Below are positions 1 through 58,860 of a stretch of DNA of 58,860 nt, one piece after another. The notes below the pieces were generated by a model that had not been told where the DNA came from, searched no databases, and saw only the letters and a program-made list of their open reading frames with translations. Numbering within the stretch: the stretch's first letter is position 1; the number at the start of each line of letters is the position of its first letter. The stretch is from Planctomycetota bacterium (lineage in GTDB: Bacteria; Planctomycetota; Planctomycetia; Gemmatales; Gemmataceae): positions 1 through 58,860 of the forward strand of contig JACPPF010000116.1 in the NCBI GenBank assembly GCA_016191165.1, given 5' to 3'. Made by a program: the position numbers and the translations under genes.

Positions 1-98
1 AAACACGCCGCCAGCAGCGATTCGGTCGAGCGTGGTTTGGCCGAGATCCCCAGCGTTTCAAACGCTTCCTCTACCCACTCCGCCCCTACCACCGCCAC
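1..98 (-). CDS. Possible 5' part of a gene cut by the window edge
   Basis: A minus-strand frame is open from a TGA at 114-116 to the window edge. GTG codons at 98 and 92 could start it. The visible peptide begins VAVVGAEWVEEAFETL and roughly three quarters of its codons end in G or C, as in the neighbouring genes. No domain can be recognised in about 33 residues, and a plus-strand frame is also open here, so this is only a candidate. The stretch from 99 to 211 holds nothing else I can support. Confidence 0.25.
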   Translation of the reverse strand, partial: MAVVGAEWVEEAFETLGISAKPRSTESLLAAC

Positions 99-211
99 CC
101 GACGGACAACTGCTCAGGGACTTGTAAAATGGCCATCTAGCTCCCGCGAAGTTCGGTGGAGTGTCTCATCAGCCAGTACCTTGTGACTCTGAAGCAGAAG
201 CCGTTGCGCGC

Positions 212-358
212 TCAATCGTGATCGAAGTCTGAGTCGGAATTCTCGGGGTTTCTCGGCCAAACCCACAAAACGAACGCAATGCCAACGGCCACGCCCAAGG
301 CCGGAATAATCAACCAGCACAAGGATAATGGCAACTCAATAATATATGCGAAGAGCAT
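212..358 (-). CDS. 48-aa single-pass membrane protein
   Basis: A short frame starts at ATG 358, eight bases after the TAG stop (367-369) of the large DUF1549/DUF1553 gene, so the two are probably cotranscribed. The protein has one hydrophobic stretch of about 28 residues (around SLCWLIIPALGVAVGIAFVL) and then an acidic tail rich in Asp, Glu and Asn. That suggests one membrane helix with a short acidic tail. No family is recognised. The frame continues upstream to 508 without a stop, but the extra part is the antisense shadow of the neighbour and lacks membrane character, so the internal ATG is preferred. Confidence 0.5.
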   Translation of the reverse strand: MLFAYIIELPLSLCWLIIPALGVAVGIAFVLWVWPRNPENSDSDFDHD

Positions 359-366
359 ATGCAGAC

Positions 367-2976
367 CTAATCCACATACAAAAACCGATTCGCGCTCAAG
401 AGCGCCTGGCAGAAATTCGCCAGCGCCAGCGTGTCCGGTTCCGTCTGCTTGGGCCGCGCGCGAAATTCCTTCGCTTGCCCGCGAACGAACGACTCGGCCA
501 GCGACCATTCCTTCGCCGTCGGTTCGGCGGCGAATGCCAGACGCCAGGCCAGCGCGATTTGCTGGCGCAAATCCTTGCCCGCTTCCTTCTGCACGCGACG
601 AGCGAAGTGGTCGGCTTGCTCATGGATGAAGCGGCTGTTCATCAACATCAACGCCTGCGGCGTCACCGTCGAGGCATTGCGAATCTCGCAGTTCGGCGTT
701 GGCGTCGCGGCGTCGAACGCTTCCAGCATCGACACGGGCCGGCTGCGGCGCACCTGGATGTAGATACTGCGGCGAAACTCTTCACCCTTGAGGTCCACCT
801 TCCTGCCCGTGGGACGACCGGCGCCGTCGGTCGTGTCCACGCCGACGATCACCTGGCCCAGATCGTCATAGGCAATCGGCAAGGGCGGGCCGAATTGCTT
901 TGCGTTCAGCTTCCCGCTTGCGGCCAGCACCGCGTCACGGATCGCCTCGGCTTCCAGTCGCCGGACCGACATGCGACCCAACAGGCGATTGTCGGGGTCC
1001 GCTTTCTGTAGCTCAGGCGTGCGCCGCGAAGTCTGGCGATAGGCGGTCGAGGTGACGATCAATTTGTGCAAGCGCTTCAGTTTCCAGCCGCCGGCCATGA
1101 AGTCTTGCGCGAGCCAGTCCAGCAAATCAGGGTGCGTCGGCCGTTCGCCGAGAAAGCCGAAGTCGCCGGGCGTGTTGACAATGCCGCGGCCAAAGTGATG
1201 GAGCCAAAAGCGATTGACCAGCACGCGCGCCGTGAGCGGATGTTTGCCATCCACGAGGCTGCGGGCGAAGGCCAGGCGTCGTCCGGTGGTTGGGATATTC
1301 GGAGCACGTGCTGGTATCTTGCTCAGATGCAACGGTTGAAGAATGGTCAAATGTTCCGGCATGACAACCTGCCTGGGCTGCTCGAAATCGCCGCGATGAA
1401 AAAGAAAAGTCGCCGGCGCCTGCCCGGGGATTTCAGTCAACGCGCGAATGGATTGGCCCACCGGTTTTTTCGCCCGCACGGTCGCGGCCCGGTCCGCCAG
1501 CGCCTTCGGGGTTGCCGCCGCCTTGCTGTCGTACAGATAAAGCGAACCCGAGGAGACGTTGAGGCTCGGATGATCGCGCAACAACTTCTGCTGGGCGGGT
1601 ATGCGCTTGGCGGGCGGCGTCGCGCGCGCTTGCCTGGCCGGTTCGCGCACGCTGGTTGGGAGTTTCGCCAGCTCGCGCTGGAAGACCTGCTCGATGAAGA
1701 CGTCGTTCTTGGCGAGTCGTTCCTTGTCGATCTTGACCGCGTCCTGTTCGATGGCAGCCGCGATTTTGCGCTCGGCATCGCTGAGCACGACGACCTCGCG
1801 CCCGGCTGGCGTGCGCCAGTTTTTCCAGTTGAGCGCCGGCTCAAACACGGCACGCAACGCGTAGTAATCGACCTGGGGAATCGGGTCATAGCGATGATTG
1901 TGGCACTGGGCGCATTGCAACGTCAGGCCCAACAGGGACGTGGAAACGATCTGCAAGGTGTCCGCGATGGTCTGGTTGGCGGCCAGCTTGCGATCGACGT
2001 CCCCGCCGCCCGTGCCATCGGGCGCCATGCGCAAGAACCCGGTCGCGATCAGCTTGTCCAGGTCAGCCGGCCCGGTCTTGTCATGAGGCGGCTTGATCAG
2101 TTCATCGCCGGCCAGTTGCTCGATGATGAATTGATCGAACGGCTTGTCGGCGTTGAATGCCCGAATCACGTAATCGCGGTAGCGATACGAGGATGTTCGT
2201 AGCACATCGGCGCTGGCATAACCTTCGGAGTCCGCATAGCCGGCCACATCAAGCCAGTGCCGACCCCAGCGCTCGCCGTAAGCCGGGGACGCCAGCAGGC
2301 GGTCCGCCGCGCGCTCGTAGGCGTCAGCGCGCGTGTCGGCGAGGAAGTTCGCGGCCTCCTTCGGCGTCGGCGGCAGGCCGATCAGGTCAAAATACAGCCG
2401 CCGGAGCAACGTGGCACGGTCGGCCTCGGGCGAGAACGACAGCCCTTTTTCCTCGAGCCGAGATAAGAGAAACGCATCGATCGGCGTTCGCACTTGTTTG
2501 GCCGACTTGACGTTTGGAACCACGGGCCGGCGGATCGGCTGGAACGCCCAGAAGGCGCGTTCCTGCGCGGTGATCTGGAAACCCTTTCCCAGGCTCTTGG
2601 GCTCGGGCTGGTCCGTCTTCGCACCCTCGGCAATCCAGCGCTCGATCTTCGCCAGCTCGACCGCGGTTAATTTACGTTTGCCCGGCGGCATCTTTTGCTT
2701 GCGAACTTTGTCGATCAACATGCTCGTCGCGACGTTGCCGGGGACGATCACCGCGCCATGGTCGCCGCCTTCGAGCATCGACCGCACGAGTCGCAGATCG
2801 AGCCCGCCGCGCGGCGACTTGCCTTCGCCGTGGCACTCGAAGCAGAGCGCCTTGAAAATGGGCCGCACGTCGTTCTCAAAGGTTGATGGCGTCGCCCTGG
2901 CTTGCTTCGGCTGCGCAAAAGCAGAGGAGGCCGACACGAGCCAGAGGACAGCGGCAATAAAAAGGCATCGTTTCAT
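367..2976 (-). CDS. Secreted DUF1549/DUF1553 protein with PSCyt1-type CxxCH domain
   Basis: 869 aa. The ATG at 2976 is chosen because it begins a clear signal peptide (KRCLFIAAVLWLVSASSAFAQ); the frame upstream to 3135 has none. Around residue 44 the motif CFECHG fits a planctomycete cytochrome-like (PSCyt1) domain, followed by the typical stretch about making items removable by epitope GGLDLR. The DUF1549 region follows (about 155-365) and ends near a second CxxCH motif, CAQCHNHRYDPI. The C-terminal third (about 555-810) carries DUF1553 features such as LVNRFWLHHFGRGIV and NASTVTPQALMLMNS. This multi-domain family is greatly expanded in Planctomycetes; its reaction is not established, though haem binding at CxxCH is expected. 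In many genomes a DUF1501 gene follows; here only a 48-aa membrane protein does. Confidence 0.93.
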   Translation of the reverse strand: MKRCLFIAAVLWLVSASSAFAQPKQARATPSTFENDVRPIFKALCFECHGEGKSPRGGLDLRLVRSMLEGGDHGAVIVPGNVATSMLIDKVRKQKMPPGKRKLTAVELAKIERWIAEGAKTDQPEPKSLGKGFQITAQERAFWAFQPIRRPVVPNVKSAKQVRTPIDAFLLSRLEEKGLSFSPEADRATLLRRLYFDLIGLPPTPKEAANFLADTRADAYERAADRLLASPAYGERWGRHWLDVAGYADSEGYASADVLRTSSYRYRDYVIRAFNADKPFDQFIIEQLAGDELIKPPHDKTGPADLDKLIATGFLRMAPDGTGGGDVDRKLAANQTIADTLQIVSTSLLGLTLQCAQCHNHRYDPIPQVDYYALRAVFEPALNWKNWRTPAGREVVVLSDAERKIAAAIEQDAVKIDKERLAKNDVFIEQVFQRELAKLPTSVREPARQARATPPAKRIPAQQKLLRDHPSLNVSSGSLYLYDSKAAATPKALADRAATVRAKKPVGQSIRALTEIPGQAPATFLFHRGDFEQPRQVVMPEHLTILQPLHLSKIPARAPNIPTTGRRLAFARSLVDGKHPLTARVLVNRFWLHHFGRGIVNTPGDFGFLGERPTHPDLLDWLAQDFMAGGWKLKRLHKLIVTSTAYRQTSRRTPELQKADPDNRLLGRMSVRRLEAEAIRDAVLAASGKLNAKQFGPPLPIAYDDLGQVIVGVDTTDGAGRPTGRKVDLKGEEFRRSIYIQVRRSRPVSMLEAFDAATPTPNCEIRNASTVTPQALMLMNSRFIHEQADHFARRVQKEAGKDLRQQIALAWRLAFAAEPTAKEWSLAESFVRGQAKEFRARPKQTEPDTLALANFCQALLSANRFLYVD

Positions 2977-3187
2977 GGGAGTGATCGACAGCGGAGGAAA
3001 AAATCGGGGCGGGCGGTTGTTTGGCAGATAGAGTGAGATTATCACGGAACCCGGCGACAAGCAACGGCGAACCGGCCAGCAGTTTTTTTTTTCACCCGCG
3101 CCTTGGCCCTGGAACGCCGAGAATCGTGCTGGCATTTCGCGTCGCAGCCTGATAGCCTACACGTGAGCATTTCCACGAGGCGGCATC

Positions 3188-4159
3188 ATGGTGGGACGAT
3201 CGACGACGACGGGGAACGCGAAAGGTAGCGCAACGCCCGCGCTCCCCTTCGGGTCGCGGCTAAACGTGGCGATGATTTGCCTGATGTTGACCGGATGTGG
3301 CGGTGGGGCCGGCGCGCCGGAACTCGTGTGGGGCAAGCGCGGCGTGCAGGATGGAGAACTTGTCAAGCCCCGCGCCATCGCCATCGGCCCCGGGGATCGG
3401 CTCTACCTCGTCGATATGACCGCGCGCATCCAGGCTTTTGATCGCAATGGCCGACACCTCGGCGTGACCTGGAAGCCGCCCAAGTTCAGCAACGGTCGGC
3501 CCAGTGGCCTTGGCGTTGACAAGGCCGGGAACGTGATCGTGAGCGATTCCCATTACAACTGCGTGCGCGTCTACTCGCCCGACGGTGTCCTGTTGCGCAC
3601 CATCGGCGGATCAGCCGGCACCGAGCCAAGCCAGCTCAGCTATGTCTCCGACGCCCTGTGCGATGACGCGGGCAACTTCTACATCTCCGAATTCGGCGAG
3701 AACCAGCGCATCTCCAAGTTCGACTCGGCGGGCACGTTCGTCAAGTGCTGGGGTTCCCCCGGTTCGGAGATCGGCCAGTTCGCGCGCATTCGCGCCATGA
3801 CGCTCGGGCCCGACGGGAACCTTTATGTTGCCGACTCATGCAACCATCGCATCCAGGTTTTCACGCACGAGGGCGAATTCGTCCGCACCTTTGGCACGGC
3901 AGGCAAGGAGCCAGGCCAACTTTCCTATCCGTTCGACGTCGCTTGTTCCACGGGGCGAACGCCGTATCTTTACGTTGTCGAATCCGGCAACGCCCGGGTG
4001 CAGAAATTCACGCTCGAAGGCGAATCGCTTGGTGTCTGGGGCAGCAACGGCCGAGCGCCAGGCCAGCTTGCAACGCCGTGGGCGCTGGCCGTCGATAGCC
4101 GAGGGCGCGTGCATGTGGTGGATACGATGAACGACCGTGTGCAGCGGATTGATTTTTAG
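3188..4159 (+). CDS. NHL-repeat lipoprotein
   Basis: 323 aa. The N-terminus has a short hydrophobic stretch ending in LTGC, a lipobox, so the protein is probably anchored as a lipoprotein. A later ATG just before MICLMLTGC would give a shorter and more typical signal peptide and is a plausible alternative start. The rest is a run of about six NHL repeats, each with phrases such as GPDGNLYVADSCNHRIQVF, VSDSHYNCVRVYSPDG and VDSRGRVHVVDTMNDRVQ. These fold into a six-bladed beta-propeller, usually a binding platform and occasionally an enzyme. No catalytic residues are recognisable. It is transcribed away from the DUF1549 gene and lies ahead of the VWA operon, separated by a palindromic repeat. 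Confidence 0.85.
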   Translation: MVGRSTTTGNAKGSATPALPFGSRLNVAMICLMLTGCGGGAGAPELVWGKRGVQDGELVKPRAIAIGPGDRLYLVDMTARIQAFDRNGRHLGVTWKPPKFSNGRPSGLGVDKAGNVIVSDSHYNCVRVYSPDGVLLRTIGGSAGTEPSQLSYVSDALCDDAGNFYISEFGENQRISKFDSAGTFVKCWGSPGSEIGQFARIRAMTLGPDGNLYVADSCNHRIQVFTHEGEFVRTFGTAGKEPGQLSYPFDVACSTGRTPYLYVVESGNARVQKFTLEGESLGVWGSNGRAPGQLATPWALAVDSRGRVHVVDTMNDRVQRIDF

Positions 4160-4170
4160 TCTCCCCTCAT

Positions 4171-4300
4171 CGTTCCCAGGCTCTGCCTGGGAACGCCCGG
4201 TCTGCGAGGCACTGCCTCGTGGCGAGGGGTGCATCGGAAGCGTGGGAAACGGCAGGCCGAGCCTGCCGGGCAGTGCGTTCCCAGGCGGAGCCTGGGAACG
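4171..4300. repeat. Composite palindromic repeat (CGTTCCCAGG type)
   Basis: About 130 bases between the NHL gene and the VWA gene consist of hairpins. CGTTCCCAGG and CCTGGGAACG pair at 4171-4195 and again at 4276-4300, so the element is bounded by the same palindrome. Between them are GAGGCACTGCCTC (4206-4218) and GGCAGGCCGAGCCTGCC (4251-4267). The right end touches the AGGGAC ribosome-binding region of the next gene. Function unknown; RNA folding could affect translation of the downstream gene. Confidence 0.75.
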
Positions 4301-4306
4301 AGGGAC

Positions 4307-7300
4307 ATGGGCATGAACTATCTGTTCGATCACTGGCTCGCCGCATCGTGCCTTCTCGCGGCTCTCGCCTGCGCGACGGGCGCAGTGTGGCAGCGTTATC
4401 GCGCCGGCGCCTGGGCGTGGCAGTTTTATCTTCCCGCCGCGGTGTTCGCTTCGTTCGGCCTGGGCGCCTTCGATTTCCTGCCAGAGTGGTGGATCGGCCT
4501 GACGATCTTCCTGAGCGCGGCCGGCTTGTTCCTTGCCGCCATCGGAACCGTGATTGCCACGGGCTTTTGGTCCGCGTGGATTGGGTATGCGCTAACGACC
4601 GCCGGGTTCTTTGGTCTGGGCGCGTCGAGCGCAGGCGTCCTAAGCGAGGCCCTCGAAACCGCGTTTTTCTTCACCGCGTCGCTCAGGCCGCAGGAACCGT
4701 GGTGGCTGCTGCTGCTTTTCTTGATCCCCGCGTTGATCTGGACGGGCTACGCGAACCTCGTCAGCCTGGGCGATGCCCGGCGCGGGATTGTGCTGGGCCT
4801 GCGTTCGGGACTGATCGCGCTGGTCGCGTTTGCCCTGGCGGAGACCTATGCGCGCAAGACGAATGAAAGCGTGACCGCGATCTTCGTGTGGGATCGGTCC
4901 TACAGCATCCCGCCGGAGTTCAGCCAGGGCGTGGACCTGCGCGAGCAGCGGATTTATGATTTCATCAACCAGTCGGTCGCCAGCAATCGCCGGCGCGACG
5001 ATCGCGTCGGCGTCATCGTCTTCGGCAAGGAGCCGCGCCTGGAACTTCCGCCCGACGCGGTGCCCCGGCTTGGCTTCAAGAAAATCTACAGCGACATCGA
5101 CTCAAGCTACACCGACCTTGCCGCCGCGATCAAGCTGGCCCTGGCGTCGTTCCCGGAAGGCTCGGGCAAACGCATCGTGCTCATCTCCGACGGCAACGAG
5201 AACCGCGGCCGGCTGGAAGAACAAGCCCGCATCGCCCGCCAGAACGGCGTCGAGGTGGACATCGTCCCGATTGCCGCGGGCCGGCAGCATCAGAATGAGA
5301 TCCTCGTCGAGCGCGTGGAAGCCCCTCCGTCAACGGAGAAGGGCGCTCGCCTGCCGTTGCGCGTCGTGGTGCGCAGCTTTCATCCGCAGGTGGTCGTCGC
5401 CCAGCTCAACGTGCGCAAGTTGACCTTCGATCCCGCTCTCGATCAGCCGGGCCCCAATCGGCCCAAGACGTCCGCGATCGTCAAGCTGCGCCAGGGGCTC
5501 AACGTCTTCTACTTCCAGCAAGCCGGCGCCAAGGAGGACACCGCCTTCGCCTATGAAGCCACCGTGATTCCGTTACGCATCGAGACCCACCAGGGCGCTC
5601 TGGTGCAAGCCGGCCTGCCCGGCGATCGCGTCGATAATAACGAGGCACGCGTCACCGTGATGACGCGCGGCGAACGCGCCATTCTGCTTTTGGAAGACGA
5701 ACCAGGCAAGCATCAGCTGCTCGTCGAACGCCTGCGCGCCGCCAATCCCGCCCTCAAGATCGTGCGCCTGGTCATCAACCAGCACGACAAGGACGAAGCG
5801 AAAATTCGCAACGACCTCCGCCTCATCACCAAGGGCGACAACGAACGGCTCGCCACCTTCCTGAGCAAGTTCGACGCGGTCTTTCTCGCCAACATCCCGG
5901 CGGAATCGTTGACGCCGGAGGAACAAAAAGTGATTCGCAGCCACGTCCACGATCAGGGCGCCGGGCTGGTAATGATCGGCGGCAATCAAAGCTTCGGCGC
6001 CGGCGGCTGGCAGAACACCGAGATCGAGAAAGCCCTTCCCGTCAACAGCGAACTCAAGTCGATGAAGATCGAAGGCCGCAGCGGACTGGTCATGATCATG
6101 CACGCCTCCGAAATGGCCGAGGGCAACGCCTGGCAGCGCAAGATCGCCCGGCTCGCGGTCGAGAAACTCTCCACGATGGACATGGTCGGCCAAATCCACT
6201 GGGCCGGCATGGGGCATGAATGGCATATCCCGTTTCAGGAGGTCGGGCCCAATCGCCAGCGCATCCTGCGGCTCGTCGATTCGATGGTCCCGGCCGACAT
6301 GTTCGATGTCGATCCCGCCTTCGAGAAGGCGCACAAGGAGCTGACCAATCCCGAGTACAAGCTCGGCACCAAGCACATCATTTTGATCTCTGACGGCGAT
6401 CACTGGAACGCGACCCAGCAGATGATGAACAAGCTCCGCCGGGCCAAGATCACCTGCACGACGGTCTGCATTACCACGCACGGGCAGGATGAGGTCAAGA
6501 AGATGGCGGCCATCGCGCGCTTCACCGGCGGGCGCGATTACTTCGTCAAGGATCCGCGCATGCTGCCGGCCATCTACATCAAGGAAAGTCGGCTCGTCAG
6601 CCAGTCTTTCGTTCACGAGGGCAAGTTTTTGCCGCGCGTCGTGGGCGTGCGTGAGGGGCCGACCGATGGCATGAAAAACGCCGAGCCGCTCTATGGCTTT
6701 GTGCGCACCACGAAGAAGGATTCCAATCTCGTCAAGGTGATGATTGAAACCCCGCCACTGGGCGCGCAGAAGTATCAGTTCCCGATCCTGGCCGCCTGGC
6801 AGTATGGGCTGGGCAAATCGGTGGCGTTCACGAGTGATGCTCGCACCAATGCCGATGGCAAGGCGTTCTGGGATAAGGACTGGGCCAATTCCGTCGATGG
6901 CGTCTACACCCCGTTCTGGGGCCAGATGGCCAACTGGGTCCTGCGCCCCACCGAGACCGGCAAGCATCTCTTCCTGACCACCGAGCGCAAGGACGGCAAG
7001 ATTCGCATCACGGTCGAGACCCTTGACACCGACAAGACGCCGCTCACCGATGTTGAGATCAAGGCCGGCATCACCACGCCCGCGTTCAAGGTCAAGGACG
7101 GTTCCCGCGCGAACCTGAGGTTCGAGCAGAAAAACGCCGGCGTCTGGGAGGCGGAGATCAATGCCGACGAGGTCGGCGCCTACTTCATCAACATCCAGGC
7201 GAAATGGAAAAAAGGCGGCAAGGAGATCGTGGACAACGTTCGCGCCGGCGTCACGATCCCCTACTCGCCCGAGTTTGCGGAAATGGATTCCAACACCGGT

Positions 7301-7831
7301 TTGCTCGACCGGATCCGCGACACCACCGGCGGCAAGACGTATCGCGACGAGCCGACCACGCTTGCCAGGGCCGCCGCGGACGCCGATGTCTTCCGCCCCG
7401 TGCCGCGCGGCCATGCCAGTCTGCAAGCGCTGTGGCCCTGGCTGGTTTTCTTCGCCGGACTGTTCCTGCTTGCGGACGTTGCCGTGCGCCGGATCGCCAT
7501 TCAGCCCGAAGCAGTCTGGAATCGCGGTGTGGCAACCTGGCAGAAGCTGCGCGGGCAGGCCGTGGCGGAGGAATCGACGACCTCCTACATCGAAAGGCTC
7601 AAGACGCGCAAGGCTTCGGTGGGCGAAACCATGGACAAGCAAAAAGCCGGCAAGAAATTCGATGGCTCCGAAGCCGCGCCTGCGGGACCGGTGGTCGTCG
7701 CCCCGGTTCCCGTGGACAAACCGAAGCCAGCGCCCAAGCCCAAGGCCCAGGAAGCGGAAGAAGATTTCGCAACGCGCCTCATGCGCGCCAAGAAAAAAGC
7801 GATGGAAGAACGCGACAAGGATAAGAAGTAA
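4307..7831 (+). CDS. Large VWA-domain membrane protein with glutamine-amidotransferase-like domain
   Basis: 1174 aa from ATG 4307, behind AGGGAC; ATG 4313 is an equally possible start. Several membrane helices fill about the first 170 residues. Next is a von Willebrand A domain with a MIDAS-type DxSxS in WDRSYSIPP and the strand IVLISDGNENRG. The middle (about 410-560) resembles the class I glutamine-amidotransferase-like fold found in such proteins (FDAVFLANIPAESLT, GAGLVMIGGNQSFGAGGW). A second VWA-like segment contains IILISDGDHWN. A further helix lies near the C-terminus (LWPWLVFFAGLFLLADVAV), before a Lys/Ala/Pro-rich charged tail. It heads the MoxR/DUF58/BatA-like operon, whose families are thought to assemble or activate envelope complexes. 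Substrate unknown. Confidence 0.85.
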   Translation: MGMNYLFDHWLAASCLLAALACATGAVWQRYRAGAWAWQFYLPAAVFASFGLGAFDFLPEWWIGLTIFLSAAGLFLAAIGTVIATGFWSAWIGYALTTAGFFGLGASSAGVLSEALETAFFFTASLRPQEPWWLLLLFLIPALIWTGYANLVSLGDARRGIVLGLRSGLIALVAFALAETYARKTNESVTAIFVWDRSYSIPPEFSQGVDLREQRIYDFINQSVASNRRRDDRVGVIVFGKEPRLELPPDAVPRLGFKKIYSDIDSSYTDLAAAIKLALASFPEGSGKRIVLISDGNENRGRLEEQARIARQNGVEVDIVPIAAGRQHQNEILVERVEAPPSTEKGARLPLRVVVRSFHPQVVVAQLNVRKLTFDPALDQPGPNRPKTSAIVKLRQGLNVFYFQQAGAKEDTAFAYEATVIPLRIETHQGALVQAGLPGDRVDNNEARVTVMTRGERAILLLEDEPGKHQLLVERLRAANPALKIVRLVINQHDKDEAKIRNDLRLITKGDNERLATFLSKFDAVFLANIPAESLTPEEQKVIRSHVHDQGAGLVMIGGNQSFGAGGWQNTEIEKALPVNSELKSMKIEGRSGLVMIMHASEMAEGNAWQRKIARLAVEKLSTMDMVGQIHWAGMGHEWHIPFQEVGPNRQRILRLVDSMVPADMFDVDPAFEKAHKELTNPEYKLGTKHIILISDGDHWNATQQMMNKLRRAKITCTTVCITTHGQDEVKKMAAIARFTGGRDYFVKDPRMLPAIYIKESRLVSQSFVHEGKFLPRVVGVREGPTDGMKNAEPLYGFVRTTKKDSNLVKVMIETPPLGAQKYQFPILAAWQYGLGKSVAFTSDARTNADGKAFWDKDWANSVDGVYTPFWGQMANWVLRPTETGKHLFLTTERKDGKIRITVETLDTDKTPLTDVEIKAGITTPAFKVKDGSRANLRFEQKNAGVWEAEINADEVGAYFINIQAKWKKGGKEIVDNVRAGVTIPYSPEFAEMDSNTGLLDRIRDTTGGKTYRDEPTTLARAAADADVFRPVPRGHASLQALWPWLVFFAGLFLLADVAVRRIAIQPEAVWNRGVATWQKLRGQAVAEESTTSYIERLKTRKASVGETMDKQKAGKKFDGSEAAPAGPVVVAPVPVDKPKPAPKPKAQEAEEDFATRLMRAKKKAMEERDKDKK

Positions 7832-7837
7832 TCAGTA

Positions 7838-7915
7838 GCCGCTTGCGGCTTGGCGCTCACCGCTAGCAATCGTTTACAACCGATTCCAGACCGCGAACGC
7901 TAAGCCGCAAGCGGC
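7838..7915. repeat. Palindromic repeat (GCCGCTTGCGGCTT type), copy 1
   Basis: Arms at 7838-7855 (GCCGCTTGCGGCTTGGCG) and 7898-7915 (CGCTAAGCCGCAAGCGGC) are complementary at 17 of 18 positions and enclose about 42 bases. It lies between the VWA gene and moxR. A second copy in the same orientation lies at 11135-11196, further down the same operon. Confidence 0.75.
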
Positions 7916-7929
7916 AACCAGAGGCCCGC

Positions 7930-8925
<996 letters not shown>

Positions 8926-8941
8926 CGCCCATGTCGGTTGA

Positions 8942-9325
8942 ATGTCCATCGCGAGCAAGAAACGTCCAATGACACCCGACGAAGAACTCGCCCTGGTCAA
9001 GAAGGCGATTTTGCTCGGCCAAACAGTCAGTGGCTGCTGCGAATGGCACGACCGCGCTGTCCACCGAGTGGAAAGGGAACCCGATCTACAAGGAGTGACG
9101 CCCGACGAAATTCGCACGCTGACGATCAATTTCGTTGTCGCCGGTGGTAGAATACATCAGGTCAAAGAACAACGCCCGGAGTACAACGACTACGATTTCT
9201 ACTACAAGATAGTTTTTTCCGTGTCAGAGCTTTCGCATGAACTGTTCGTTGAATTGCGACTCGTGGATTCGGATGCCGACGTTCCAGCTGTCCTTATCGT
9301 TAACGCCCATCCGCAGCGCAATTGA
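8942..9325 (+). CDS. DUF4258-like small protein, putative toxin of an MqsA-type pair
   Basis: 127 aa from ATG 8942; an ATG at 8969 (MTPDEELALV) may be the true start, as neither has a strong ribosome-binding site. The central part (CCEWHDRAVHRVERE, VTPDEIRTLTINFVVAGGRIHQVKEQRPEY) followed by beta-rich sequence (YYKIVFSVSELSHELFVELRLV, AVLIVNAHPQ) resembles DUF4258 proteins, which share the RelE/MqsR-like toxin fold. The gene lies nine bases before an MqsA-like zinc-ribbon/HTH antitoxin, the usual companion. Toxin-first order is typical of mqsRA. Assignment rests on pattern and context; no catalytic residue can be named. Confidence 0.6.
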   Translation: MSIASKKRPMTPDEELALVKKAILLGQTVSGCCEWHDRAVHRVEREPDLQGVTPDEIRTLTINFVVAGGRIHQVKEQRPEYNDYDFYYKIVFSVSELSHELFVELRLVDSDADVPAVLIVNAHPQRN

Positions 9326-9334
9326 GGTGTCACA

Positions 9335-9760
9335 ATGGAGCCGATGGTGACAAAGCCCTATCCGTGGATGTGCCCGAACTGTCGCGAAAAAACCGTTGCG
9401 CCGGTACTGTCGGACTACGCGCTTACTGCGATGCATGACGGTCTCGAATACGAAGTCTGTTTGCGCAATGTCCTCGTGCCTCGATGTGAGCGATGTGGAG
9501 ACGCAATCATCACTAGCGGGCTATCGCAGCAGATCACTGCTGAATTGCGCCGGATGATCGGCCTGCTGCCTGGCGATGCCATTCGTGCCAATCGCGAGCG
9601 GCTGGGGTTGACGCGGGCCCAATTGGCGGCAACCTTGCGGGTCGGTGAGGAAACCCTGGCGCGATGGGAGACGGGGGGGCAATTGCAGCCGCGCGCGGTT
9701 GACTTGTTGATGCGATTGTATTTTGACTCGGCCGAGGTGCGCAAGGCGTGCGTGGCGTGA
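9335..9760 (+). CDS. MqsA/YgiT-family antitoxin (zinc ribbon plus HTH)
   Basis: 141 aa. Two CxxC pairs, CPNC at residues 13-16 and CERC at 51-54, form a zinc-binding N-terminal domain. The C-terminal half is an XRE-type helix-turn-helix (about 82-125) with RANRERLGLTRAQLAATLRVGEETLARWETG. This is the MqsA/YgiT arrangement: the N-terminal domain binds the toxin, the HTH binds the operon promoter. It follows the DUF4258-like gene by nine bases. The cassette sits inside the MoxR operon, so autoregulation through this HTH could also affect the downstream DUF58 and BatA-like genes; that is inference. Confidence 0.82.
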   Translation: MEPMVTKPYPWMCPNCREKTVAPVLSDYALTAMHDGLEYEVCLRNVLVPRCERCGDAIITSGLSQQITAELRRMIGLLPGDAIRANRERLGLTRAQLAATLRVGEETLARWETGGQLQPRAVDLLMRLYFDSAEVRKACVA

Positions 9761-9815
9761 CCGGTCACAAAAGAAGAAGAACTTGCGAACCCATTTGAAG
9801 AAATAGGAGGAAAGG

Positions 9816-10196
9816 ATGAATGTTTTCCATCGCGCCGCGCAAATTTGGGCCGTCCTCGCCCTCGCGGCTGAGAATCGTCAGGTGCTCATTTACAAGATCG
9901 TTTCGCGATTGACAGGCGTGCCGCGGGTTGGGCTGGGAAAATGCCTTGAACCCATCCAATCATATTGCCTTCTCCACGGCTTGCCGCCTTTGACCATACT
10001 GGTTGTCGGCGAGTACACCGGAATGCCCGGCGTAGGTTTCATTGCGGCGCAGGATATCCCAAAATCACAACAAGAGGTTTTCAAACACGACTGGCTTGCC
10101 CATGGTAGCCCTTCTCCAGCGGACCTCGAGGCGGCCGCGCAAGCACGTCCGTCAAACGGGGTGATACAGATACCTGAGGACGAAGAAACCGCGTAG
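9816..10196 (+). CDS. Uncharacterised 126-aa protein
   Basis: The start ATG has a strong ribosome-binding site, GGAGG at 9806-9810, in contrast to the two preceding genes. The sequence has a helical N-terminal part (FHRAAQIWAVLALAAENRQVL) followed by YKIVSRLTGVPRVGLGKCLEPIQSYC, which could be a winged-helix-like fold. Then come a compact core (LPPLTILVVGEYTGMPGVGF) and a charged tail ending IPEDEETA. I believe similar stand-alone small proteins occur in proteobacteria, but I know no function. It forms the third gene of the cassette between moxR and DUF58; whether it belongs to the toxin-antitoxin pair is unclear. Confidence 0.7.
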   Translation: MNVFHRAAQIWAVLALAAENRQVLIYKIVSRLTGVPRVGLGKCLEPIQSYCLLHGLPPLTILVVGEYTGMPGVGFIAAQDIPKSQQEVFKHDWLAHGSPSPADLEAAAQARPSNGVIQIPEDEETA

Positions 10197-10245
10197 AGGA
10201 CGCTTTCTTACAAAAATCCGGCGATAACGGTCCCGCGAGGTTGCC

Positions 10246-11139
10246 ATGCCCGAAACCACCTCCCAACCACTCCTCGACCCGCAGTTCCTGCACAAGCTCG
10301 AACAGCTCGAATTGGTTTCGCGCAAGATATTCCTCGGCCTCATGAAGGGCGAACGGCGCTCCAAGAAAAAAGGCCAGTCCGTCGAGTTCGCCGATTACAA
10401 GAACTACGTCAAGGGGGACGATCTGCGCTTCCTTGACTGGAACCTCTACGCCCGGCTCGATCGGCTTTTCGTGCGCCTTTATCAGGAAGAAGAAGACCTG
10501 CATTTCTATGTACTCATCGACAACAGCCTGTCGATGGATTTCGGCAACCCGTCCAAGTTGCACTACGCTCGCCAGGTCGCGGCCGCGCTGTCGTTTATCG
10601 GCCTGGTCAACATGGATCGCGTCGTCATCTCCGCGTTCAACGATGCCCTGACGCAAACCCTGCCCGCCGTAAGAGGCCGCAAGTCGCTCTGGCGCGTCCT
10701 CGACTTCTTGCAGAAGCTGGAAGCGGCGGGGCCGAGCAATTTGCGCGAATCGCTGAAGACGTTCACCATGAAATCGTCCGGCAAGGGCATCGTGATCTTG
10801 CTGAGCGACATGATGGACAAGGAAGGCTACGAGGACGCGCTGCGCTACCTGGTCGCCAGGCAATACGATATCTACGTGATCCAGATTCTGTCGCAGGAGG
10901 AGCTGGAGCCGGACGTGCTGGGCGATTTGAAACTTGTGGACATCGAGGACGACGACGAGGCGGAGATCACCGTCTCCGGGCCACTCATCAAACGCTACAA
11001 GCACAACCTGGCGGCATTTCAAGGCGGACTTCAGGAGTTCTGCAATCGCCGCGGGATCAGCTATTTGATGACGAGCAACCAGCTGCCGTTCGACAAGCTG
11101 GTGTTGTCGTATCTGCGCCAGCGCGGGTTGGTGCGCTAA
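10246..11139 (+). CDS. DUF58 domain protein
   Basis: 297 aa. It shows the family hallmarks in order: the N-terminal stretch FLGLMKGERRSKKKGQSVEFADYKNYVKGDDLRFLDWNLYARLDRLFVRLY, cited here in parts (GDDLRFLDWN is the diagnostic piece), and a VWA-like core with LIDNSLSM and KGIVILLSDMMD. DUF58 proteins work with MoxR ATPases and VWA membrane proteins. The neighbouring genes supply both, so it belongs to the operon interrupted at 8942-10196. The stop TAA (11137-11139) lies within a perfect palindrome that opens the next repeat. Confidence 0.92.
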   Translation: MPETTSQPLLDPQFLHKLEQLELVSRKIFLGLMKGERRSKKKGQSVEFADYKNYVKGDDLRFLDWNLYARLDRLFVRLYQEEEDLHFYVLIDNSLSMDFGNPSKLHYARQVAAALSFIGLVNMDRVVISAFNDALTQTLPAVRGRKSLWRVLDFLQKLEAAGPSNLRESLKTFTMKSSGKGIVILLSDMMDKEGYEDALRYLVARQYDIYVIQILSQEELEPDVLGDLKLVDIEDDDEAEITVSGPLIKRYKHNLAAFQGGLQEFCNRRGISYLMTSNQLPFDKLVLSYLRQRGLVR

Positions 11140-11196
11140 GCCGCTTGCGGCTTAGCCTTCGCACGGCGCCAGCGCGAACGCCAAGCCGCAAGCGGC
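11135..11196. repeat. Palindromic repeat (GCCGCTTGCGGCTT type), copy 2
   Basis: The left end is a perfect palindrome, GCTAAGCCGC-TT-GCGGCTTAGC in two halves of ten bases around TT (11135-11156); it contains the TAA stop of the DUF58 gene. The right arm CGCCAAGCCGCAAGCGGC ends at 11196. It matches the copy at 7838-7915 in arm sequence and orientation, but the spacer is shorter and different. Confidence 0.75.
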
Positions 11197-11211
11197 GAAA
11201 CTGGAATTGGC

Positions 11212-13596
11212 ATGAAATGGTTGCAAACAAACTGGTTCATCCTCACGCTGATCGCGCTGGCGTTTTGCGCTTTGCCTGGTGCGTTGATCGTGGTCTTGCG
11301 CCTATTCGGCGCCGATGGCGTGATCAATGGCTGGCTGCTGAATAACCTGAACATCACCTATGACCTGCGCGTGCCGCCGTGGATCGCGCTGATCTTTGTC
11401 GCTCTGCCGATCGCGCTGGTCATTCTCTACTTTCTTCGACTGAAGCGCAAGGCGGTCCAGGTGCCGAGTACGTTTTTGTGGAAGAAGAGCGTCGAGGATC
11501 TGCACGTCAACAGCCTGTTCCAGTGGCTGCGCAACAACGTGCTTTTGTTGCTGCAATTGCTCGTCCTGCTGTTCCTGATCTACTCCGTGCTTGGTTTTCG
11601 CATTCACGGGAGCGTCGGCACGAGCCGGCATTACATTCTGCTCATTGACAACTCCGCGAGCATGTCGGCCAAGGATGTCGCGCCGACGCGGCTCGACTGG
11701 GCCAAGGCCGAGGCTCTGAAAGAGATCGACGCGGCCAGCGACACCGATTTCGGCATGGTCATCGTCTTCAACTCCAAGGCCAGCACCCTGCAAACCTACA
11801 CCAACGATCGCGAAAAGCTGCGCGAGGCGGTGCGCGGGATTCAGCAGACGTTTCGCTCCACGCGCATCGAGGAGGCGCTGGCGCTCGCGGAAAGCCTGGC
11901 CAACCCCGTACGCTCGACCGAGGACACCGCCTCTCAAGACGAGGACGTGCCCGAAGATCAGAAACGCACCATGGTCCAGGCGCGCGGCATCGATACCACG
12001 GTTCACCTCTACTCCGATGGCCGATTCAGCAAGCTGTCCGAGGCAACCCTGGCGAATTTCAACGCCAGGCTCGCGGGAAAGACGTCGGCGTTGGGCAAGC
12101 TCAACCTGCAATATCACATGGCAGGCAAGATCAAGATGGTGGACGATAAACCAGTCCTGAGCGACGCCAACAACCTCGCGATCGTCGGCCTGAATGTGCG
12201 CCGGCAGGTCGCGCCGGGCAAGGCGCAGCCGAGGCTGATCGCCCTGGTGCGCGTCGCCAACTATCGATCGGACCGAGCAGCCGTGCGTCTGAAGCTCGAC
12301 GTGCGCGACGCGGACGGGAAGCTGATCGTGCCGTTACAGCAAGATATTCCTATCGCCAAACGCACCCATGTCGCCGAGACTGCGGACGCCGACGAAAAGG
12401 ATGAACCCGGCGAGGCCAGTGCGCGTTTCCAGCTTCCCGCCCACGACCCGGGCAAGACGCTGGTCCTGCACGCCTATCTGGATAAGGCAGGCGATGACTT
12501 CCCGCTCGACGATCACGCCTGGCTCGTCGTCGGCACGACACGCAAGGCGAAAGTGCTCATCGTGGGCGACGCCAACCGCGTTCTCGACGCCTGCTTCGAT
12601 CAGGAGGCGACCCGGCGCTATGCCATCTTCGAACATCTTTCGCCCAAAGAATTGACCTCGGAGGGCTATCGCAAGAAAGCGCGCAACGGCGAATACGACT
12701 GGATCATCTTCGACCGCTGTGCGCCGGCCGACGAGGCCGACATGCCGATGGCCAACACGCTGTTCATCGACCGCCCGCCGCCCCCCTGGGTACGCGGCGA
12801 CGTGACACTCAAGAGCCCTCTGGCAATGCCGAGCCGTACGCAACACCCGGCTTTGCGGAACCTCAATACCATCTGGGATGTTCGTATCGACGAGGCGTTC
12901 AGCTTCGACGTGAAAAAGAATCTCACGCCCAAGGCCGCCGCGGAGCTGGATTTGCCGGACGACGATCCCAAGAAGCGCATCCTGCCGACGATAACGCGCC
13001 TGATCGAGACGAGCAACCGGAAGCCGTTGTTGTTCACGTTGCCGCGCGGACCGCATACCGATCTGGTGATGGCTTTTGCCCTGATCAACGACAACGGCGA
13101 CGTGATGACAAACTGGCCGCTGGAAACCAGCTTCCCGCTTTTCTTTCGGAACATTCTGTATATGCTTGGCAACGTCGATGATGCGCGTGGCGCCATGCAG
13201 ATTACCCCGGGCGAACCGGTTGTGCTGCGTCCGGAGGCCGGCTTCAGCTTCGTGACGATCACCGATCCCGCGGATCGAGTCGTCAAGCTCACGCGCAACG
13301 CTCGTAACGAGGTCTTGTTCAACGATACGGAACGTCTAGGTGTTTATCGCTATCAAGTGAGCCGGGACGCTCAGGGCAAGCAAGCCGACGACCTGGTGCG
13401 CGGCTTAGCCGTGAATCTGCTGGACGCCAACGAAAGCAACCTGACGCCCCGCGTGAGCTTTCGCATCGGTAACGAGCAGATTTCCAGGGGGGCGGAAAAG
13501 TCGCAGACGCGCGAGATTTGGAAGTGGATTTTGTTGCTCGCCCTGCTATTGTTAGGAGTGGAGTGGTTCATCTATCATCGCCGCATCGCGGTCTGA
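11212..13596 (+). CDS. BatA-like VWA membrane protein
   Basis: 794 aa. Three hydrophobic segments occupy the first 120 residues: one at the N-terminus, one near 56-78 (PPWIALIFVALPIALVILYFL) and one near 103-120. The second is followed by LKRKAVQVPSTFLWKKSVEDLH, typical of the BatA N-terminal domain. A VWA domain starts near residue 140 with the MIDAS motif DNSAS in ILLIDNSASMSAKD. The long periplasmic part ends in a final helix, WILLLALLLLGVEWFIYHRR. Together with MoxR and DUF58 this forms the core of the operon; in other bacteria such sets help envelope integrity or activation of metalloenzymes. The exact role here is unknown. Confidence 0.9.
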   Translation: MKWLQTNWFILTLIALAFCALPGALIVVLRLFGADGVINGWLLNNLNITYDLRVPPWIALIFVALPIALVILYFLRLKRKAVQVPSTFLWKKSVEDLHVNSLFQWLRNNVLLLLQLLVLLFLIYSVLGFRIHGSVGTSRHYILLIDNSASMSAKDVAPTRLDWAKAEALKEIDAASDTDFGMVIVFNSKASTLQTYTNDREKLREAVRGIQQTFRSTRIEEALALAESLANPVRSTEDTASQDEDVPEDQKRTMVQARGIDTTVHLYSDGRFSKLSEATLANFNARLAGKTSALGKLNLQYHMAGKIKMVDDKPVLSDANNLAIVGLNVRRQVAPGKAQPRLIALVRVANYRSDRAAVRLKLDVRDADGKLIVPLQQDIPIAKRTHVAETADADEKDEPGEASARFQLPAHDPGKTLVLHAYLDKAGDDFPLDDHAWLVVGTTRKAKVLIVGDANRVLDACFDQEATRRYAIFEHLSPKELTSEGYRKKARNGEYDWIIFDRCAPADEADMPMANTLFIDRPPPPWVRGDVTLKSPLAMPSRTQHPALRNLNTIWDVRIDEAFSFDVKKNLTPKAAAELDLPDDDPKKRILPTITRLIETSNRKPLLFTLPRGPHTDLVMAFALINDNGDVMTNWPLETSFPLFFRNILYMLGNVDDARGAMQITPGEPVVLRPEAGFSFVTITDPADRVVKLTRNARNEVLFNDTERLGVYRYQVSRDAQGKQADDLVRGLAVNLLDANESNLTPRVSFRIGNEQISRGAEKSQTREIWKWILLLALLLLGVEWFIYHRRIAV

Positions 13597-13605
13597 GAAG
13601 CTCCC

Positions 13606-14343
13606 ATGGAACCCCAGCAAACTCTCCCTGAGCCGGCACCGGTGAAGAAGGCCTCGCTCGCCAGCACGATCCAGAAGGCCCTGGAATCCAAACGGCACAG
13701 CAAGCAGCCGTTCCCGGAGTACCGCAGTTTCATCCAGCACCACTACGACGGCCTCGCCGGAAAACTGACCGCCGTCTCCGGCCTGTTGACCGGGCACGCC
13801 CTGCTCGCGGGACAGGTGTTAAAGGACACGGCGTTTGATCTGCGCGGGTGCAAACGCATTCTCGATGCGGGGTGCGGCAACGGGCGGCATTGCAAGTACA
13901 TCGTCAAACGAGCCGATCCCAACGCCTTGGTGGCGGCGTTCGACCTTTCCCAGCGCATGCTCAACCGCGCCCGACGGCGGGTGAGGGGAAACCGGGTCCA
14001 TTATGTCGCCGCCGACCTCACGCGTTTGCCATATCCCGACGGATTTTTCGATGCCATCGTGTGCGGCTGGGTGCTCGAACACCTACCCGACCCGCGCCCG
14101 GGGCTCAAAGAATTGACGCGCATTCTTCAACCCGGCGGCAAGCTCCTCCTCATGACCACCGAGGATACCTTCGCGGGCGCCATGACCAGCAGCCTCTGGC
14201 ACTGCCGAACCTACAATCGGCAGGAGTTGCGAGCCGTGTGCGAAGAGTGCGGGCTCACCTGGAATCGGCAACTCTATTTCACGCACCTGCATCGCCTGTT
14301 TCGGCTCGGCGGGATCATCGTCGAGTTGCGCCGCGCCCTGTGA
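13606..14343 (+). CDS. SAM-dependent methyltransferase (class I)
   Basis: 245 aa, nine bases after the BatA-like gene and probably in the same operon. The glycine-rich SAM motif I reads ILDAGCGNGRHCKYIVKRA, with an acidic residue of motif II in VAAFDLSQRMLNRA. FFDAIVCGWVLEHLPDP is the usual Methyltransf_11 post-motif. LQPGGKLLLMTTED completes the fold. The N-terminal 50 residues are Lys/Pro-rich and add nothing recognisable. Substrate unknown. Confidence 0.85.
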   Translation: MEPQQTLPEPAPVKKASLASTIQKALESKRHSKQPFPEYRSFIQHHYDGLAGKLTAVSGLLTGHALLAGQVLKDTAFDLRGCKRILDAGCGNGRHCKYIVKRADPNALVAAFDLSQRMLNRARRRVRGNRVHYVAADLTRLPYPDGFFDAIVCGWVLEHLPDPRPGLKELTRILQPGGKLLLMTTEDTFAGAMTSSLWHCRTYNRQELRAVCEECGLTWNRQLYFTHLHRLFRLGGIIVELRRAL

Positions 14344-14362
14344 GCGCCAGGCCGCGAACGGC

Positions 14363-14761
14363 TCACCGAGTCAGGTGGAATTCACCGGCCCAGCGGCGCG
14401 AGCTGTACTGGGCGTCGAAGTGGTTGCCATCCGCGACGGCGCTGTAGGTGAATCTTCCGAATAGCCCGACGCGCGATTCGCCGGCCATGATGACCTTGTC
14501 GCCGTCCCGCCCGACGACCTTGAGCGTGGTGGGAAAAACGAACGGGATCACCTTGCGAAATCGGCCCGAAAAGACGACGCGGTAGTCGCCGCCGGGCGTT
14601 TCGCGAAAGCGCCCGCGCAGCGGTCCGGTATGGCCGCTGTTGTTATCGACCCAGCTGCCGTTTCGCCAGCGGCCGTCGAGTTCGCCCGCGGTTGCCAGCC
14701 CAGCACCAAGGAAAACCGCGACGATGGAAAGCATCGCCAGCGTGGATGTTTTGGATCTCAT
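14363..14761 (-). CDS. Small secreted beta-rich protein
   Basis: 132 aa. ATG 14761 is chosen because GGAGGG stands just upstream and it opens a signal peptide (KTSTLAMLSIVAVFLGAGLATAG). The mature part is short and beta-rich: ELDGRWRNGSWVDNNSGHTGPLRGRF, then RETPGGDYRVVFSGRFRKVIPFVF. It ends SSRRWAGEFHLTR. I believe similar short exported proteins occur in other planctomycetes, but I know no function. It is divergent from the gene at 14936, with a striking palindrome in the shared upstream region. Confidence 0.75.
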   Translation of the reverse strand: MRSKTSTLAMLSIVAVFLGAGLATAGELDGRWRNGSWVDNNSGHTGPLRGRFRETPGGDYRVVFSGRFRKVIPFVFPTTLKVVGRDGDKVIMAGESRVGLFGRFTYSAVADGNHFDAQYSSRRWAGEFHLTR

Positions 14762-14836
14762 GGTGAACCCTCCGAGGTAGTAGGAAGTTTCGCAGTCTCC
14801 TGTTATTTTATCCGGAAAAAGCGAAGTTTTTGGCAA

Positions 14837-14863
14837 GCATTTGCCGTTTGCCCGGGCAAATGC
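14837..14863. promoter_or_regulatory. Palindromic site between divergent genes
   Basis: A perfect 14-base palindrome TTTGCCCGGGCAAA (14847-14860) is overlapped by a second inverted pair, GCATTTGCC (14837-14845) and GGCAAATGC (14855-14863). Three TTTGCC half-sites are thus packed into 27 bases, between the minus gene starting at 14761 and the plus gene starting at 14936. This is what a transcription-factor operator looks like, though a short hairpin is an alternative. Confidence 0.4.
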
Positions 14864-14935
14864 CAGGGCGAGCGATCGATTGAAGCGAAGACGCCGAGTT
14901 TACGGAAAGAAGGACCCGCACGAGAGGTTGGACCA

Positions 14936-15370
14936 GTGCAGTTTCACCGCGACGGGATTCGTTTCGATTATCCAGATACCTGGCAGCTGACGCGCGAAGA
15001 AACCGATACGGGCTGGACCGTGTCGGTGCAGAGTCCCGAGACGGCGTTTATGCTGGTGACGCTCGATGAAGAAATGCCCGAGATCGGCCTGGTCGCCGAG
15101 ACGGTGCTGGAGGCCCTGCGCGCCGACTATCCGGACCTGGAAGCGGACGACGTGGTCGAATCCTTTGCCGGTCAGCCAGCCCTGGGACACGATATTCGTT
15201 TCTTCAGCCTCGACCTGACCAACACTTGTTGTTCGCGAGCGTTCTGCGCCGACGCGGGGACCGTCCTGGTCATGTGGCAGGCCAACGATTTGGAACTGGA
15301 TGAGGTCCTGCCGATTTTTCATGCCATGCGGGCGTCGTTGCGAGTCGACGATGAAACTACCGAACCGTGA
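14936..15370 (+). CDS. PsbP/DcrB-like protein
   Basis: 144 aa from a GTG start; the reading frame extends upstream to 14630, but sequence similar to the family begins here (QFHRDGIRFDYPDTWQL) and GAGAGGTTGGACC precedes it. The pattern 'short strand, F-x-Y/P-x-x-W' opens the PsbP/DUF1795/DcrB-like fold. The C-terminal end (LDEVLPIFHAMRASLRVD) also fits. No signal peptide is visible, so it may be cytoplasmic. The C-terminal part of the secreted protein at 31158 has the same opening pattern (VGVRFLYPRNWRV). Its last 14 bases overlap the convergent SET-domain gene. Confidence 0.6.
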   Translation: MQFHRDGIRFDYPDTWQLTREETDTGWTVSVQSPETAFMLVTLDEEMPEIGLVAETVLEALRADYPDLEADDVVESFAGQPALGHDIRFFSLDLTNTCCSRAFCADAGTVLVMWQANDLELDEVLPIFHAMRASLRVDDETTEP

Positions 15371-15734
15371 ACAGCATCGGCGCGCGATTTTTCGGGCTGT
15401 AGTTGTAGTTGATCAGGATTTCCTCGCCCTTGCGGATGTCGCGCAGGGCTCGATAGGTGATGTGGGCCGCGCCATGAAAATACCGGGCGTTCGGCTCGTA
15501 GGAGTGGTTATAAAGCGACCCATAGCCGAGACTGACCGCGACGTGCCTGGAACTCCAGTGGTAGAAAAAACGGTTGAGCGTGCGATTCTTCATGCCGTCG
15601 ACGAGGTCCTTGACCGGGACCAGGAGAACGGGGGCCTGCTCGATGGTCGCCCCCTTTTTGATGTCGCAGCGGGCGAAGACGCCCCGGCCCTTGCCCTTGA
15701 CTCGTTTCACGTAAATCAGTTCTGGCGGCGTCAT
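15357..15734 (-). CDS. SET-domain protein (putative lysine methyltransferase)
   Basis: 125 aa, essentially a stand-alone SET domain. It has the opening motif GKGRGVFA (residues 14-21), the SAM-binding NHSYEPNA (76-83), and the catalytic tyrosine in GEEILINYNY (103-112). Flanking pre-SET or post-SET cysteine clusters are absent, as in most bacterial members. Such proteins methylate lysine on a protein substrate; which protein is unknown. The last bases overlap the 3' end of the plus-strand gene at 14936-15370. Confidence 0.85.
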   Translation of the reverse strand: MTPPELIYVKRVKGKGRGVFARCDIKKGATIEQAPVLLVPVKDLVDGMKNRTLNRFFYHWSSRHVAVSLGYGSLYNHSYEPNARYFHGAAHITYRALRDIRKGEEILINYNYSPKNRAPMLFTVR

Positions 15735-15898
15735 GAGTGTTTTTCCTTAAACCGGGACGCGGACGGCAACGCGAGTCATCCTATGATTCCACGAACCCTT
15801 GAAGCAGATTATTAACAAAAACTAATACCCGCCCGCGCGAAACCGCAAAGCGACCCAGGCTGCGAAGGTTGTTCAGCCAAACCCTTTCTGGAAATCTT

Positions 15899-18796
15899 AT
15901 GTCGGACCATCCCAATCCGGAAAGCGTTTATCTTGTCGATGCCTTTTCCCTGATCTTTCAGGTCTTTCACGCTTTGCCCGAGATGACCAGCGCCGCCGGG
16001 CTGCCGACCAACGCGGTGTTCGGCTTCACCAAGGATATGCTCTATCTGCGCAGGGAACGCCAGCCGACGCATCTGGTCTGTTGCTTCGACGCCCCGGGCA
16101 AAACCTTTCGCGATGAGATCTTCCCCGACTACAAAGCCAACCGTGGCCCGATGCCGGATGATTTGCAACCGCAGATTCCGATGATCCAGGACATGCTGGA
16201 CGCGATGGGTATCCCGGTCGTCCAGATGGAAGGCTTCGAGGCGGACGACCTCATCGCGACTCTCGCTCGTGCCGGCGCCGAGCGCGGCATGGACGTTTTC
16301 ATCTGCTCCGGCGACAAGGATTGCCGCCAACTCCTCAACGACCGGATCAAGATTTTCAACTTGCGCAAGCAACTTGTCTACGATGCGGCGTCCCTGCTCA
16401 CCGACTGGGGTATTCGCCCCGAGCAGGTGATTGACTATCAAACGCTCGTCGGCGATTCCGTTGACAACATTCGCGGCGCCGAAGGAGTAGGGCCAAAAAC
16501 CGCGAGCAAGTATTTGCAAGACTACGGCACCATCGAGAATCTGATCGCTCACGTTGAGGACTTGAAGAGCAAGAAGAAGGAAAACCTGCAAGCGTTCGTG
16601 CCTCAATTCGCTCTGACTCGAAAGCTGGTCACCCTCGATAGGCACGTGCCAATAGCGCCGGCGTGGGACGCGTGGCGTGTGCGCGAATGGGACGGACCCA
16701 GGTTGCTGGAGTGCTTCCGGGCCTGGAATTTCCGCGGCCTGGCAGAGCAGGTGCGCGCCACGATCAAAAGCGCGCCCGCGCCCGCCCCGAAAACGGCACG
16801 CGGCGAAAGCCCACATGACGTCATGCAAGGCAGTCTTTTCGCCAGCGAGGACGTAACACCCACCGGCGTCGCGAACTGGCCGGAACCACATGTTTATCAT
16901 CTCGTCAACACCGACGCGCTGTTTGCCGAGTTTTTCGAGCGTCTCAAAAACGCCAAGCGATTTGCGGTCGATCTGGAGACCACGTCGCTGGCGCCACATG
17001 ACGCGGACATCGTCGGCCTGGCGTTCTGCTGGCAGCCGGCCGAGGCGTGGTACCTGGCCGTGCGCGGTCCCGCGGGGGAGCCGACGCTTGATTCGGAGCC
17101 GACGCTTGCTCGTTTGAAGCCGATCCTCGAAGATGCAGCCATCGCGAAGGTCAATCAAAACATCAAGTACGACTACGAAGTTTTTCTACGGCACCACGTT
17201 CGGCTCGCGGGCATCGCCGGCGATTCGATGATTGCCGACTACCTGCTTCATGCCGGCACGCGCACCCACAACCTGGACGCGCTGGCGATGGATTGCCTGG
17301 GGCATCGCAATATTTCGATCAGCGAATTGATCGGCAAGGGCAAGAAGCAGCTGCGCATGGACCAGGTTCCAAGCGCGAAGGTTGCCGAGTATGCCGGCGA
17401 AGACGCGGATGTGGCCTGGCGGTTGTGCGCGAAGCTGGAGGCGGACCTCGCGGGCCTGCACTTCACATCGTCCGAGCCTGAGCGCCAGCGAAGGGCCGGC
17501 GAAGGCCTTGCCCTTCGCTGGCGCTCAGACTCGGGTGGCTTTTTATACGACGACCTCGAAATCCCGCTCATCGAAGTCCTGGGGGACATGGAATTCGCCG
17601 GCATCTGCCTGGACGTGCCGTTGTTGGAACGGATGAGCGCCGAGATGGATGCGACCCTGCGCACGCTCGAAAAAGACATCTACGCGCTGGCGCAGCGCGA
17701 GTTCAACATCAACTCGGTGCAACAACTGCGGGAAATCCTGTTCAAGCAAATGGGCTTCAAGGCCATCAAGAAAACCAACATCGGCGGCGAATCGAGCACG
17801 GATCAAGAAACCCTCGAAGCCCTTGCCAAGCAAGATCACCCCCAGGTGGAGTTCCCGCGCCGGCTCCTTGAGCATCGCAAGATTTCCAAGCTGAAGGGAA
17901 CCTATGTCGATGCGCTCCCGTCGCTTGTCAATGCGCATACCGGACGCATTCACGCGTCCTTCAACCAGACGGTCGCCGCGACCGGTCGGCTCAGTTCCAG
18001 CGATCCGAACCTGCAAAACATCCCCATCCGTTCCGACATGGGGGGCAACATCCGCAAGGCGTTTCTGCCGGAGAAGGGCTGGCAACTTCTAACCGCCGAC
18101 TATTCGCAGATCGAGCTGCGCCTCCTCGCTCATTTCTCGGGCGACAAGGCCCTCCAGCAAGCCTTTGCCGAGGAACGCGACATCCATGCCCTGGTCGCCG
18201 CCCAGATTTTCAACGCTGAACTGCTTCACGTGACGGAGGGGATGCGCCGCGCCGCCAAGACCATCAACTTCGGCATCATCTACGGCATCAGCGCCCAGGG
18301 GCTGGCGATGAGGTTGAATCTTTCGGCGCGGGAAGGGGCCGCGTTCATCGATTCCTATTTCCAAAAATACCCGCGCGTGCAAGAATATCAGGACAACCTT
18401 CTGAAGAGTTGCCGCGAGAACGGATACGTCGCCACGATTCTCGGCCGGCGCCGCGAGATTCAGGGCGTGCGCGAAACCACCAGCTACAAGAACCGTAACC
18501 AGCCCGAGCGCGAAGCGATCAATATGCAGATCCAGGGGTCGGCCGCCGATCTCATCAAGGTGGCGATGCTGAATATCCACCACCGGCTGCGCCGCGAGGA
18601 CCGGCGGGCGCGCATGTTGTTGCAGATTCATGACGAGCTGGTATTCGAGGTGCCGGGCGACGAGGCGCCTACCATTCAGCAACTGGTGCGTGACGAGATG
18701 ACCCAGGCACTGGCGGACAGACTGCACGTGCCGCTGCGTGTGGACATGAGCGTTGGGCCGAACTGGCATGATACTGTAGAGGTCGAATCGTGGTGA
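15899..18796 (+). CDS. polA: DNA polymerase I
   Basis: 965 aa, normal length for full PolI. ATG 15899 is preferred over a TTG at 15869. The 5'-nuclease domain fills about the first 290 residues (YLVDAFSLIFQVFHA, VGDSVDNIRGAEGVGPKTA). The proofreading domain keeps its acidic residues (FAVDLETTSL, NIKYDYE, YAGEDADVAW) and should be active. The polymerase domain contains TGRLSSSDPNLQNIP, DYSQIELRLLAHFSGD near residue 734 and QIHDELVFEVPGDE near 911. It functions in repair and Okazaki-fragment processing. The odd part is a segment of about 20 residues (about 526-545, SEPERQRRAGEGLALRWRSD) at the junction of proofreading and polymerase domains. It is encoded by a near-perfect DNA palindrome and has no counterpart in Escherichia coli PolI as I remember it. 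Confidence 0.97.
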   Translation: MSDHPNPESVYLVDAFSLIFQVFHALPEMTSAAGLPTNAVFGFTKDMLYLRRERQPTHLVCCFDAPGKTFRDEIFPDYKANRGPMPDDLQPQIPMIQDMLDAMGIPVVQMEGFEADDLIATLARAGAERGMDVFICSGDKDCRQLLNDRIKIFNLRKQLVYDAASLLTDWGIRPEQVIDYQTLVGDSVDNIRGAEGVGPKTASKYLQDYGTIENLIAHVEDLKSKKKENLQAFVPQFALTRKLVTLDRHVPIAPAWDAWRVREWDGPRLLECFRAWNFRGLAEQVRATIKSAPAPAPKTARGESPHDVMQGSLFASEDVTPTGVANWPEPHVYHLVNTDALFAEFFERLKNAKRFAVDLETTSLAPHDADIVGLAFCWQPAEAWYLAVRGPAGEPTLDSEPTLARLKPILEDAAIAKVNQNIKYDYEVFLRHHVRLAGIAGDSMIADYLLHAGTRTHNLDALAMDCLGHRNISISELIGKGKKQLRMDQVPSAKVAEYAGEDADVAWRLCAKLEADLAGLHFTSSEPERQRRAGEGLALRWRSDSGGFLYDDLEIPLIEVLGDMEFAGICLDVPLLERMSAEMDATLRTLEKDIYALAQREFNINSVQQLREILFKQMGFKAIKKTNIGGESSTDQETLEALAKQDHPQVEFPRRLLEHRKISKLKGTYVDALPSLVNAHTGRIHASFNQTVAATGRLSSSDPNLQNIPIRSDMGGNIRKAFLPEKGWQLLTADYSQIELRLLAHFSGDKALQQAFAEERDIHALVAAQIFNAELLHVTEGMRRAAKTINFGIIYGISAQGLAMRLNLSAREGAAFIDSYFQKYPRVQEYQDNLLKSCRENGYVATILGRRREIQGVRETTSYKNRNQPEREAINMQIQGSAADLIKVAMLNIHHRLRREDRRARMLLQIHDELVFEVPGDEAPTIQQLVRDEMTQALADRLHVPLRVDMSVGPNWHDTVEVESW
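17474..17532. repeat. Palindromic repeat inserted in frame in polA
   Basis: Arms of 23 bases at 17474-17496 and 17510-17532, complementary at 22 positions, enclose a 13-base loop. The core of the left arm is CTGAGCGCCAGCGAAGGGC. All codons are open, so the repeat is translated as an extra loop in DNA polymerase I. The situation resembles the Rickettsia palindromic elements that lie inside coding genes. Confidence 0.8.
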
Positions 18797-18937
18797 CGGA
18801 GGGGCGTCCGATGCGCGCCAGTCAGGAAATGACATCGTGGAAGCGCATCGACGCGTTTCTGATAAAACATAGGCCCAGCGCGAAGAATGTATGTGCGAAA
18901 AGGACGCGCAGAAAAACGACGAACCGCCTCCGTGTGG

Positions 18938-18943
18938 TATAAT
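18938..18943 (+). promoter_or_regulatory. -10 element of the DUF433/DUF5615 operon
   Basis: A perfect TATAAT ends four bases before ATG 18947 and seven bases before ATG 18950. If used, transcription would start at or next to the ATG at 18950, giving a leaderless mRNA; no ribosome-binding site is visible. No good -35 hexamer is seen. Confidence 0.5.
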
Positions 18944-18946
18944 ACC

Positions 18947-19300
18947 ATGATGAACCCAACCACTGCTGCCAGCTGGAAATTCTTGGCGGCGAACCCCAAG
19001 TCGTCGTACAAGCAACTCTTTGTGCGCGGAACCCGCATACCGGCGCGAACCTTGTATGGCTGGTACGCGGGTCCGGAACCCACGCCGCCGGACGAGATCG
19101 CTCGTCAGTTCAATCTGCCGGTCGAAGCAGTCCTGGAATCGATTGCCTATTGCGAATCGAATCCGCCTGAATTGCTGGCCGATTACGCGCGCGACGAAGC
19201 CTTGATGGAAGCCTCCGGCATGAACTCGCCAGACTACCGCCTCAATCCGAGTCCGAAACCACTGTCTCCGCAAGAAATTGCTCGGATCAAGCGATCATGA
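18947..19300 (+). CDS. DUF433-family antitoxin
   Basis: 117 aa from ATG 18947, or 116 from the adjacent ATG 18950. The core NPKSSYKQLFVRGTRIPARTLYGWY, then PDEIARQFNLPVEAVLESIAYCESNPPEL, is the DUF433 pattern (a small HTH-like domain with the phrase 'G-T-R-I-x-A'). DUF433 genes commonly precede DUF5615 PIN-like genes as antitoxin and toxin. Here they overlap by four bases (ATGA at 19297-19300), so coupling is clear. The pair lies between polA and coaE. No ribosome-binding site is visible upstream, consistent with a leaderless transcript. Confidence 0.8.
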   Translation: MMNPTTAASWKFLAANPKSSYKQLFVRGTRIPARTLYGWYAGPEPTPPDEIARQFNLPVEAVLESIAYCESNPPELLADYARDEALMEASGMNSPDYRLNPSPKPLSPQEIARIKRS

Positions 19301-19659
19301 AGCTGTATCTTGACGACGACTCGGCGTCCCCCTTGTTGGTGCGATTGCGTCAACACGCCGGCCACGACGTGCAAGTTCCAGCCGACCTCAATCTTTCGGG
19401 CGAAGACGACGCAGTGCATTTTCGTTGCGCCGCGATTGGTGGCCGCGCCATCGTCACCGGGAACTATGACGATTTCCTCAACTTGCACCATTTGGTCATT
19501 CAACTTCAAGGCCACCATGCAGGTGTATTGGTCGTTCGTCGAGACAATGATCCAAAACGCGATCTGAGCCCGGCTGGCGTCGTAACAGCCATGCGAAAAC
19601 TGCTCGCCGCCAACGTTCCGGTACTTGATCAGTACATCATCCTCAACCATTGGCGTTAG
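19297..19659 (+). CDS. DUF5615 PIN-like toxin
   Basis: 120 aa. It opens KLYLDDDSASPLLVRLRQHAGHDVQVPADL, with a cluster of Asp residues, and continues AAIGGRAIVTGNYDDFLNLH. This acidic pattern is that of the DUF5615/Mut7-C PIN-like nucleases, thought to be RNases. It is coupled to the DUF433 antitoxin by an ATGA overlap and is followed after three bases by coaE, so coaE may be read on the same transcript. RNA cleavage is inferred from the family. Confidence 0.82.
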   Translation: MKLYLDDDSASPLLVRLRQHAGHDVQVPADLNLSGEDDAVHFRCAAIGGRAIVTGNYDDFLNLHHLVIQLQGHHAGVLVVRRDNDPKRDLSPAGVVTAMRKLLAANVPVLDQYIILNHWR

Positions 19660-19662
19660 ACC

Positions 19663-20262
19663 ATGATCCCCATCCTCGGCATCGTCGGCGGCATCGGCAG
19701 CGGCAAGAGCCTCGTCGCAGAGGCGATGGTTGCCCTGGGCGGCCACTTGATTTCCGCCGATCAGTTTGGCCACGACGCCTTGCGCGAACTCGACATTCGC
19801 GAAAAACTCATTGACCGCTGGGGTGGAACCATCCTCGACCATCAGGGAAACCCCGACCGAAAAAAGATCGGCCGTATCGTCTTCGCTGACGCTGTCGAAC
19901 TGCGCGCCCTGGAAGCAGTCGTTTTCCGGTATATCGAAAAACAAATATTGGCGGAAATCGCGCGCGCCCAGGCCAGGCGTGACGTAAAATTCATTGTCCT
20001 CGATGCGGCCATCTTGTTCGAAACCGGGTGGTCTAGCCACTGCGACAGGATTTTCTTTGTCGAAGCGCCCCGAGAAACCCGGCTCGCACGTCTGAAGGAA
20101 AAACGCGGCTGGGACGAGGCGGAGCTGGATCGCCGCGAGAAAATGCAGATGCCGCTCGACGAGAAGAAGGCCCGCGCTGATGCAGTCATCGTCAACGATG
20201 CCGGGCCCGAGAAAGTTCTACCGCAGGTGCAAGATGCACTGGTGCGCTGGAAAATGATCTGA
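19663..20262 (+). CDS. coaE: Dephospho-CoA kinase
   Basis: 199 aa. The P-loop [11 protein letters not shown] lies at residues 6-16, followed by the family's A-L-G-x-x-x-I-S-A-D-x-x motif ([19 protein letters not shown]). The lid region reads [11 protein letters not shown], and [27 protein letters not shown] contains the phrase 'P/A-L-L-F-E' typical of CoaE. It catalyses the last step of coenzyme A synthesis, phosphorylating the ribose 3'-hydroxyl of dephospho-CoA. It lies three bases after the DUF5615 gene and 128 bases before rho. Confidence 0.93.
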
Positions 20263-20390
20263 TAGAATTCTTTCATCATCCCTTGCCTGCCGCTGGCGTG
20301 TTCGCAAACAGCACCCAACATGTCGTGCCTGTCTGCGAAGAGAGGAACAGGACCTCCCATTCTCGTGCCAGCACTATAGGAGGATCGACC

Positions 20391-21854
20391 ATGCCGGACT
20401 TCCGAGGCCGCAAAGACGCCAATCCGACCCGCACGCGCTCTCGCCCGCCCCGTCCCAATGGCCCGCCCGAGTTTGGCCAGGATATTCTCGAAGACGAAGC
20501 CCGCCCACACCCTGAATCCGATGGCGATCAACAAGAACACATCGGCTTCGACGAGGAAACCAATAGCCGCTACGAGCAGATCAAGCGCGGCACGACGCAC
20601 ATCTCCGAACTGCAGCAGATGACAATGACCCAGCTGCAAAAGGTCGCCAAGGAAGAACGCCTGACCGAATACAGCGGTCTGAAAAAACAGGACCTGATCT
20701 TCAAAATCCTCAAGGAGCGCGTCAAGCAAAACGGCTTGATGTTCGGCGAAGGCACGCTCGAAACCCTCCCCGACGGCTTCGGTTTCCTGCGCAGCCCGGA
20801 CTACAACTACCTGCCCTGCCCGGACGACATCTATATTTCCCCGAGCCAGATCAGGCGTTTCGGCCTGCGCACGGGGAGCGTCGTCTCCGGGCAGATCCGC
20901 CCGCCCAAGGAGAACGAACGCTATTTCGCTCTTTTGCGTGTCGAGGCGATCAACTACAACGACCCGGACATGCTCACGCAAAAGGTCGTGTTCGATGACC
21001 TGACCCCGCTCCACCCGAACGAGCGTCTCACGCTCGAAACCGATCCGACCGAGATCAACATGCGCATCGTCGATCTCGTCACTCCCATCGGCAAGGGACA
21101 GCGCGGCCTGATCGTCGCCCCGCCACGGACGGGCAAGACGGTCCTGCTCCAAAAGATGGCCAATAGCATCCTGGTCAATCATCCCGAATGTTACGTGATC
21201 GTGCTGCTCATCGACGAGCGCCCGGAAGAAGTGACGGACATGGAGCGCACCGTCCGCAGCGAAAACTCCGAAGTCGTGTCGTCCACATTTGACGAGCCCT
21301 CCAGCAGGCATGTGCAGGTCAGCGAGATGGTCATCGAAAAAGCCCGCCGCATGGTCGAGTTCGGCATCGATGTCGTTATCCTGCTCGACTCCATCACGCG
21401 ATTGGCGCGCGCCTACAACAACGAATGCGAGCACTCCGGCAAGATCCTCTCCGGCGGCGTGGACGCCAATGCTCTGCACAAGCCGAAGCGCTTCTTCGGC
21501 GCCGCGCGCAATATCGAAGAGGGCGGCAGCCTCACCATTCTCGCGACGGCGCTCGTTGACACCGGCAGCCGCATGGATGAAGTGATCTTCGAGGAATTCA
21601 AGGGAACGGGCAACATGGAGCTGCACCTCGATCGACGGCTCGTGGACAAGCGCATCTGGCCCGCCATCGACGTGAATGCCTCCGGCACGCGCAAGGAAGA
21701 ACTGCTGGCCTCGCCGGAAGAATTGCGCATGACCTACATTCTTCGCAAGGTATTAAGCGACATGAACCCGGTGGAGGCAATGGAGTTGCTCATCAATCGC
21801 ATGAGCCGAACCAAGGGCAACGCCGATTTCTTGAAAACGCTCAACCTGGCGTGA
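20391..21854 (+). CDS. rho: Transcription termination factor Rho
   Basis: 487 aa. ATG 20391 is preceded by ATAGGAGG, so the upstream open frame is excluded. The first 60 residues form a charged, Pro/Arg-rich extension before the usual N-terminal helix bundle ([18 protein letters not shown]). The RNA-binding cold-shock-like domain contains [30 protein letters not shown]. The ATPase domain has [12 protein letters not shown] near residues 240-250, [14 protein letters not shown] and [13 protein letters not shown]. The Q-loop and R-loop region is present ([16 protein letters not shown] type). It is a hexameric RNA helicase that ends transcription. Confidence 0.97.
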
Positions 21855-21860
21855 TCATTT

Positions 21861-21943
21861 GAAGCCCAGGGGCGAGCGCAGCGAACCCCTGGAATAAACG
21901 CGTACATGATGCCGGGGGTTCGCCGCGCTCACCCCCGGGCTTC
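21861..21943. repeat. Palindromic repeat between rho and ribH
   Basis: The ends GAAGCCC (21861) and GGGCTTC (to 21943) pair, and the inner arms GGGGCGAGCGCAGCGAACCCC and CGGGGGTTCGCCGCGCTCACC-type sequence are further self-complementary and similar to each other in reverse. The arms are related to the repeat at 24406-24458 after the PHP gene. It could also end transcription after rho, although no T run follows. Confidence 0.7.
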
Positions 21944-21957
21944 CAGGGTCTTTTCGC

Positions 21958-22422
21958 ATGTCCACCTTCGAAGGCTCCCTCACCACGCCGCAGGGCCGGT
22001 TCGCCATCGTGGCGTCGAAATTCAACCTGGAAATCGTCGCCAGGCTGGTCGGCGGCGCCAAGGACGCCCTGCAAAAATATCGCGTGGCCGAGGAGGCGAT
22101 TGACCTCCTGTTTGTGCCCGGCGCATTCGAGCTTCCCCTGGTCGCACGCCGCCTGGCTAACTCGAAAAAATACGTCGCGGTTATCTGTCTGGGCGCCGTC
22201 ATTCACGGCGACACCGATCACTATGATTACGTCTGCAAGGCGGCCGCCGACGGCATCCTGCAAGCCGGCCTGATGACGGGCGTTCCCGTCCTCTTCGGCG
22301 TCCTCACCTGCGACACCGAGGAGCAAGCCTATGCCCGCGCCGGTGGGAAAGACGGGAATAAGGGCACGGATGTCGCTCTCGCCGCCATCGAGATGGTGAA
22401 TCTGCTGCGGCAACTGGCGTGA
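21958..22422 (+). CDS. ribH: 6,7-dimethyl-8-ribityllumazine synthase
   Basis: 154 aa, the normal length. RFAIVASKFNLEIVARLVGGA opens the enzyme, VPGAFELPLVARRLA is the active-site loop, and YVAVICLGAVIHGDTDHYDYVCKAAADGI contains the substrate-binding residues; the catalytic His is in the GDTDHYDYV segment. GNKGTDVALAAIEMVNLL closes the fold. It condenses the ribityl pyrimidine with 3,4-dihydroxybutanone phosphate in riboflavin synthesis. No other riboflavin gene lies nearby; the genes around it (rho, nusB) concern transcription. Confidence 0.96.
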   Translation: MSTFEGSLTTPQGRFAIVASKFNLEIVARLVGGAKDALQKYRVAEEAIDLLFVPGAFELPLVARRLANSKKYVAVICLGAVIHGDTDHYDYVCKAAADGILQAGLMTGVPVLFGVLTCDTEEQAYARAGGKDGNKGTDVALAAIEMVNLLRQLA

Positions 22423-22449
22423 TTCTTTTCCGCTCGGCGATCCGAAAGT

Positions 22450-22877
<428 letters not shown>

Positions 22878-22976
22878 CCAGGCCGCCGCGCGGGCATCAT
22901 CCCCAATTCCCCTCGTCCGCTTGGCCTGTTGTCGGTAACATGAGCATGGGTGAATTCATTCCAGCAGAGATCACGC

Positions 22977-23516
22977 ATGAGCAGGCGATCGCGAGGCCGG
23001 GAGGTGGCGCTGCAGTTGCTCTACGAGCGCGAGCACAACGCGAGGATGGACCGCGCGGCGCTGGAGCAGTTCGCGCGCGAGCGCATTCGCGATGAGTCGA
23101 TTCGCGAGTTTTGCCTTCTCTTATTCGACGGCGTGGTCGCTCAGGTTGCCGACATCGACGCGAAAATCGCCGCCGCCGCCGAGAACTGGCGGGTGTCCCG
23201 TATGACCACGGTGGATCGCAACATTCTGCGCCTTGGCGCGTTTGAGTTATTGTTCATGCGCGACACGCCCGCCGCGGTCGTCTTCGATGAAGCGATCGAA
23301 CTGGCCCGCCGTTACGGTAGCGGCGATTCGTCCGCCTTCGTCAACGGCGTGCTCGACCGCCTGGGCCAGGAATCGGGCGTCGGACGTCAGGAGGCAGTTG
23401 TCATGGGTCCGGAATCAGGCGTCGGGAGTCAGGAGTCCGGGGTTAGTAGTCAGGAGTCCGTGGTCAACGGTGTGGATTCGGAATGCAATAGGGATGGGGC
23501 GAATGCTAACCACTAA
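22977..23516 (+). CDS. nusB: Transcription antitermination factor NusB, with repeat-derived tail
   Basis: 179 aa; bacterial NusB is usually about 140-150. Start ATG 22977 follows AGAGA. The helical core is clear: RSRGREVALQLLYERE, then WRVSRMTTVDRNILRLGAFELLF, then AVVFDEAIELARRYGSGDSSAFVNGVLDRL. The core ends near residue 127. The remaining 50 residues have a low-complexity pattern, with QESGV-like units (ESGVGSQESGVSSQESVV) encoded by GTCAGGAGTC repeats, and look like an intergenic repeat that became coding. NusB binds boxA RNA with NusE and is needed for rRNA antitermination. Whether the tail is tolerated as a disordered end is the open point. Confidence 0.93.
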   Translation: MSRRSRGREVALQLLYEREHNARMDRAALEQFARERIRDESIREFCLLLFDGVVAQVADIDAKIAAAAENWRVSRMTTVDRNILRLGAFELLFMRDTPAAVVFDEAIELARRYGSGDSSAFVNGVLDRLGQESGVGRQEAVVMGPESGVGSQESGVSSQESVVNGVDSECNRDGANANH

Positions 23517-23535
23517 CCACTAACCACCACCCACC
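23400..23535. repeat. Short tandem repeats (GTCAGGAGTC and CTAACCA units)
   Basis: Imperfect units of GGAGTCAGGAGTCCGG occur three to four times in the 3' part of nusB, at about 23400-23465. They are followed at about 23506-23527 by three copies of CTAACCA and then by CCACC units. The nusB stop TAA (23514-23516) lies within the CTAACCA run, which continues to six bases before the next ATG at 23541. Confidence 0.75.
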
Positions 23536-23540
23536 ACCTC

Positions 23541-24419
23541 ATGCCCATAGGCCAACCCTTTACGCTCCTGTGTCAAACGCTCAGCCGGCCGCGGCACCAT
23601 GGCCGGGTGGATTTGCACCTTCACACCACGTTCAGCGATGGGGCGTATTCGCCTGGTGAAATCGTCGATCTTGCACGGCGTAGCGGGTTGTCGGCCATCG
23701 CCGTCACCGATCACGATACCCTGGCGGGCATCGCGCCGACGCGCCACGCGGCCGGCGATGCGCTGGAAATCGTCGCCGGCGTCGAGATTACTACAGGGTT
23801 CCTGGGCCGGGAGGTTCACCTACTGGCGTACTTCTTCGATGCCGACGATGTCGCGCTGGGTTTGGCCCTGGATCATTTGCGTGCCGAGCGAGTTGGCCGA
23901 TTTCATGAGATGATCGCGAGGTTGCGCGGGCAGGGCGTCCCAATTGAGGAGGCGGCGATTGCCCGCTTGAGTAATTCGACAACCCTGGGCCGTCCGCACG
24001 TGGCAGCCTTGATCGTACAAGCCAGGAAGGCAGGGAGCGTGCGCGAAGCGTTTCAACGTTATTTGCATGACCAGGGCAAGGCGGCGGTGCCGAAGACGCG
24101 ATTGCCGGTCGCCGAGGCCATTGCGCTCGTGAGGCAGGCAGGCGGCGTTGCTTCCTGGGCCCATCCGAATTATCATTGCACCAGGGAAGCGCTGGTCGAG
24201 TTGAAGCGGTTGGGCCTGAGCGCCGTTGAGGTCGAATATCCGGCCTTCCAGGCCCGTCGACGCAAGGAACTTCGGCAGCTAGCAGCCGAGGTGGGCCTGA
24301 CGATCACGGGCGGCAGCGACTGCCACGGGCCAGGCCAACCCCATCGCGCGGTCGGGGCGTCCAGTATCACGCACGACGAATTGGAGCGATTGCGCGCGAG
24401 AACACAAGCCCGGGGGTGA
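23541..24419 (+). CDS. PHP-domain phosphoesterase (RNase AM / YciV-like)
   Basis: 292 aa. The metal-binding motifs of the PHP domain are all visible: VDLHLHTTFSDGAYSP, AVTDHDTLAG, GVEITT, a later SWAHPNYH and GSDCHGP at the end. Order and spacing match the YciV group, whose Escherichia coli member is the 5'-3' exoribonuclease/3',5'-nucleotide phosphatase called RNase AM. The start is uncertain because the first 22 residues precede the usual opening VDLHLH and part of the upstream DNA is repeat; a GTG at 23607 is an alternative. The last residues (QARG) and the TGA stop are encoded inside a palindromic repeat. Confidence 0.88.
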   Translation: MPIGQPFTLLCQTLSRPRHHGRVDLHLHTTFSDGAYSPGEIVDLARRSGLSAIAVTDHDTLAGIAPTRHAAGDALEIVAGVEITTGFLGREVHLLAYFFDADDVALGLALDHLRAERVGRFHEMIARLRGQGVPIEEAAIARLSNSTTLGRPHVAALIVQARKAGSVREAFQRYLHDQGKAAVPKTRLPVAEAIALVRQAGGVASWAHPNYHCTREALVELKRLGLSAVEVEYPAFQARRRKELRQLAAEVGLTITGGSDCHGPGQPHRAVGASSITHDELERLRARTQARG

Positions 24420-24458
24420 GCGCGGCGAACCCCTGGGGTCAACGCCCGTATCCCTGGG
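24406..24458. repeat. Palindromic repeat behind the PHP gene
   Basis: AAGCCCGGGGGTGAGCGCGG begins at 24406 and GGCGAACCCCTGGGG follows, repeating the arms of the element at 21861-21943. A GCCC/GGGC pair closes it near 24458. The TGA stop of the PHP gene (24417-24419) is part of the left arm. Confidence 0.65.
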
Positions 24459-24472
24459 CATGAGGATTCGTA

Positions 24473-25378
24473 ATGGGTCTAGGTTCCTTTCTGCGGGCAG
24501 CGCTTTCTAAAACCCGAAGCCTCTTCAGCGGCATTGCCGAGCTGTTCAGCTTCAAGGGCAAGGTCGATCAGAAGTTTCTCGACGAACTCGAGAAGCGCCT
24601 GTACTTGGCCGACGTCGGCACCTTCGCCACCCAGGAGATCGTCAGCCGCGTCAAGGCAGCGTACCAGGACAAGGAAGTCACCGGCGAAATGCTGGCGTTC
24701 GTCAAGACCCAACTCCGCGAAATGCTGACCGCGCCAACCCAGGGCATCCACTTCGCGTCCTCGGGGCCCACGGTCATCATGATCGCGGGTGTCAACGGGG
24801 CCGGCAAGACCACATCGATCGCCAAGCTCGCCAAGCATTGCATGGATCAAAAGAAGAAGGTCATGGTCGCCGCCTGCGATACCTTCCGCGCGGCCGCCGT
24901 GGCGCAACTCACGATCTGGAGCGAGCGACTCGGTTGCGAAATCGTCAAGAACGCCCAGGGCAGCGACCCGGCCAGCGTCGCCCATGACGCCTGCGAAAAA
25001 GCCAAGGCTCGCGACTTCGACGTCCTCATCGTCGATACCGCAGGCCGACTGCACACGCAAACCAATTTGATGAAGGAGCTCGACAAGATCAAACGCATCG
25101 TAAGCAAGCAAATCGTCGGCGCGCCGCACGAAGTCTTCCTCGTGCTCGATGCGACGAGCGGCCAAAATGCGATCACCCAGGCCGAGATGTTCAAAAAGAC
25201 GATCGACTGCACCGGCATCGTCCTCGCCAAACTCGACGGCACCGCAAAGGGGGGCGCCATCTTCGGCGTCAAGCAAAAGCTCAATCTGCCTGTCAAATTC
25301 GTCGGTCTGGGAGAAGGCCTTGACGACCTGGCGATCTTCGATCCGCAGGAATACGTTGAAAAGCTGTTTGAGGACTAG
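24473..25378 (+). CDS. ftsY: Signal recognition particle receptor FtsY
   Basis: 301 aa, a short form without the long acidic N-terminal domain of Escherichia coli FtsY. The N domain begins FLRAALSKTRSLFSGIAELF. The GTPase P-loop is AGVNGAGKTTSIAKLA near residues 105-115. DTFRAAAVAQL follows, then VDTAGRLHTQTNLMKEL, and LAKLDGTAKGGAIFGVK gives the TKLD-like motif; GLGEGLDDLAIFDP closes the G domain. It receives SRP-ribosome complexes at the membrane. The stop is four bases before a 119-bp repeat element. Confidence 0.95.
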   Translation: MGLGSFLRAALSKTRSLFSGIAELFSFKGKVDQKFLDELEKRLYLADVGTFATQEIVSRVKAAYQDKEVTGEMLAFVKTQLREMLTAPTQGIHFASSGPTVIMIAGVNGAGKTTSIAKLAKHCMDQKKKVMVAACDTFRAAAVAQLTIWSERLGCEIVKNAQGSDPASVAHDACEKAKARDFDVLIVDTAGRLHTQTNLMKELDKIKRIVSKQIVGAPHEVFLVLDATSGQNAITQAEMFKKTIDCTGIVLAKLDGTAKGGAIFGVKQKLNLPVKFVGLGEGLDDLAIFDPQEYVEKLFED

Positions 25379-25382
25379 GCGC

Positions 25383-25501
25383 AATACCGTTCGTCAAGCG
25401 GAGCGATGCCAGCCCCACGCGCAAGCGTGGGGGTTTGGGCAGCCCGCCAAGACCTCAGCCTGCGCTGGGGGCTGGGCAAGTGCTCTTCGACGAACGGTAT
25501 T
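25383..25501. repeat. 119-bp element with terminal inverted repeats, copy 1
   Basis: The ends AATACCGTTCGTC (25383-25395) and GACGAACGGTATT (25489-25501) are perfect inverted repeats of 13 bases. Inside are hairpin 1, CCCCACGC-GCAA-GCGTGGGG (25413-25432), and hairpin 2, CCTCAGC-CTGC-GCTGGGG (25453-25470). Related copies lie at 46508-46626 and 50113-50219, all in the same orientation. In the remaining intergenic part (25502-25710) I see only a T run at 25570-25578 and the ribosome-binding site of the next gene. Confidence 0.85.
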
Positions 25502-25710
25502 TGGATTGGGCGACCGGCCTGGCCGATGACGGCACGACCTTCGCAGGCGCGCATGGGAAACGACGTGGTCCGGGATTTTTTTTTCTTGAACGAAGTGCCA
25601 TGATCGGGTATGGTTTATAAGGATTGATCTTTTTTCCGGCCCGCCCTTTGTGCGGCCAGGGTTGCGTGTTTTCATGATCTTTTTATTCTTCTGTTCGAGG
25701 AGGTGCCACT

Positions 25711-26391
25711 ATGGCATCGGCTGGCATGACCTGTTCCGTGGGAGCCAAGCGCTCCTTGATGGACAAAATTAATTCTGACTGGCACAAGGTTGTTCTGCGA
25801 AGCTATGCCGCCCTGGTGTTGCTGCACTGGGCCGAGCATCTGTTTCAGGCGTTCCAGGTTTATGTCCTGGGCTGGCCGTTGCGGGAAGCGCGGGGCTTCC
25901 TGGGCATTCCCTTTCCGTGGCTGGTGTCGTCCGAGTTCATGCATTATGCCTATGCGCTTGTCATGCTGATCGCGTTCTGGGTGTTTCGCTCTGGGTTTGT
26001 GGGACGTTCCTACTACTGGTGGATGGCCGCATTCTGGATTCAGTTTTGGCACCATATCGAACATGCTTTGCTGCAAGGGCAGGTGATCGCCGGGCAAAAC
26101 TTTTTTGGCGCCCCGGCGCCGATAAGCCTCATTCAAATGCTCGGATTTATGGAAGGTTCCGCCGAGACCGGGTTTGGGGGCCTCATGACCGGCCCGCCCG
26201 CGCATCCGATCAGCTTGCTCATGATGGCGGTTCGGCGCGCGGAGGTACACCTTTTTTATAACTCCATCGTGACCATACCGATGGTGGTCGCCATGTATTA
26301 TCATCTCTTCCCTTCGGTTGCTGAGGAAGCCAAGATGACCTGTAGCTGCATGTGGCATCGGCGCCCGATCGTGGCGGCGACCCCGGCGTAA
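25711..26391 (+). CDS. Histidine-rich multi-pass membrane protein
   Basis: 226 aa. GAGGAGG lies eight bases before the ATG, a strong site. Four to five hydrophobic segments are visible (SYAALVLLHWAEHLFQAF, FMHYAYALVMLIAFWVF, YYWWMAAFWIQFWHHIEHALL, FYNSIVTIPMVVAMYYHLF). Histidines stand within or next to them: HWAEH, MHYA, WHHIEH, EVHL and YYHLF. This suggests a metal or haem site in the membrane. No family is recognised. Its place before a YtkA-like lipoprotein and a polyferredoxin-like protein suggests a role in membrane redox chemistry, perhaps with copper; this is inference. Confidence 0.8.
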   Translation: MASAGMTCSVGAKRSLMDKINSDWHKVVLRSYAALVLLHWAEHLFQAFQVYVLGWPLREARGFLGIPFPWLVSSEFMHYAYALVMLIAFWVFRSGFVGRSYYWWMAAFWIQFWHHIEHALLQGQVIAGQNFFGAPAPISLIQMLGFMEGSAETGFGGLMTGPPAHPISLLMMAVRRAEVHLFYNSIVTIPMVVAMYYHLFPSVAEEAKMTCSCMWHRRPIVAATPA

Positions 26392-26480
26392 GGAAATGGT
26401 TGACCCGACGCGAACGAGACCACCGTCTAGCAAGCCTTGACGGTTTCGCGCGCCGGGCTTGTTCGGGAGCCGGGTGCCCC

Positions 26481-26885
26481 ATGAAAATGATGCAGCGTTT
26501 CCTGGTGTTCCTGGCCATCGCCCCCATGACGATACTTGTTCCTTCCGGTTGCAGCAAATCTAGCACCGACGGCGCGCCCGACGTGAAGGTCGAACTGCGG
26601 ATGTCGCCTGATCCACCTACGGTCGGGCAGGGGACCGCCACGGTCACGCTGACCGATAAGGACGGCGGCCCGCTTCGCGGCGCCACGCTCAAGCTCGAAG
26701 GCAACATGAACCACGCCGGCATGAAGCCGGTCTTCGCGGATGCCAAGGAACTTGATCCGGGAAAATACGAGGCATCCGTCAACCTCACCATGGGCGGCGA
26801 CTGGTTCTTTCTGATCGACGCCGTCCTCGCCGATGGCCGAAGGCTGAAACGCAAGATCGACGTGCCCGGCGTGAAGTCGAGGTGA
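26481..26885 (+). CDS. YtkA-like lipoprotein
   Basis: 134 aa. ATG 26481 opens a lipoprotein signal peptide ending in VPSGCSKS, so the Cys would be lipidated; the longer frame from 26352 is excluded because it runs through the 3' end of the previous gene. The mature part is an immunoglobulin-like YtkA domain: VELRMSPDPPTVGQGTATVTLTD, GATLKLEGNMNHAGM, PGKYEASVNLTMGGDWFFLIDAVL. The His/Met motif NHAGM is that of copper-binding relatives. Its TGA overlaps the possible GTG start of the next gene, indicating one operon. Confidence 0.8.
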   Translation: MKMMQRFLVFLAIAPMTILVPSGCSKSSTDGAPDVKVELRMSPDPPTVGQGTATVTLTDKDGGPLRGATLKLEGNMNHAGMKPVFADAKELDPGKYEASVNLTMGGDWFFLIDAVLADGRRLKRKIDVPGVKSR

Positions 26886-26887
26886 CG

Positions 26888-28396
26888 ATGAGTGCAAGCG
26901 CGGACAAGCGTTCCGCCTACGCGGATCGCCGCGCCGATGCCGGGCCGCCGTTTTTTGATTTGCTGCGCCTCCCTGGCGTCGGTTGGTTCCTGCGGCAACG
27001 CTGGGCCCGGCTGGGGATGCAAATTCCCCTTCTGCTCCTGTCCGTAGTACTCGTCTGGCATGGATTCCTCGGTCCCGATCTGGCGCCGAAAAACCTGGCC
27101 ACGCTTCTGACGTGGGTTCACTATCGCGGCCTGCTGGTCCTGGTGCTCCTGGTCGCGGGAAACTTTTTTTGCATGGCCTGTCCGTTCCTGTTACCTCGCG
27201 AGATTGCGCGGTGGATTTTTCGGCCCGTCTGGAATTGGCCCGTCCGGCTGCGCAACAAATGGCTGGCGGTCGCGCTCTTCGTGCTTCTTTTGTTCGCCTA
27301 TGAATACTTTGGCCTGTGGTCCACGCCGTTCTGGACGGCCTGGCTCATCGTTGCCTATTTCGCAGGTGCGTTGGTGGTGGACGCGCTTTTCAGGCACGCT
27401 TCGTTTTGCAAATGGGTGTGCCCGATCGGGCAGTTTAACTTCCTGGCGTCCACGCTGTCGCCGCTTGAGGTGGCGGTGCGCGATCTGAACCAGTGCGTCG
27501 AGTGCCGGACCAAGGATTGCATCTGCGGGCCGCCCGCGTCGGAAACGGCGGCAGACGCAGGCCGATTGGCGCTGCCGCTGCTGGCGAAGCGTGGCTGTGA
27601 GCTGGCGCTGTTTCAGCCGATGAAGGTGGGCAACCTCGATTGCACGTTCTGCCTCGATTGCGTTCATGCCTGCCCACACGACAACGTCGGTTTAGTGACG
27701 CGAATGCCCGGGGCGGAGTTGGCGGCCGAGGAACCGCGCTCCGGCCTGGGCAATCCGCTGACACGGCCTGACCTGGCGGCGCTGGCGATTGTCTTCACAT
27801 TCGGAGCGTTGTTGAACGCCTTCGGCATGGTCAGTCCCGTGTATGTCTTGCAGGCGTGGTTAAGCGGGGTTCTGGGTACGACCGAACGAGCGCCGATTCT
27901 CGCGATCCTGTTTGCCGTCGCGTTGATCGTTGAGCCGGTCCTCCTGCTCGGGTTGGCGGCATGGTGGACCCGCCGGGCGACGGGTACTGCCTTGAGCTTA
28001 CCGCGGCTTGCCACACGCTACGCCTACAGCCTGGTGCCGTTGGGTTTCGGCGTTTGGCTTGCCCACTATGCCTTCCATTTTCTGACCGGCGCTCTGACCG
28101 TGGTTCCCGTGTTGCAAAACGCGCTTGCCGAGATCGGCTGGCCCGTCCTGGGTCAGCCAAACTGGGAGTTCACCGGTATGCGTTCCGGCTCGGTCTTTGT
28201 CCTGGAACTTGGCTTTCTGACGTTGGGACTGGTCGGCTCCTGGATCGTGGCGATTCGGCTCGCCCGCAAGGATCAGCCGTCCGCGCCGTGGCGAGCCTAC
28301 TTGTCGTGGGTTGTTCTCCAATCAATTTTGTGGGCGGCGGCGATTTGGCTGCTGGCCCAGCCGATGGAAATGCGCGGCACCTTCCTGGGAGATTGA
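26888..28396 (+). CDS. Membrane-bound 4Fe-4S protein (NapH/CcoG-like)
   Basis: 502 aa from ATG 26888; a GTG at 26882 overlapping the previous stop is an alternative. It has about eight to ten membrane segments and cysteine clusters in the order typical of this group: NFFCMACPFLLPREI, FCKWVCPIGQFNFL, CVECRTKDCICGP, then LDCTFCLDCVHACPHDN, which is a ferredoxin 4Fe-4S site with CxxCxxCxxxCP spacing. The first two are the CxxxxCP-like membrane motifs of NapH and CcoG. These relatives pass electrons to periplasmic reductases or reduce copper for cbb3 oxidase assembly. The YtkA-like partners favour a copper or oxidase-maturation role, unproven. Confidence 0.85.
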   Translation: MSASADKRSAYADRRADAGPPFFDLLRLPGVGWFLRQRWARLGMQIPLLLLSVVLVWHGFLGPDLAPKNLATLLTWVHYRGLLVLVLLVAGNFFCMACPFLLPREIARWIFRPVWNWPVRLRNKWLAVALFVLLLFAYEYFGLWSTPFWTAWLIVAYFAGALVVDALFRHASFCKWVCPIGQFNFLASTLSPLEVAVRDLNQCVECRTKDCICGPPASETAADAGRLALPLLAKRGCELALFQPMKVGNLDCTFCLDCVHACPHDNVGLVTRMPGAELAAEEPRSGLGNPLTRPDLAALAIVFTFGALLNAFGMVSPVYVLQAWLSGVLGTTERAPILAILFAVALIVEPVLLLGLAAWWTRRATGTALSLPRLATRYAYSLVPLGFGVWLAHYAFHFLTGALTVVPVLQNALAEIGWPVLGQPNWEFTGMRSGSVFVLELGFLTLGLVGSWIVAIRLARKDQPSAPWRAYLSWVVLQSILWAAAIWLLAQPMEMRGTFLGD

Positions 28397-28397
28397 C

Positions 28398-28919
28398 ATG
28401 CGGCGTGGGGTTGTCGCCGCCTGTTCGGCGTTGCTGTTGCTCGTCGTGGCCGCGCGGGCGCCAGGGCACGACGGGCCGCCGTTTCCAATCATCGTGGATC
28501 GGCAGGCGGGACCTTACGTCATTTCGGTGTGGGCCGATCCCGATGTCGGCACCGGGACCTTTTTCGTCATCCTCGCGCCAGCGCCGGGTAAGTCGCTGCC
28601 GGAGGAGATGAAGGTCACGGTGCATGTGCAGCCCACCTCGGGCCGTTTGCCCGAAGCGTCGTATGAATGCAAGCGGCAAAACCTTCGCAATCGGGTGCAA
28701 TATCACGGCGAGGTGGAATTTGATCAGCAAGAGATGTGGCGCGTGCGGGTCCAAATTCACAGCGAGCTCGGCGCCGGCGAAGTCAGCACCGAGGTGGAAG
28801 CAACCCCGCCCGGATTCGGCCCCTGGGACCTGCTCCTCTACGGGTTTCCCTTTATCCTGTTCGGTTCGCTCTGGATGTACGCGGCCCTGCGACGGCGCTT
28901 CAGCAAGCCGCCCACGTAG
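28398..28919 (+). CDS. Secreted, membrane-anchored YtkA/FixH-like protein
   Basis: 173 aa. ATG 28398 lies one base after the previous TGA, so translation is coupled. A signal peptide (ACSALLLLVVAARAPGHD) is followed by a beta-sandwich region (YVISVWADPDVGTGTFFVIL, GEVEFDQQEMWRVRVQI, STEVEATPPG), then one helix, LLLYGFPFILFGSLWMYAAL, anchors the C-terminus. It resembles YtkA or FixH-like periplasmic modules. The last codons and stop (ACG TAG) fall in a repeat of the CGTAGGTCAGG family. Confidence 0.7.
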   Translation: MRRGVVAACSALLLLVVAARAPGHDGPPFPIIVDRQAGPYVISVWADPDVGTGTFFVILAPAPGKSLPEEMKVTVHVQPTSGRLPEASYECKRQNLRNRVQYHGEVEFDQQEMWRVRVQIHSELGAGEVSTEVEATPPGFGPWDLLLYGFPFILFGSLWMYAALRRRFSKPPT

Positions 28920-29090
28920 GTCAGGCTTTCCGGCCTGGTTCAAATCCATCGATTTTACGGTATCAAACAATCAGCGAGCCGCCGGGCTTGTCCCGGCGGT
29001 GAAACAAGGCGAATCGGAATGCACCGCCGGGACACGCCCGGCGGCTCGCTGTGACCCTCACTTGAACCAGGCCGGCTCTCCAGGCTGACG
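28915..29090. repeat. 142-bp TIR element (copy A) nested inside a CGTAGGTCAGG repeat
   Basis: GGCCTGGTTCAA at 28932-28943 and TTGAACCAGGCC at 29062-29073 are perfect 12-base inverted ends of a 142-base element; two further flanking bases also pair. Inside, 27-base arms starting GCGAGCCGCCGGGC pair at 26 positions. Left of the element stands CGTAGGTCAGGCTTTCC (28915-28931), and right of it TCCAGGCTGACGGTT, which are the two halves of the repeat found intact at 29462. The element therefore appears to have entered an existing repeat. Confidence 0.8.
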
Positions 29091-29093
29091 GTT

Positions 29094-29240
29094 TCAATTG
29101 GACTTTGCGGGCAGCGCTGCGGCAGGCGATGTAATCGCTGGTCTGCTCGCTGCGACAGGCTCACTACGGAAAAACACCAGCGCGATAACGACAACGATCG
29201 CCACGCCAATCACCAACCCCAGTTTCGCGTCGTTCGGCAT
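29094..29240 (-). CDS. 48-aa single-pass membrane protein (MPNDAKLGLV)
   Basis: A frame from ATG 29240 to TGA 29094-29096 gives 48 residues: a short polar start MPNDAKL, one helix GLVIGVAIVVVIALVFF followed by an Arg, then a Pro/Ala-rich tail ending PAKSN. It fits an inner-membrane anchor with the tail outside. In some planctomycetes a similar opening leads into LysM proteins (from memory), so this may be a short relative or a remnant. The stop lies directly beside the nested repeats. Codon use (third positions rich in G and C) supports coding. Confidence 0.55.
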   Translation of the reverse strand: MPNDAKLGLVIGVAIVVVIALVFFRSEPVAASRPAITSPAAALPAKSN

Positions 29241-29461
29241 CGGACCACCGGCTTTCCGTGTGAGACTTTAGTGAATCATGCCTGATGACCGAAGATTTGG
29301 CAGCCCAAGCGCCATTTCTTTTGCGCATTTTCACCACCTTGCCAGTTCGTGTTCCGAAAATCCTGCAATCCAGGCGCCCCGGTCGTTTTCCCTAACTTCG
29401 GTAGTTCGGTTAAGTTAGACATTCTCCAACCCATCCGCATTCGCCAGATTTCCCACAGAAC
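29241..29461. other. Intergenic stretch without recognised features
   Basis: I see no gene here. The only structure is a small inverted pair, CTAACTT and AAGTTAG, near 29392-29418. Base composition is less G+C-rich than in the flanking genes. Confidence 0.4.
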
Positions 29462-29525
29462 CGTAGGTCAGGCTTTCCAGTCTGACGGTTCGCAAACCGT
29501 GTCAGGCTGGAAAGCCTGACCTACG
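29462..29525. repeat. 64-bp palindromic repeat (CGTAGGTCAGG type)
   Basis: Perfect 19-base arms, CGTAGGTCAGGCTTTCCAG (29462-29480) and CTGGAAAGCCTGACCTACG (29507-29525), enclose 26 bases. The same arm, split by another element, is seen at 28915-29090. Confidence 0.85.
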
Positions 29526-29622
29526 CCTTCGCCGCCGAAAACTGACGTGGCAACGTCGCGACGCTGCGCGGTAAGATTCGCCTCGACCAGGCGGGAATCC
29601 TCGCGCGACGAAAGGATGCGTT

Positions 29623-30897
29623 ATGCGACTATGCCTTTTTGAAGACGGCGTTGAAGCACTCGAGCCCTTGAGCCTGACGCGCCCGGTGTTTGAACTGCGT
29701 TGCGGCCTCACGTCGCTGGCGCAAAAGCAAGCAAGATATCTCGCGCTGCCGATCGCGGGCGTCTGTATTCGGCCCCTGCTGGAAGAATTGCAACGTCAAC
29801 AAAACCCCACCTGGTCCGTGAACGAACCGGGCGTATTCGCCAGCGAAGACATCATCCTCGTCAACGGCCGCTGGCTTCCACCGGACGATGCGTTTTCACC
29901 GCCTGTTAGATCGTGTGTCGGCATGGTGGGCGACTCGGTCGCTTATGTCGTTCTGCGCACCTCAGAAAAACAGGTGCTTTCCTGGGAGCGGCTGTCCGAA
30001 ATGCTGGACCATTGGCAGCAATCGCTTGCCGCGCGGCCGGCGGGCGGGAGCATGATTAGCCATCCGTGGGATCTGGTTGATCGCAACGGCGCGGAGATTC
30101 GCCGCGACTTCGCCTGGCTGGACCCGATACGAGAAAACCCGGACCGCCCCGGCTTGATGGTCGCGGGCCCGCTGGGCCAACTCTGGATTGCACCGGAGGC
30201 GCGCATCGAGCCGTTGGTCTTCGCCGATACGACCCACGGACCGGTGGTAATCGATGACGGCGCCCTGGTGACCGCATTCAGCCGACTCGAAGGCCCCTGC
30301 CACATCGGACCCGGAACCCAGGTCATGGGCGCCAAGATTCGCGCCGGCACGTCGCTCGGCGCACATTGCCGCGTGGGAGGCGAAGTCGAGGCCAGCATCC
30401 TGCATGGGTACTCAAACAAATACCACGACGGGTTTCTGGGCCATGCCTACATCGGCGAATGGGTCAACCTGGGCGCCGGCACGCACAACAGCGATTTGCG
30501 CAACGACTATGGCGACGTCGTCGTGCCGCAGCGCGGGCTGAAAATCAATACCGGCATGAGTAAGGTCGGTTGCTTCCTCGGCGATCACACCAAGACGGGC
30601 CTCGGCACGCTGCTCAACACCGGCACAAACGTCGGCGCCTTTTGCAGCCTCCTGCCTGCCGGGCGATTCGCGCCGAAATACCTTCCCAGTTTCACCAGCT
30701 GGTGGAACGGCAGCCTCACCGAGGCGTTCACCCTGGAACAACTTCTGATCACCGCCGAGATCGTCATGCGCCGCCGAGGTGTGGCCTTGACTGCAGCTCA
30801 CCGGGCGCTGTACGCCAACCTTTTCGACGACACCGCCCAGGAACGCCGGCGCGTCCTGCGTGAAAGCGAACAGCGGCTGTTGCGTAAGAGTGCCTAA
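29623..30897 (+). CDS. GlmU-like sugar nucleotidyltransferase/acetyltransferase
   Basis: 424 aa. The opening RLCLFEDGVEALEPLSLTRPVFELRCGLTSL is characteristic of the alternative GlmU-like group known from Bacteroidetes and Planctomycetes, which differs from classical GlmU. From about residue 195 a left-handed beta-helix of hexapeptide repeats follows: GPVVIDDGALVTAFSRLEGPCHIGPGTQVMGAKIRAGTSLGAHCRVGG, quoted in part, then SILHGYSNKYHDGFLGHAYIGEWVNLGAGTHNSDLRNDYG. This pairs nucleotidyl transfer with acetyltransfer, plausibly in UDP-N-acetylglucosamine synthesis. A spacer full of repeats precedes it, and a repeat begins five bases after its stop. Confidence 0.88.
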   Translation: MRLCLFEDGVEALEPLSLTRPVFELRCGLTSLAQKQARYLALPIAGVCIRPLLEELQRQQNPTWSVNEPGVFASEDIILVNGRWLPPDDAFSPPVRSCVGMVGDSVAYVVLRTSEKQVLSWERLSEMLDHWQQSLAARPAGGSMISHPWDLVDRNGAEIRRDFAWLDPIRENPDRPGLMVAGPLGQLWIAPEARIEPLVFADTTHGPVVIDDGALVTAFSRLEGPCHIGPGTQVMGAKIRAGTSLGAHCRVGGEVEASILHGYSNKYHDGFLGHAYIGEWVNLGAGTHNSDLRNDYGDVVVPQRGLKINTGMSKVGCFLGDHTKTGLGTLLNTGTNVGAFCSLLPAGRFAPKYLPSFTSWWNGSLTEAFTLEQLLITAEIVMRRRGVALTAAHRALYANLFDDTAQERRRVLRESEQRLLRKSA

Positions 30898-30902
30898 CAT
30901 TA

Positions 30903-30972
30903 GCGAGCCGCCGGGCTTGTCCCGGCGGGACGACCCCAAGGCAACACCACCGCGACAAGCTCGGCGGCTCGC
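30903..30972. repeat. Palindromic repeat (GCGAGCCGCCGGGC type), solo
   Basis: GCGAGCCGCCGGGCTTGTC and GACAAGCTCGGCGGCTCGC face each other across about 32 bases. This is the same inner palindrome as in the 142-base elements at 28932 and 47701, but the GGCCTGGTTCAA ends are missing. The rest of the gap up to 31157 shows a possible -10 (TACAAT at 31099-31104) and nothing more. Confidence 0.8.
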
Positions 30973-31157
30973 CACGGAGTGTTGGCGAATTTACCCATGG
31001 CGCCTCCCAATCTCCGTAAGCCGCAAATCTTTCGTGTCTTGACCTGAAAACGATCCTGATTCTCTGGCTTGCCCTTCGGTTTCATCAGGTCGGCACGCTA
31101 CAATTCCACGCATTCATTCACGCGGAGCAAGCTCCGCCGCTAAACGGGTCGAACGAC

Positions 31158-32489
31158 ATGCGCCGTTTTCACACTGCCTGTTTGATGGGATTGGCCTTCG
31201 CGAGTTCCTTGAGCGCTCAGCAAAAGGAAGCCGTTCTGCTCGCCGAGACCTTTGGAAAGAACCATCGCTATTCCGTCCAGTGCCAGGTTGAGATCAGCGG
31301 AAGTCTCGCCGTGCCGGGCGGCGCCAGCGCTGAGCGCAAGACGCTCAAGGTCAGCGGCAAAAGCTCGATCCGCTATGACGAACGCATCCTTCAACTCAAC
31401 GCCCAGGGCCGCGTCGAACGCACCGTGCGCTACTATCGGCAGCTGCAATTCGATCGCAAGGTCGGAGACGACGACCAACAAAGCAAACTTCGACCTCAGG
31501 TGGCGCGCCTGGTCATTCTGCGGCACAACCAGTACGAGGTCCCCTTTTGCCCGACTGGCCCGTTGACCTGGGGCGAGATCGAGCTGGTGCGTACGGACGT
31601 GTTCGCGCCAGCACTTGCAGGGCTTTTTCCCGCGAAAGCCGTGGCCGTCGGCACGCGCTGGCGACCCGAGGAGTCTGCCTTGCAGGAGTTGACCGACCTG
31701 GAGAAAATTGAGAAGTCTGACTGTACCTGTCGGCTCGAAAAGATAACAACGCTTCTGGGCCGGCGCACCGCGCACATCCAATTCGACGGCAGCGTTCACG
31801 GCATCGGCGAAGACGGCAAGGCGACGCATGAACTTCGCGGGTCGTGCTACGTCGATCTCGACGCTCGTTTTCTGAGTTATCTCTATGTCAAGGGGACGCA
31901 CCATCTGCTGGACAAGTCGGGCAAGCCGACCGGCAAGATCGAGGGCACGTTCGTGATGACCCGTGCACCGTCGCCGCAAACGGTGGAAATTGACGATCCA
32001 GCCCTGCGCGGGTTAACGCTGGAACCCGATGCCGAGAACAGCCGACTGTTGTTTGAACATCCGCAGGTTGGCGTGCGTTTCCTGTATCCGCGCAACTGGC
32101 GCGTCGCGGGCTTCAACGGGAAGCAGATCGGCATCGACGAGAAGCGCGGCAGCGGCGTCCTGCTCACGCTCGCTCCCGCCGCCGCCACGCCGACCGGCGC
32201 GCAGTTCTTCCAGGAATCCGCGCAGTTTCTGGACAAGCAGAAGGCTCGCGTTTTTCGTTTTGATCGGCCGCGCGCCATGGCCGGCGGCTGGGAAACGTTC
32301 GGCTTCGACGCGGAGATTGCCAGGCAGCGCGTCTTGCTGAGTTACTTCACGCTGCGGCGTGGCAATCTTGGCGCCACGCTCACCGCGCGCATCCTACCGA
32401 CCGATTCGGCAAACACGTTGCGCGACGTGGAGAAAATGGCGCAAAGCCTGGAGCTGCGGGAAGTGAAAAACGCACGCGGCGAGAAATGA
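31158..32489 (+). CDS. Secreted protein with PsbP-like C-terminal domain
   Basis: 443 aa with a signal peptide (RFHTACLMGLAFASSLSAQQ). The large N-terminal part (about 25-285) is beta-rich without recognised motifs; it contains VAVGTRWRPEESALQEL and IQFDGSVHGIGEDGKATHELRGSCYVDLDARF, a pattern seen in planctomycete proteins that average a 'tracked' beta domain. The C-terminal part (about 300-435) opens QVGVRFLYPRNWRVAGF, similar in layout to the PsbP/DcrB-like protein at 14936. Function unknown. Confidence 0.75.
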   Translation: MRRFHTACLMGLAFASSLSAQQKEAVLLAETFGKNHRYSVQCQVEISGSLAVPGGASAERKTLKVSGKSSIRYDERILQLNAQGRVERTVRYYRQLQFDRKVGDDDQQSKLRPQVARLVILRHNQYEVPFCPTGPLTWGEIELVRTDVFAPALAGLFPAKAVAVGTRWRPEESALQELTDLEKIEKSDCTCRLEKITTLLGRRTAHIQFDGSVHGIGEDGKATHELRGSCYVDLDARFLSYLYVKGTHHLLDKSGKPTGKIEGTFVMTRAPSPQTVEIDDPALRGLTLEPDAENSRLLFEHPQVGVRFLYPRNWRVAGFNGKQIGIDEKRGSGVLLTLAPAAATPTGAQFFQESAQFLDKQKARVFRFDRPRAMAGGWETFGFDAEIARQRVLLSYFTLRRGNLGATLTARILPTDSANTLRDVEKMAQSLELREVKNARGEK

Positions 32490-32552
32490 CACCGCTGTCT
32501 GCCCGCGACCCGAAGGAAGTGCCCGGAGCGAACGCCTGGCTGCCGGACGGGA

Positions 32553-35500
32553 TTACAATACATAGTGGGATGTCGGCGCTTGCAACAACCACACGTCGAA
32601 GCGGGTGCCGGCGCCAGGTTGACTGCAAACCTCGATAATCCCACCCAGCTCCTTGATGATCTGCTGCACGACGGCGAGACCCAATCCGGTGCCGTTCTTC
32701 TTGGTGGAAAAGAACGGCTCAAAAACGCGGGCGCGCGTGGCGTCATCCATGCCGATGCCCGTGTCCTGGATCGCGAGGTGGGCCCACGCCTTGTCACCCG
32801 AATGCAGGTCCGCGGGAGGGAGCGTCGCGGCGTCCGTACGAACCGTCAGTTTCCCACCTTTCGGCATGGCGTCGCGCGCGTTGATTAGCAGATTCATCAC
32901 GACTTGCTTGATCGGGCCGTCATCCCCCAGGGCCTTGGGCAGGTCCTGAGCGAGCGAGGCGCTCACGGAGATCGTCGTCGGCAACAGGGCCGCTACGTGC
33001 TTCATCGTTTGCGCCACCAGCGCGTTGAGGTCAATCACGCGCGATTGCCGGGGCCGCTGCTTGCTGAACGTGAGGATTTGGCCCGCGAGGTGGGAGGCTT
33101 GCTCGCCGACCTCTTCGATGCGAGCGAGGTGTTGCCAGACCGGATGATTTTCGAGTAGCTCAAGTTTCGCCAGCCCCGCGGTCCCCATTAGCACTTGCAG
33201 GAGATTGTTGAAGTCGTGCACGGTCCCGCTCGCCAAACGCCCGACCAGTTCGAGGTGCTTGGCCTGTTGAAGTTCCATTTCCAGGCGCCGCTGCGTGGTG
33301 ATATCGATGACCAGACTGGTGGACCCAATGACCTCTCCGCGGTGCAACAAGGGCTGAAAGAAAGCCAAAACTGTCTTGAGCGATTTGTCCTTGGCGTAAA
33401 AGCGTGCCTCGATTCGGCTGGTCTCGCCCTGGCCGACGCTCGCCATCGCGGCTTCAAAGCGAGCCAGATCCTCCGGGTGAATGATTTCCTGGCAGAAGCG
33501 GGGGCGCATCATCTCCTCGGCACTGTGCCCCGTAAGCTGCGTGGCGGCCGGGTTCAGGTAGGTGATATTGGTTTGCTTGTCGCGCTGAAGCAGCATGAAA
33601 GGCAACCGATCCACGAGGTTCTGATATTTGTCGAGGGTGAGTCGTAGGGAATCCTGGGCGTGGATTTGGGCGGTGATGTCGGCGAACGTGGTGACGAGGC
33701 GTGCCTTGCGCTGACTTGCGCTGGCGCTGGCCGGCATGGGGAGGGAATTGACCAGGAGCCATTTTACGGGCTCGCCGTCCCGGGCCGCCAGGCCCAGGAT
33801 GACATTCCGCGCCGGTTGCCCGGTCTTGAGCGCTTGCTGATCGGGTTGCTGGGCGGCCGGCGGCTCCGAGCCGTCCTCCTGCCGGCACACGTTCCGCCCA
33901 GTTAGCCCGAGTCGGCTTAGCAGTTGATCGCGCGTCAGGCCCAGGATGGCACACGCGGCCGCGTTGCCGTCGAGGACAGCCCCATGCTCGTCCTGGACGA
34001 TGACGCCCTCCGCCATGGTTTCGATGATGGCGCGAAGCCGAATCTCCGACTCGCGCAGCGCCAGCTCCGCCTGCTGCATCGCGCTCCAGTCCTCGATGAC
34101 CCAGACCGCGGCATCGGGAGTGCCCGTGTTGTTCAGGTCGATCGGTGCGGCCCAGGTGATGAGCGGGACCTTTCGCCCATCGGCCCGGTGCAGGACGATA
34201 TCGTTGGCGCGGGTGGCGACGCCGAGCCTCAGCGCCTTGGCGACGGGCAATTCCTCCCAGGGGTATTCCGTCCCATCGATTCGATGCAAACGAAAGACGC
34301 GCGACAACTGCTCCAAACCCGACGACAAATCCTCACGCCGACCGAGCAACTGCCTGGCGCGAGCGTTGACGAGAATCGGAAAGCCCTGCGGCGCCTGCAC
34401 AAAGTACACGCCGGTGGGAAGGTTGGTGACCAGCACCTGCAACATATTCGTCATCCGCCGCAGGCCTTGTGACAGGGCGCGTTGCTCGGTGATATCCTCG
34501 ACCAGCCCTTCCCAGCCGTCCATCAGCCCATCCTCGGAATAATGAGGCGTGAGCGAGTCGCGCACCCAGCGATAGGCCGGTTCCGGCGCGAGACGGCGCG
34601 GCCTGGAGCTTTTGTCCGCTTCAGATGGCACGCCCGGACCGAACAGGCGGTATTCGCAGGTCACCGCTTGTTTTTGCAGGCACAATTGCGTCAAGGCGGC
34701 GACGACCAGTTCGTGATCTTCCGCGACGATTTTGTCCAGCCACCTTGTGAACGGCCCGATCAAGGCCTCGGCATGGCATCCGAAAATTTCCTTACACGCT
34801 GGGCTGACGAGAACGACGTTGGCGAGCTTGGCGATCGACGAGCCGACATGAGGATCGATCTTGGCGTCGCTCGCTGTTTTGGGGGAATCGCGATTCGCGG
34901 CCGCCATCCCATAGGGCAGGCGGACGCCATAAACGACAAAGGGAATCCGGCTGACGACCTGGCGGTAGCGCGTTTCGTTGGCGCGAATCCAGCTTGCCGA
35001 GACGCCGACGAGCAGGGCCGTGCTGCAAAACGCGAGCAGGTTGCCCTGGACGCGCGTTGCCACGTCGGGCGGAATCTTGAGCAGGCCAGCGATCCCCAGT
35101 ACGATGATCGACGTGATGCCGGCGGAGAAACAGCCACCCTGGACCCCCTGCCGAATGCAGGTCCAAACCATCAACACCAGGCAGCTGGCCCAGAGCACCC
35201 ACACCGTCGCGGCGGCATGAACGTGGGACAGAAGCAACAGCGACGCCAGCAAGGTCGTGGACAGCGTCAGGCCCACCAACTCGATCCCGTCGCCAAAACG
35301 CGAGACGACGCCGTCACGCTGGCCAAAGACATCCGCGGGCAGTTCGAAGTCCAGCAAACGATGGCGAAGGAGAATCGGCGTTGCCACGACGATCAAGACC
35401 GGCACGAGCACCAGAATGCCGGTCATTCTGGCCAGCCAGGTGCTGCCGGCGAGAACCCAGAATGGTGAGTCACTGGCGAGGCTCGGCGCCCAGAGCAACG

Positions 35501-35918
35501 CCTGGATGACCGAAGCGGCGCCGCCCAGAACGCCGGGTACGAGAATCAGGAAAATCGTCGCGGAACGCGGATCGTCCAGCCAGCGCGAGGCATGGGCCAC
35601 ACGATGGTAAAGCCACCAGGCCAGGGTGATATGAACCGAAAGCACCAGCGAGTCCGCCAGCACCGCAATGAAATTCCCGTCACTGACCTGCCAGCGCGCC
35701 AGCAAGAGGTCGAGCGTGAGTACGGGCAGGATGCGCCAGCCCAGCCAGGACGCCAGGACGATGCCCAGACCCAGGCCGGGCAGCCAGATTCCCGTCTCGC
35801 CCCCCTGTCCAAGCCAGGCCAGGTGAAACACGATCAAGCCAACGACGGCCAGCAACCACGGACCGCGGATGTCGGCAATCGCGTACCAGGACTTTGCTTC
35901 CGAGACGGTTTTTTCCAA
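32553..35918 (-). CDS. Multi-PAS sensor histidine kinase with MASE1-like membrane domain
   Basis: 1121 aa from TTG 35918; no in-frame ATG fits better. The first 310 residues form about eight membrane helices like a MASE1 sensor. Four PAS-type domains follow at roughly 318-465, 478-610, 620-745 and 755-875, for example FRAIIETMAEGVIVQDEHG-like and ITYLNPAATQLTGHSAEEMMRP. Near 895 the phosphoacceptor box reads SGTVHDFNNLLQVL, the subtype without a conserved second residue set. The ATP-binding region has VVMNLLINARDAMPKGG, DTGIGMDDATRARVFEPFFSTK and GTGLGLAVVQQI. It ends there, so any receiver is on another protein, and none is adjacent. Inputs are unknown. Confidence 0.9.
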   Translation of the reverse strand: MEKTVSEAKSWYAIADIRGPWLLAVVGLIVFHLAWLGQGGETGIWLPGLGLGIVLASWLGWRILPVLTLDLLLARWQVSDGNFIAVLADSLVLSVHITLAWWLYHRVAHASRWLDDPRSATIFLILVPGVLGGAASVIQALLWAPSLASDSPFWVLAGSTWLARMTGILVLVPVLIVVATPILLRHRLLDFELPADVFGQRDGVVSRFGDGIELVGLTLSTTLLASLLLLSHVHAAATVWVLWASCLVLMVWTCIRQGVQGGCFSAGITSIIVLGIAGLLKIPPDVATRVQGNLLAFCSTALLVGVSASWIRANETRYRQVVSRIPFVVYGVRLPYGMAAANRDSPKTASDAKIDPHVGSSIAKLANVVLVSPACKEIFGCHAEALIGPFTRWLDKIVAEDHELVVAALTQLCLQKQAVTCEYRLFGPGVPSEADKSSRPRRLAPEPAYRWVRDSLTPHYSEDGLMDGWEGLVEDITEQRALSQGLRRMTNMLQVLVTNLPTGVYFVQAPQGFPILVNARARQLLGRREDLSSGLEQLSRVFRLHRIDGTEYPWEELPVAKALRLGVATRANDIVLHRADGRKVPLITWAAPIDLNNTGTPDAAVWVIEDWSAMQQAELALRESEIRLRAIIETMAEGVIVQDEHGAVLDGNAAACAILGLTRDQLLSRLGLTGRNVCRQEDGSEPPAAQQPDQQALKTGQPARNVILGLAARDGEPVKWLLVNSLPMPASASASQRKARLVTTFADITAQIHAQDSLRLTLDKYQNLVDRLPFMLLQRDKQTNITYLNPAATQLTGHSAEEMMRPRFCQEIIHPEDLARFEAAMASVGQGETSRIEARFYAKDKSLKTVLAFFQPLLHRGEVIGSTSLVIDITTQRRLEMELQQAKHLELVGRLASGTVHDFNNLLQVLMGTAGLAKLELLENHPVWQHLARIEEVGEQASHLAGQILTFSKQRPRQSRVIDLNALVAQTMKHVAALLPTTISVSASLAQDLPKALGDDGPIKQVVMNLLINARDAMPKGGKLTVRTDAATLPPADLHSGDKAWAHLAIQDTGIGMDDATRARVFEPFFSTKKNGTGLGLAVVQQIIKELGGIIEVCSQPGAGTRFDVWLLQAPTSHYVL

Positions 35919-36044
35919 GGGAGTTGACGCTATCGGGCAGGTTGCCTGCCTGCCAGGTCTTTCGTCGGCGGGTCGGCTACCCGCCTGCGAGTCCAGGCGT
36001 CCTCACATGGTTTCATCCTGCGCGGGTTGGGAGTGAGGGTAAGT

Positions 36045-37355
36045 CTAAGGTATTACCGGCTGGGAAACAAGATTTTCCCGCGTGGTTTTTGCCTCGGAGC
36101 CGGCTGGGGAAAAACAGGTCACGAAAAGGACCGTGAGCCCCGTCGCGATCAGGCCGGCGATGCCGTAGGCCACATCATAGCGGTCCCCGGTCCAGTTGCG
36201 CAACCACCCGACGAGCAGATGGCCGAGGAAAAGGCCAATGCCGTTGAAAAAAACGAGCACCCCCTGGGCACTGGCGCGAATGTCGCGCGGGGCCCGGTGG
36301 TTCACGTAGACTTGCCCCGCGATCACGAAGCAGCAAATGAAAAACCCCGCACTCGCCAGGGCGGGCAGCGCCCAGGCGACCGATTCGGTCGCCGCCAAAA
36401 CAAGCAGCCCACCCGCGCACGAGGCGGCCCCCAGAACCATCGTCGCCTTGAGGCCGAGGCGGGTCAGGAAGATCGGCAGAATCGCCAGGGCGGCGACCTC
36501 GGTGGTCTGCGCCGCGGTCAGGTAGGTGGGAAGCCATTGCCCTTCCACGCCGAGTTGCTTGAGCAGCAACGGGTTCAATTGAATCGTGAAAGGCATCGTG
36601 ATGTACAGGCCGAACATACACGCGCCGTAAATGCGAAACGAGCGATCACGAAACAGGCTCAGCGCCGCCAGCGGTGCGTCGGCCAGGCGAACCCACCATG
36701 ACGCCGGACCGTGCCGGCGCGGACTCGGCGGCGCGTGCGGCAAGGTCCAGGCGTAGATTGCCACCAAAAATGCCGCGCTCCCACCCAGACGAAGGCTGTC
36801 CGCGAAATCGACTTCCGCCTCCGCCGACTGCTGCCGCGCCGTCCAGTACCAGAGTGTCAGGCCCCAGCTGGCCGCCATCCAGCCAATAGTGCCCCATAGC
36901 CGGATTCCACCGTACTGGCGTTCCGGATGGTCCAGTTGCCGAAAGATGAACGGCCCCGTCAGGCTCAGAACCGGGATGAGAAAGAACCAGAGCAGGAGGG
37001 ACACGCTGATAACGGCCGCGGGTTCATCGAGCGAAGCGAGAAACCACATCAAGGCGCCGCTCGCCAGGGCACAAAGGCTGATGCAACGCTCGCTCGCCAG
37101 CCAGCGATCGGCGATTTGCCCCCAGATCAAAGGCGCCACCATCGCGCCCAGGGCATTCGTGCTGGACGCCCAGGCGGTGGCCTCGGCGGAAAAGTTCAGA
37201 TTCGCCAGGTGGAGTGAAAAAACCGGAACCCACGCCCCGAGGATGGCGAATCCCAGAAAAATGAGTGTCGAGAGTCGCAGCGCCAGGAACCTTGGCTTGG
37301 CAAGGCAGCCTGGCGCCGCGGCGTATGAAGTCGTTTCGGTTTCCGTGGTAGCCAT
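36045..37355 (-). CDS. MFS transporter (nucleoside:H+ symporter-like)
   Basis: 436 aa from ATG 37355; the frame opens at a TTG 15 bases earlier, which lacks a good site. Twelve hydrophobic segments can be counted. The N-terminal half holds LRLSTLIFLGFAILGAWVPVFSLHL and ASSTNALGAMVAPLIWGQIADRWLASERC, which match the nucleoside:proton symporter (NHS) family. The C-terminal half includes RAPRDIRASAQGVLVFFNGIGLFLGHLLVGW. Substrate is uncertain; related proteins carry nucleosides. The gene is divergent from the J-domain gene. Confidence 0.85.
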   Translation of the reverse strand: MATTETETTSYAAAPGCLAKPRFLALRLSTLIFLGFAILGAWVPVFSLHLANLNFSAEATAWASSTNALGAMVAPLIWGQIADRWLASERCISLCALASGALMWFLASLDEPAAVISVSLLLWFFLIPVLSLTGPFIFRQLDHPERQYGGIRLWGTIGWMAASWGLTLWYWTARQQSAEAEVDFADSLRLGGSAAFLVAIYAWTLPHAPPSPRRHGPASWWVRLADAPLAALSLFRDRSFRIYGACMFGLYITMPFTIQLNPLLLKQLGVEGQWLPTYLTAAQTTEVAALAILPIFLTRLGLKATMVLGAASCAGGLLVLAATESVAWALPALASAGFFICCFVIAGQVYVNHRAPRDIRASAQGVLVFFNGIGLFLGHLLVGWLRNWTGDRYDVAYGIAGLIATGLTVLFVTCFSPAGSEAKTTRENLVSQPVIP

Positions 37356-37416
37356 CGAGACGGTTCGCAACCTCAGGGCCAGACAAATCGCTTCTTCGAT
37401 TGAACCCGAAGATTGG

Positions 37417-37422
37417 TATAAT
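37417..37422 (+). promoter_or_regulatory. -10 element before the J-domain gene
   Basis: GGTATAAT gives a perfect -10 about 66 bases before ATG 37489. A TTGAAC lies only 11 bases upstream of it, too near for a -35. Confidence 0.4.
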
Positions 37423-37488
37423 AGTCAACAGCACATAAAGAAAGCTCACGGCGAATTCATCATTCGGCTTCAGGCCTGAGGCGATGGT

Positions 37489-38382
37489 ATGCCACGCGAT
37501 TATTACGAAGTTCTGGGAGTGAGCCGCACCGCGACGGACGACGAGATCAAGCGGGCCCATCGCAAGCTGGCGCGCGAACATCACCCCGACCGCAACCCGG
37601 GCGACAAGAGCGCGGAGACGCGTTTCAAGGAAGTCGAGGAGGCCTACGACGTTCTCAGCGACAAGACCAAACGCTCCCAGTACGATCAGTTCGGTTCGGT
37701 CGGCGCGCAGGGCGGGCCGAACGGCGCGCCCGGCGGATTCCACTGGGGCGGCGGGTTTGGCGAGGGAGTCGAGATCGATCCGAGCCAGATCGACGAGATG
37801 CTGCGCCGGGCCGGTTTTGGCGGCATGGGGGACTTCGGCCAGCGCGGCCGGCACGGGGGTCGCAGCCGGCGGGCCCAGCCGCGCGAACCGGTCTCGCACG
37901 AACTGCGCGTCCCGTTCGAGACGGCGGCGCTGGGCGGCACGATCTCGCTTTCCGTCGATGGACGCAACATCGACGTCAAGATCCCTGCCGGCATGGAGGA
38001 GGGCAAATCGCTGCGCGTGCAAGGACAGGGCCCGGGCGGCGCCGACCTCCTGCTCAGAATCGCCATTGACCCCCATCGCTTCTTTCGACGTGAAGGAAAC
38101 GACCTGATCATCACCGCGCCGATCACCGTCGCCGAGGCCATTCTCGGCGCCAAGATCGACGTGCCCACCCTTGACGGCGCCCGCTTGACCGTGAAAATTC
38201 CCCCGGGCACGTCCAGCGGCGGCCGGCTTCGGCTGCGCGGCAAGGGCATCAAGGGGGGCGACCAGTTTGTCGAGATCAAGATCGTCGCGCCTGCCGGGAT
38301 TGATGACGAGAGCCGAAAACTGATCGAGAGTTTCGCCCAGCGCAACCACCAGAACCCGCGCTCCGGCGTGCCGTGGGAATAG
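37489..38382 (+). CDS. J-domain co-chaperone (CbpA/DnaJ-like, no zinc finger)
   Basis: 297 aa. The J domain occupies residues 1-70: [35 protein letters not shown] contains the HPD motif needed to stimulate DnaK, followed by [12 protein letters not shown] and [11 protein letters not shown] Gly-rich linker follows, with no CxxCxGxG zinc centre, then two beta-sandwich substrate-binding domains ([58 protein letters not shown], quoted in part). This is the type II layout. It runs into rnpA with seven bases between. Confidence 0.9.
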
Positions 38383-38389
38383 GGCGACG

Positions 38390-38749
38390 ATGTTGACTTT
38401 CGGCAAACAAGATCGCCTGCGTTCGCCCGCGGATTTCAAACGCGTTTACGAACGCAAGTGTTCGGTCAGCAACTCCTGGCTGATCGTCTATGGCCTCGGG
38501 AACGGCCTGGGCCGACTGAGGCTAGGCCTGTCGGTGTCGCGCAAGATCGGCAACGCGGTCGCACGCAATCGGTTCAAACGGCTGTACCGCGAAGCGTTTC
38601 GGCTCACCCGCGCGGAGTTGCCGACCGGGCTCGACCTCATCCTGCTGCCGAAATCCTCGCGCCAGCCAACGCTGGATCAGGTTTGCCAATCACTGCGAAC
38701 GCTGGTTCCGGCACTGATCCGGCGTTTGAAAAGCCTGGAAAAGAAATGA
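38390..38749 (+). CDS. rnpA: Ribonuclease P protein component
   Basis: 119 aa. The motif [28 protein letters not shown] is diagnostic; the RNR box that contacts the RNA subunit lies at [14 protein letters not shown]. It helps the RNA subunit cut precursor tRNA. Usually rpmH (ribosomal protein L34) stands directly upstream; here the J-domain gene does, seven bases before. The yidD start overlaps its stop. Confidence 0.94.
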
Positions 38750-38991
38750 TGCTTGGCAACATCATGCAAGTTTTGAGTAGATTCCTCGCCTTCGTGCTGA
38801 TCTTGCCCGTTCGTTTTTACCAGATCGTACTCGGCCCGATGTTGCCGAAGGTGTGCCGATACCATCCCAGTTGCAGTGAATACTTCATCGAAGCCGTGCA
38901 AAAACACGGGCCGTGCGTTGGATGCGCCAAGGGCGTCTGGCGCATCTGCCGGTGTGGGCCGTGGACGCGCGGGGGGTATGATCCGCCGTGA
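38746..38991 (+). CDS. yidD: Membrane protein insertion efficiency factor YidD
   Basis: 81 aa, with an ATGA overlap with rnpA (38746-38749). The family core is complete: [33 protein letters not shown], then [19 protein letters not shown]. An amphipathic helix at the start places it on the inner membrane, where it assists YidC. yidC is not adjacent. It ends one base before the convergent PIN gene. Confidence 0.94.
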
Positions 38992-38992
38992 G

Positions 38993-39529
38993 TCATGGCC
39001 GCAATCGGCGCCTCTTTTGGGCGGGGGCTCCTTTTTCGAGCCATTCGACGGCTTTCTCGTCCTCGTTAACCGGATTGACCCAGGATACGTTTCGTAATGA
39101 TACGACGCTGGCAGCCAATCCCGATAAATGACCCCGAACGGTGTCGTCAAGTGACGCAACGCGAGAATCGCCTGCGAGGGCGGCCTCGATGAGATGACAG
39201 TCCTTGAGAACGATGGCGGCAATCTCCCCGGACTCGCACCTTGTGGCGATTTCGTTTCGCAAGTCTGCTGATTCATTTACTTGGAGATCGCGAACCTTAC
39301 CCATGCTCTCCATCGCGGTACGCCATTGCATCGCAAAGATTGACCGATGCTTGTCCCATTCTGCTTTGATGGACTCAGTCCACGCCATCCGATGACAAAC
39401 GCTCCGAACGCTCAGCAAGAAATCGCGGCACAAAACTCCCGTAGGATGTTGCGATTCCATCGAACCGGCCGCACGCGCAATGGAAGCGTCAATTACCAAA
39501 CAAAACGTTGGAGTCCTTTTCTTGCTCAT
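38993..39529 (-). CDS. PIN-like nuclease of an ATPase/PIN module
   Basis: 178 aa from ATG 39529, which overlaps the ATPase stop (39526-39528), a coupled pair. The frame extends upstream to 39610 inside the ATPase gene, but the overlap start is the natural one. Acidic residues are placed as in PIN nucleases: D14 in CLVIDASIARA, E52 or E57 in WTESIKAEW, D110 with H112 and E115 in IVLKDCHLIEAAL, and D121/D128 in GDSRVASLDDTVR. An RNA- or DNA-cutting role is inferred. The Lys/Arg-rich C-terminal end (QKRRRLRP) could contact nucleic acid. No known antitoxin stands beside it; the partner is the ATPase. Confidence 0.7.
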   Translation of the reverse strand: MSKKRTPTFCLVIDASIARAAGSMESQHPTGVLCRDFLLSVRSVCHRMAWTESIKAEWDKHRSIFAMQWRTAMESMGKVRDLQVNESADLRNEIATRCESGEIAAIVLKDCHLIEAALAGDSRVASLDDTVRGHLSGLAASVVSLRNVSWVNPVNEDEKAVEWLEKGAPAQKRRRLRP

Positions 39530-40881
39530 CGGGCGACCCGGTGCTTTTCCGCCGCATTCAGGTAATTCGCCTGGGCCTGCAACGTAACATCGTCGAAATC
39601 CTCCGGCCAATCGCCAAAGCGCCCAGCGTCATCAAGTTCAGCGGTCGTAATGTTGGTTTCGCCGTCGTCATTGCGGTGGAACCAGTGCAAAGCCACCGTG
39701 TCGGGCGAGAGCTTATGCTCTGCGACGAGTGACTGAATGCCAAGCAACAAAAGTGAACTGTGCGTTTCGACGACGACCTTCACGCCACGATTGGCCGCAT
39801 TTGCCAGGAGTTGCGCCATCGCGATTTGGGCGCGTGGGTGGAGATGGATCTCGGGTTGCTCGAGAAAGACGAGCTGTCCAGGTTCCGCAACGAGTAGAGC
39901 GACCACCACGGGTAACGTTTGCGAGACGCCGAAGCCAACGTCGGCGATGTTGACGAGATCCTTGCCACCGCCAACTTGGGGTTGGGTCAAGCGGCCGACT
40001 CGCAATTCCACTTGGGTGTCATCGATTGGTAGGGCCTCCACTTTCCACGTTAAGCTTAGATTTCTAAGGTCACTGCTCAATTGCTCCAGCTTCTCCGAAT
40101 GTTCGTCGGTCTTCCAACTCGCTATTATGCTCGCGGTATAGACTTCGAATTTGCCTGCAAACCTTTTGCCTACCGCGGTGACTGGGTAGTTTCGTTCCGG
40201 GTTTCCTCGATGCCCGGGAAGGTGGATGACCTCCTGAATGCAATGGGTATGTGGGAAAACTCGAGACAAAATTGGCTTGCGATCAAATATGCGAGCTTCT
40301 TGCCATTCCGGGGAATTTCCGACTCCAATAATGTCGAAAAAGCATCGGACCCGCTCAACTTCGGTTTTTATTGTAGTTTGAGGATAATTTTGCTGGAAAG
40401 CCGATTCCAGTACCTTGTAAACTTCGTTGAAAACGTCGGGCCAACTGTTGGGTGTAATTTCAAACGGCCCACCCCACGAATCGAATGTCATTTTCGCGAG
40501 TGCAAATTGCTTTTTGTTTGCGCGGGAAATCTCAAGGCCTAGCTTTCCAACGCCTTCCGTATTTAGGCCGAACCGGAGGACTTGCCGGCTTTGTGTCTTG
40601 GAAATACACGTGGTCATCTGGTCAAACGAAGTGAACCTCACATTCGGCCCATCCAACTTTAGCGGCCCCGGATCGTAGGTCGCCTCCAGCGTCTGCTTGA
40701 GCAACAACAGCGGTTGGATCATGCTCGACTTGCCGGAACTGTTGGCCCCGGCTAATACCGTGAGCGGACGGATTTCAATGGTCTGTTCGCGCGCGATCGA
40801 CTTGAAGCCCCCAACGGTTAGGTGCGTGATACCCTGCGGAGCTTGGTCGCCTTTCGTTTTTTTTCCGTTCGACTTCGCCAT
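39526..40881 (-). CDS. ABC/SMC-like ATPase (AAA_21 / DUF3696 type)
   Basis: 451 aa. Walker A GANSSGKSS is at residues 45-53, in the opening ITHLTVGGFKSIAREQTIEIRPLTVLAG. Walker B with catalytic Glu is LVFLEQPEIHLHPRAQ (337-352), and the switch His is in VVVETHSSLLLLGIQ. The C-terminus GRFGDWPEDFDD is typical of DUF3696. Such ATPases, called OLD-like or AAA15/21, sense phage or DNA damage and pair with nucleases in defence systems such as Septu, Gabija and PARIS. Here the partner is a PIN domain, not HNH, UvrD or a Toprim/DUF4435. Codon use appears less G+C-rich than in neighbours, which suggests horizontal transfer. Confidence 0.85.
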   Translation of the reverse strand: MAKSNGKKTKGDQAPQGITHLTVGGFKSIAREQTIEIRPLTVLAGANSSGKSSMIQPLLLLKQTLEATYDPGPLKLDGPNVRFTSFDQMTTCISKTQSRQVLRFGLNTEGVGKLGLEISRANKKQFALAKMTFDSWGGPFEITPNSWPDVFNEVYKVLESAFQQNYPQTTIKTEVERVRCFFDIIGVGNSPEWQEARIFDRKPILSRVFPHTHCIQEVIHLPGHRGNPERNYPVTAVGKRFAGKFEVYTASIIASWKTDEHSEKLEQLSSDLRNLSLTWKVEALPIDDTQVELRVGRLTQPQVGGGKDLVNIADVGFGVSQTLPVVVALLVAEPGQLVFLEQPEIHLHPRAQIAMAQLLANAANRGVKVVVETHSSLLLLGIQSLVAEHKLSPDTVALHWFHRNDDGETNITTAELDDAGRFGDWPEDFDDVTLQAQANYLNAAEKHRVAR

Positions 40882-40920
40882 TGCTTGGCCCCTTTGTCCT
40901 TCGTTGCCGCTTACCGGGCC

Positions 40921-42078
40921 TCAATACGGAAAATGCGGCGTCCGATCGAAAACGTTGCGTGGCCGCAGGTCGAAGCCGGACCAGGCGACCGGGGTGGTGC
41001 CGACGAAGTTGCCCTTGCGGAATTCGCCATCTTCGGAGCGCGGCTCGTGATGGCAGGCAGAACTGTGCCAGATGACCACGTCGGCGTTCATGATTTTCTC
41101 GCCATTCTTGACGTATTCCTGCACCTTGGGGTAATACCATTCGTCCTTGCGGTTGACGGTGACCCAGAAGTCGTGGTGCGTGCATTCCTCCTTTTCGCCA
41201 TAATGCCGGGCGTTCCCCATGCGCCAGGGGACGAGGTCGTAGGAGATCGGCATCTTGCGGATGTTCTTCCTGGTTTCGTTGGTGATATTCAGCGTGGTGA
41301 AGCGCTCGGCGTTCCAGTCCTCAAAGCCTTCCTTTCCCTTGTTGAAAGGCCGAATGATGGTCGATGCCTTGCCCGCCAGCTTTGGGGTCTCGATATGCTC
41401 TTTCACGTATACGGAATTGTTCTTGGGTCCATCGAGGTTGACATCGACGCGCCACAGGCCATTGTGCATGTGCCCCTCGAACTCGCGCGTGGAATAGTTG
41501 CGCCCTGTCGAGCCGACGCGGAAGGTGATCGCGCCATCATCGTGGAAGCCGTACTCGATGAGGTAGCGATAGTTGGCGGCATCGAGGCAGCCCCAGAGGA
41601 GGAGCTTTTCGCCGCGGCGCACGCCGGTGTCGGTATCGACCCACATGACGCCGCGGTCCTTGACTTCCTTCACGACGACGGGCGGTTTGCCCAGGAGCGT
41701 GCCGTCGCGTCCGGCGGCGGCCTTGTTGAGCGTGATGAGCGAGAAGTTGTAGGACACATCCCAGAAGCGCGGGCTGCCGGAATGATAGGGCACGAACATC
41801 TCGCTCAAGCGCGCATCGCCCAGCACCTGCATCCAGGGCTCCTTCGGGCCTCGCTTGAACCAGGCGTTCTGAATCGTCAGTCCAAATCCGCTGGAGGTGG
41901 CCCAGCGAACCGCCCATGCCGTCTTCATGCCGCCCGCCGTGGGGAAGGTCTGGATGATCTCGTTGGGCGGCGGCGCCGGCGCCTTCTTCTGGACCTCTGA
42001 CTCCGGCGCGGCCGCGAAGCCGGTCAGGGCCATGACAACGCCCATCAGCATTAACACAACGATTCGCGCGATGGTCAT
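40921..42078 (-). CDS. Copper-amine-oxidase-like secreted protein
   Basis: 385 aa. ATG 42078 is chosen because it opens a signal peptide (VLMLMGVVMALTGFAAA). The rest follows the catalytic domain of copper amine oxidases: SEMFVPYHSG with FWDVSYNF (D107 in the place of the catalytic Asp), AANYRYLIEYGF (Y170 at the topaquinone position), GHMHNGLWRVDVNLDG (H203, H205 as copper ligands), HHDFWVTV, and HHEPRSEDGE...TPVAWSGFDLRPRNVFDRTP (H343 or H344 as third ligand). The usual N-terminal domains are missing and the T-x-x-N-Y-D/E box is altered to D-A-A-N-Y-R. It may oxidise amines at the cell surface or be an inactive relative. Confidence 0.75.
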   Translation of the reverse strand: MTIARIVVLMLMGVVMALTGFAAAPESEVQKKAPAPPPNEIIQTFPTAGGMKTAWAVRWATSSGFGLTIQNAWFKRGPKEPWMQVLGDARLSEMFVPYHSGSPRFWDVSYNFSLITLNKAAAGRDGTLLGKPPVVVKEVKDRGVMWVDTDTGVRRGEKLLLWGCLDAANYRYLIEYGFHDDGAITFRVGSTGRNYSTREFEGHMHNGLWRVDVNLDGPKNNSVYVKEHIETPKLAGKASTIIRPFNKGKEGFEDWNAERFTTLNITNETRKNIRKMPISYDLVPWRMGNARHYGEKEECTHHDFWVTVNRKDEWYYPKVQEYVKNGEKIMNADVVIWHSSACHHEPRSEDGEFRKGNFVGTTPVAWSGFDLRPRNVFDRTPHFPY

Positions 42079-42098
42079 TCCGATTCTCCGCCAATGGT

Positions 42099-42971
42099 TT
42101 AGCCGCTCGCCTTCGGTGAGCGGGTTTTGCACAAGGATTCAAGCGCCCAATCGGGCCGGTCAAGCGAATCAATTCGCGCCGAAATCGTCCGCACGGATTG
42201 CCTGCTCGCCGCCGCGTGCCCGGCGTAACCGAGCAGCATCGGCAGCATGGTCAACGTGAAAACCACCCACAGCACGATGGCCAGCCCGAACGCGTGAATC
42301 CATTGATAACGCAGGATCAGCCACAAAGTCACAAACCACACGCTGAAATGGCCGAGGTTGAAGAACAGATTCCAAAACAGCCGAGAGCTGCGAAATCGCG
42401 TCGGCAGCCCGGTCGGCCCGTCCTGCGGAGATTCGAGCATTTCCCAGCCGTCTTTGCTTCTGAAACGCCGGTGGCCGCCGTCATCGGTCTCCTCATAGTC
42501 AAAGCGGATCGTCGTGCCGTCGTCCTTTTCGATCTCGATGGCGATGACGTTCTGCCCCTGCCAGAGTCGCGGCTTGATCGAGGTGTCCTGATAATGATAG
42601 CGCGTTGGACCATCGCGTTTGCTGACGTAGCGGATTTTTTCGCCATCCTTGCGTTCCTGTCCCTTCTTGCTGCTGGATTTGACGGCCCAGATGCGCGGCG
42701 CGGGGCGTGAGAGCATGTCCTCGGTTGGATTGAAGCGAATGATCGTGTCATACGGCAGGCTCTGCGGACTGGCGCCCGGCGTCGTTGCCAGTGTGACACA
42801 CCAGACCATGTAACCGGACGTCAACACGGCCGCGGCAACCGGCGCTTGCCAGTAGATATTGGGCGACGGCTCGAGGTAGATGTAGCCCTGGAAGTAATAG
42901 GTTCCCCCCCAGAGCACGACCGTCAGCAGGATGCCCGCGACGATCAGGATCAGGAACAGGGTGAGCACCAT
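42099..42971 (-). CDS. Membrane protein with four helices and a soluble loop
   Basis: 290 aa. ATG 42971 opens the first helix (VLTLFLILIVAGILLTVVLW). A second helix near residue 45 (PVAAAVLTSGYMVWCVTLA) leads into a polar loop of about 120 residues (KDGEKIRYVSKRDGPTRYHYQDTS, DDGTTIRFDYEETDDGGHRRF). Two more helices follow (WNLFFNLGHFSVWFVTLWLIL, WIHAFGLAIVLWVVFTLTMLPMLL). No family is recognised. It precedes the amine-oxidase-like gene by 20 bases, so they are probably cotranscribed. Confidence 0.75.
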   Translation of the reverse strand: MVLTLFLILIVAGILLTVVLWGGTYYFQGYIYLEPSPNIYWQAPVAAAVLTSGYMVWCVTLATTPGASPQSLPYDTIIRFNPTEDMLSRPAPRIWAVKSSSKKGQERKDGEKIRYVSKRDGPTRYHYQDTSIKPRLWQGQNVIAIEIEKDDGTTIRFDYEETDDGGHRRFRSKDGWEMLESPQDGPTGLPTRFRSSRLFWNLFFNLGHFSVWFVTLWLILRYQWIHAFGLAIVLWVVFTLTMLPMLLGYAGHAAASRQSVRTISARIDSLDRPDWALESLCKTRSPKASG

Positions 42972-43177
42972 CGACCCCACAATTCGGGAAGGAGAGACGT
43001 TTCCGGTAATCGACGAATTGTACCAAGTTTGGCCGATCCAGCCAAGAGAATGCGTCTCGAAACTCACGCCAAGGCGCCCGGACGGTAAGATGCGATAGGC
43101 CCGCGACGCGGGGAAATCGGCGCGCCCAACTCGTCTTTTCGCCTGGTGGGTGACCTTGATTGCCCCGAACATCGAGC

Positions 43178-43205
43178 TTGTTTAATCCTGGGGCCCCGTT
43201 ATAAT
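43178..43205 (+). promoter_or_regulatory. Probable promoter of the gene at 43283
   Basis: TTGTTT (43178-43183) and a perfect TATAAT (43200-43205) are separated by 16 bases. The -10 is 78 bases before the ATG at 43283. Confidence 0.5.
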
Positions 43206-43282
43206 CCCGGTCGCCTGGGCGGGTGCGCGCACGCCGGGGCGCGGCGGGCAGGGATGTTCGCCGCCATGCGAATCAGGGATTC

Positions 43283-44713
43283 ATGGTCACGTCAATTTTC
43301 TTAGTATCCTGTGCCTTGACGCTTGCCCAGGGGACGGACCGCGCCGACTGGCAGATCTCGCCGCGCCTGGCGCCGGGGCTGGAACTCGTCTATCGCGGGA
43401 CCTATTCCGACGAGACGCTCATTCCCAATGTTCAGCACCAGCGCAAGTATCGGCTCGATGTCAACGTGCTTGTCCTCGATTCCGGCATCAAGGACTTTCA
43501 GGCCGCCATCATGACCACGCTGAGCCTGCAAGGTGCGAAGCAGTTGAACAAGAAAAAGGACGGTCCCAGTTCAGTCAGGCTCGAAATGATCCGGGTCGAT
43601 TCGCAAGGCCGGGCGCGTGGCGGCGACAAGCAGCTGGTCGAGATTCCCCTGAAGGAACCGCCCACGCTGGAAACGGGATTTTTCCTGCCTGCCCCGAAAT
43701 CAAAGGTCGGGCGCAATTTCACCTGGGACGTGCGCGACGCCAAACTGCCGATCCATCGCTGGCTGATCGTCGGCATGGAGGCGAGCGGCGGCGTGACGTG
43801 CATCAAGGTTGCCGGTTTGCAGCAATCCAGCGACTGGGACAGTCCCCGCGCGGACCAGACCGCCTGGCGCCGCCGCGATGTCCTGTGGATTCACCCGCAG
43901 CTCTTTATCGCACAAAAAGTTGAACGCACCATCGAACGCCGCGACCCGGCCCGCACCACGCCGACGCATCGCATGGTGGTGCGTTATGAGCTCGAGAGCC
44001 GGCTGCAGTATCCAGGCCTCCTGTTTGAGGATCGGCGCAAGGCCCTGCTCAATGCCGCCAAGTTTCACGACGAGGCCCGCCAGCTTCTCAAGCAGCCCAC
44101 CGTCAATCGTCAAAAGATCGACAGTCTGGTCCAGCGCGTGTCGTTCCACCTGGAGCGGCAACCGCCCAACCAGGCGACGCCGTATCGCAATGCCGTGGTC
44201 CACATCAAGGCGGTCCTGGAGAAAGCCCAACGCGGCGACCTGCCCGCCCGCGGCGGCAATGACGAGCCGGCCCTGCCCACCAACAGTGGAATCCGCATCG
44301 GTGGACGGGTCCCCGACTTTGGCGTCAGCGGCCTGACCGACGACAAAGTCACGCGCTGGCGCTCCGGGAACGGAACCGCGACCCTGGTGGTCTTCTTCAA
44401 TCCGGGCACCGCGCTCGGCAAGGAAGTGATGACCTACGCCAGGAGGTTGAACACCCAACACGCTGATCGCCTCACGATCCTTGCCCTCGGCGTTACCCAG
44501 GATGCTGACGTCGCCGTGAAACTGCACAAGACGATGCGGTTGCCCTTCCCCATCCTCGACGGCAGCGGACTGCGGGTCACCTTCGGCGCCATGCAAACGC
44601 CGCGTTTCGTCCTCGTGGATGGCGACGGCCTCGTACGCCTCGCCCAGACCGGCTGGGGCTACCAGACCCCCTATGAAATCGCGGAAGCCCTTCAAAACTG
44701 CACCAGGAAGTAG
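43283..44713 (+). CDS. Secreted thioredoxin-fold protein lacking CxxC
   Basis: 476 aa. ATG 43283 opens a signal peptide (VTSIFLVSCALTLAQG); the longer frame from 43223 has none. Residues 25 to about 260 are a beta-rich region with GLELVYRGTYSDETL near the start; a helical stretch follows. From about residue 335 there is a TlpA/AhpC-type thioredoxin fold: IGGRVPDFGVSGLTDDKV, ATLVVFFNPGTALGKEVM, LPFPILDGSGLRVTFGAMQTPRFVLVDGDG. The redox CxxC that should follow VVFFNP is replaced by GTALGK, so it cannot act as a normal thiol oxidoreductase. Binding or structural use of the fold is likely. Confidence 0.8.
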   Translation: MVTSIFLVSCALTLAQGTDRADWQISPRLAPGLELVYRGTYSDETLIPNVQHQRKYRLDVNVLVLDSGIKDFQAAIMTTLSLQGAKQLNKKKDGPSSVRLEMIRVDSQGRARGGDKQLVEIPLKEPPTLETGFFLPAPKSKVGRNFTWDVRDAKLPIHRWLIVGMEASGGVTCIKVAGLQQSSDWDSPRADQTAWRRRDVLWIHPQLFIAQKVERTIERRDPARTTPTHRMVVRYELESRLQYPGLLFEDRRKALLNAAKFHDEARQLLKQPTVNRQKIDSLVQRVSFHLERQPPNQATPYRNAVVHIKAVLEKAQRGDLPARGGNDEPALPTNSGIRIGGRVPDFGVSGLTDDKVTRWRSGNGTATLVVFFNPGTALGKEVMTYARRLNTQHADRLTILALGVTQDADVAVKLHKTMRLPFPILDGSGLRVTFGAMQTPRFVLVDGDGLVRLAQTGWGYQTPYEIAEALQNCTRK

Positions 44714-44985
44714 CGGAAGAAACGGTTGCCAGGAGGGCGCTGGTTGTCACCTCATCGCCATTCCTCCAGGCATCCCAATCCGACCAGAGGAAACAATCCG
44801 CAAACCCGGCATTCCCCTGCCGGCCTCGCACAGCGAACGAGCGCCAGCGGTCTTGCTTCTTTGCATCTGGCGACGATACCATGAAGGTGGTGGGAGATTT
44901 GCCGCGGTCAGAGAATCCTTTCCGCGCGGCGTCTGGCGAACGCCAGGCCGCAAGGGGCGGGCCTATTGCCGAGGGAAGCCGAATC
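44714..44985. other. Intergenic stretch with a small hairpin
   Basis: No gene is supported. Near 44930-44970 CTGGCGAACGCCAGG forms a hairpin, followed by CCGCAAGGGGC, which may be a decayed member of the GCCGCAAGCGGC repeat family. GAGGG at 44971 serves the next gene. Confidence 0.4.
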
Positions 44986-45468
44986 ATGGACTACCAGATT
45001 CAACCCAACTCGCGGCGTTGCGCGATTACCGGGAGAGAGCTTCAACCGGGCGAGCGTTTTTTTTCGGTCCTCCTCGACGAAGATCATCGCCTGGTGCGGA
45101 AGGACTTCAGCCCCGAGGGCTGGAAAGGCCCACCGGCCGGCGCGGTCAGTTTCTGGACCGGGCACGTGCAAACCGCGACCGACAAGCTCAAGCCGCGCTT
45201 CGATGACGATTTGCTGGAGGAGTGTTTCCAGCGCCTTGACGGACAGACCGAACCGGGGCGGGTGAATTTTCGCTATGTCGTCGCGCTGCTTTTGATGAGG
45301 CGCCGGCGTTTCCGATATGAGACCTCGATGGTGCAGGACGGCGTCGAAAAGATGATTCTGCGCTGCCAGCGCACCCAGACCAAGCACGAGGTCGTCAATC
45401 CGCGCCTGAACGACGAGGAGATGGCCCAGGTTCAGGACGAGGTGTTTAACGTCCTCGGGTGGAAGTAA
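44986..45468 (+). CDS. Conserved hypothetical protein (160 aa)
   Basis: ATG 44986 follows GAGGG at about ten bases. The sequence MDYQIQPNSRRCAITGRELQPGERFFSVLLDE resembles planctomycete proteins of about this size that begin with a 'C-x-x-T-G-R-x-L-x-P-G-E' phrase, perhaps a half zinc ribbon. The middle has LLLMRRRRFRYETSM, and the end DEEMAQVQDEVFNVLGW. No signal peptide. It stands 112 bases before a LolA/B-like lipoprotein gene in the same direction; in related genomes I believe the two are neighbours. Confidence 0.7.
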   Translation: MDYQIQPNSRRCAITGRELQPGERFFSVLLDEDHRLVRKDFSPEGWKGPPAGAVSFWTGHVQTATDKLKPRFDDDLLEECFQRLDGQTEPGRVNFRYVVALLLMRRRRFRYETSMVQDGVEKMILRCQRTQTKHEVVNPRLNDEEMAQVQDEVFNVLGWK

Positions 45469-45580
45469 TCCACGGCTACGGAAATAACCTTGGCGTAGGG
45501 TGCGTCAAGCGCAGCGCGGTCGCACCATGTGCAGCCGAAGTCATCACGTTGTGCCAGCATCCTCCATCGGAGAAATCGCC

Positions 45581-46489
45581 ATGCCGAACATCCTGCGTGC
45601 GACTTTTCTGGGATGCCTCGTCGCCCTCATGGCGGGCTGTGAGAGCACACGCTGGAATTGGCTCAAGCGCGATCCCAATACTCAACTGGCCGGCAAGCCC
45701 GGCGCTGCCCCCAACGTCCGCGCCGTCGTGGATTACCTCAACGAAAACGCCAAACGCATGCGCACGCTGCAAGTCAACGACCTCGACGTTGACGCCAGCA
45801 TGGGGGCGCAATCGTTCAACCTGCGCGGGCGAATCTATGCCGAGAAGCCGAAAAACTTTCGTATGAAGGTTACCCTGTTCGGCAAGGAAGAAGTCGATAT
45901 CGGCTCCAACTCCCGCGAGTTCTGGTTCTGGGCGCTGAAGAATCCAGAGAAACACCAATATTTTTGCAGTTACCAGGACTTACAAGCCGGGCGCGTGAAG
46001 GCGATGCCCTTGCCCTTGCAGCCTGAGTGGGTCATGGAAGCGCTCGGCCTGGGCCCATACGGTCCCGCGGACAAATACAAGCTCGAGACGGACGGGCAGT
46101 TCTTGAAGCTCATCGAAACGTCGAAATCGCCCCAGGGTAAAGCCGTGCGCAAGGTCATCGTCATGCACCGCCGCGAAATGAAAGCCCCACAACCGCAGGT
46201 GACGGCGTTTCTGTTGCTGGACGATCTGAGCGGTCAGGAGATTTGCTCCGCCCATATCACGAGCACAACCGTCGATCGCGTAAAGGGCGTGATCTTGCCC
46301 CATCGGATGGAGTTGCGCGTCCCGGCCCAGCAAATGACCATGAAACTGCGCCTGGACGGCGTCACAGTGGACGGGCAAATCCTGGGCACTGCCTTCGCAC
46401 GCCCACAGATGTCCGGCGTGCAACCCTTCAACCTCGCCACCGGCCAGGTCGAACCCTGGGGCGCCCAGCGCACCGGCGGGTTCCGATAA
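45581..46489 (+). CDS. LolA/LolB-like lipoprotein
   Basis: 302 aa. ATG 45581 follows GGAGA, and the signal peptide ends in the lipobox LMAGC, so it would be lipidated. The mature part (RAVVDYLNENAKRMRTLQVNDLDVDA, KPKNFRMKVTLFGKEEVDIGSNSREFWFWA, PEWVMEALGLG) resembles the half-barrel of lipoprotein carriers LolA/LolB in planctomycete relatives. It probably binds lipid or lipoproteins in the periplasm. A copy of the 119-bp repeat begins 18 bases after its stop. Confidence 0.75.
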   Translation: MPNILRATFLGCLVALMAGCESTRWNWLKRDPNTQLAGKPGAAPNVRAVVDYLNENAKRMRTLQVNDLDVDASMGAQSFNLRGRIYAEKPKNFRMKVTLFGKEEVDIGSNSREFWFWALKNPEKHQYFCSYQDLQAGRVKAMPLPLQPEWVMEALGLGPYGPADKYKLETDGQFLKLIETSKSPQGKAVRKVIVMHRREMKAPQPQVTAFLLLDDLSGQEICSAHITSTTVDRVKGVILPHRMELRVPAQQMTMKLRLDGVTVDGQILGTAFARPQMSGVQPFNLATGQVEPWGAQRTGGFR

Positions 46490-46507
46490 TACCGGCCGTT
46501 TTGCCGC

Positions 46508-46626
46508 ATTACCGTTGGTCAAGCGGAGCAATACCAGCCCCACGCGCAAGCGTGGGGGTTTGTGCCACCTCCAAAACCCCCGAGCTTGCGCTCGGAGCTG
46601 GTCAAGTGCTCTTCGACGAACGGTAT
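46508..46626. repeat. 119-bp element with terminal inverted repeats, copy 2
   Basis: The left end is ATTACCGTTGGTC (46508-46520), two changes from copy 1, and the right end GACGAACGGTAT (46615-46626). Hairpin 1, CCCCACGC-GCAA-GCGTGGGG (46538-46557), is identical to copy 1. Hairpin 2, at 46578-46597, is CCCCGAGC-TTGC-GCTCGGAG, with paired changes relative to copy 1. Confidence 0.85.
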
Positions 46627-46648
46627 CGGGGCCAAACGGATGCTCCTT

Positions 46649-47641
46649 TCATCGCCAGGCCAGCCACAACCCCGTCGCGATCGCCAGTGTGAAAACGGCG
46701 CCGGCTCCAATTAGAGCCTGCCACGGATAATCGTTGATGAACGCCCGCGCCGCGTGCAGGAACAGACCGACCTTGGTTCGTTTGCGCATGGAGTGGAAAA
46801 GCCGGCGCAGATATTTACGATGCTCCAGCAAAACAAGTCGGCCCGCTTTCCAGTCGAAGAGCAATTCGTCGCGCCGCTCGGGACTCATCGCTCGCACGAT
46901 CAGGAGCGGAATCCTCATCCGCGCCAGCGCCACCACGCGGTAGCCCGGCTTGCCCGGCTGCCCGACGAAGGCGGGGTAGGTCATCATGTGGGTCGTGATT
47001 TCGGCCATGCGCCGGGTGAAGAAATCGGCCTCCTTGGCGGCGACTTTCGTGGAGGTAAACTTGAGCACCTTGCCGAGCCGGTCCCAGGAATGGAGGAGCC
47101 GGCGCGTCATTTCGATCCGTTCGATGACGGCGTCAATCGTACCGACATGACTGGTCGCTTCCTCGGATTCCTGCGCGAGTTCGCGCAGCAGCGTGGAATC
47201 AATCTCATGTTTCGGTCGGATCGGCGCGATGAACGGCGCCGCGGTCAGAATCTCCGTGTCCGCATCGTGTTCCTCGACCGGCAGCGGCGTTTCTACCGTT
47301 TCCATCGTCTCCAGGCGGACCGGCGGCGGCTCGTCGCGCCAGTCAACCTTCGTCTTGGCCAGGATCATCGTCTCATCCTTGGACGACGCCGGCCTGACCG
47401 CAGGCTTGCAATTGCCCTCCGCCAGTGTGATGAACGCTTCCGCCAGCCGATTCATGCCTTCGGTCGCTTCGTCGGGATAGGAAAGTTGATACCCGCGCAG
47501 CTTGGCCATGCACTCCTGCACGCGCTGTTCGATGGCGTCCGGGTTTTTTTCGCCGCGAGTCAAACCGAGCAGCGTCCAGGGATCGGGCGGCCAGGCATTT
47601 ACCGGCACGCCCAGCCAGGCGCATAGAAGTTCTTTTTTCAT
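46649..47641 (-). CDS. J-like planctomycete membrane-anchored protein
   Basis: 330 aa. The N-terminus (LLCAWLGVPVNAWPPDPWTLLGLTRG, then IEQRVQECMAKLRGYQLSYP) resembles the divergent J-like domain that starts several planctomycete proteins. HPD is missing, so it cannot act as a normal J protein. A Glu-rich linker follows (about 85-150), then a helical region (RMAEITTHMMTYPAFVGQPGKPGYRV), and a C-terminal anchor, YPWQALIGAGAVFTLAIATGLWLAW. Cytoplasmic part and membrane tail suggest a tail-anchored protein. Confidence 0.7.
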   Translation of the reverse strand: MKKELLCAWLGVPVNAWPPDPWTLLGLTRGEKNPDAIEQRVQECMAKLRGYQLSYPDEATEGMNRLAEAFITLAEGNCKPAVRPASSKDETMILAKTKVDWRDEPPPVRLETMETVETPLPVEEHDADTEILTAAPFIAPIRPKHEIDSTLLRELAQESEEATSHVGTIDAVIERIEMTRRLLHSWDRLGKVLKFTSTKVAAKEADFFTRRMAEITTHMMTYPAFVGQPGKPGYRVVALARMRIPLLIVRAMSPERRDELLFDWKAGRLVLLEHRKYLRRLFHSMRKRTKVGLFLHAARAFINDYPWQALIGAGAVFTLAIATGLWLAWR

Positions 47642-47700
47642 GGCGATCCTTTGTTCCCTGACAGCAGAGGCCTCTACTCAGTTTATCATGTCGAATCCTG

Positions 47701-47842
47701 GGCCTGGTTCAATTCCATCGATTTTAGCGCACGAAACAATCGGCGAGCCGGCGGGCGTGTCCCCGCGGTGAACCAAGGCGGATCGGGATGTACCGCCGGG
47801 ACAAGCCCGGCGGCTCGCGGTGACCTTCACTTGAACCAGGCC
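47701..47842. repeat. 142-bp TIR element, copy B
   Basis: GGCCTGGTTCAA (47701-47712) and TTGAACCAGGCC (47831-47842) bound 142 bases, the same length as copy A at 28932-29073. A hand alignment shows no gaps and about 17 mismatches. The inner GCGAGCC palindrome is also kept. The remaining gaps on both sides (47642-47700 and 47843-48000) hold nothing recognised. Confidence 0.85.
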
Positions 47843-48006
47843 AAATCCTATTGCACGATGGCACTCACGCAAAGGTCTTTTTGTGGTGGGGCCGATGTCC
47901 GCAGGACGAACGCTGTCAAAATCCCCTCGATTCTTCCTGTTCCACTCAACTTTCCGTCTTTGCCCGTTCGCGCCATTGCGTGAGGCGCTATTCGTTTCAA
48001 CTTGTA

Positions 48007-48036
48007 TTGGCCCGGTAATGGCGATTGTGGTAAACT
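48007..48036 (+). promoter_or_regulatory. Possible promoter of the ABC exporter gene
   Basis: TTGGCC (48007-48012) and TAAACT (48031-48036), preceded by TGTGG, are 18 bases apart and about 50 bases before ATG 48085. Each matches consensus at four of six positions. Confidence 0.3.
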
Positions 48037-48084
48037 CCGCTCCACGGATTGTCTCGTGCCCGCTGGAAAGGACTCCTCGCGCCA

Positions 48085-50112
48085 ATGAGAAATTTCATTC
48101 GAGCCTTGCGCTTCGCCTGGCCTTTTCGTTTCCGCCTCGCAGCCTCGATTTGCTTTGCCATTCTCGCGGCGGCCCTGTGGAGCCTCAATTTCACCGCGAT
48201 TTATCCTATTCTCAAAATCTTCGGCACGAACCAGAACCTTCAGAGCTGGGTTGATACGTCCATCGACCAATGCCAGCTGGGTATCGACGCGCGCGTCAAG
48301 GAAATCGCCGTGCTGCGCGATGGCCTGAAAACTTTTGAAGAGTTGAAGGACGAGAACCCAAAAAAAGAAACCCTGAAACGCCGCCAGCAAGCGCAGATCA
48401 CCCGCGTGGAAACGGAATTGAAAACCGCCCAGGACGAGATTTATCGATATCACGTGGCCAAAAAGTTTATCGACAGTTATTGCCCGGTCGATCGCTTTCA
48501 AACCCTGCTTGCCGTGTTGCTGATCGTCATCGTCGGCGTTGCGCTGCGCGGCTGCTTTGAATTCTGGCAGGAGTCGCTGGTCGGCGATGTTGTCAATCGC
48601 TGTCTGTTTCGCATCCGCAATCTCTTCTTCCGGCGCTGCGTACATCTCGACGTGAGCAACTTCGGCGAGGTCGGCACCCACGAGCTGATGCCGCGCTTTA
48701 TCAGCGATGTCGATACCATGGGCGGCGGCATGAAGACGATCTATGGCAAGGTCATCGCCGAGCCTCTGAAGGCGCTGGCTTGCATTTCGGTCGCGGCGTG
48801 GATCAACTGGCAGTTGACGCTTCTGTGTCTGGTGCTGGTTCCTTTCGCCCTGTACGTCCTGACCCGCTTTGGCCGAACCATGAAACGCGCGACGAAAAAG
48901 ATGCTCGAAGGCATGTCGAGCATGTACAAGATCTTGCAGGAGGTCTTCCAGGGCATCCGCATCGTCAAGGCGTTTGCGCGCGAGCCGCGCGAGAGGCGGC
49001 GATTTCACAAGGCGACGCGCGATCACCTTTACAAGGCGCAGTGGGTCATCACGCTTGACGCCATGACCAGCCCGATCATCGAACTCATGACCGTGGTGGC
49101 GGTGGCGGGCGTGTTCCTGATGGGCGCCTACATCGTTCTCGAAAAGCCGACGCGCATCTTCGGCATCGCCATTTCCGATCAAGGCCTGGAGCCGGAGACG
49201 CTGCTGCAACTGTACGCCCTGCTGGCGGCGGCCGCCGATCCGGTGCGCCGGCTTTCGAATGTCTACACCCGTATTCAAAGCGGTTTCGCCGCGGCCGAGC
49301 GCATCTTTAGTTACCTGGATCGCGAACCCAAGATTCAGGCCAATGCCGAGGCGCCGGTGCTCGAACGGCACCAGACGGACATCGAGTTCCGCAATGTCTG
49401 CTTCTCCTACAGCCCCGGTCAGGTGCTTCTCGAAGGCATCGATCTACACATCAAGCATGGCGAGATTGTGGCCTTCGTCGGCAAGAACGGGTGCGGCAAG
49501 ACCTCGCTTTTGAATCTCTTGCCTCGCTTCTTCGATCCAGATCATGGCACGATTTTCATCGACGGGGTGGACATCCGCCAGGTCAACCTGCGCTCGCTGC
49601 GCAAGCAAATTGCCATCGTCACGCAGGACATGTTTCTCTTCGACGACACGATCTTCAACAACATCGCCTACGCCCATCCGCGCGCCACCAAGGAACAAGT
49701 CGAGGCCGCCGCACGCAAGGCGCAAGCGCACGAATTCATCATGAGCGACCTGCCCAACGGGTACGACACCCTCGTCGGTAACGAAGGGAAGAAACTCTCG
49801 GGCGGTCAGCGCCAGCGCATCTGCCTGGCGCGCGCGTTTCTCGCGGAACCGACCATTCTCATCCTGGACGAGTTCACCAGCCAGAACGATCCGGAGGCCG
49901 AGGTCGATCTGCACCGCACCATGCACGAGCTGCGCCACAACCGCACGATCCTGCTCATCACGCATCGGCCGCACACGCTGGAGGTTGCGGATCGCATCGT
50001 TGTGCTGGAGGAGGGCCGGGTCGCCGCGACGGGAACCCACGCCGAACTGATGCGGACCTGCCCGGCCTACCAGCGCTTGCACGACGTGCAGCAGAAGCGA
50101 CTGGTGGCGTGA
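48085..50112 (+). CDS. ABC exporter (MsbA-like half-transporter)
   Basis: 675 aa. ATG 48085 follows GGAAAGGA; a start 36 bases earlier is less likely. The membrane domain (about 1-410) has six helices. An unusual coiled-coil-like insert of about 70 residues lies after helix 1 (VKEIAVLRDGLKTFEELKDENPKKETLKRRQQAQITRVETELKTA, in part). The NBD holds Walker A AFVGKNGCGKTSLLN near 465, signature LSGGQRQRICLARAFL near 571, Walker B TILILDEFTSQND near 591 and H-loop LLITHRPHTLEVAD. DEFTSQND replaces the usual DEATSALD. The gene is followed by two glycosyltransferases, so lipid or glycolipid export is possible. Confidence 0.92.
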   Translation: MRNFIRALRFAWPFRFRLAASICFAILAAALWSLNFTAIYPILKIFGTNQNLQSWVDTSIDQCQLGIDARVKEIAVLRDGLKTFEELKDENPKKETLKRRQQAQITRVETELKTAQDEIYRYHVAKKFIDSYCPVDRFQTLLAVLLIVIVGVALRGCFEFWQESLVGDVVNRCLFRIRNLFFRRCVHLDVSNFGEVGTHELMPRFISDVDTMGGGMKTIYGKVIAEPLKALACISVAAWINWQLTLLCLVLVPFALYVLTRFGRTMKRATKKMLEGMSSMYKILQEVFQGIRIVKAFAREPRERRRFHKATRDHLYKAQWVITLDAMTSPIIELMTVVAVAGVFLMGAYIVLEKPTRIFGIAISDQGLEPETLLQLYALLAAAADPVRRLSNVYTRIQSGFAAAERIFSYLDREPKIQANAEAPVLERHQTDIEFRNVCFSYSPGQVLLEGIDLHIKHGEIVAFVGKNGCGKTSLLNLLPRFFDPDHGTIFIDGVDIRQVNLRSLRKQIAIVTQDMFLFDDTIFNNIAYAHPRATKEQVEAAARKAQAHEFIMSDLPNGYDTLVGNEGKKLSGGQRQRICLARAFLAEPTILILDEFTSQNDPEAEVDLHRTMHELRHNRTILLITHRPHTLEVADRIVVLEEGRVAATGTHAELMRTCPAYQRLHDVQQKRLVA

Positions 50113-50219
50113 GTGCCCGGAGCGACACCAGCCCCACGCGCAAGCGTGGGGTTCGGGCAGGCTTCCAAAACCCCCGGCTTGCGCCGGGGGCTTGTCCGGT
50201 GCTTTTCGACGAACGGTAT
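50113..50219. repeat. 119-bp element family, copy 3 (left end lost)
   Basis: Hairpin 1 CCCCACGC-GCAA-GCGTGGGG lies at 50132-50151, hairpin 2 CCCCCGGC-TTGC-GCCGGGGG at 50171-50190 (a perfect stem), and the right end GACGAACGGTAT at 50208-50219. The left inverted end is missing: the TGA of the ABC exporter gene stands there. Confidence 0.85.
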
Positions 50220-50263
50220 CGCGGCCAAACGTGTCAAACCTGATCGCGTGCGAAAAAATATTA

Positions 50264-51724
50264 ATGAACCACGTGCGCCCCCTGCTCCCGGGTCTATTCC
50301 TTGCCGCGTTCTGTGGCGTTCTTTTCTTTCCCTTCCTCGGTCAACGCGATCTGACCCGTAGCCATGAAGCGCGCGCGGCGCAGAATGCGCAGATGATTCT
50401 CGATGAAGGCCACTGGCTGGTGCCGAGACTCTTTGATCGGCATATCGAGTTGCAAAAGCCACCGCTGTTTTACTGGGTCGTGGCGGCGTTCGGTTGGCTG
50501 GGCGGCGGGCGGGTCGATGTCTGGGCGGTACGTTTGCCGTCGGCGCTGGCGGCGCTGGCGTGCGTGATGTTTCTTTACTTCCTTGGAGTGCGCAGCCAGC
50601 GGCCCCGGGTCGGGCTCTTGGCGGGACTGATTCTGGCCAGCAGCGTCCATTTCACCTGGCTGGCGCAGGTCGGGCGCATCGACATGCCGTTGACGTTGAC
50701 CATCACAGTCGCGCTGGGGGCCTCTTACCTTGGCCGACTGGAAGGCCGGTGGTTCTGGCACGCTTTGGGTTACACGGCCGTGGGGTTGGGCATGTTGTTG
50801 AAAGGCCCGATCGCGCTGGTGTTGCCAGCGTTGGTTGCCGGCACGGTCTGGATTTTTGAGCGTCGATTCGCGTGGAGATCGACCACGCTTTGGTGGGGCG
50901 TACCGCTTTCACTGATGATCGCAGCGCCGTGGTACGTCTGGGCCAACTGGCAGACGGACAATCAACTCTGGGAAGTGTTTTTTTGGTATCACAACGTCGA
51001 GCGCGGCCTGGGCGGGGCAGAGGCGCTGGCGGCGCATCCGTGGTGGTTCTATGGACCGCGATTGGCCGTCGATCTCTTGCCGTGGAGCCTGGCAATTCCC
51101 GTTGCCTTGTGGTGGTTCGCATGCAACCCGGAAGCGCGCCAGGACGACGGCGCTCACTTTGGCCTGATTTGGCCGCTGGCAATCGTGCTGTTCCTCTCGC
51201 TGATGCGCTTCAAGCGCGCGGATTATCTTCTGCCGGCGTATCCCGGGCTGGCAATATTTCTGGCGGTATGGGCCGAGCGCTGGTGGACGAATCGAGCACC
51301 GGCCCTTTGGCCTCAAGCTGGCTTGGCTGTGGTGTTAGTGTCGTGCCTGACAGGATGGCTGGCGTTTAATCTGCTCTACCTATCATCAGCCGAGAAGGCG
51401 TGGCCGTACCGCACGATTGCGGAGGAAATTCGCGGCCGGACCGAGAAGCCGGTGATCTTCTTTCGCGCGGAATCGCACGTGTTGGCGTATCATTTGGGCC
51501 AACCGGTGACGACGGTTTTGGAGTGGGAGAACCTGGAGATCTGGGCAAATCGGCCATTTCCGGTTTACATCGTGATGCCCGAAAACTGCGCCTGGGAATG
51601 GCAGGAACGCCTTCCGACGACCGCGTTGCGAGAGGTGCTGCGCACCAGCGCTTATCCAGGTCATGCGCGCGATCGGCCCCTGGTCGTTCTGCGCAGTCTC
51701 GGCACAACCGCGGCGGGACCATAG
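50264..51724 (+). CDS. Glycosyltransferase family 39-like (ArnT/PMT type)
   Basis: 486 aa from ATG 50264. Twelve or so hydrophobic segments are visible. The first loop carries LGQRDLTRSHEARAAQNAQMILDEGHWLVPRLFDRHIELQKPPLFYWV, whose E-A-R and K-P-P-L-x-Y-W motifs mark lipid-phosphate-sugar mannosyl/arabinosyl transferases. HFTWLAQVGRIDMPLTL follows, then LGMLLKGPIALVLPAL. It transfers a sugar from a lipid carrier to an acceptor outside the membrane. The 40 bases from 50220 to 50263 follow a repeat; the ribosome-binding site is weak. Confidence 0.88.
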   Translation: MNHVRPLLPGLFLAAFCGVLFFPFLGQRDLTRSHEARAAQNAQMILDEGHWLVPRLFDRHIELQKPPLFYWVVAAFGWLGGGRVDVWAVRLPSALAALACVMFLYFLGVRSQRPRVGLLAGLILASSVHFTWLAQVGRIDMPLTLTITVALGASYLGRLEGRWFWHALGYTAVGLGMLLKGPIALVLPALVAGTVWIFERRFAWRSTTLWWGVPLSLMIAAPWYVWANWQTDNQLWEVFFWYHNVERGLGGAEALAAHPWWFYGPRLAVDLLPWSLAIPVALWWFACNPEARQDDGAHFGLIWPLAIVLFLSLMRFKRADYLLPAYPGLAIFLAVWAERWWTNRAPALWPQAGLAVVLVSCLTGWLAFNLLYLSSAEKAWPYRTIAEEIRGRTEKPVIFFRAESHVLAYHLGQPVTTVLEWENLEIWANRPFPVYIVMPENCAWEWQERLPTTALREVLRTSAYPGHARDRPLVVLRSLGTTAAGP

Positions 51725-51773
51725 GCTATCCAGTGGTTCGCGACGTTGGCCCCGCATTTTGGGAGATGCAACC

Positions 51774-52580
51774 ATGCCGGAAATACACGAACGCCCGCCG
51801 ATCGCCTCGGCGCCGCTCAGCGTGATCTTGTTCGCCAACGCGCTCGATACCGAGACGCAGGAGGGGCTGCACCGCTGGCGGGGTTACCTGGCCACACTTG
51901 GGCGCGAGCACGAGATTGTCTTGCTCCAGGAAACGCGCCCGGAGGTTTCCCCGGCGGATACCGGTGAATCCTCGTTGCGAACGATTACCTATGAACGAAC
52001 CACGGGCATTCGCGATGCGTTGAACGAGGCGATTCGCTCGGCCAGGCATCCCTTGGTGGTGTTTTGTCCGTGCGATCTGCAATATCAACCGATTGACCTG
52101 GAGCGGATGGTCAAAGTGATCGACAAGGTGGACCTAGTGACCGGCTATCGCGGGGGAGGGCACGCGCCGCCGTGGCGCGTGATGCTGGATTTGCTCCTGG
52201 GAATCCTGAGCCGGCTGATGCTCGGCATCGCGCTGGAACCGCGCGCCTGCTGGCTTGGTGGCGACGGCTGGGGTCGCCGCTGGACCGCGCGCTGGGTGTT
52301 CGGCGTGCGCGTGCTTGATCCGGAGTGTCCGTTTCGTTTGGCCCGACGGGCCGTTTTCGAGCACCTGCCGTTTCAATCGGGCGGGCCGTTTGTGCAAGTT
52401 GAAATGCTGGCCAAGGCCAACCACCTGGGATGTTACCTGGCCGAGGAGCCGGTGTCGTGGACGCCGCCAGCTTTACCGGCCGCGACGGCGATCTCGTTCG
52501 CCCAGGACGCCGGGCGGGTTTTTCGCGATCCCGATTTTGGGCGGTATGGCGATCCAGCCGCCCTTTCGCCGGCAGGGTAA
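51774..52580 (+). CDS. Glycosyltransferase family 2-like
   Basis: 268 aa. ATG 51774 follows GGGAG. The N-terminal half has a Rossmann-like layout (APLSVILFANALDTETQEGLHRW, LREHEIVLLQETRP), and HPLVVFCPCDLQYQPIDLERMVKVID stands where the DxD metal motif should be: CPCDLQYQP has a single Asp, as in some DPM-like enzymes. VTGYRGGGH fits the GT2 pattern after it. A hydrophobic region (VMLDLLLGILSRLMLGIALE) resembles the membrane-associating part of GtrB/DPM1-like relatives. It lies 49 bases after the GT39-like gene, so it may supply its lipid-linked donor. Confidence 0.75.
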   Translation: MPEIHERPPIASAPLSVILFANALDTETQEGLHRWRGYLATLGREHEIVLLQETRPEVSPADTGESSLRTITYERTTGIRDALNEAIRSARHPLVVFCPCDLQYQPIDLERMVKVIDKVDLVTGYRGGGHAPPWRVMLDLLLGILSRLMLGIALEPRACWLGGDGWGRRWTARWVFGVRVLDPECPFRLARRAVFEHLPFQSGGPFVQVEMLAKANHLGCYLAEEPVSWTPPALPAATAISFAQDAGRVFRDPDFGRYGDPAALSPAG

Positions 52581-52664
52581 CGCTTGCAACAAGTCGCCGT
52601 GGACGCGGAATCGCAAACGCCACGAGGCGCCGCTCTCCGTGGGTATACCGCTGAGCATGATTCT

Positions 52665-53600
52665 TTATCGGCGGCGCAGTTCCGCCTTGATGAAAACCGG
52701 GGCCACGTTCGCATAACATCGGCGCGCCGCGGCACTCGGATCGTATCCCTTTTGACCGGAAACCTGGCCACTCACCTCCACACAGATACATCCGTGATAC
52801 CCTGCCGTGCGGATTGCGCGCAGCAGTTGCGCGTAATCGATGCCGCCGTCCCCGGGCAGCGTGAACTGGGCCCGGCCGTTCACCAGGCGTGTGTCCTTGA
52901 TGTGCACGAAGCGCGTGTGCGGCATAAGAGATTTCACCGTATCCGCGATCGAGAGGTTGCGGTGCTGGAAATGGCTGTAGTCGTAGGCCAACTTGATCCA
53001 GGGGCTCTTGACCTGCTCCATCAGCCAGAGGGCATGCCCGGGCAGGTTCATCGCATTGCCACGATGCGGCTTGACGGCGATGATCGTCTTGTGTTTTTCC
53101 GCCAGCCGGGCCCAGTCGCCCAGGCGATTGACGAACTGCCGGCGCAGCTTTTCCCAGTCGTTCACTCCGCCGCCGAGGATGGTTTCAATCACCGGCGCCG
53201 CGTCGGGCGCAAGCTCGCGGCCCAGGGCCAGCGCGGCCTGGAGGCGAGGCAGCTGATCGCGATGGCTTTGCTCATTACCGTGCAGCGGCAGGTTGACCAT
53301 GAGCGCGGACAATCCGAGCCGCAGCGTGCGGAGCCGATCGCGCAACCGGCGCCGCGCGTCGTTCGCCAGACGTTTGGGTTCCGCGTGGTAGCCGGGCATC
53401 AGCGCCAGCTCGACCGCGTCGTAGCCGATCTTTGCGCACGTGGTGAGAGCGGTGTCGAGGTCGAGGGTGCGCATGCCGTACAGGCTGAACGCGAATGGAT
53501 GGACGGCAGTTGTCTTGTTCGGCTGAGCAGCGAAGACGCTCGGCGCGCAAGCAAGCGAACCGGCTGCGCATGTCAAGAAACGGCGGCGAGTGATCGTCAT
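52665..53600 (-). CDS. TAT-exported sugar phosphate isomerase/epimerase-like protein
   Basis: 311 aa. ATG 53600 begins the twin-arginine signal TITRRRFLTCAAGSLACAPS; the longer frame from 53747 is excluded. The rest is a xylose-isomerase-like TIM barrel: HPFAFSLYGMRTLDLDTALTTCAKIGYDAVELALMPG, VKPHRGNAMNLPGHALWLME, VKLAYDYSHFQHRNLSIAD-like and RFVHIKDTR, and GYHGCICVEVSG. The His, Asp and Glu residues of the metal site are in place. These exported proteins are common in planctomycetes; substrate is probably a sugar, unknown. Confidence 0.87.
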   Translation of the reverse strand: MTITRRRFLTCAAGSLACAPSVFAAQPNKTTAVHPFAFSLYGMRTLDLDTALTTCAKIGYDAVELALMPGYHAEPKRLANDARRRLRDRLRTLRLGLSALMVNLPLHGNEQSHRDQLPRLQAALALGRELAPDAAPVIETILGGGVNDWEKLRRQFVNRLGDWARLAEKHKTIIAVKPHRGNAMNLPGHALWLMEQVKSPWIKLAYDYSHFQHRNLSIADTVKSLMPHTRFVHIKDTRLVNGRAQFTLPGDGGIDYAQLLRAIRTAGYHGCICVEVSGQVSGQKGYDPSAAARRCYANVAPVFIKAELRRR

Positions 53601-53769
53601 GGGTTTCTCCAAGTGGCAGACGGCACGTCCGTAGCGTTTTTTGTAGAGTAATTTCAGGAGCTGGCCTGGGAAAAATGTCGCCACCACCAACCAGGCTGCC
53701 CGGCACCACTCCGCAACGATTTCCATAGAACCATCTACACCAACCAATTCTCAATCGGAAGGAAAAAAC

Positions 53770-55761
53770 ATGATCCGCTTCGGGTACCTGGGCGCTGGTT
53801 TTCTCTTCCTGGTCGGCGCCACGCTCGCCGATGGCCCGCAAGACAATATCGTCGACAAAGTCCGCCCCGTGCCGCCGCCGGGGATCAAAGTTCCCGCGGA
53901 TAAATTCGCCGCGTTGAAGAAGGGCGTCGTCGCCCTGCGCAACGAGATTGCCGACCTTCGCAAGCACCTGGCGGGGAAGAAGGAGTTGCTGGAGTTGGTG
54001 CCCGATGTCGAGATTTACAGCAATGCCGTTTACTACGCCTTGCGCTACAACGAGTTCTACGCGCCAGGCGAGTTCGCCATCGCGGCCAAACTGCTCGAAC
54101 AGGGTCAGGAGCGCGCCAAGAACCTGCGTGACGGCAAGGCGCCCTGGAACTTGGCGACCGGGCTCGTCGTGCGTGGATACCAATCCAAGATCGACGGATC
54201 AGTGCAGCCATACGGCCTGGTCGTTCCGGAATCGTTCAAACCGGGAGCGGATAAGAAGCATCGGCTCGATCTGTGGTTTCATGGCCGGGGCGAAAAGTTG
54301 ACCGAGCTGAACTTCATCAACGGTCGGCAAAAGGATCGTGGGCAGTTCACGCCGGCGGATGCATTCGTGTTGCATCCCTACGGCCGGTACTGCAACGCCA
54401 ATCATTTTGCCGGGGAGATCGATACGTTTGAAGCGGTCGCGCACGCGCGCAAGTATTACCCGATCGACACGAACCGCATCTCGGTACGGGGCTTTTCGAT
54501 GGGGGGGGCGGCGTGCTGGAACTTCGCGGTCCACTATCCGGGCCTGTGGGTGGCCGCGGCGCCGGGCGCTGGCTTCTCGGAAACGCCCGAATTCCTGCGC
54601 GTTTTCCAGAACGAAATCATCCAGCCCAACGCCTGGGAGAAGAAGCTGCTCCACTGGTACGATTGCACGGACTGGGCGCTCAACCTCTACAACGTGCCAA
54701 CGGTCGCCTACTCGGGCGAAAACGACAAACAGAAGCAGGCCGCCGACATCATGGCCAGCGCGATGAAGAAGGAAGGCCTGGACCTCGTCCACATCATCGG
54801 CCCCAAGACCGGACATTCCTACCACCCAGAATCAAAGGCCGAGATCAATCGGCGCATCGACGCGATCGTGGCGAAGGGCCGCGACCCGATGCCGAAAAAG
54901 ATTCGTTTCACCACCTTCACGCTGCGTTACAACGCCATTCGCTGGCTGACGGTGGACGCGCTCCAGGAGCACTGGGTGCGCGCTCGCGTCGAGGCCGACA
55001 TCCTCGCTGACGACCGCGTCAATCTCAAAACGGTCAACGTCGCCGCGTTCACGCTGTCGATGGGCGCGGGGCAAAGCCCGTTCGAGGTCGGCAAGACACC
55101 GAGCGTAATCATCAACGGGCAGAAACTCGACGGCGCCAAAGTCCTCGCCGATCGCTCCTGGGTCAGCAGCTTTCGCCAGACCGACGGCAAGTGGACGCTG
55201 GTCGCCAACAACAACGACGGGACGCTCGCCAAACGCCACGGTCTGCAAGGCCCGATCGACGATGCGTTCATGGCCAGCTTCATCATGGTCAAGCCCACCG
55301 GCAAAGCGCTGAATCCGAAAGTGGACCAATGGCTCCAGGCTGAGTATTCCCACGCGATCGACCACTGGCGCAAGCAGTTTCGCGGCGAACTCAAGGCGAT
55401 CAACGACACGGACGTTGATGCCAAATGGATCGCGAACGCCAACCTGGTTCTTTGGGGCGATCCGCAAAGCAACAAGGTCCTGGCCAAGATCTCGGACAAG
55501 TTGCCGATCAAATGGGACCAGGCCAAGCCGCATGTTCCGGTGCTGATCTATCCGAATCCGCTCAATCCGAAGAAGTATGTCGTCCTGAACAGCAGCTTCA
55601 CGTTTCGCGAATACGACTACCTCAACAACGCCAGGCAAATCCCGCGTCTGCCGGATTGGGCGATCCTTGACATCACCCAGCCGCGCACGTCGCAACGGCC
55701 CGCGGGCATCGTTGATGCGGGGTTCTTCGATGAACGCTGGCAGTTGCCGGCTCGGAAGTAG
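53770..55761 (+). CDS. Secreted alpha/beta hydrolase
   Basis: 663 aa. A signal peptide (IRFGYLGAGFLFLVGATLADG) follows GGAAGG. After a helical linker (LKKGVVALRNEIADLRKHL) come the esterase features: DLWFHGRGEKLTEL, ISVRGFSMGGAACWNFAVHYPGLW with nucleophile S in GFSMGG, TVAYSGENDKQ with the acid, and GPKTGHSYHPES with the histidine. The C-terminal 270 residues (from KKIRFTTFTLRYNAIRWLTVDA) are beta-rich and add an unknown domain. Similar planctomycete proteins are annotated as prolyl oligopeptidase-like or phospholipase/carboxylesterase. Substrate unknown. Confidence 0.85.
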   Translation: MIRFGYLGAGFLFLVGATLADGPQDNIVDKVRPVPPPGIKVPADKFAALKKGVVALRNEIADLRKHLAGKKELLELVPDVEIYSNAVYYALRYNEFYAPGEFAIAAKLLEQGQERAKNLRDGKAPWNLATGLVVRGYQSKIDGSVQPYGLVVPESFKPGADKKHRLDLWFHGRGEKLTELNFINGRQKDRGQFTPADAFVLHPYGRYCNANHFAGEIDTFEAVAHARKYYPIDTNRISVRGFSMGGAACWNFAVHYPGLWVAAAPGAGFSETPEFLRVFQNEIIQPNAWEKKLLHWYDCTDWALNLYNVPTVAYSGENDKQKQAADIMASAMKKEGLDLVHIIGPKTGHSYHPESKAEINRRIDAIVAKGRDPMPKKIRFTTFTLRYNAIRWLTVDALQEHWVRARVEADILADDRVNLKTVNVAAFTLSMGAGQSPFEVGKTPSVIINGQKLDGAKVLADRSWVSSFRQTDGKWTLVANNNDGTLAKRHGLQGPIDDAFMASFIMVKPTGKALNPKVDQWLQAEYSHAIDHWRKQFRGELKAINDTDVDAKWIANANLVLWGDPQSNKVLAKISDKLPIKWDQAKPHVPVLIYPNPLNPKKYVVLNSSFTFREYDYLNNARQIPRLPDWAILDITQPRTSQRPAGIVDAGFFDERWQLPARK

Positions 55762-55915
55762 GGTGGTGAGCGCAGGGTCAGGAACCGCGCAAGAAAAAAT
55801 CTACCGAAGTCCGCGCGTCTCGCCTTGACGTCATGGCCCGGTCATCGCCGCGCAGCAAGCCCGGCAGCCCGGTGGAACCCACGACAAAAAACAAGGACGA
55901 TACGGTATCCTTTCT

Positions 55916-55921
55916 TATAAT
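55916..55921 (+). promoter_or_regulatory. -10 element before the HTH gene
   Basis: A perfect TATAAT about 73 bases before ATG 55994; no convincing -35. The rest of the gap 55762-55993 holds nothing recognised. Confidence 0.35.
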
Positions 55922-55993
55922 AGAATACTCCGAACGTGCATCATCGTAGGCCCGCTCGAGCGTGGCGACTCTCAGGAAAAAGGAACCTCAGCC

Positions 55994-56254
55994 ATGGCCA
56001 AGAAAAAACCGACCTACAACAACGCCTTCAGTCTCGACCCAGCCGTCGCCCGGGCAATGGTGGAAAGCTTGACCCCACGCGAACGCCAGACTGCCGAGCG
56101 CATCGCCCTCGGCATGACCCAGCCCGAAATCGCCAAGGAACTTGGCATCTCCCCCAAAACGCTCGACATCTTCCGCGGCAAGGTCAAACGAAAATTCAAG
56201 ACGACCATGCACGGCATCGGCCGGGTCTGGTTCTGCGCCATGGTTGGCAGATAG
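55994..56254 (+). CDS. Small LuxR-type HTH protein
   Basis: 86 aa. The HTH occupies most of it: ESLTPRERQTAERIALGMTQPEIAKELGISPKTLDIFRGKVKRKF is the GerE/LuxR recognition unit (LTPRE, A-x-G, I-A-x-x-L-x-I-S-x-K-T). No receiver or other sensing domain precedes it, so it is a bare DNA-binding module. Twenty N-terminal residues (AKKKPTYNNAFSLDPAVA) are polar. An orphan regulator is likely; target unknown. A hairpin repeat starts 37 bases after its stop. Confidence 0.85.
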   Translation: MAKKKPTYNNAFSLDPAVARAMVESLTPRERQTAERIALGMTQPEIAKELGISPKTLDIFRGKVKRKFKTTMHGIGRVWFCAMVGR

Positions 56255-56291
56255 CCGTCAATCTCCATACGCTCAGAATTGATCATGCACT

Positions 56292-56346
56292 AGCCCGCAG
56301 CGTAAGCAAGGGTCTGCTCACATTACCGTTGCTTACGCTGCGGGCT
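56292..56346. repeat. 55-bp palindromic repeat (AGCCCGCAGCG type)
   Basis: AGCCCGCAGCGTAAGCAA (56292-56309) and TTGCTTACGCTGCGGGCT (56329-56346) are perfect 18-base arms around 19 bases. It follows the LuxR-type gene and may double as its terminator, though no T run follows. Confidence 0.8.
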
Positions 56347-56470
56347 GGTAACGCCCAAGGCGTCAAGCCTGTCCGTGCAAGCTATCGGCAGACGCGCAGG
56401 CGATGGAACAATCGATCCGTCGCTTTCGGTTCGGGTTAATGAATGCGGTCGGGTCCCACGGGAGAGCCGC

Positions 56471-57319
56471 ATGATCCGCTTGTTGGCAATTGGCGCCCCG
56501 CAAATGCCATGGCGCGAAATCGCGCCGCGCCTGCGCGGCGCGACGTTGGATTCCGACTCCAGGCGCGCTGATGAAATCACCGCAACGGCGGCCTGCGATG
56601 CCGTCCTCATTTTGCCAGATTCCTCAGTCAGCACCGAGGGAATCGAGCGACTGATCCAACACGGCAAACATGTCCTGGCGTCGGTTGAGGCCATCCCATT
56701 CAATGCCTCTCCTTCCACCTTGCTTGAGACTTCCCACGCCGCCAAGCAATGCCTTGGCATTGTCAATCCCGATCGCTATCTCCCGTCACGCCAGTTGATT
56801 CGCCAGCAACTTGACGCCGGCAAGCTCGGCGAGCCGGGCCTGGTCCGAATTCACCGGTGGGACGGCATGGACCCGGTCGCGGCGCTTCTTTGCGATCTCG
56901 ATTTGGTTCACTGGTATTTTGGCAAACCCCCGAACCGCGTGTTCGCCGTCCGGCAGACCGACGCTCAATGCCAACTGATTCATTTGGGCTTTCCCGACGG
57001 CGGCATGGCGCTCATCGATCACGTGCGGACAGTTCCCGGGCGGAATAGGTACTATTACCTGTCCGTGATTGGCTCCAGCGGGGCCGCCCATGCTGACGAT
57101 CACCAGAACATGCAACTTCTTTTTCGCCAGGATGTGCCAAGGGCCGTTCGCACGGACGAAGGGGTTGCGGCCGTCGCGGCGATGATTCAGGAGTTCGTCG
57201 ATGCCATCCACGCAGGCCGCGACATGGCGGCTACGTCGGCGGACTGGAAGGCGGTGCTGGCGGCACGGGACGCGGTCGACCGGTCGATGACGACGGGACA
57301 AGCGATGGCCATGAGTTGA
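56471..57319 (+). CDS. Gfo/Idh/MocA-like oxidoreductase, short form
   Basis: 282 aa, shorter than the usual 330-390. ATG 56471 follows GGGAGAG; the frame upstream from 56375 is dropped. The first strand IRLLAIGAPQMPWREIAPRL lacks the classic GxGxxG NAD(P) motif. It then shows CDAVLILPDSSVSTEGIERLIQHGKHVLASV, with the family's phrase 'G-K-H-V-L'. The central GEPGLVRIHRWDGM and LCDLDLVHWYFGKPPNRVFA (D-L-x-x-W-x-x-G) fit the C-terminal domain, and AMIQEFVDAIHAGRD is the usual end. Without the GxG it may not bind NAD normally. Substrate unknown; it precedes an MFS gene on the opposite strand. Confidence 0.75.
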   Translation: MIRLLAIGAPQMPWREIAPRLRGATLDSDSRRADEITATAACDAVLILPDSSVSTEGIERLIQHGKHVLASVEAIPFNASPSTLLETSHAAKQCLGIVNPDRYLPSRQLIRQQLDAGKLGEPGLVRIHRWDGMDPVAALLCDLDLVHWYFGKPPNRVFAVRQTDAQCQLIHLGFPDGGMALIDHVRTVPGRNRYYYLSVIGSSGAAHADDHQNMQLLFRQDVPRAVRTDEGVAAVAAMIQEFVDAIHAGRDMAATSADWKAVLAARDAVDRSMTTGQAMAMS

Positions 57320-57323
57320 TCAT

Positions 57324-58637
57324 TCAATCGTCAAGTTGCTTGCCGCTGGTATCCGGTGCGAACCAGATCGCGATCATGCCAACCAGGAACAGCAAGCTGG
57401 TGAGTCGGCCAATGCGCGCGTAATCTCCCTCGAAGACGTGCATGAGCGCGCCGCCGCCGAAAATCGTGACGGCAGTGACGATGCGCCCGAAGTTGAAACC
57501 CACCCCGGCGCCGGTCGCGCGATGGCGGGTCGGAAACAACTCCGGCAAGCAAAGGGGCAGCCAGCCAAAATAGACGCCGCTGACGAAACCGAGAGCGGCT
57601 ACCCAGTAGAGAAAGTTATGATCTGTGGGCACCATGAAGCCGAACATGTATTGGGCCAGACCCAACGAGAACAGGCTGACCAGGAAATACGTCTGTCGGC
57701 GTCCAAGTAGGCTGGCAATCCAGCCGCCCAGTAGGCTTCCGATCACGCCGGTGAAGGAACGCGCCTGCAAGACGTTGGCCTTGAGCGCCGCGTCGCCGAC
57801 CTGCTCGGACCAGGGGTTCATCCAGTTCGCCGTGCCCCACCCGCCGATCATCGGGACCGTTGCCAGAACGATGGCCACCAGCGTGACACCCAAAAGCGGC
57901 GGGCGAAATACACTGTCGCTGGTCGCTTGCATCGTGTCCTTTGCGGGCGAGGACTTTGCCGTCAACCAGCGCGGCGACTCCGGCACGATGACAAACGCGA
58001 CCACTCCAAGCACGATCGGCGCGGCGCCGACGTACATCGCCCAGCGCCAGTGGTCGAAGCGGATGGTGTAGTACGCGGCCAGCGTGGCAAACAGGAAGAT
58101 GCCGATGTTGGCCGCTACGCCAATGACGCCGGCGACCATGGGCCGCGACATGCCCGACCACGCCTCGGAAACCAGCGCCACCCCGTTGGGCCACATGCCG
58201 CCGACGCCGGTGCATGCCAGGAACCACAGCGCCCAGAATTGAAAGGGCGACTGCGCCAAGGCCGTCGCCGCGGCAAAGGCCGTGTACATGACAATGCTCG
58301 CCGCCATCGCCTTGGATCGGCCAATTACATCTCCCAACTTGCCGAACACCAGCCCGCCCGCGGCCGCGCCGAACAGGAACGCGCACTGAATCCACGCGAA
58401 CCATTGGCCGATGGTCGCCTTCCAGACGCCAAGCTGCTCCTTTTGAGCGGCAGAGAGTTCGTCCTTCGTTTGCTTGCTCAGAGCTCGATATTGCTCGCCG
58501 TCGAGTTCGCCGGCGCGCCCGAGCAGATCAATCGCCGCCGACTGGCCGGTGAGCTGCGTGATCGACATGTGAAAGCCGGCGAACAACCAGCCGAGAAAGG
58601 CGACGCTGAGGATGATGTATCGGCCAGCGGTGGTCAC
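57324..58637 (-). CDS. MFS transporter (sugar/sialate-like)
   Basis: 437 aa from GTG 58637; a GTG at 58682 would add 15 residues that look unlike the family. Twelve hydrophobic segments are visible. A large hydrophilic loop (GRAGELDGEQYRALSKQTKDELSAAQKEQLG) lies between helices 1 and 2. GAAAGGLVFGKLGDVIGRSKAM is the MFS signature in loop 2-3, and GVGGMWPNGVALVSEAWSGMSRP and VPESPRWLTAKSS fit the sugar-porter/SHS class. Such loops occur in planctomycete carbohydrate carriers. Substrate unknown. It converges with the Gfo/Idh/MocA-like gene five bases apart. Confidence 0.86.
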   Translation of the reverse strand: MTTAGRYIILSVAFLGWLFAGFHMSITQLTGQSAAIDLLGRAGELDGEQYRALSKQTKDELSAAQKEQLGVWKATIGQWFAWIQCAFLFGAAAGGLVFGKLGDVIGRSKAMAASIVMYTAFAAATALAQSPFQFWALWFLACTGVGGMWPNGVALVSEAWSGMSRPMVAGVIGVAANIGIFLFATLAAYYTIRFDHWRWAMYVGAAPIVLGVVAFVIVPESPRWLTAKSSPAKDTMQATSDSVFRPPLLGVTLVAIVLATVPMIGGWGTANWMNPWSEQVGDAALKANVLQARSFTGVIGSLLGGWIASLLGRRQTYFLVSLFSLGLAQYMFGFMVPTDHNFLYWVAALGFVSGVYFGWLPLCLPELFPTRHRATGAGVGFNFGRIVTAVTIFGGGALMHVFEGDYARIGRLTSLLFLVGMIAIWFAPDTSGKQLDD

Positions 58638-58860
58638 GGCAGGAATCCCGAACGTGGTTGATGGGCCGCGACAGCGTAACACGTCGCAACCCCTGCGTCA
58701 ATCGCCGGCGTAAGCGACCGAGGCTATTGCGAAGTTCGCGGTCCCGCTCTTTTTCCTAACGGCAGCGGTGTCGGCAAATGCGGTTCCCCCAGCGATCACG
58801 TAGTTTTAAGCGGATTGATGCGGCGAAATTTTTTCCCCTCGATTTTTCGACCAGCCTCCG
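58638..58860. other. Window end without recognised gene
   Basis: No frame with coding character was found in the last 220 bases; an AT-richer segment near 58826-58850 carries two T runs. I see no promoter or repeat. Confidence 0.4.

Follow-up and report, generated by a model that had tools for sequence, protein, structure and literature searches.

A two-gene unit of an ABC/SMC-like ATPase and a predicted PIN nuclease in a planctomycete: a candidate phage-defence module

Two genes at the locus and their proteins

The window (the whole stretch of 58,860 nucleotides analysed here) carries two adjacent genes between flanks that lie outside the proposed system (Table 1). The first-pass annotation had described two open reading frames with an ATGA overlap, less rich in G+C than their surroundings. 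The sequence bears out both frames and the overlap on the minus strand, and the composition agrees as well. More precisely, the pair has a GC content of 0.539 and the remaining window one of 0.611 (z = -4.1 relative to 29 non-overlapping stretches), and only one of 1140 sliding windows of the pair's length has a lower value. Likewise, GC3 is 0.58-0.61 in the pair and 0.70-0.83 in the neighbours. The overlap would imply translational coupling of the two genes.

Table 1. Positions of the pair, its borders and its flanking genes in the window
Feature	Position	Strand	Remarks
ABC/SMC-like ATPase, 451 aa (P0002)	39526..40881	-	DUF3696/NsnB-HEC-03B group; first gene of the pair
PIN-fold nuclease (predicted), 178 aa (P0001)	38993..39529	-	Second gene; overlaps the ATPase gene by ATGA
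ATGA stop/start overlap	39526..39529	-	ATPase stop and PIN start, read from the sequence
Inserted unit	38992..40920	.	Between the ends of yidD and the PmoA-like gene; empty site in same-genus L094, L095 and L096
yidD	38740..38991	+	Left flank of the insertion, outside the system; Pfam YidD 2.5e-26
PmoA/copper-amine-oxidase-domain-like gene	40921..42132	-	Right flank, outside the system; Pfam Cu_amine_oxid 6.8e-27

The ATPase presents all the features of the ABC/SMC-type DUF3696 group. It has a Walker A motif (GANSSGKS, residues 45-52), an ABC signature (DVGFGVSQ, 314-321), a Walker B region (VFLEQPEIHLHP, 338-349), a switch histidine (H374, in ETHS) and a DUF3696 C-terminus. The Pfam match to DUF3696, at residues 391-429, scores 22.6 bits, barely above the cut-off of 22. 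Pfam also finds AAA_21 (2e-22) and AAA_15 (5.5e-20), and the motifs are near-invariant among relatives. The PADLOC models that match are NsnB (2.1e-62), PDC-M55A (1.6e-41), HEC-03B (3.1e-40) and the AriA models (9e-24). The first three, NsnB being a component of Menshen, match all 39 of the 39 ATPases tested. These profile matches place the ATPase in the NsnB/HEC-03B group. Its AlphaFold2 (AF2) model (pLDDT 85.5) matches SMC and Rad50 heads in a structure search, with Z up to 21 (about 19-21). Among defence proteins, it resembles PtuA of Septu and type I-A retrons (Z 17-19).

The first-pass annotation had read a Walker A, a Walker B with glutamate, a switch histidine and a DUF3696-type C-terminus. 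The motifs stand, but the catalytic glutamate does not. The Walker B region ends in E-Q-P-E, with glutamine at the usual position of the catalytic glutamate in 37 of the 39 ATPases. In the aligned HEC-03 and Nsn relatives, the same position is occupied by glutamine, asparagine, serine or histidine. This substitution suggests slow or absent hydrolysis, with a switch that would be run by ATP binding.

The second protein was proposed to be PIN-like, and its predicted fold and acidic residues agree. The AF2 model, built with 58 relatives, has a pLDDT of 96.3. PIN proteins make up most of its structural matches, the best having a Z of 9.3 and an rmsd of 3.1 across 128 residues. They include VapC toxins, the HARP protein-only RNase P, Nob1, SMG6 and Nmd4. 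Searches against Pfam (its PIN families included), PADLOC and NCBIfam returned no match for P0001. A sequence search of the PDB gave no useful match, and tblastn against plasmids and phages gave none.

Four of the acidic residues named in the first-pass annotation, D14 (83 of 84 relatives), E57 (80/84), D110 (84/84) and D128 (82 Asp and one Glu among 83), are near-invariant. D121 is conserved in 75 of 84. E52, which had been named as an alternative to E57, falls outside the conserved columns of the alignment, and E57 is the conserved glutamate. A lack of conservation of the acidic residues, which had been named as a point against the proposed system, did not occur in these 84 relatives. D14, E57, D110 and D128 form the predicted four-acid PIN active site. 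PIN enzymes are mostly RNases. DNA cutting by proteins of this fold may also occur.

Linkage, spread and mobility of the pair

A search of the phylum with P0001 found seven relatives beyond the window genome. Six adjoin an ATPase; the last, a PIN fragment, has none beside it. The PIN alignment is too divergent for locus scans, and an ATPase alignment was used in its place. The query was an alignment of the six PIN-linked ATPases, with ATPase peptides only and the PIN protein not part of it. We took the best 80 relatives, which are 46-53% identical to the window ATPase. In 76 of these 80, from about 20 phyla of bacteria and archaea, a gene of the PIN family lies directly downstream on the same strand; since the seeds were PIN-linked, the 80 represent ATPases closely related to PIN-linked ones. 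Of the remaining four, L010, L065 and L074 are cut at contig ends. The co-occurrence proposed as a check in the first-pass annotation is found almost throughout. Only L071 truly lacks the PIN gene. More distant DUF3696 ATPases pair with other partners.

The linked genes are closely packed, with a possible overlap in 55 of the 76 pairs and a start within 20 bases in 20 more. No third conserved neighbour is present beside the pair among the loci of the relatives. The pairwise distances of PIN and ATPase proteins correlate (r = 0.72, 71 non-redundant pairs), and the best of 2000 permutations reached 0.25. The ATPase/PIN pair is a real unit with correlated evolution.

A few loci depart from the usual arrangement. 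In L071 (6001-7332), from an Oscillatoriaceae cyanobacterium, the ATPase lies in its usual context and no PIN gene follows it. C-terminal PIN fragments that lack the D14 region and an ATPase are found at L137 (1489-1722) and L008 (1480-1821; L008/L143). The L137 fragment shares 59% identity with the window PIN across 56 residues. These fragments are probably remnants of decayed copies. In a Latescibacteria genome (G417, L083 7248-8013), the PIN gene is in two pieces about 180 bases apart, and this copy seems broken. Two other Latescibacteria loci (L075 8154-9254 and L086 8346-9674) have a second, distantly related ATPase shortly after the pair.

The distribution is very patchy. The pair is present in one of seven genomes of the window's genus; the PIN gene was sought in the six congeners and none was found. 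It occurs in 6 of 95 genomes of the family (one of them with a PIN fragment), which fall in 5 of its 39 genera, and in 8 of 392 genomes of the phylum. In Cyanobacteriota, the phylum of locus L020, it occurs in 11 of 292 genomes. All 30 genomes examined have a single copy, split in one of them.

In three same-genus genomes (L094, L095 and L096), yidD and the PmoA-like gene converge directly, only a short spacer separates them, and the pair is absent. The PmoA-like gene itself is 71-76% identical to its counterparts in same-genus genomes. Together with the low GC, the empty site looks like a clean insertion of exactly two genes, which is the simplest reading. We found no direct repeats of at least 6 bases at the insertion borders. 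Another congener (G427, L093 1-1427) has a tyrosinase-like gene in two frames beside the PmoA-like gene, where the congeners have yidD or the pair. Judged from the genomic sequences, the pair appears to move horizontally as a self-contained two-gene unit.

We also scanned viral contigs, which are IMG/VR predictions, with the ATPase alignment. The ATPase is present on 12 of them, at 35-45% identity. The PIN gene is visible in 11, and the twelfth contig ends inside the locus. All viral PIN copies keep D14, E57, D110 and D128. A terminase profile matched 6 of the 12 contigs; this single profile missed half of them, including two with the pair beside terminase genes, and so is no test against their phage nature. 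By DNA similarity, the pair stands shortly before a Geobacillus-phage-like terminase in L159, and before phi105-like terminase, portal and capsid genes in L166. In L090, it is near a tape-measure gene.

Another of the 12 contigs, L165, is a P2-like prophage of Klebsiella in which the pair sits between the gene for a tail fibre and another tail gene. The same site in the related phage ST16-OXA48phi5.4 (Peduoviridae; L237 3948-5851) holds a DUF262 gene and a hypothetical gene, which makes it a candidate variable cargo site. P2-like phages carry defence genes in variable loci or hotspots (PMC9122126). The tail-fibre/tail site of L165 differs from the cos-proximal hotspot of that work. Carriage by prophages supports a role of the pair in phage conflict.

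The nearest neighbours of the pair are mostly housekeeping genes. Proximity to known defence genes had been proposed as a further check, and no enrichment above random loci was seen. Among the matches listed, PADLOC finds about 10 in 226 proteins near the pair and about 5 in 110 at random loci in 20 of the genomes that carry it; with these approximate counts, the enrichment is not clear.

Relation to catalogued systems

HEC-03 is the nearest in kind. It joins a DUF3696 ATPase with a PIN-like protein, so this kind of pair is already catalogued as a candidate in PADLOC. The PIN nature of HEC-03A is read from motifs and not from a fold. As in the window, the DUF3696-group ATPase comes before an adjacent PIN-like protein of about 175 residues, and the order is the same on plasmids. 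The ATPase motifs are also alike, with GANS(S/A)GKS and, in most, EQPEIHLHP. However, the PIN families differ. HEC-03A has the pattern VIDTNV ... EY ... DRKF ... A(A/T)D, and its model does not match P0001; it matched one of 59 relatives, at E 0.021. A profile-profile comparison of the window PIN with HEC-03A gives a probability of 3%. The HEC-03B model scores 3.1e-40 on the window ATPase, weaker than NsnB, and 7e-134 on a plasmid HEC-03B. In a tree of three groups, rooted on four long-branched NsnB rows, the window-type and HEC-03 ATPases form separate, well-supported groups. We dropped the idea that the ATPase/PIN arrangement was ancestral to both pairs, as the root depends on these four rows only.

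One planctomycete genome (G166) has both kinds, a window-type pair (L004, contig 267) and a HEC-03 pair (L152, contig 268). Related plasmid loci are complete Menshen operons or HEC-03. On plasmids, HEC-03 is often accompanied by a gene of the RNA ligase family. Such a gene follows the HEC-03 pair in L144 (5901-6602), L153 (4540-5232), L154 (4495-5187) and L155 (4573-5172), which are Aeromonas, Azotobacter, Tistrella and Rhodococcus plasmids. This would fit an RNA-cutting effector with a repair partner.

Menshen consists of NsnA (DUF262), NsnB (ATPase) and NsnC (OLD-like), and among the PADLOC models NsnB scores best on the window ATPase. Nevertheless, that score falls short of the 1.4e-121 reached on NsnB of a complete Menshen plasmid locus (L147, with NsnA at 1.9e-120 and NsnC at 4.4e-85). 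Unlike Menshen, the pair has no adjacent DUF262 or NsnC gene, a PIN protein takes the place of the effector, and the flanks are yidD and the PmoA-like gene. The NsnC model does not match P0001 in PADLOC. The PADLOC candidate PDC-M55 has an ATPase model that matches the window protein. However, its partner PDC-M55B is a model of 315 positions, whereas the window PIN has 178 residues and no PADLOC model matched it. The PDC-M55B model (PDLC04708) has no match in the window genome, and it matched in no control either.

Septu, the PtuAB of type I-A retrons and PARIS (AriAB) also combine an ABC ATPase with a small nuclease. Their effectors are HNH (PtuB) in Septu and Toprim (AriB) in PARIS, in contrast to the PIN fold of the window partner. 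An HNH, Toprim or UvrD-like partner, as in Septu, PARIS or Gabija, is absent. VapC and other PIN RNases share the fold and the four-acid active site with P0001. However, VapC is partnered by a small VapB antitoxin, and P0001 by an ABC ATPase; P0001 has no match to a Pfam PIN family. A small DNA-binding antitoxin gene of the VapBC type is absent next to the PIN gene, and the ATPase is the sole conserved neighbour.

PIN RNases have been validated as phage-defence effectors in DS-3 and DS-5 of DefensePredictor (PMC13092281). DS-3 consists of a single split-PIN protein, and DS-5 of a PIN with a DUF5830/AcrIF4-like protein; unlike the window pair, neither is described with an ABC ATPase partner (PMC13092281).

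The first-pass annotation had called the pair a candidate undescribed defence system. None of the named systems in the libraries searched corresponds to the two genes together. The word "undescribed" is too strong, with HEC-03 listed. Our literature search found no description of the pair in open papers, and an earlier account may exist in the guilt-by-embedding work behind HEC and PDC. Given a PIN protein unlike HEC-03A and ATPases in separate groups, the pair would be a different variant of the same kind and not a member of HEC-03 or Menshen.

Proposed function and its alternatives

We propose, with a probability of about 0.6, that the pair is a self-contained, horizontally moving two-gene phage-defence module, in which the ATPase would act as sensor and clamp and the PIN protein as effector RNase. 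It is probably a variant of the ATPase/PIN kind that works by RNase-based abortive defence. The linkage, the patchy spread, the empty site with its deviant GC and the prophage carriage speak for it, as do parallels elsewhere. In PARIS (PMC12409363) and Septu (PMC13096335), similar ATPase partners govern nucleases that cut tRNA, and PIN RNases serve as defence effectors in other systems.

The ATP-bound ATPase dimer would bind the PIN nuclease and hold it inactive. A trigger induced by the phage would alter or release the ATPase, and the PIN protein would be freed or assembled. It would then cut an essential RNA, most likely tRNA or mRNA. Translation and phage growth would stop, and the cell would become dormant or die. 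We infer the physical complex, the inhibition held by ATP, the trigger, the RNA substrate and the abortive outcome.

A fuller version of this proposal is tentative, and we rate it at somewhat less than even odds. Here the pair would be a defence system in its own right, widespread and carried by prophages. Its SMC-like ATPase, with the Glu-to-Gln change, would clamp a PIN RNase belonging to a new family, stay locked by ATP and be released by a phage trigger. With HEC-03, it would belong to a larger uncharacterised ATPase/PIN class of bacteria, archaea and phages.

The strongest of the alternatives, although unlikely, is a toxin-antitoxin-like module. Here the PIN protein would act as an RNase toxin like VapC, with the ATPase as antitoxin, in a selfish or stress-response unit that maintains itself and does not sense phage. 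The loci examined contain no full-length PIN gene without the ATPase, yet L071 has the ATPase without PIN. Likewise, the lone remnants (L008/L143 and L137) are C-terminal pieces that lack D14, and the best matches of the PIN model include VapC toxins. However, the ATPase belongs to a group known from defence systems and, to our knowledge, an ABC ATPase of 451 residues would be unusual as a type II antitoxin. The two readings also overlap, as many such modules defend against phage.

Less likely again is interference directed at DNA, where the ATPase would scan DNA like SMC and Rad50 heads, and the PIN protein would nick or cut the invader. Such heads are the best matches of the ATPase model, and the related protein GajA acts as a DNA nickase in Gabija (PMC10568477). 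Nevertheless, the window ATPase has no long coiled coil, and the best matches of the PIN model (VapC, HARP RNase P, Nob1 and SMG6) are RNA enzymes.

A role in housekeeping RNA processing or repair, with no link to phage, would fit the mostly housekeeping neighbours and the single context kept in some cyanobacteria, but it is very improbable given the patchy occurrence, the foreign composition, the empty sites in congeners and the carriage by prophages.

The pair has a wide reach: it occurs across about 20 phyla of bacteria and archaea, and also in prophages related to Bacillus/Geobacillus phages and to P2-like enterobacterial phages. PADLOC, Pfam and NCBIfam hold no model for its nuclease and would flag the ATPase at best. 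The prophage-borne two-gene pairs are compact examples open to direct testing. The conserved change from glutamate to glutamine gives a testable statement on whether ATP binding or hydrolysis drives such systems. More generally, the comparison indicates that one ATPase chassis, the DUF3696/NsnB group, is combined with different effectors: two PIN families and the NsnC of Menshen.
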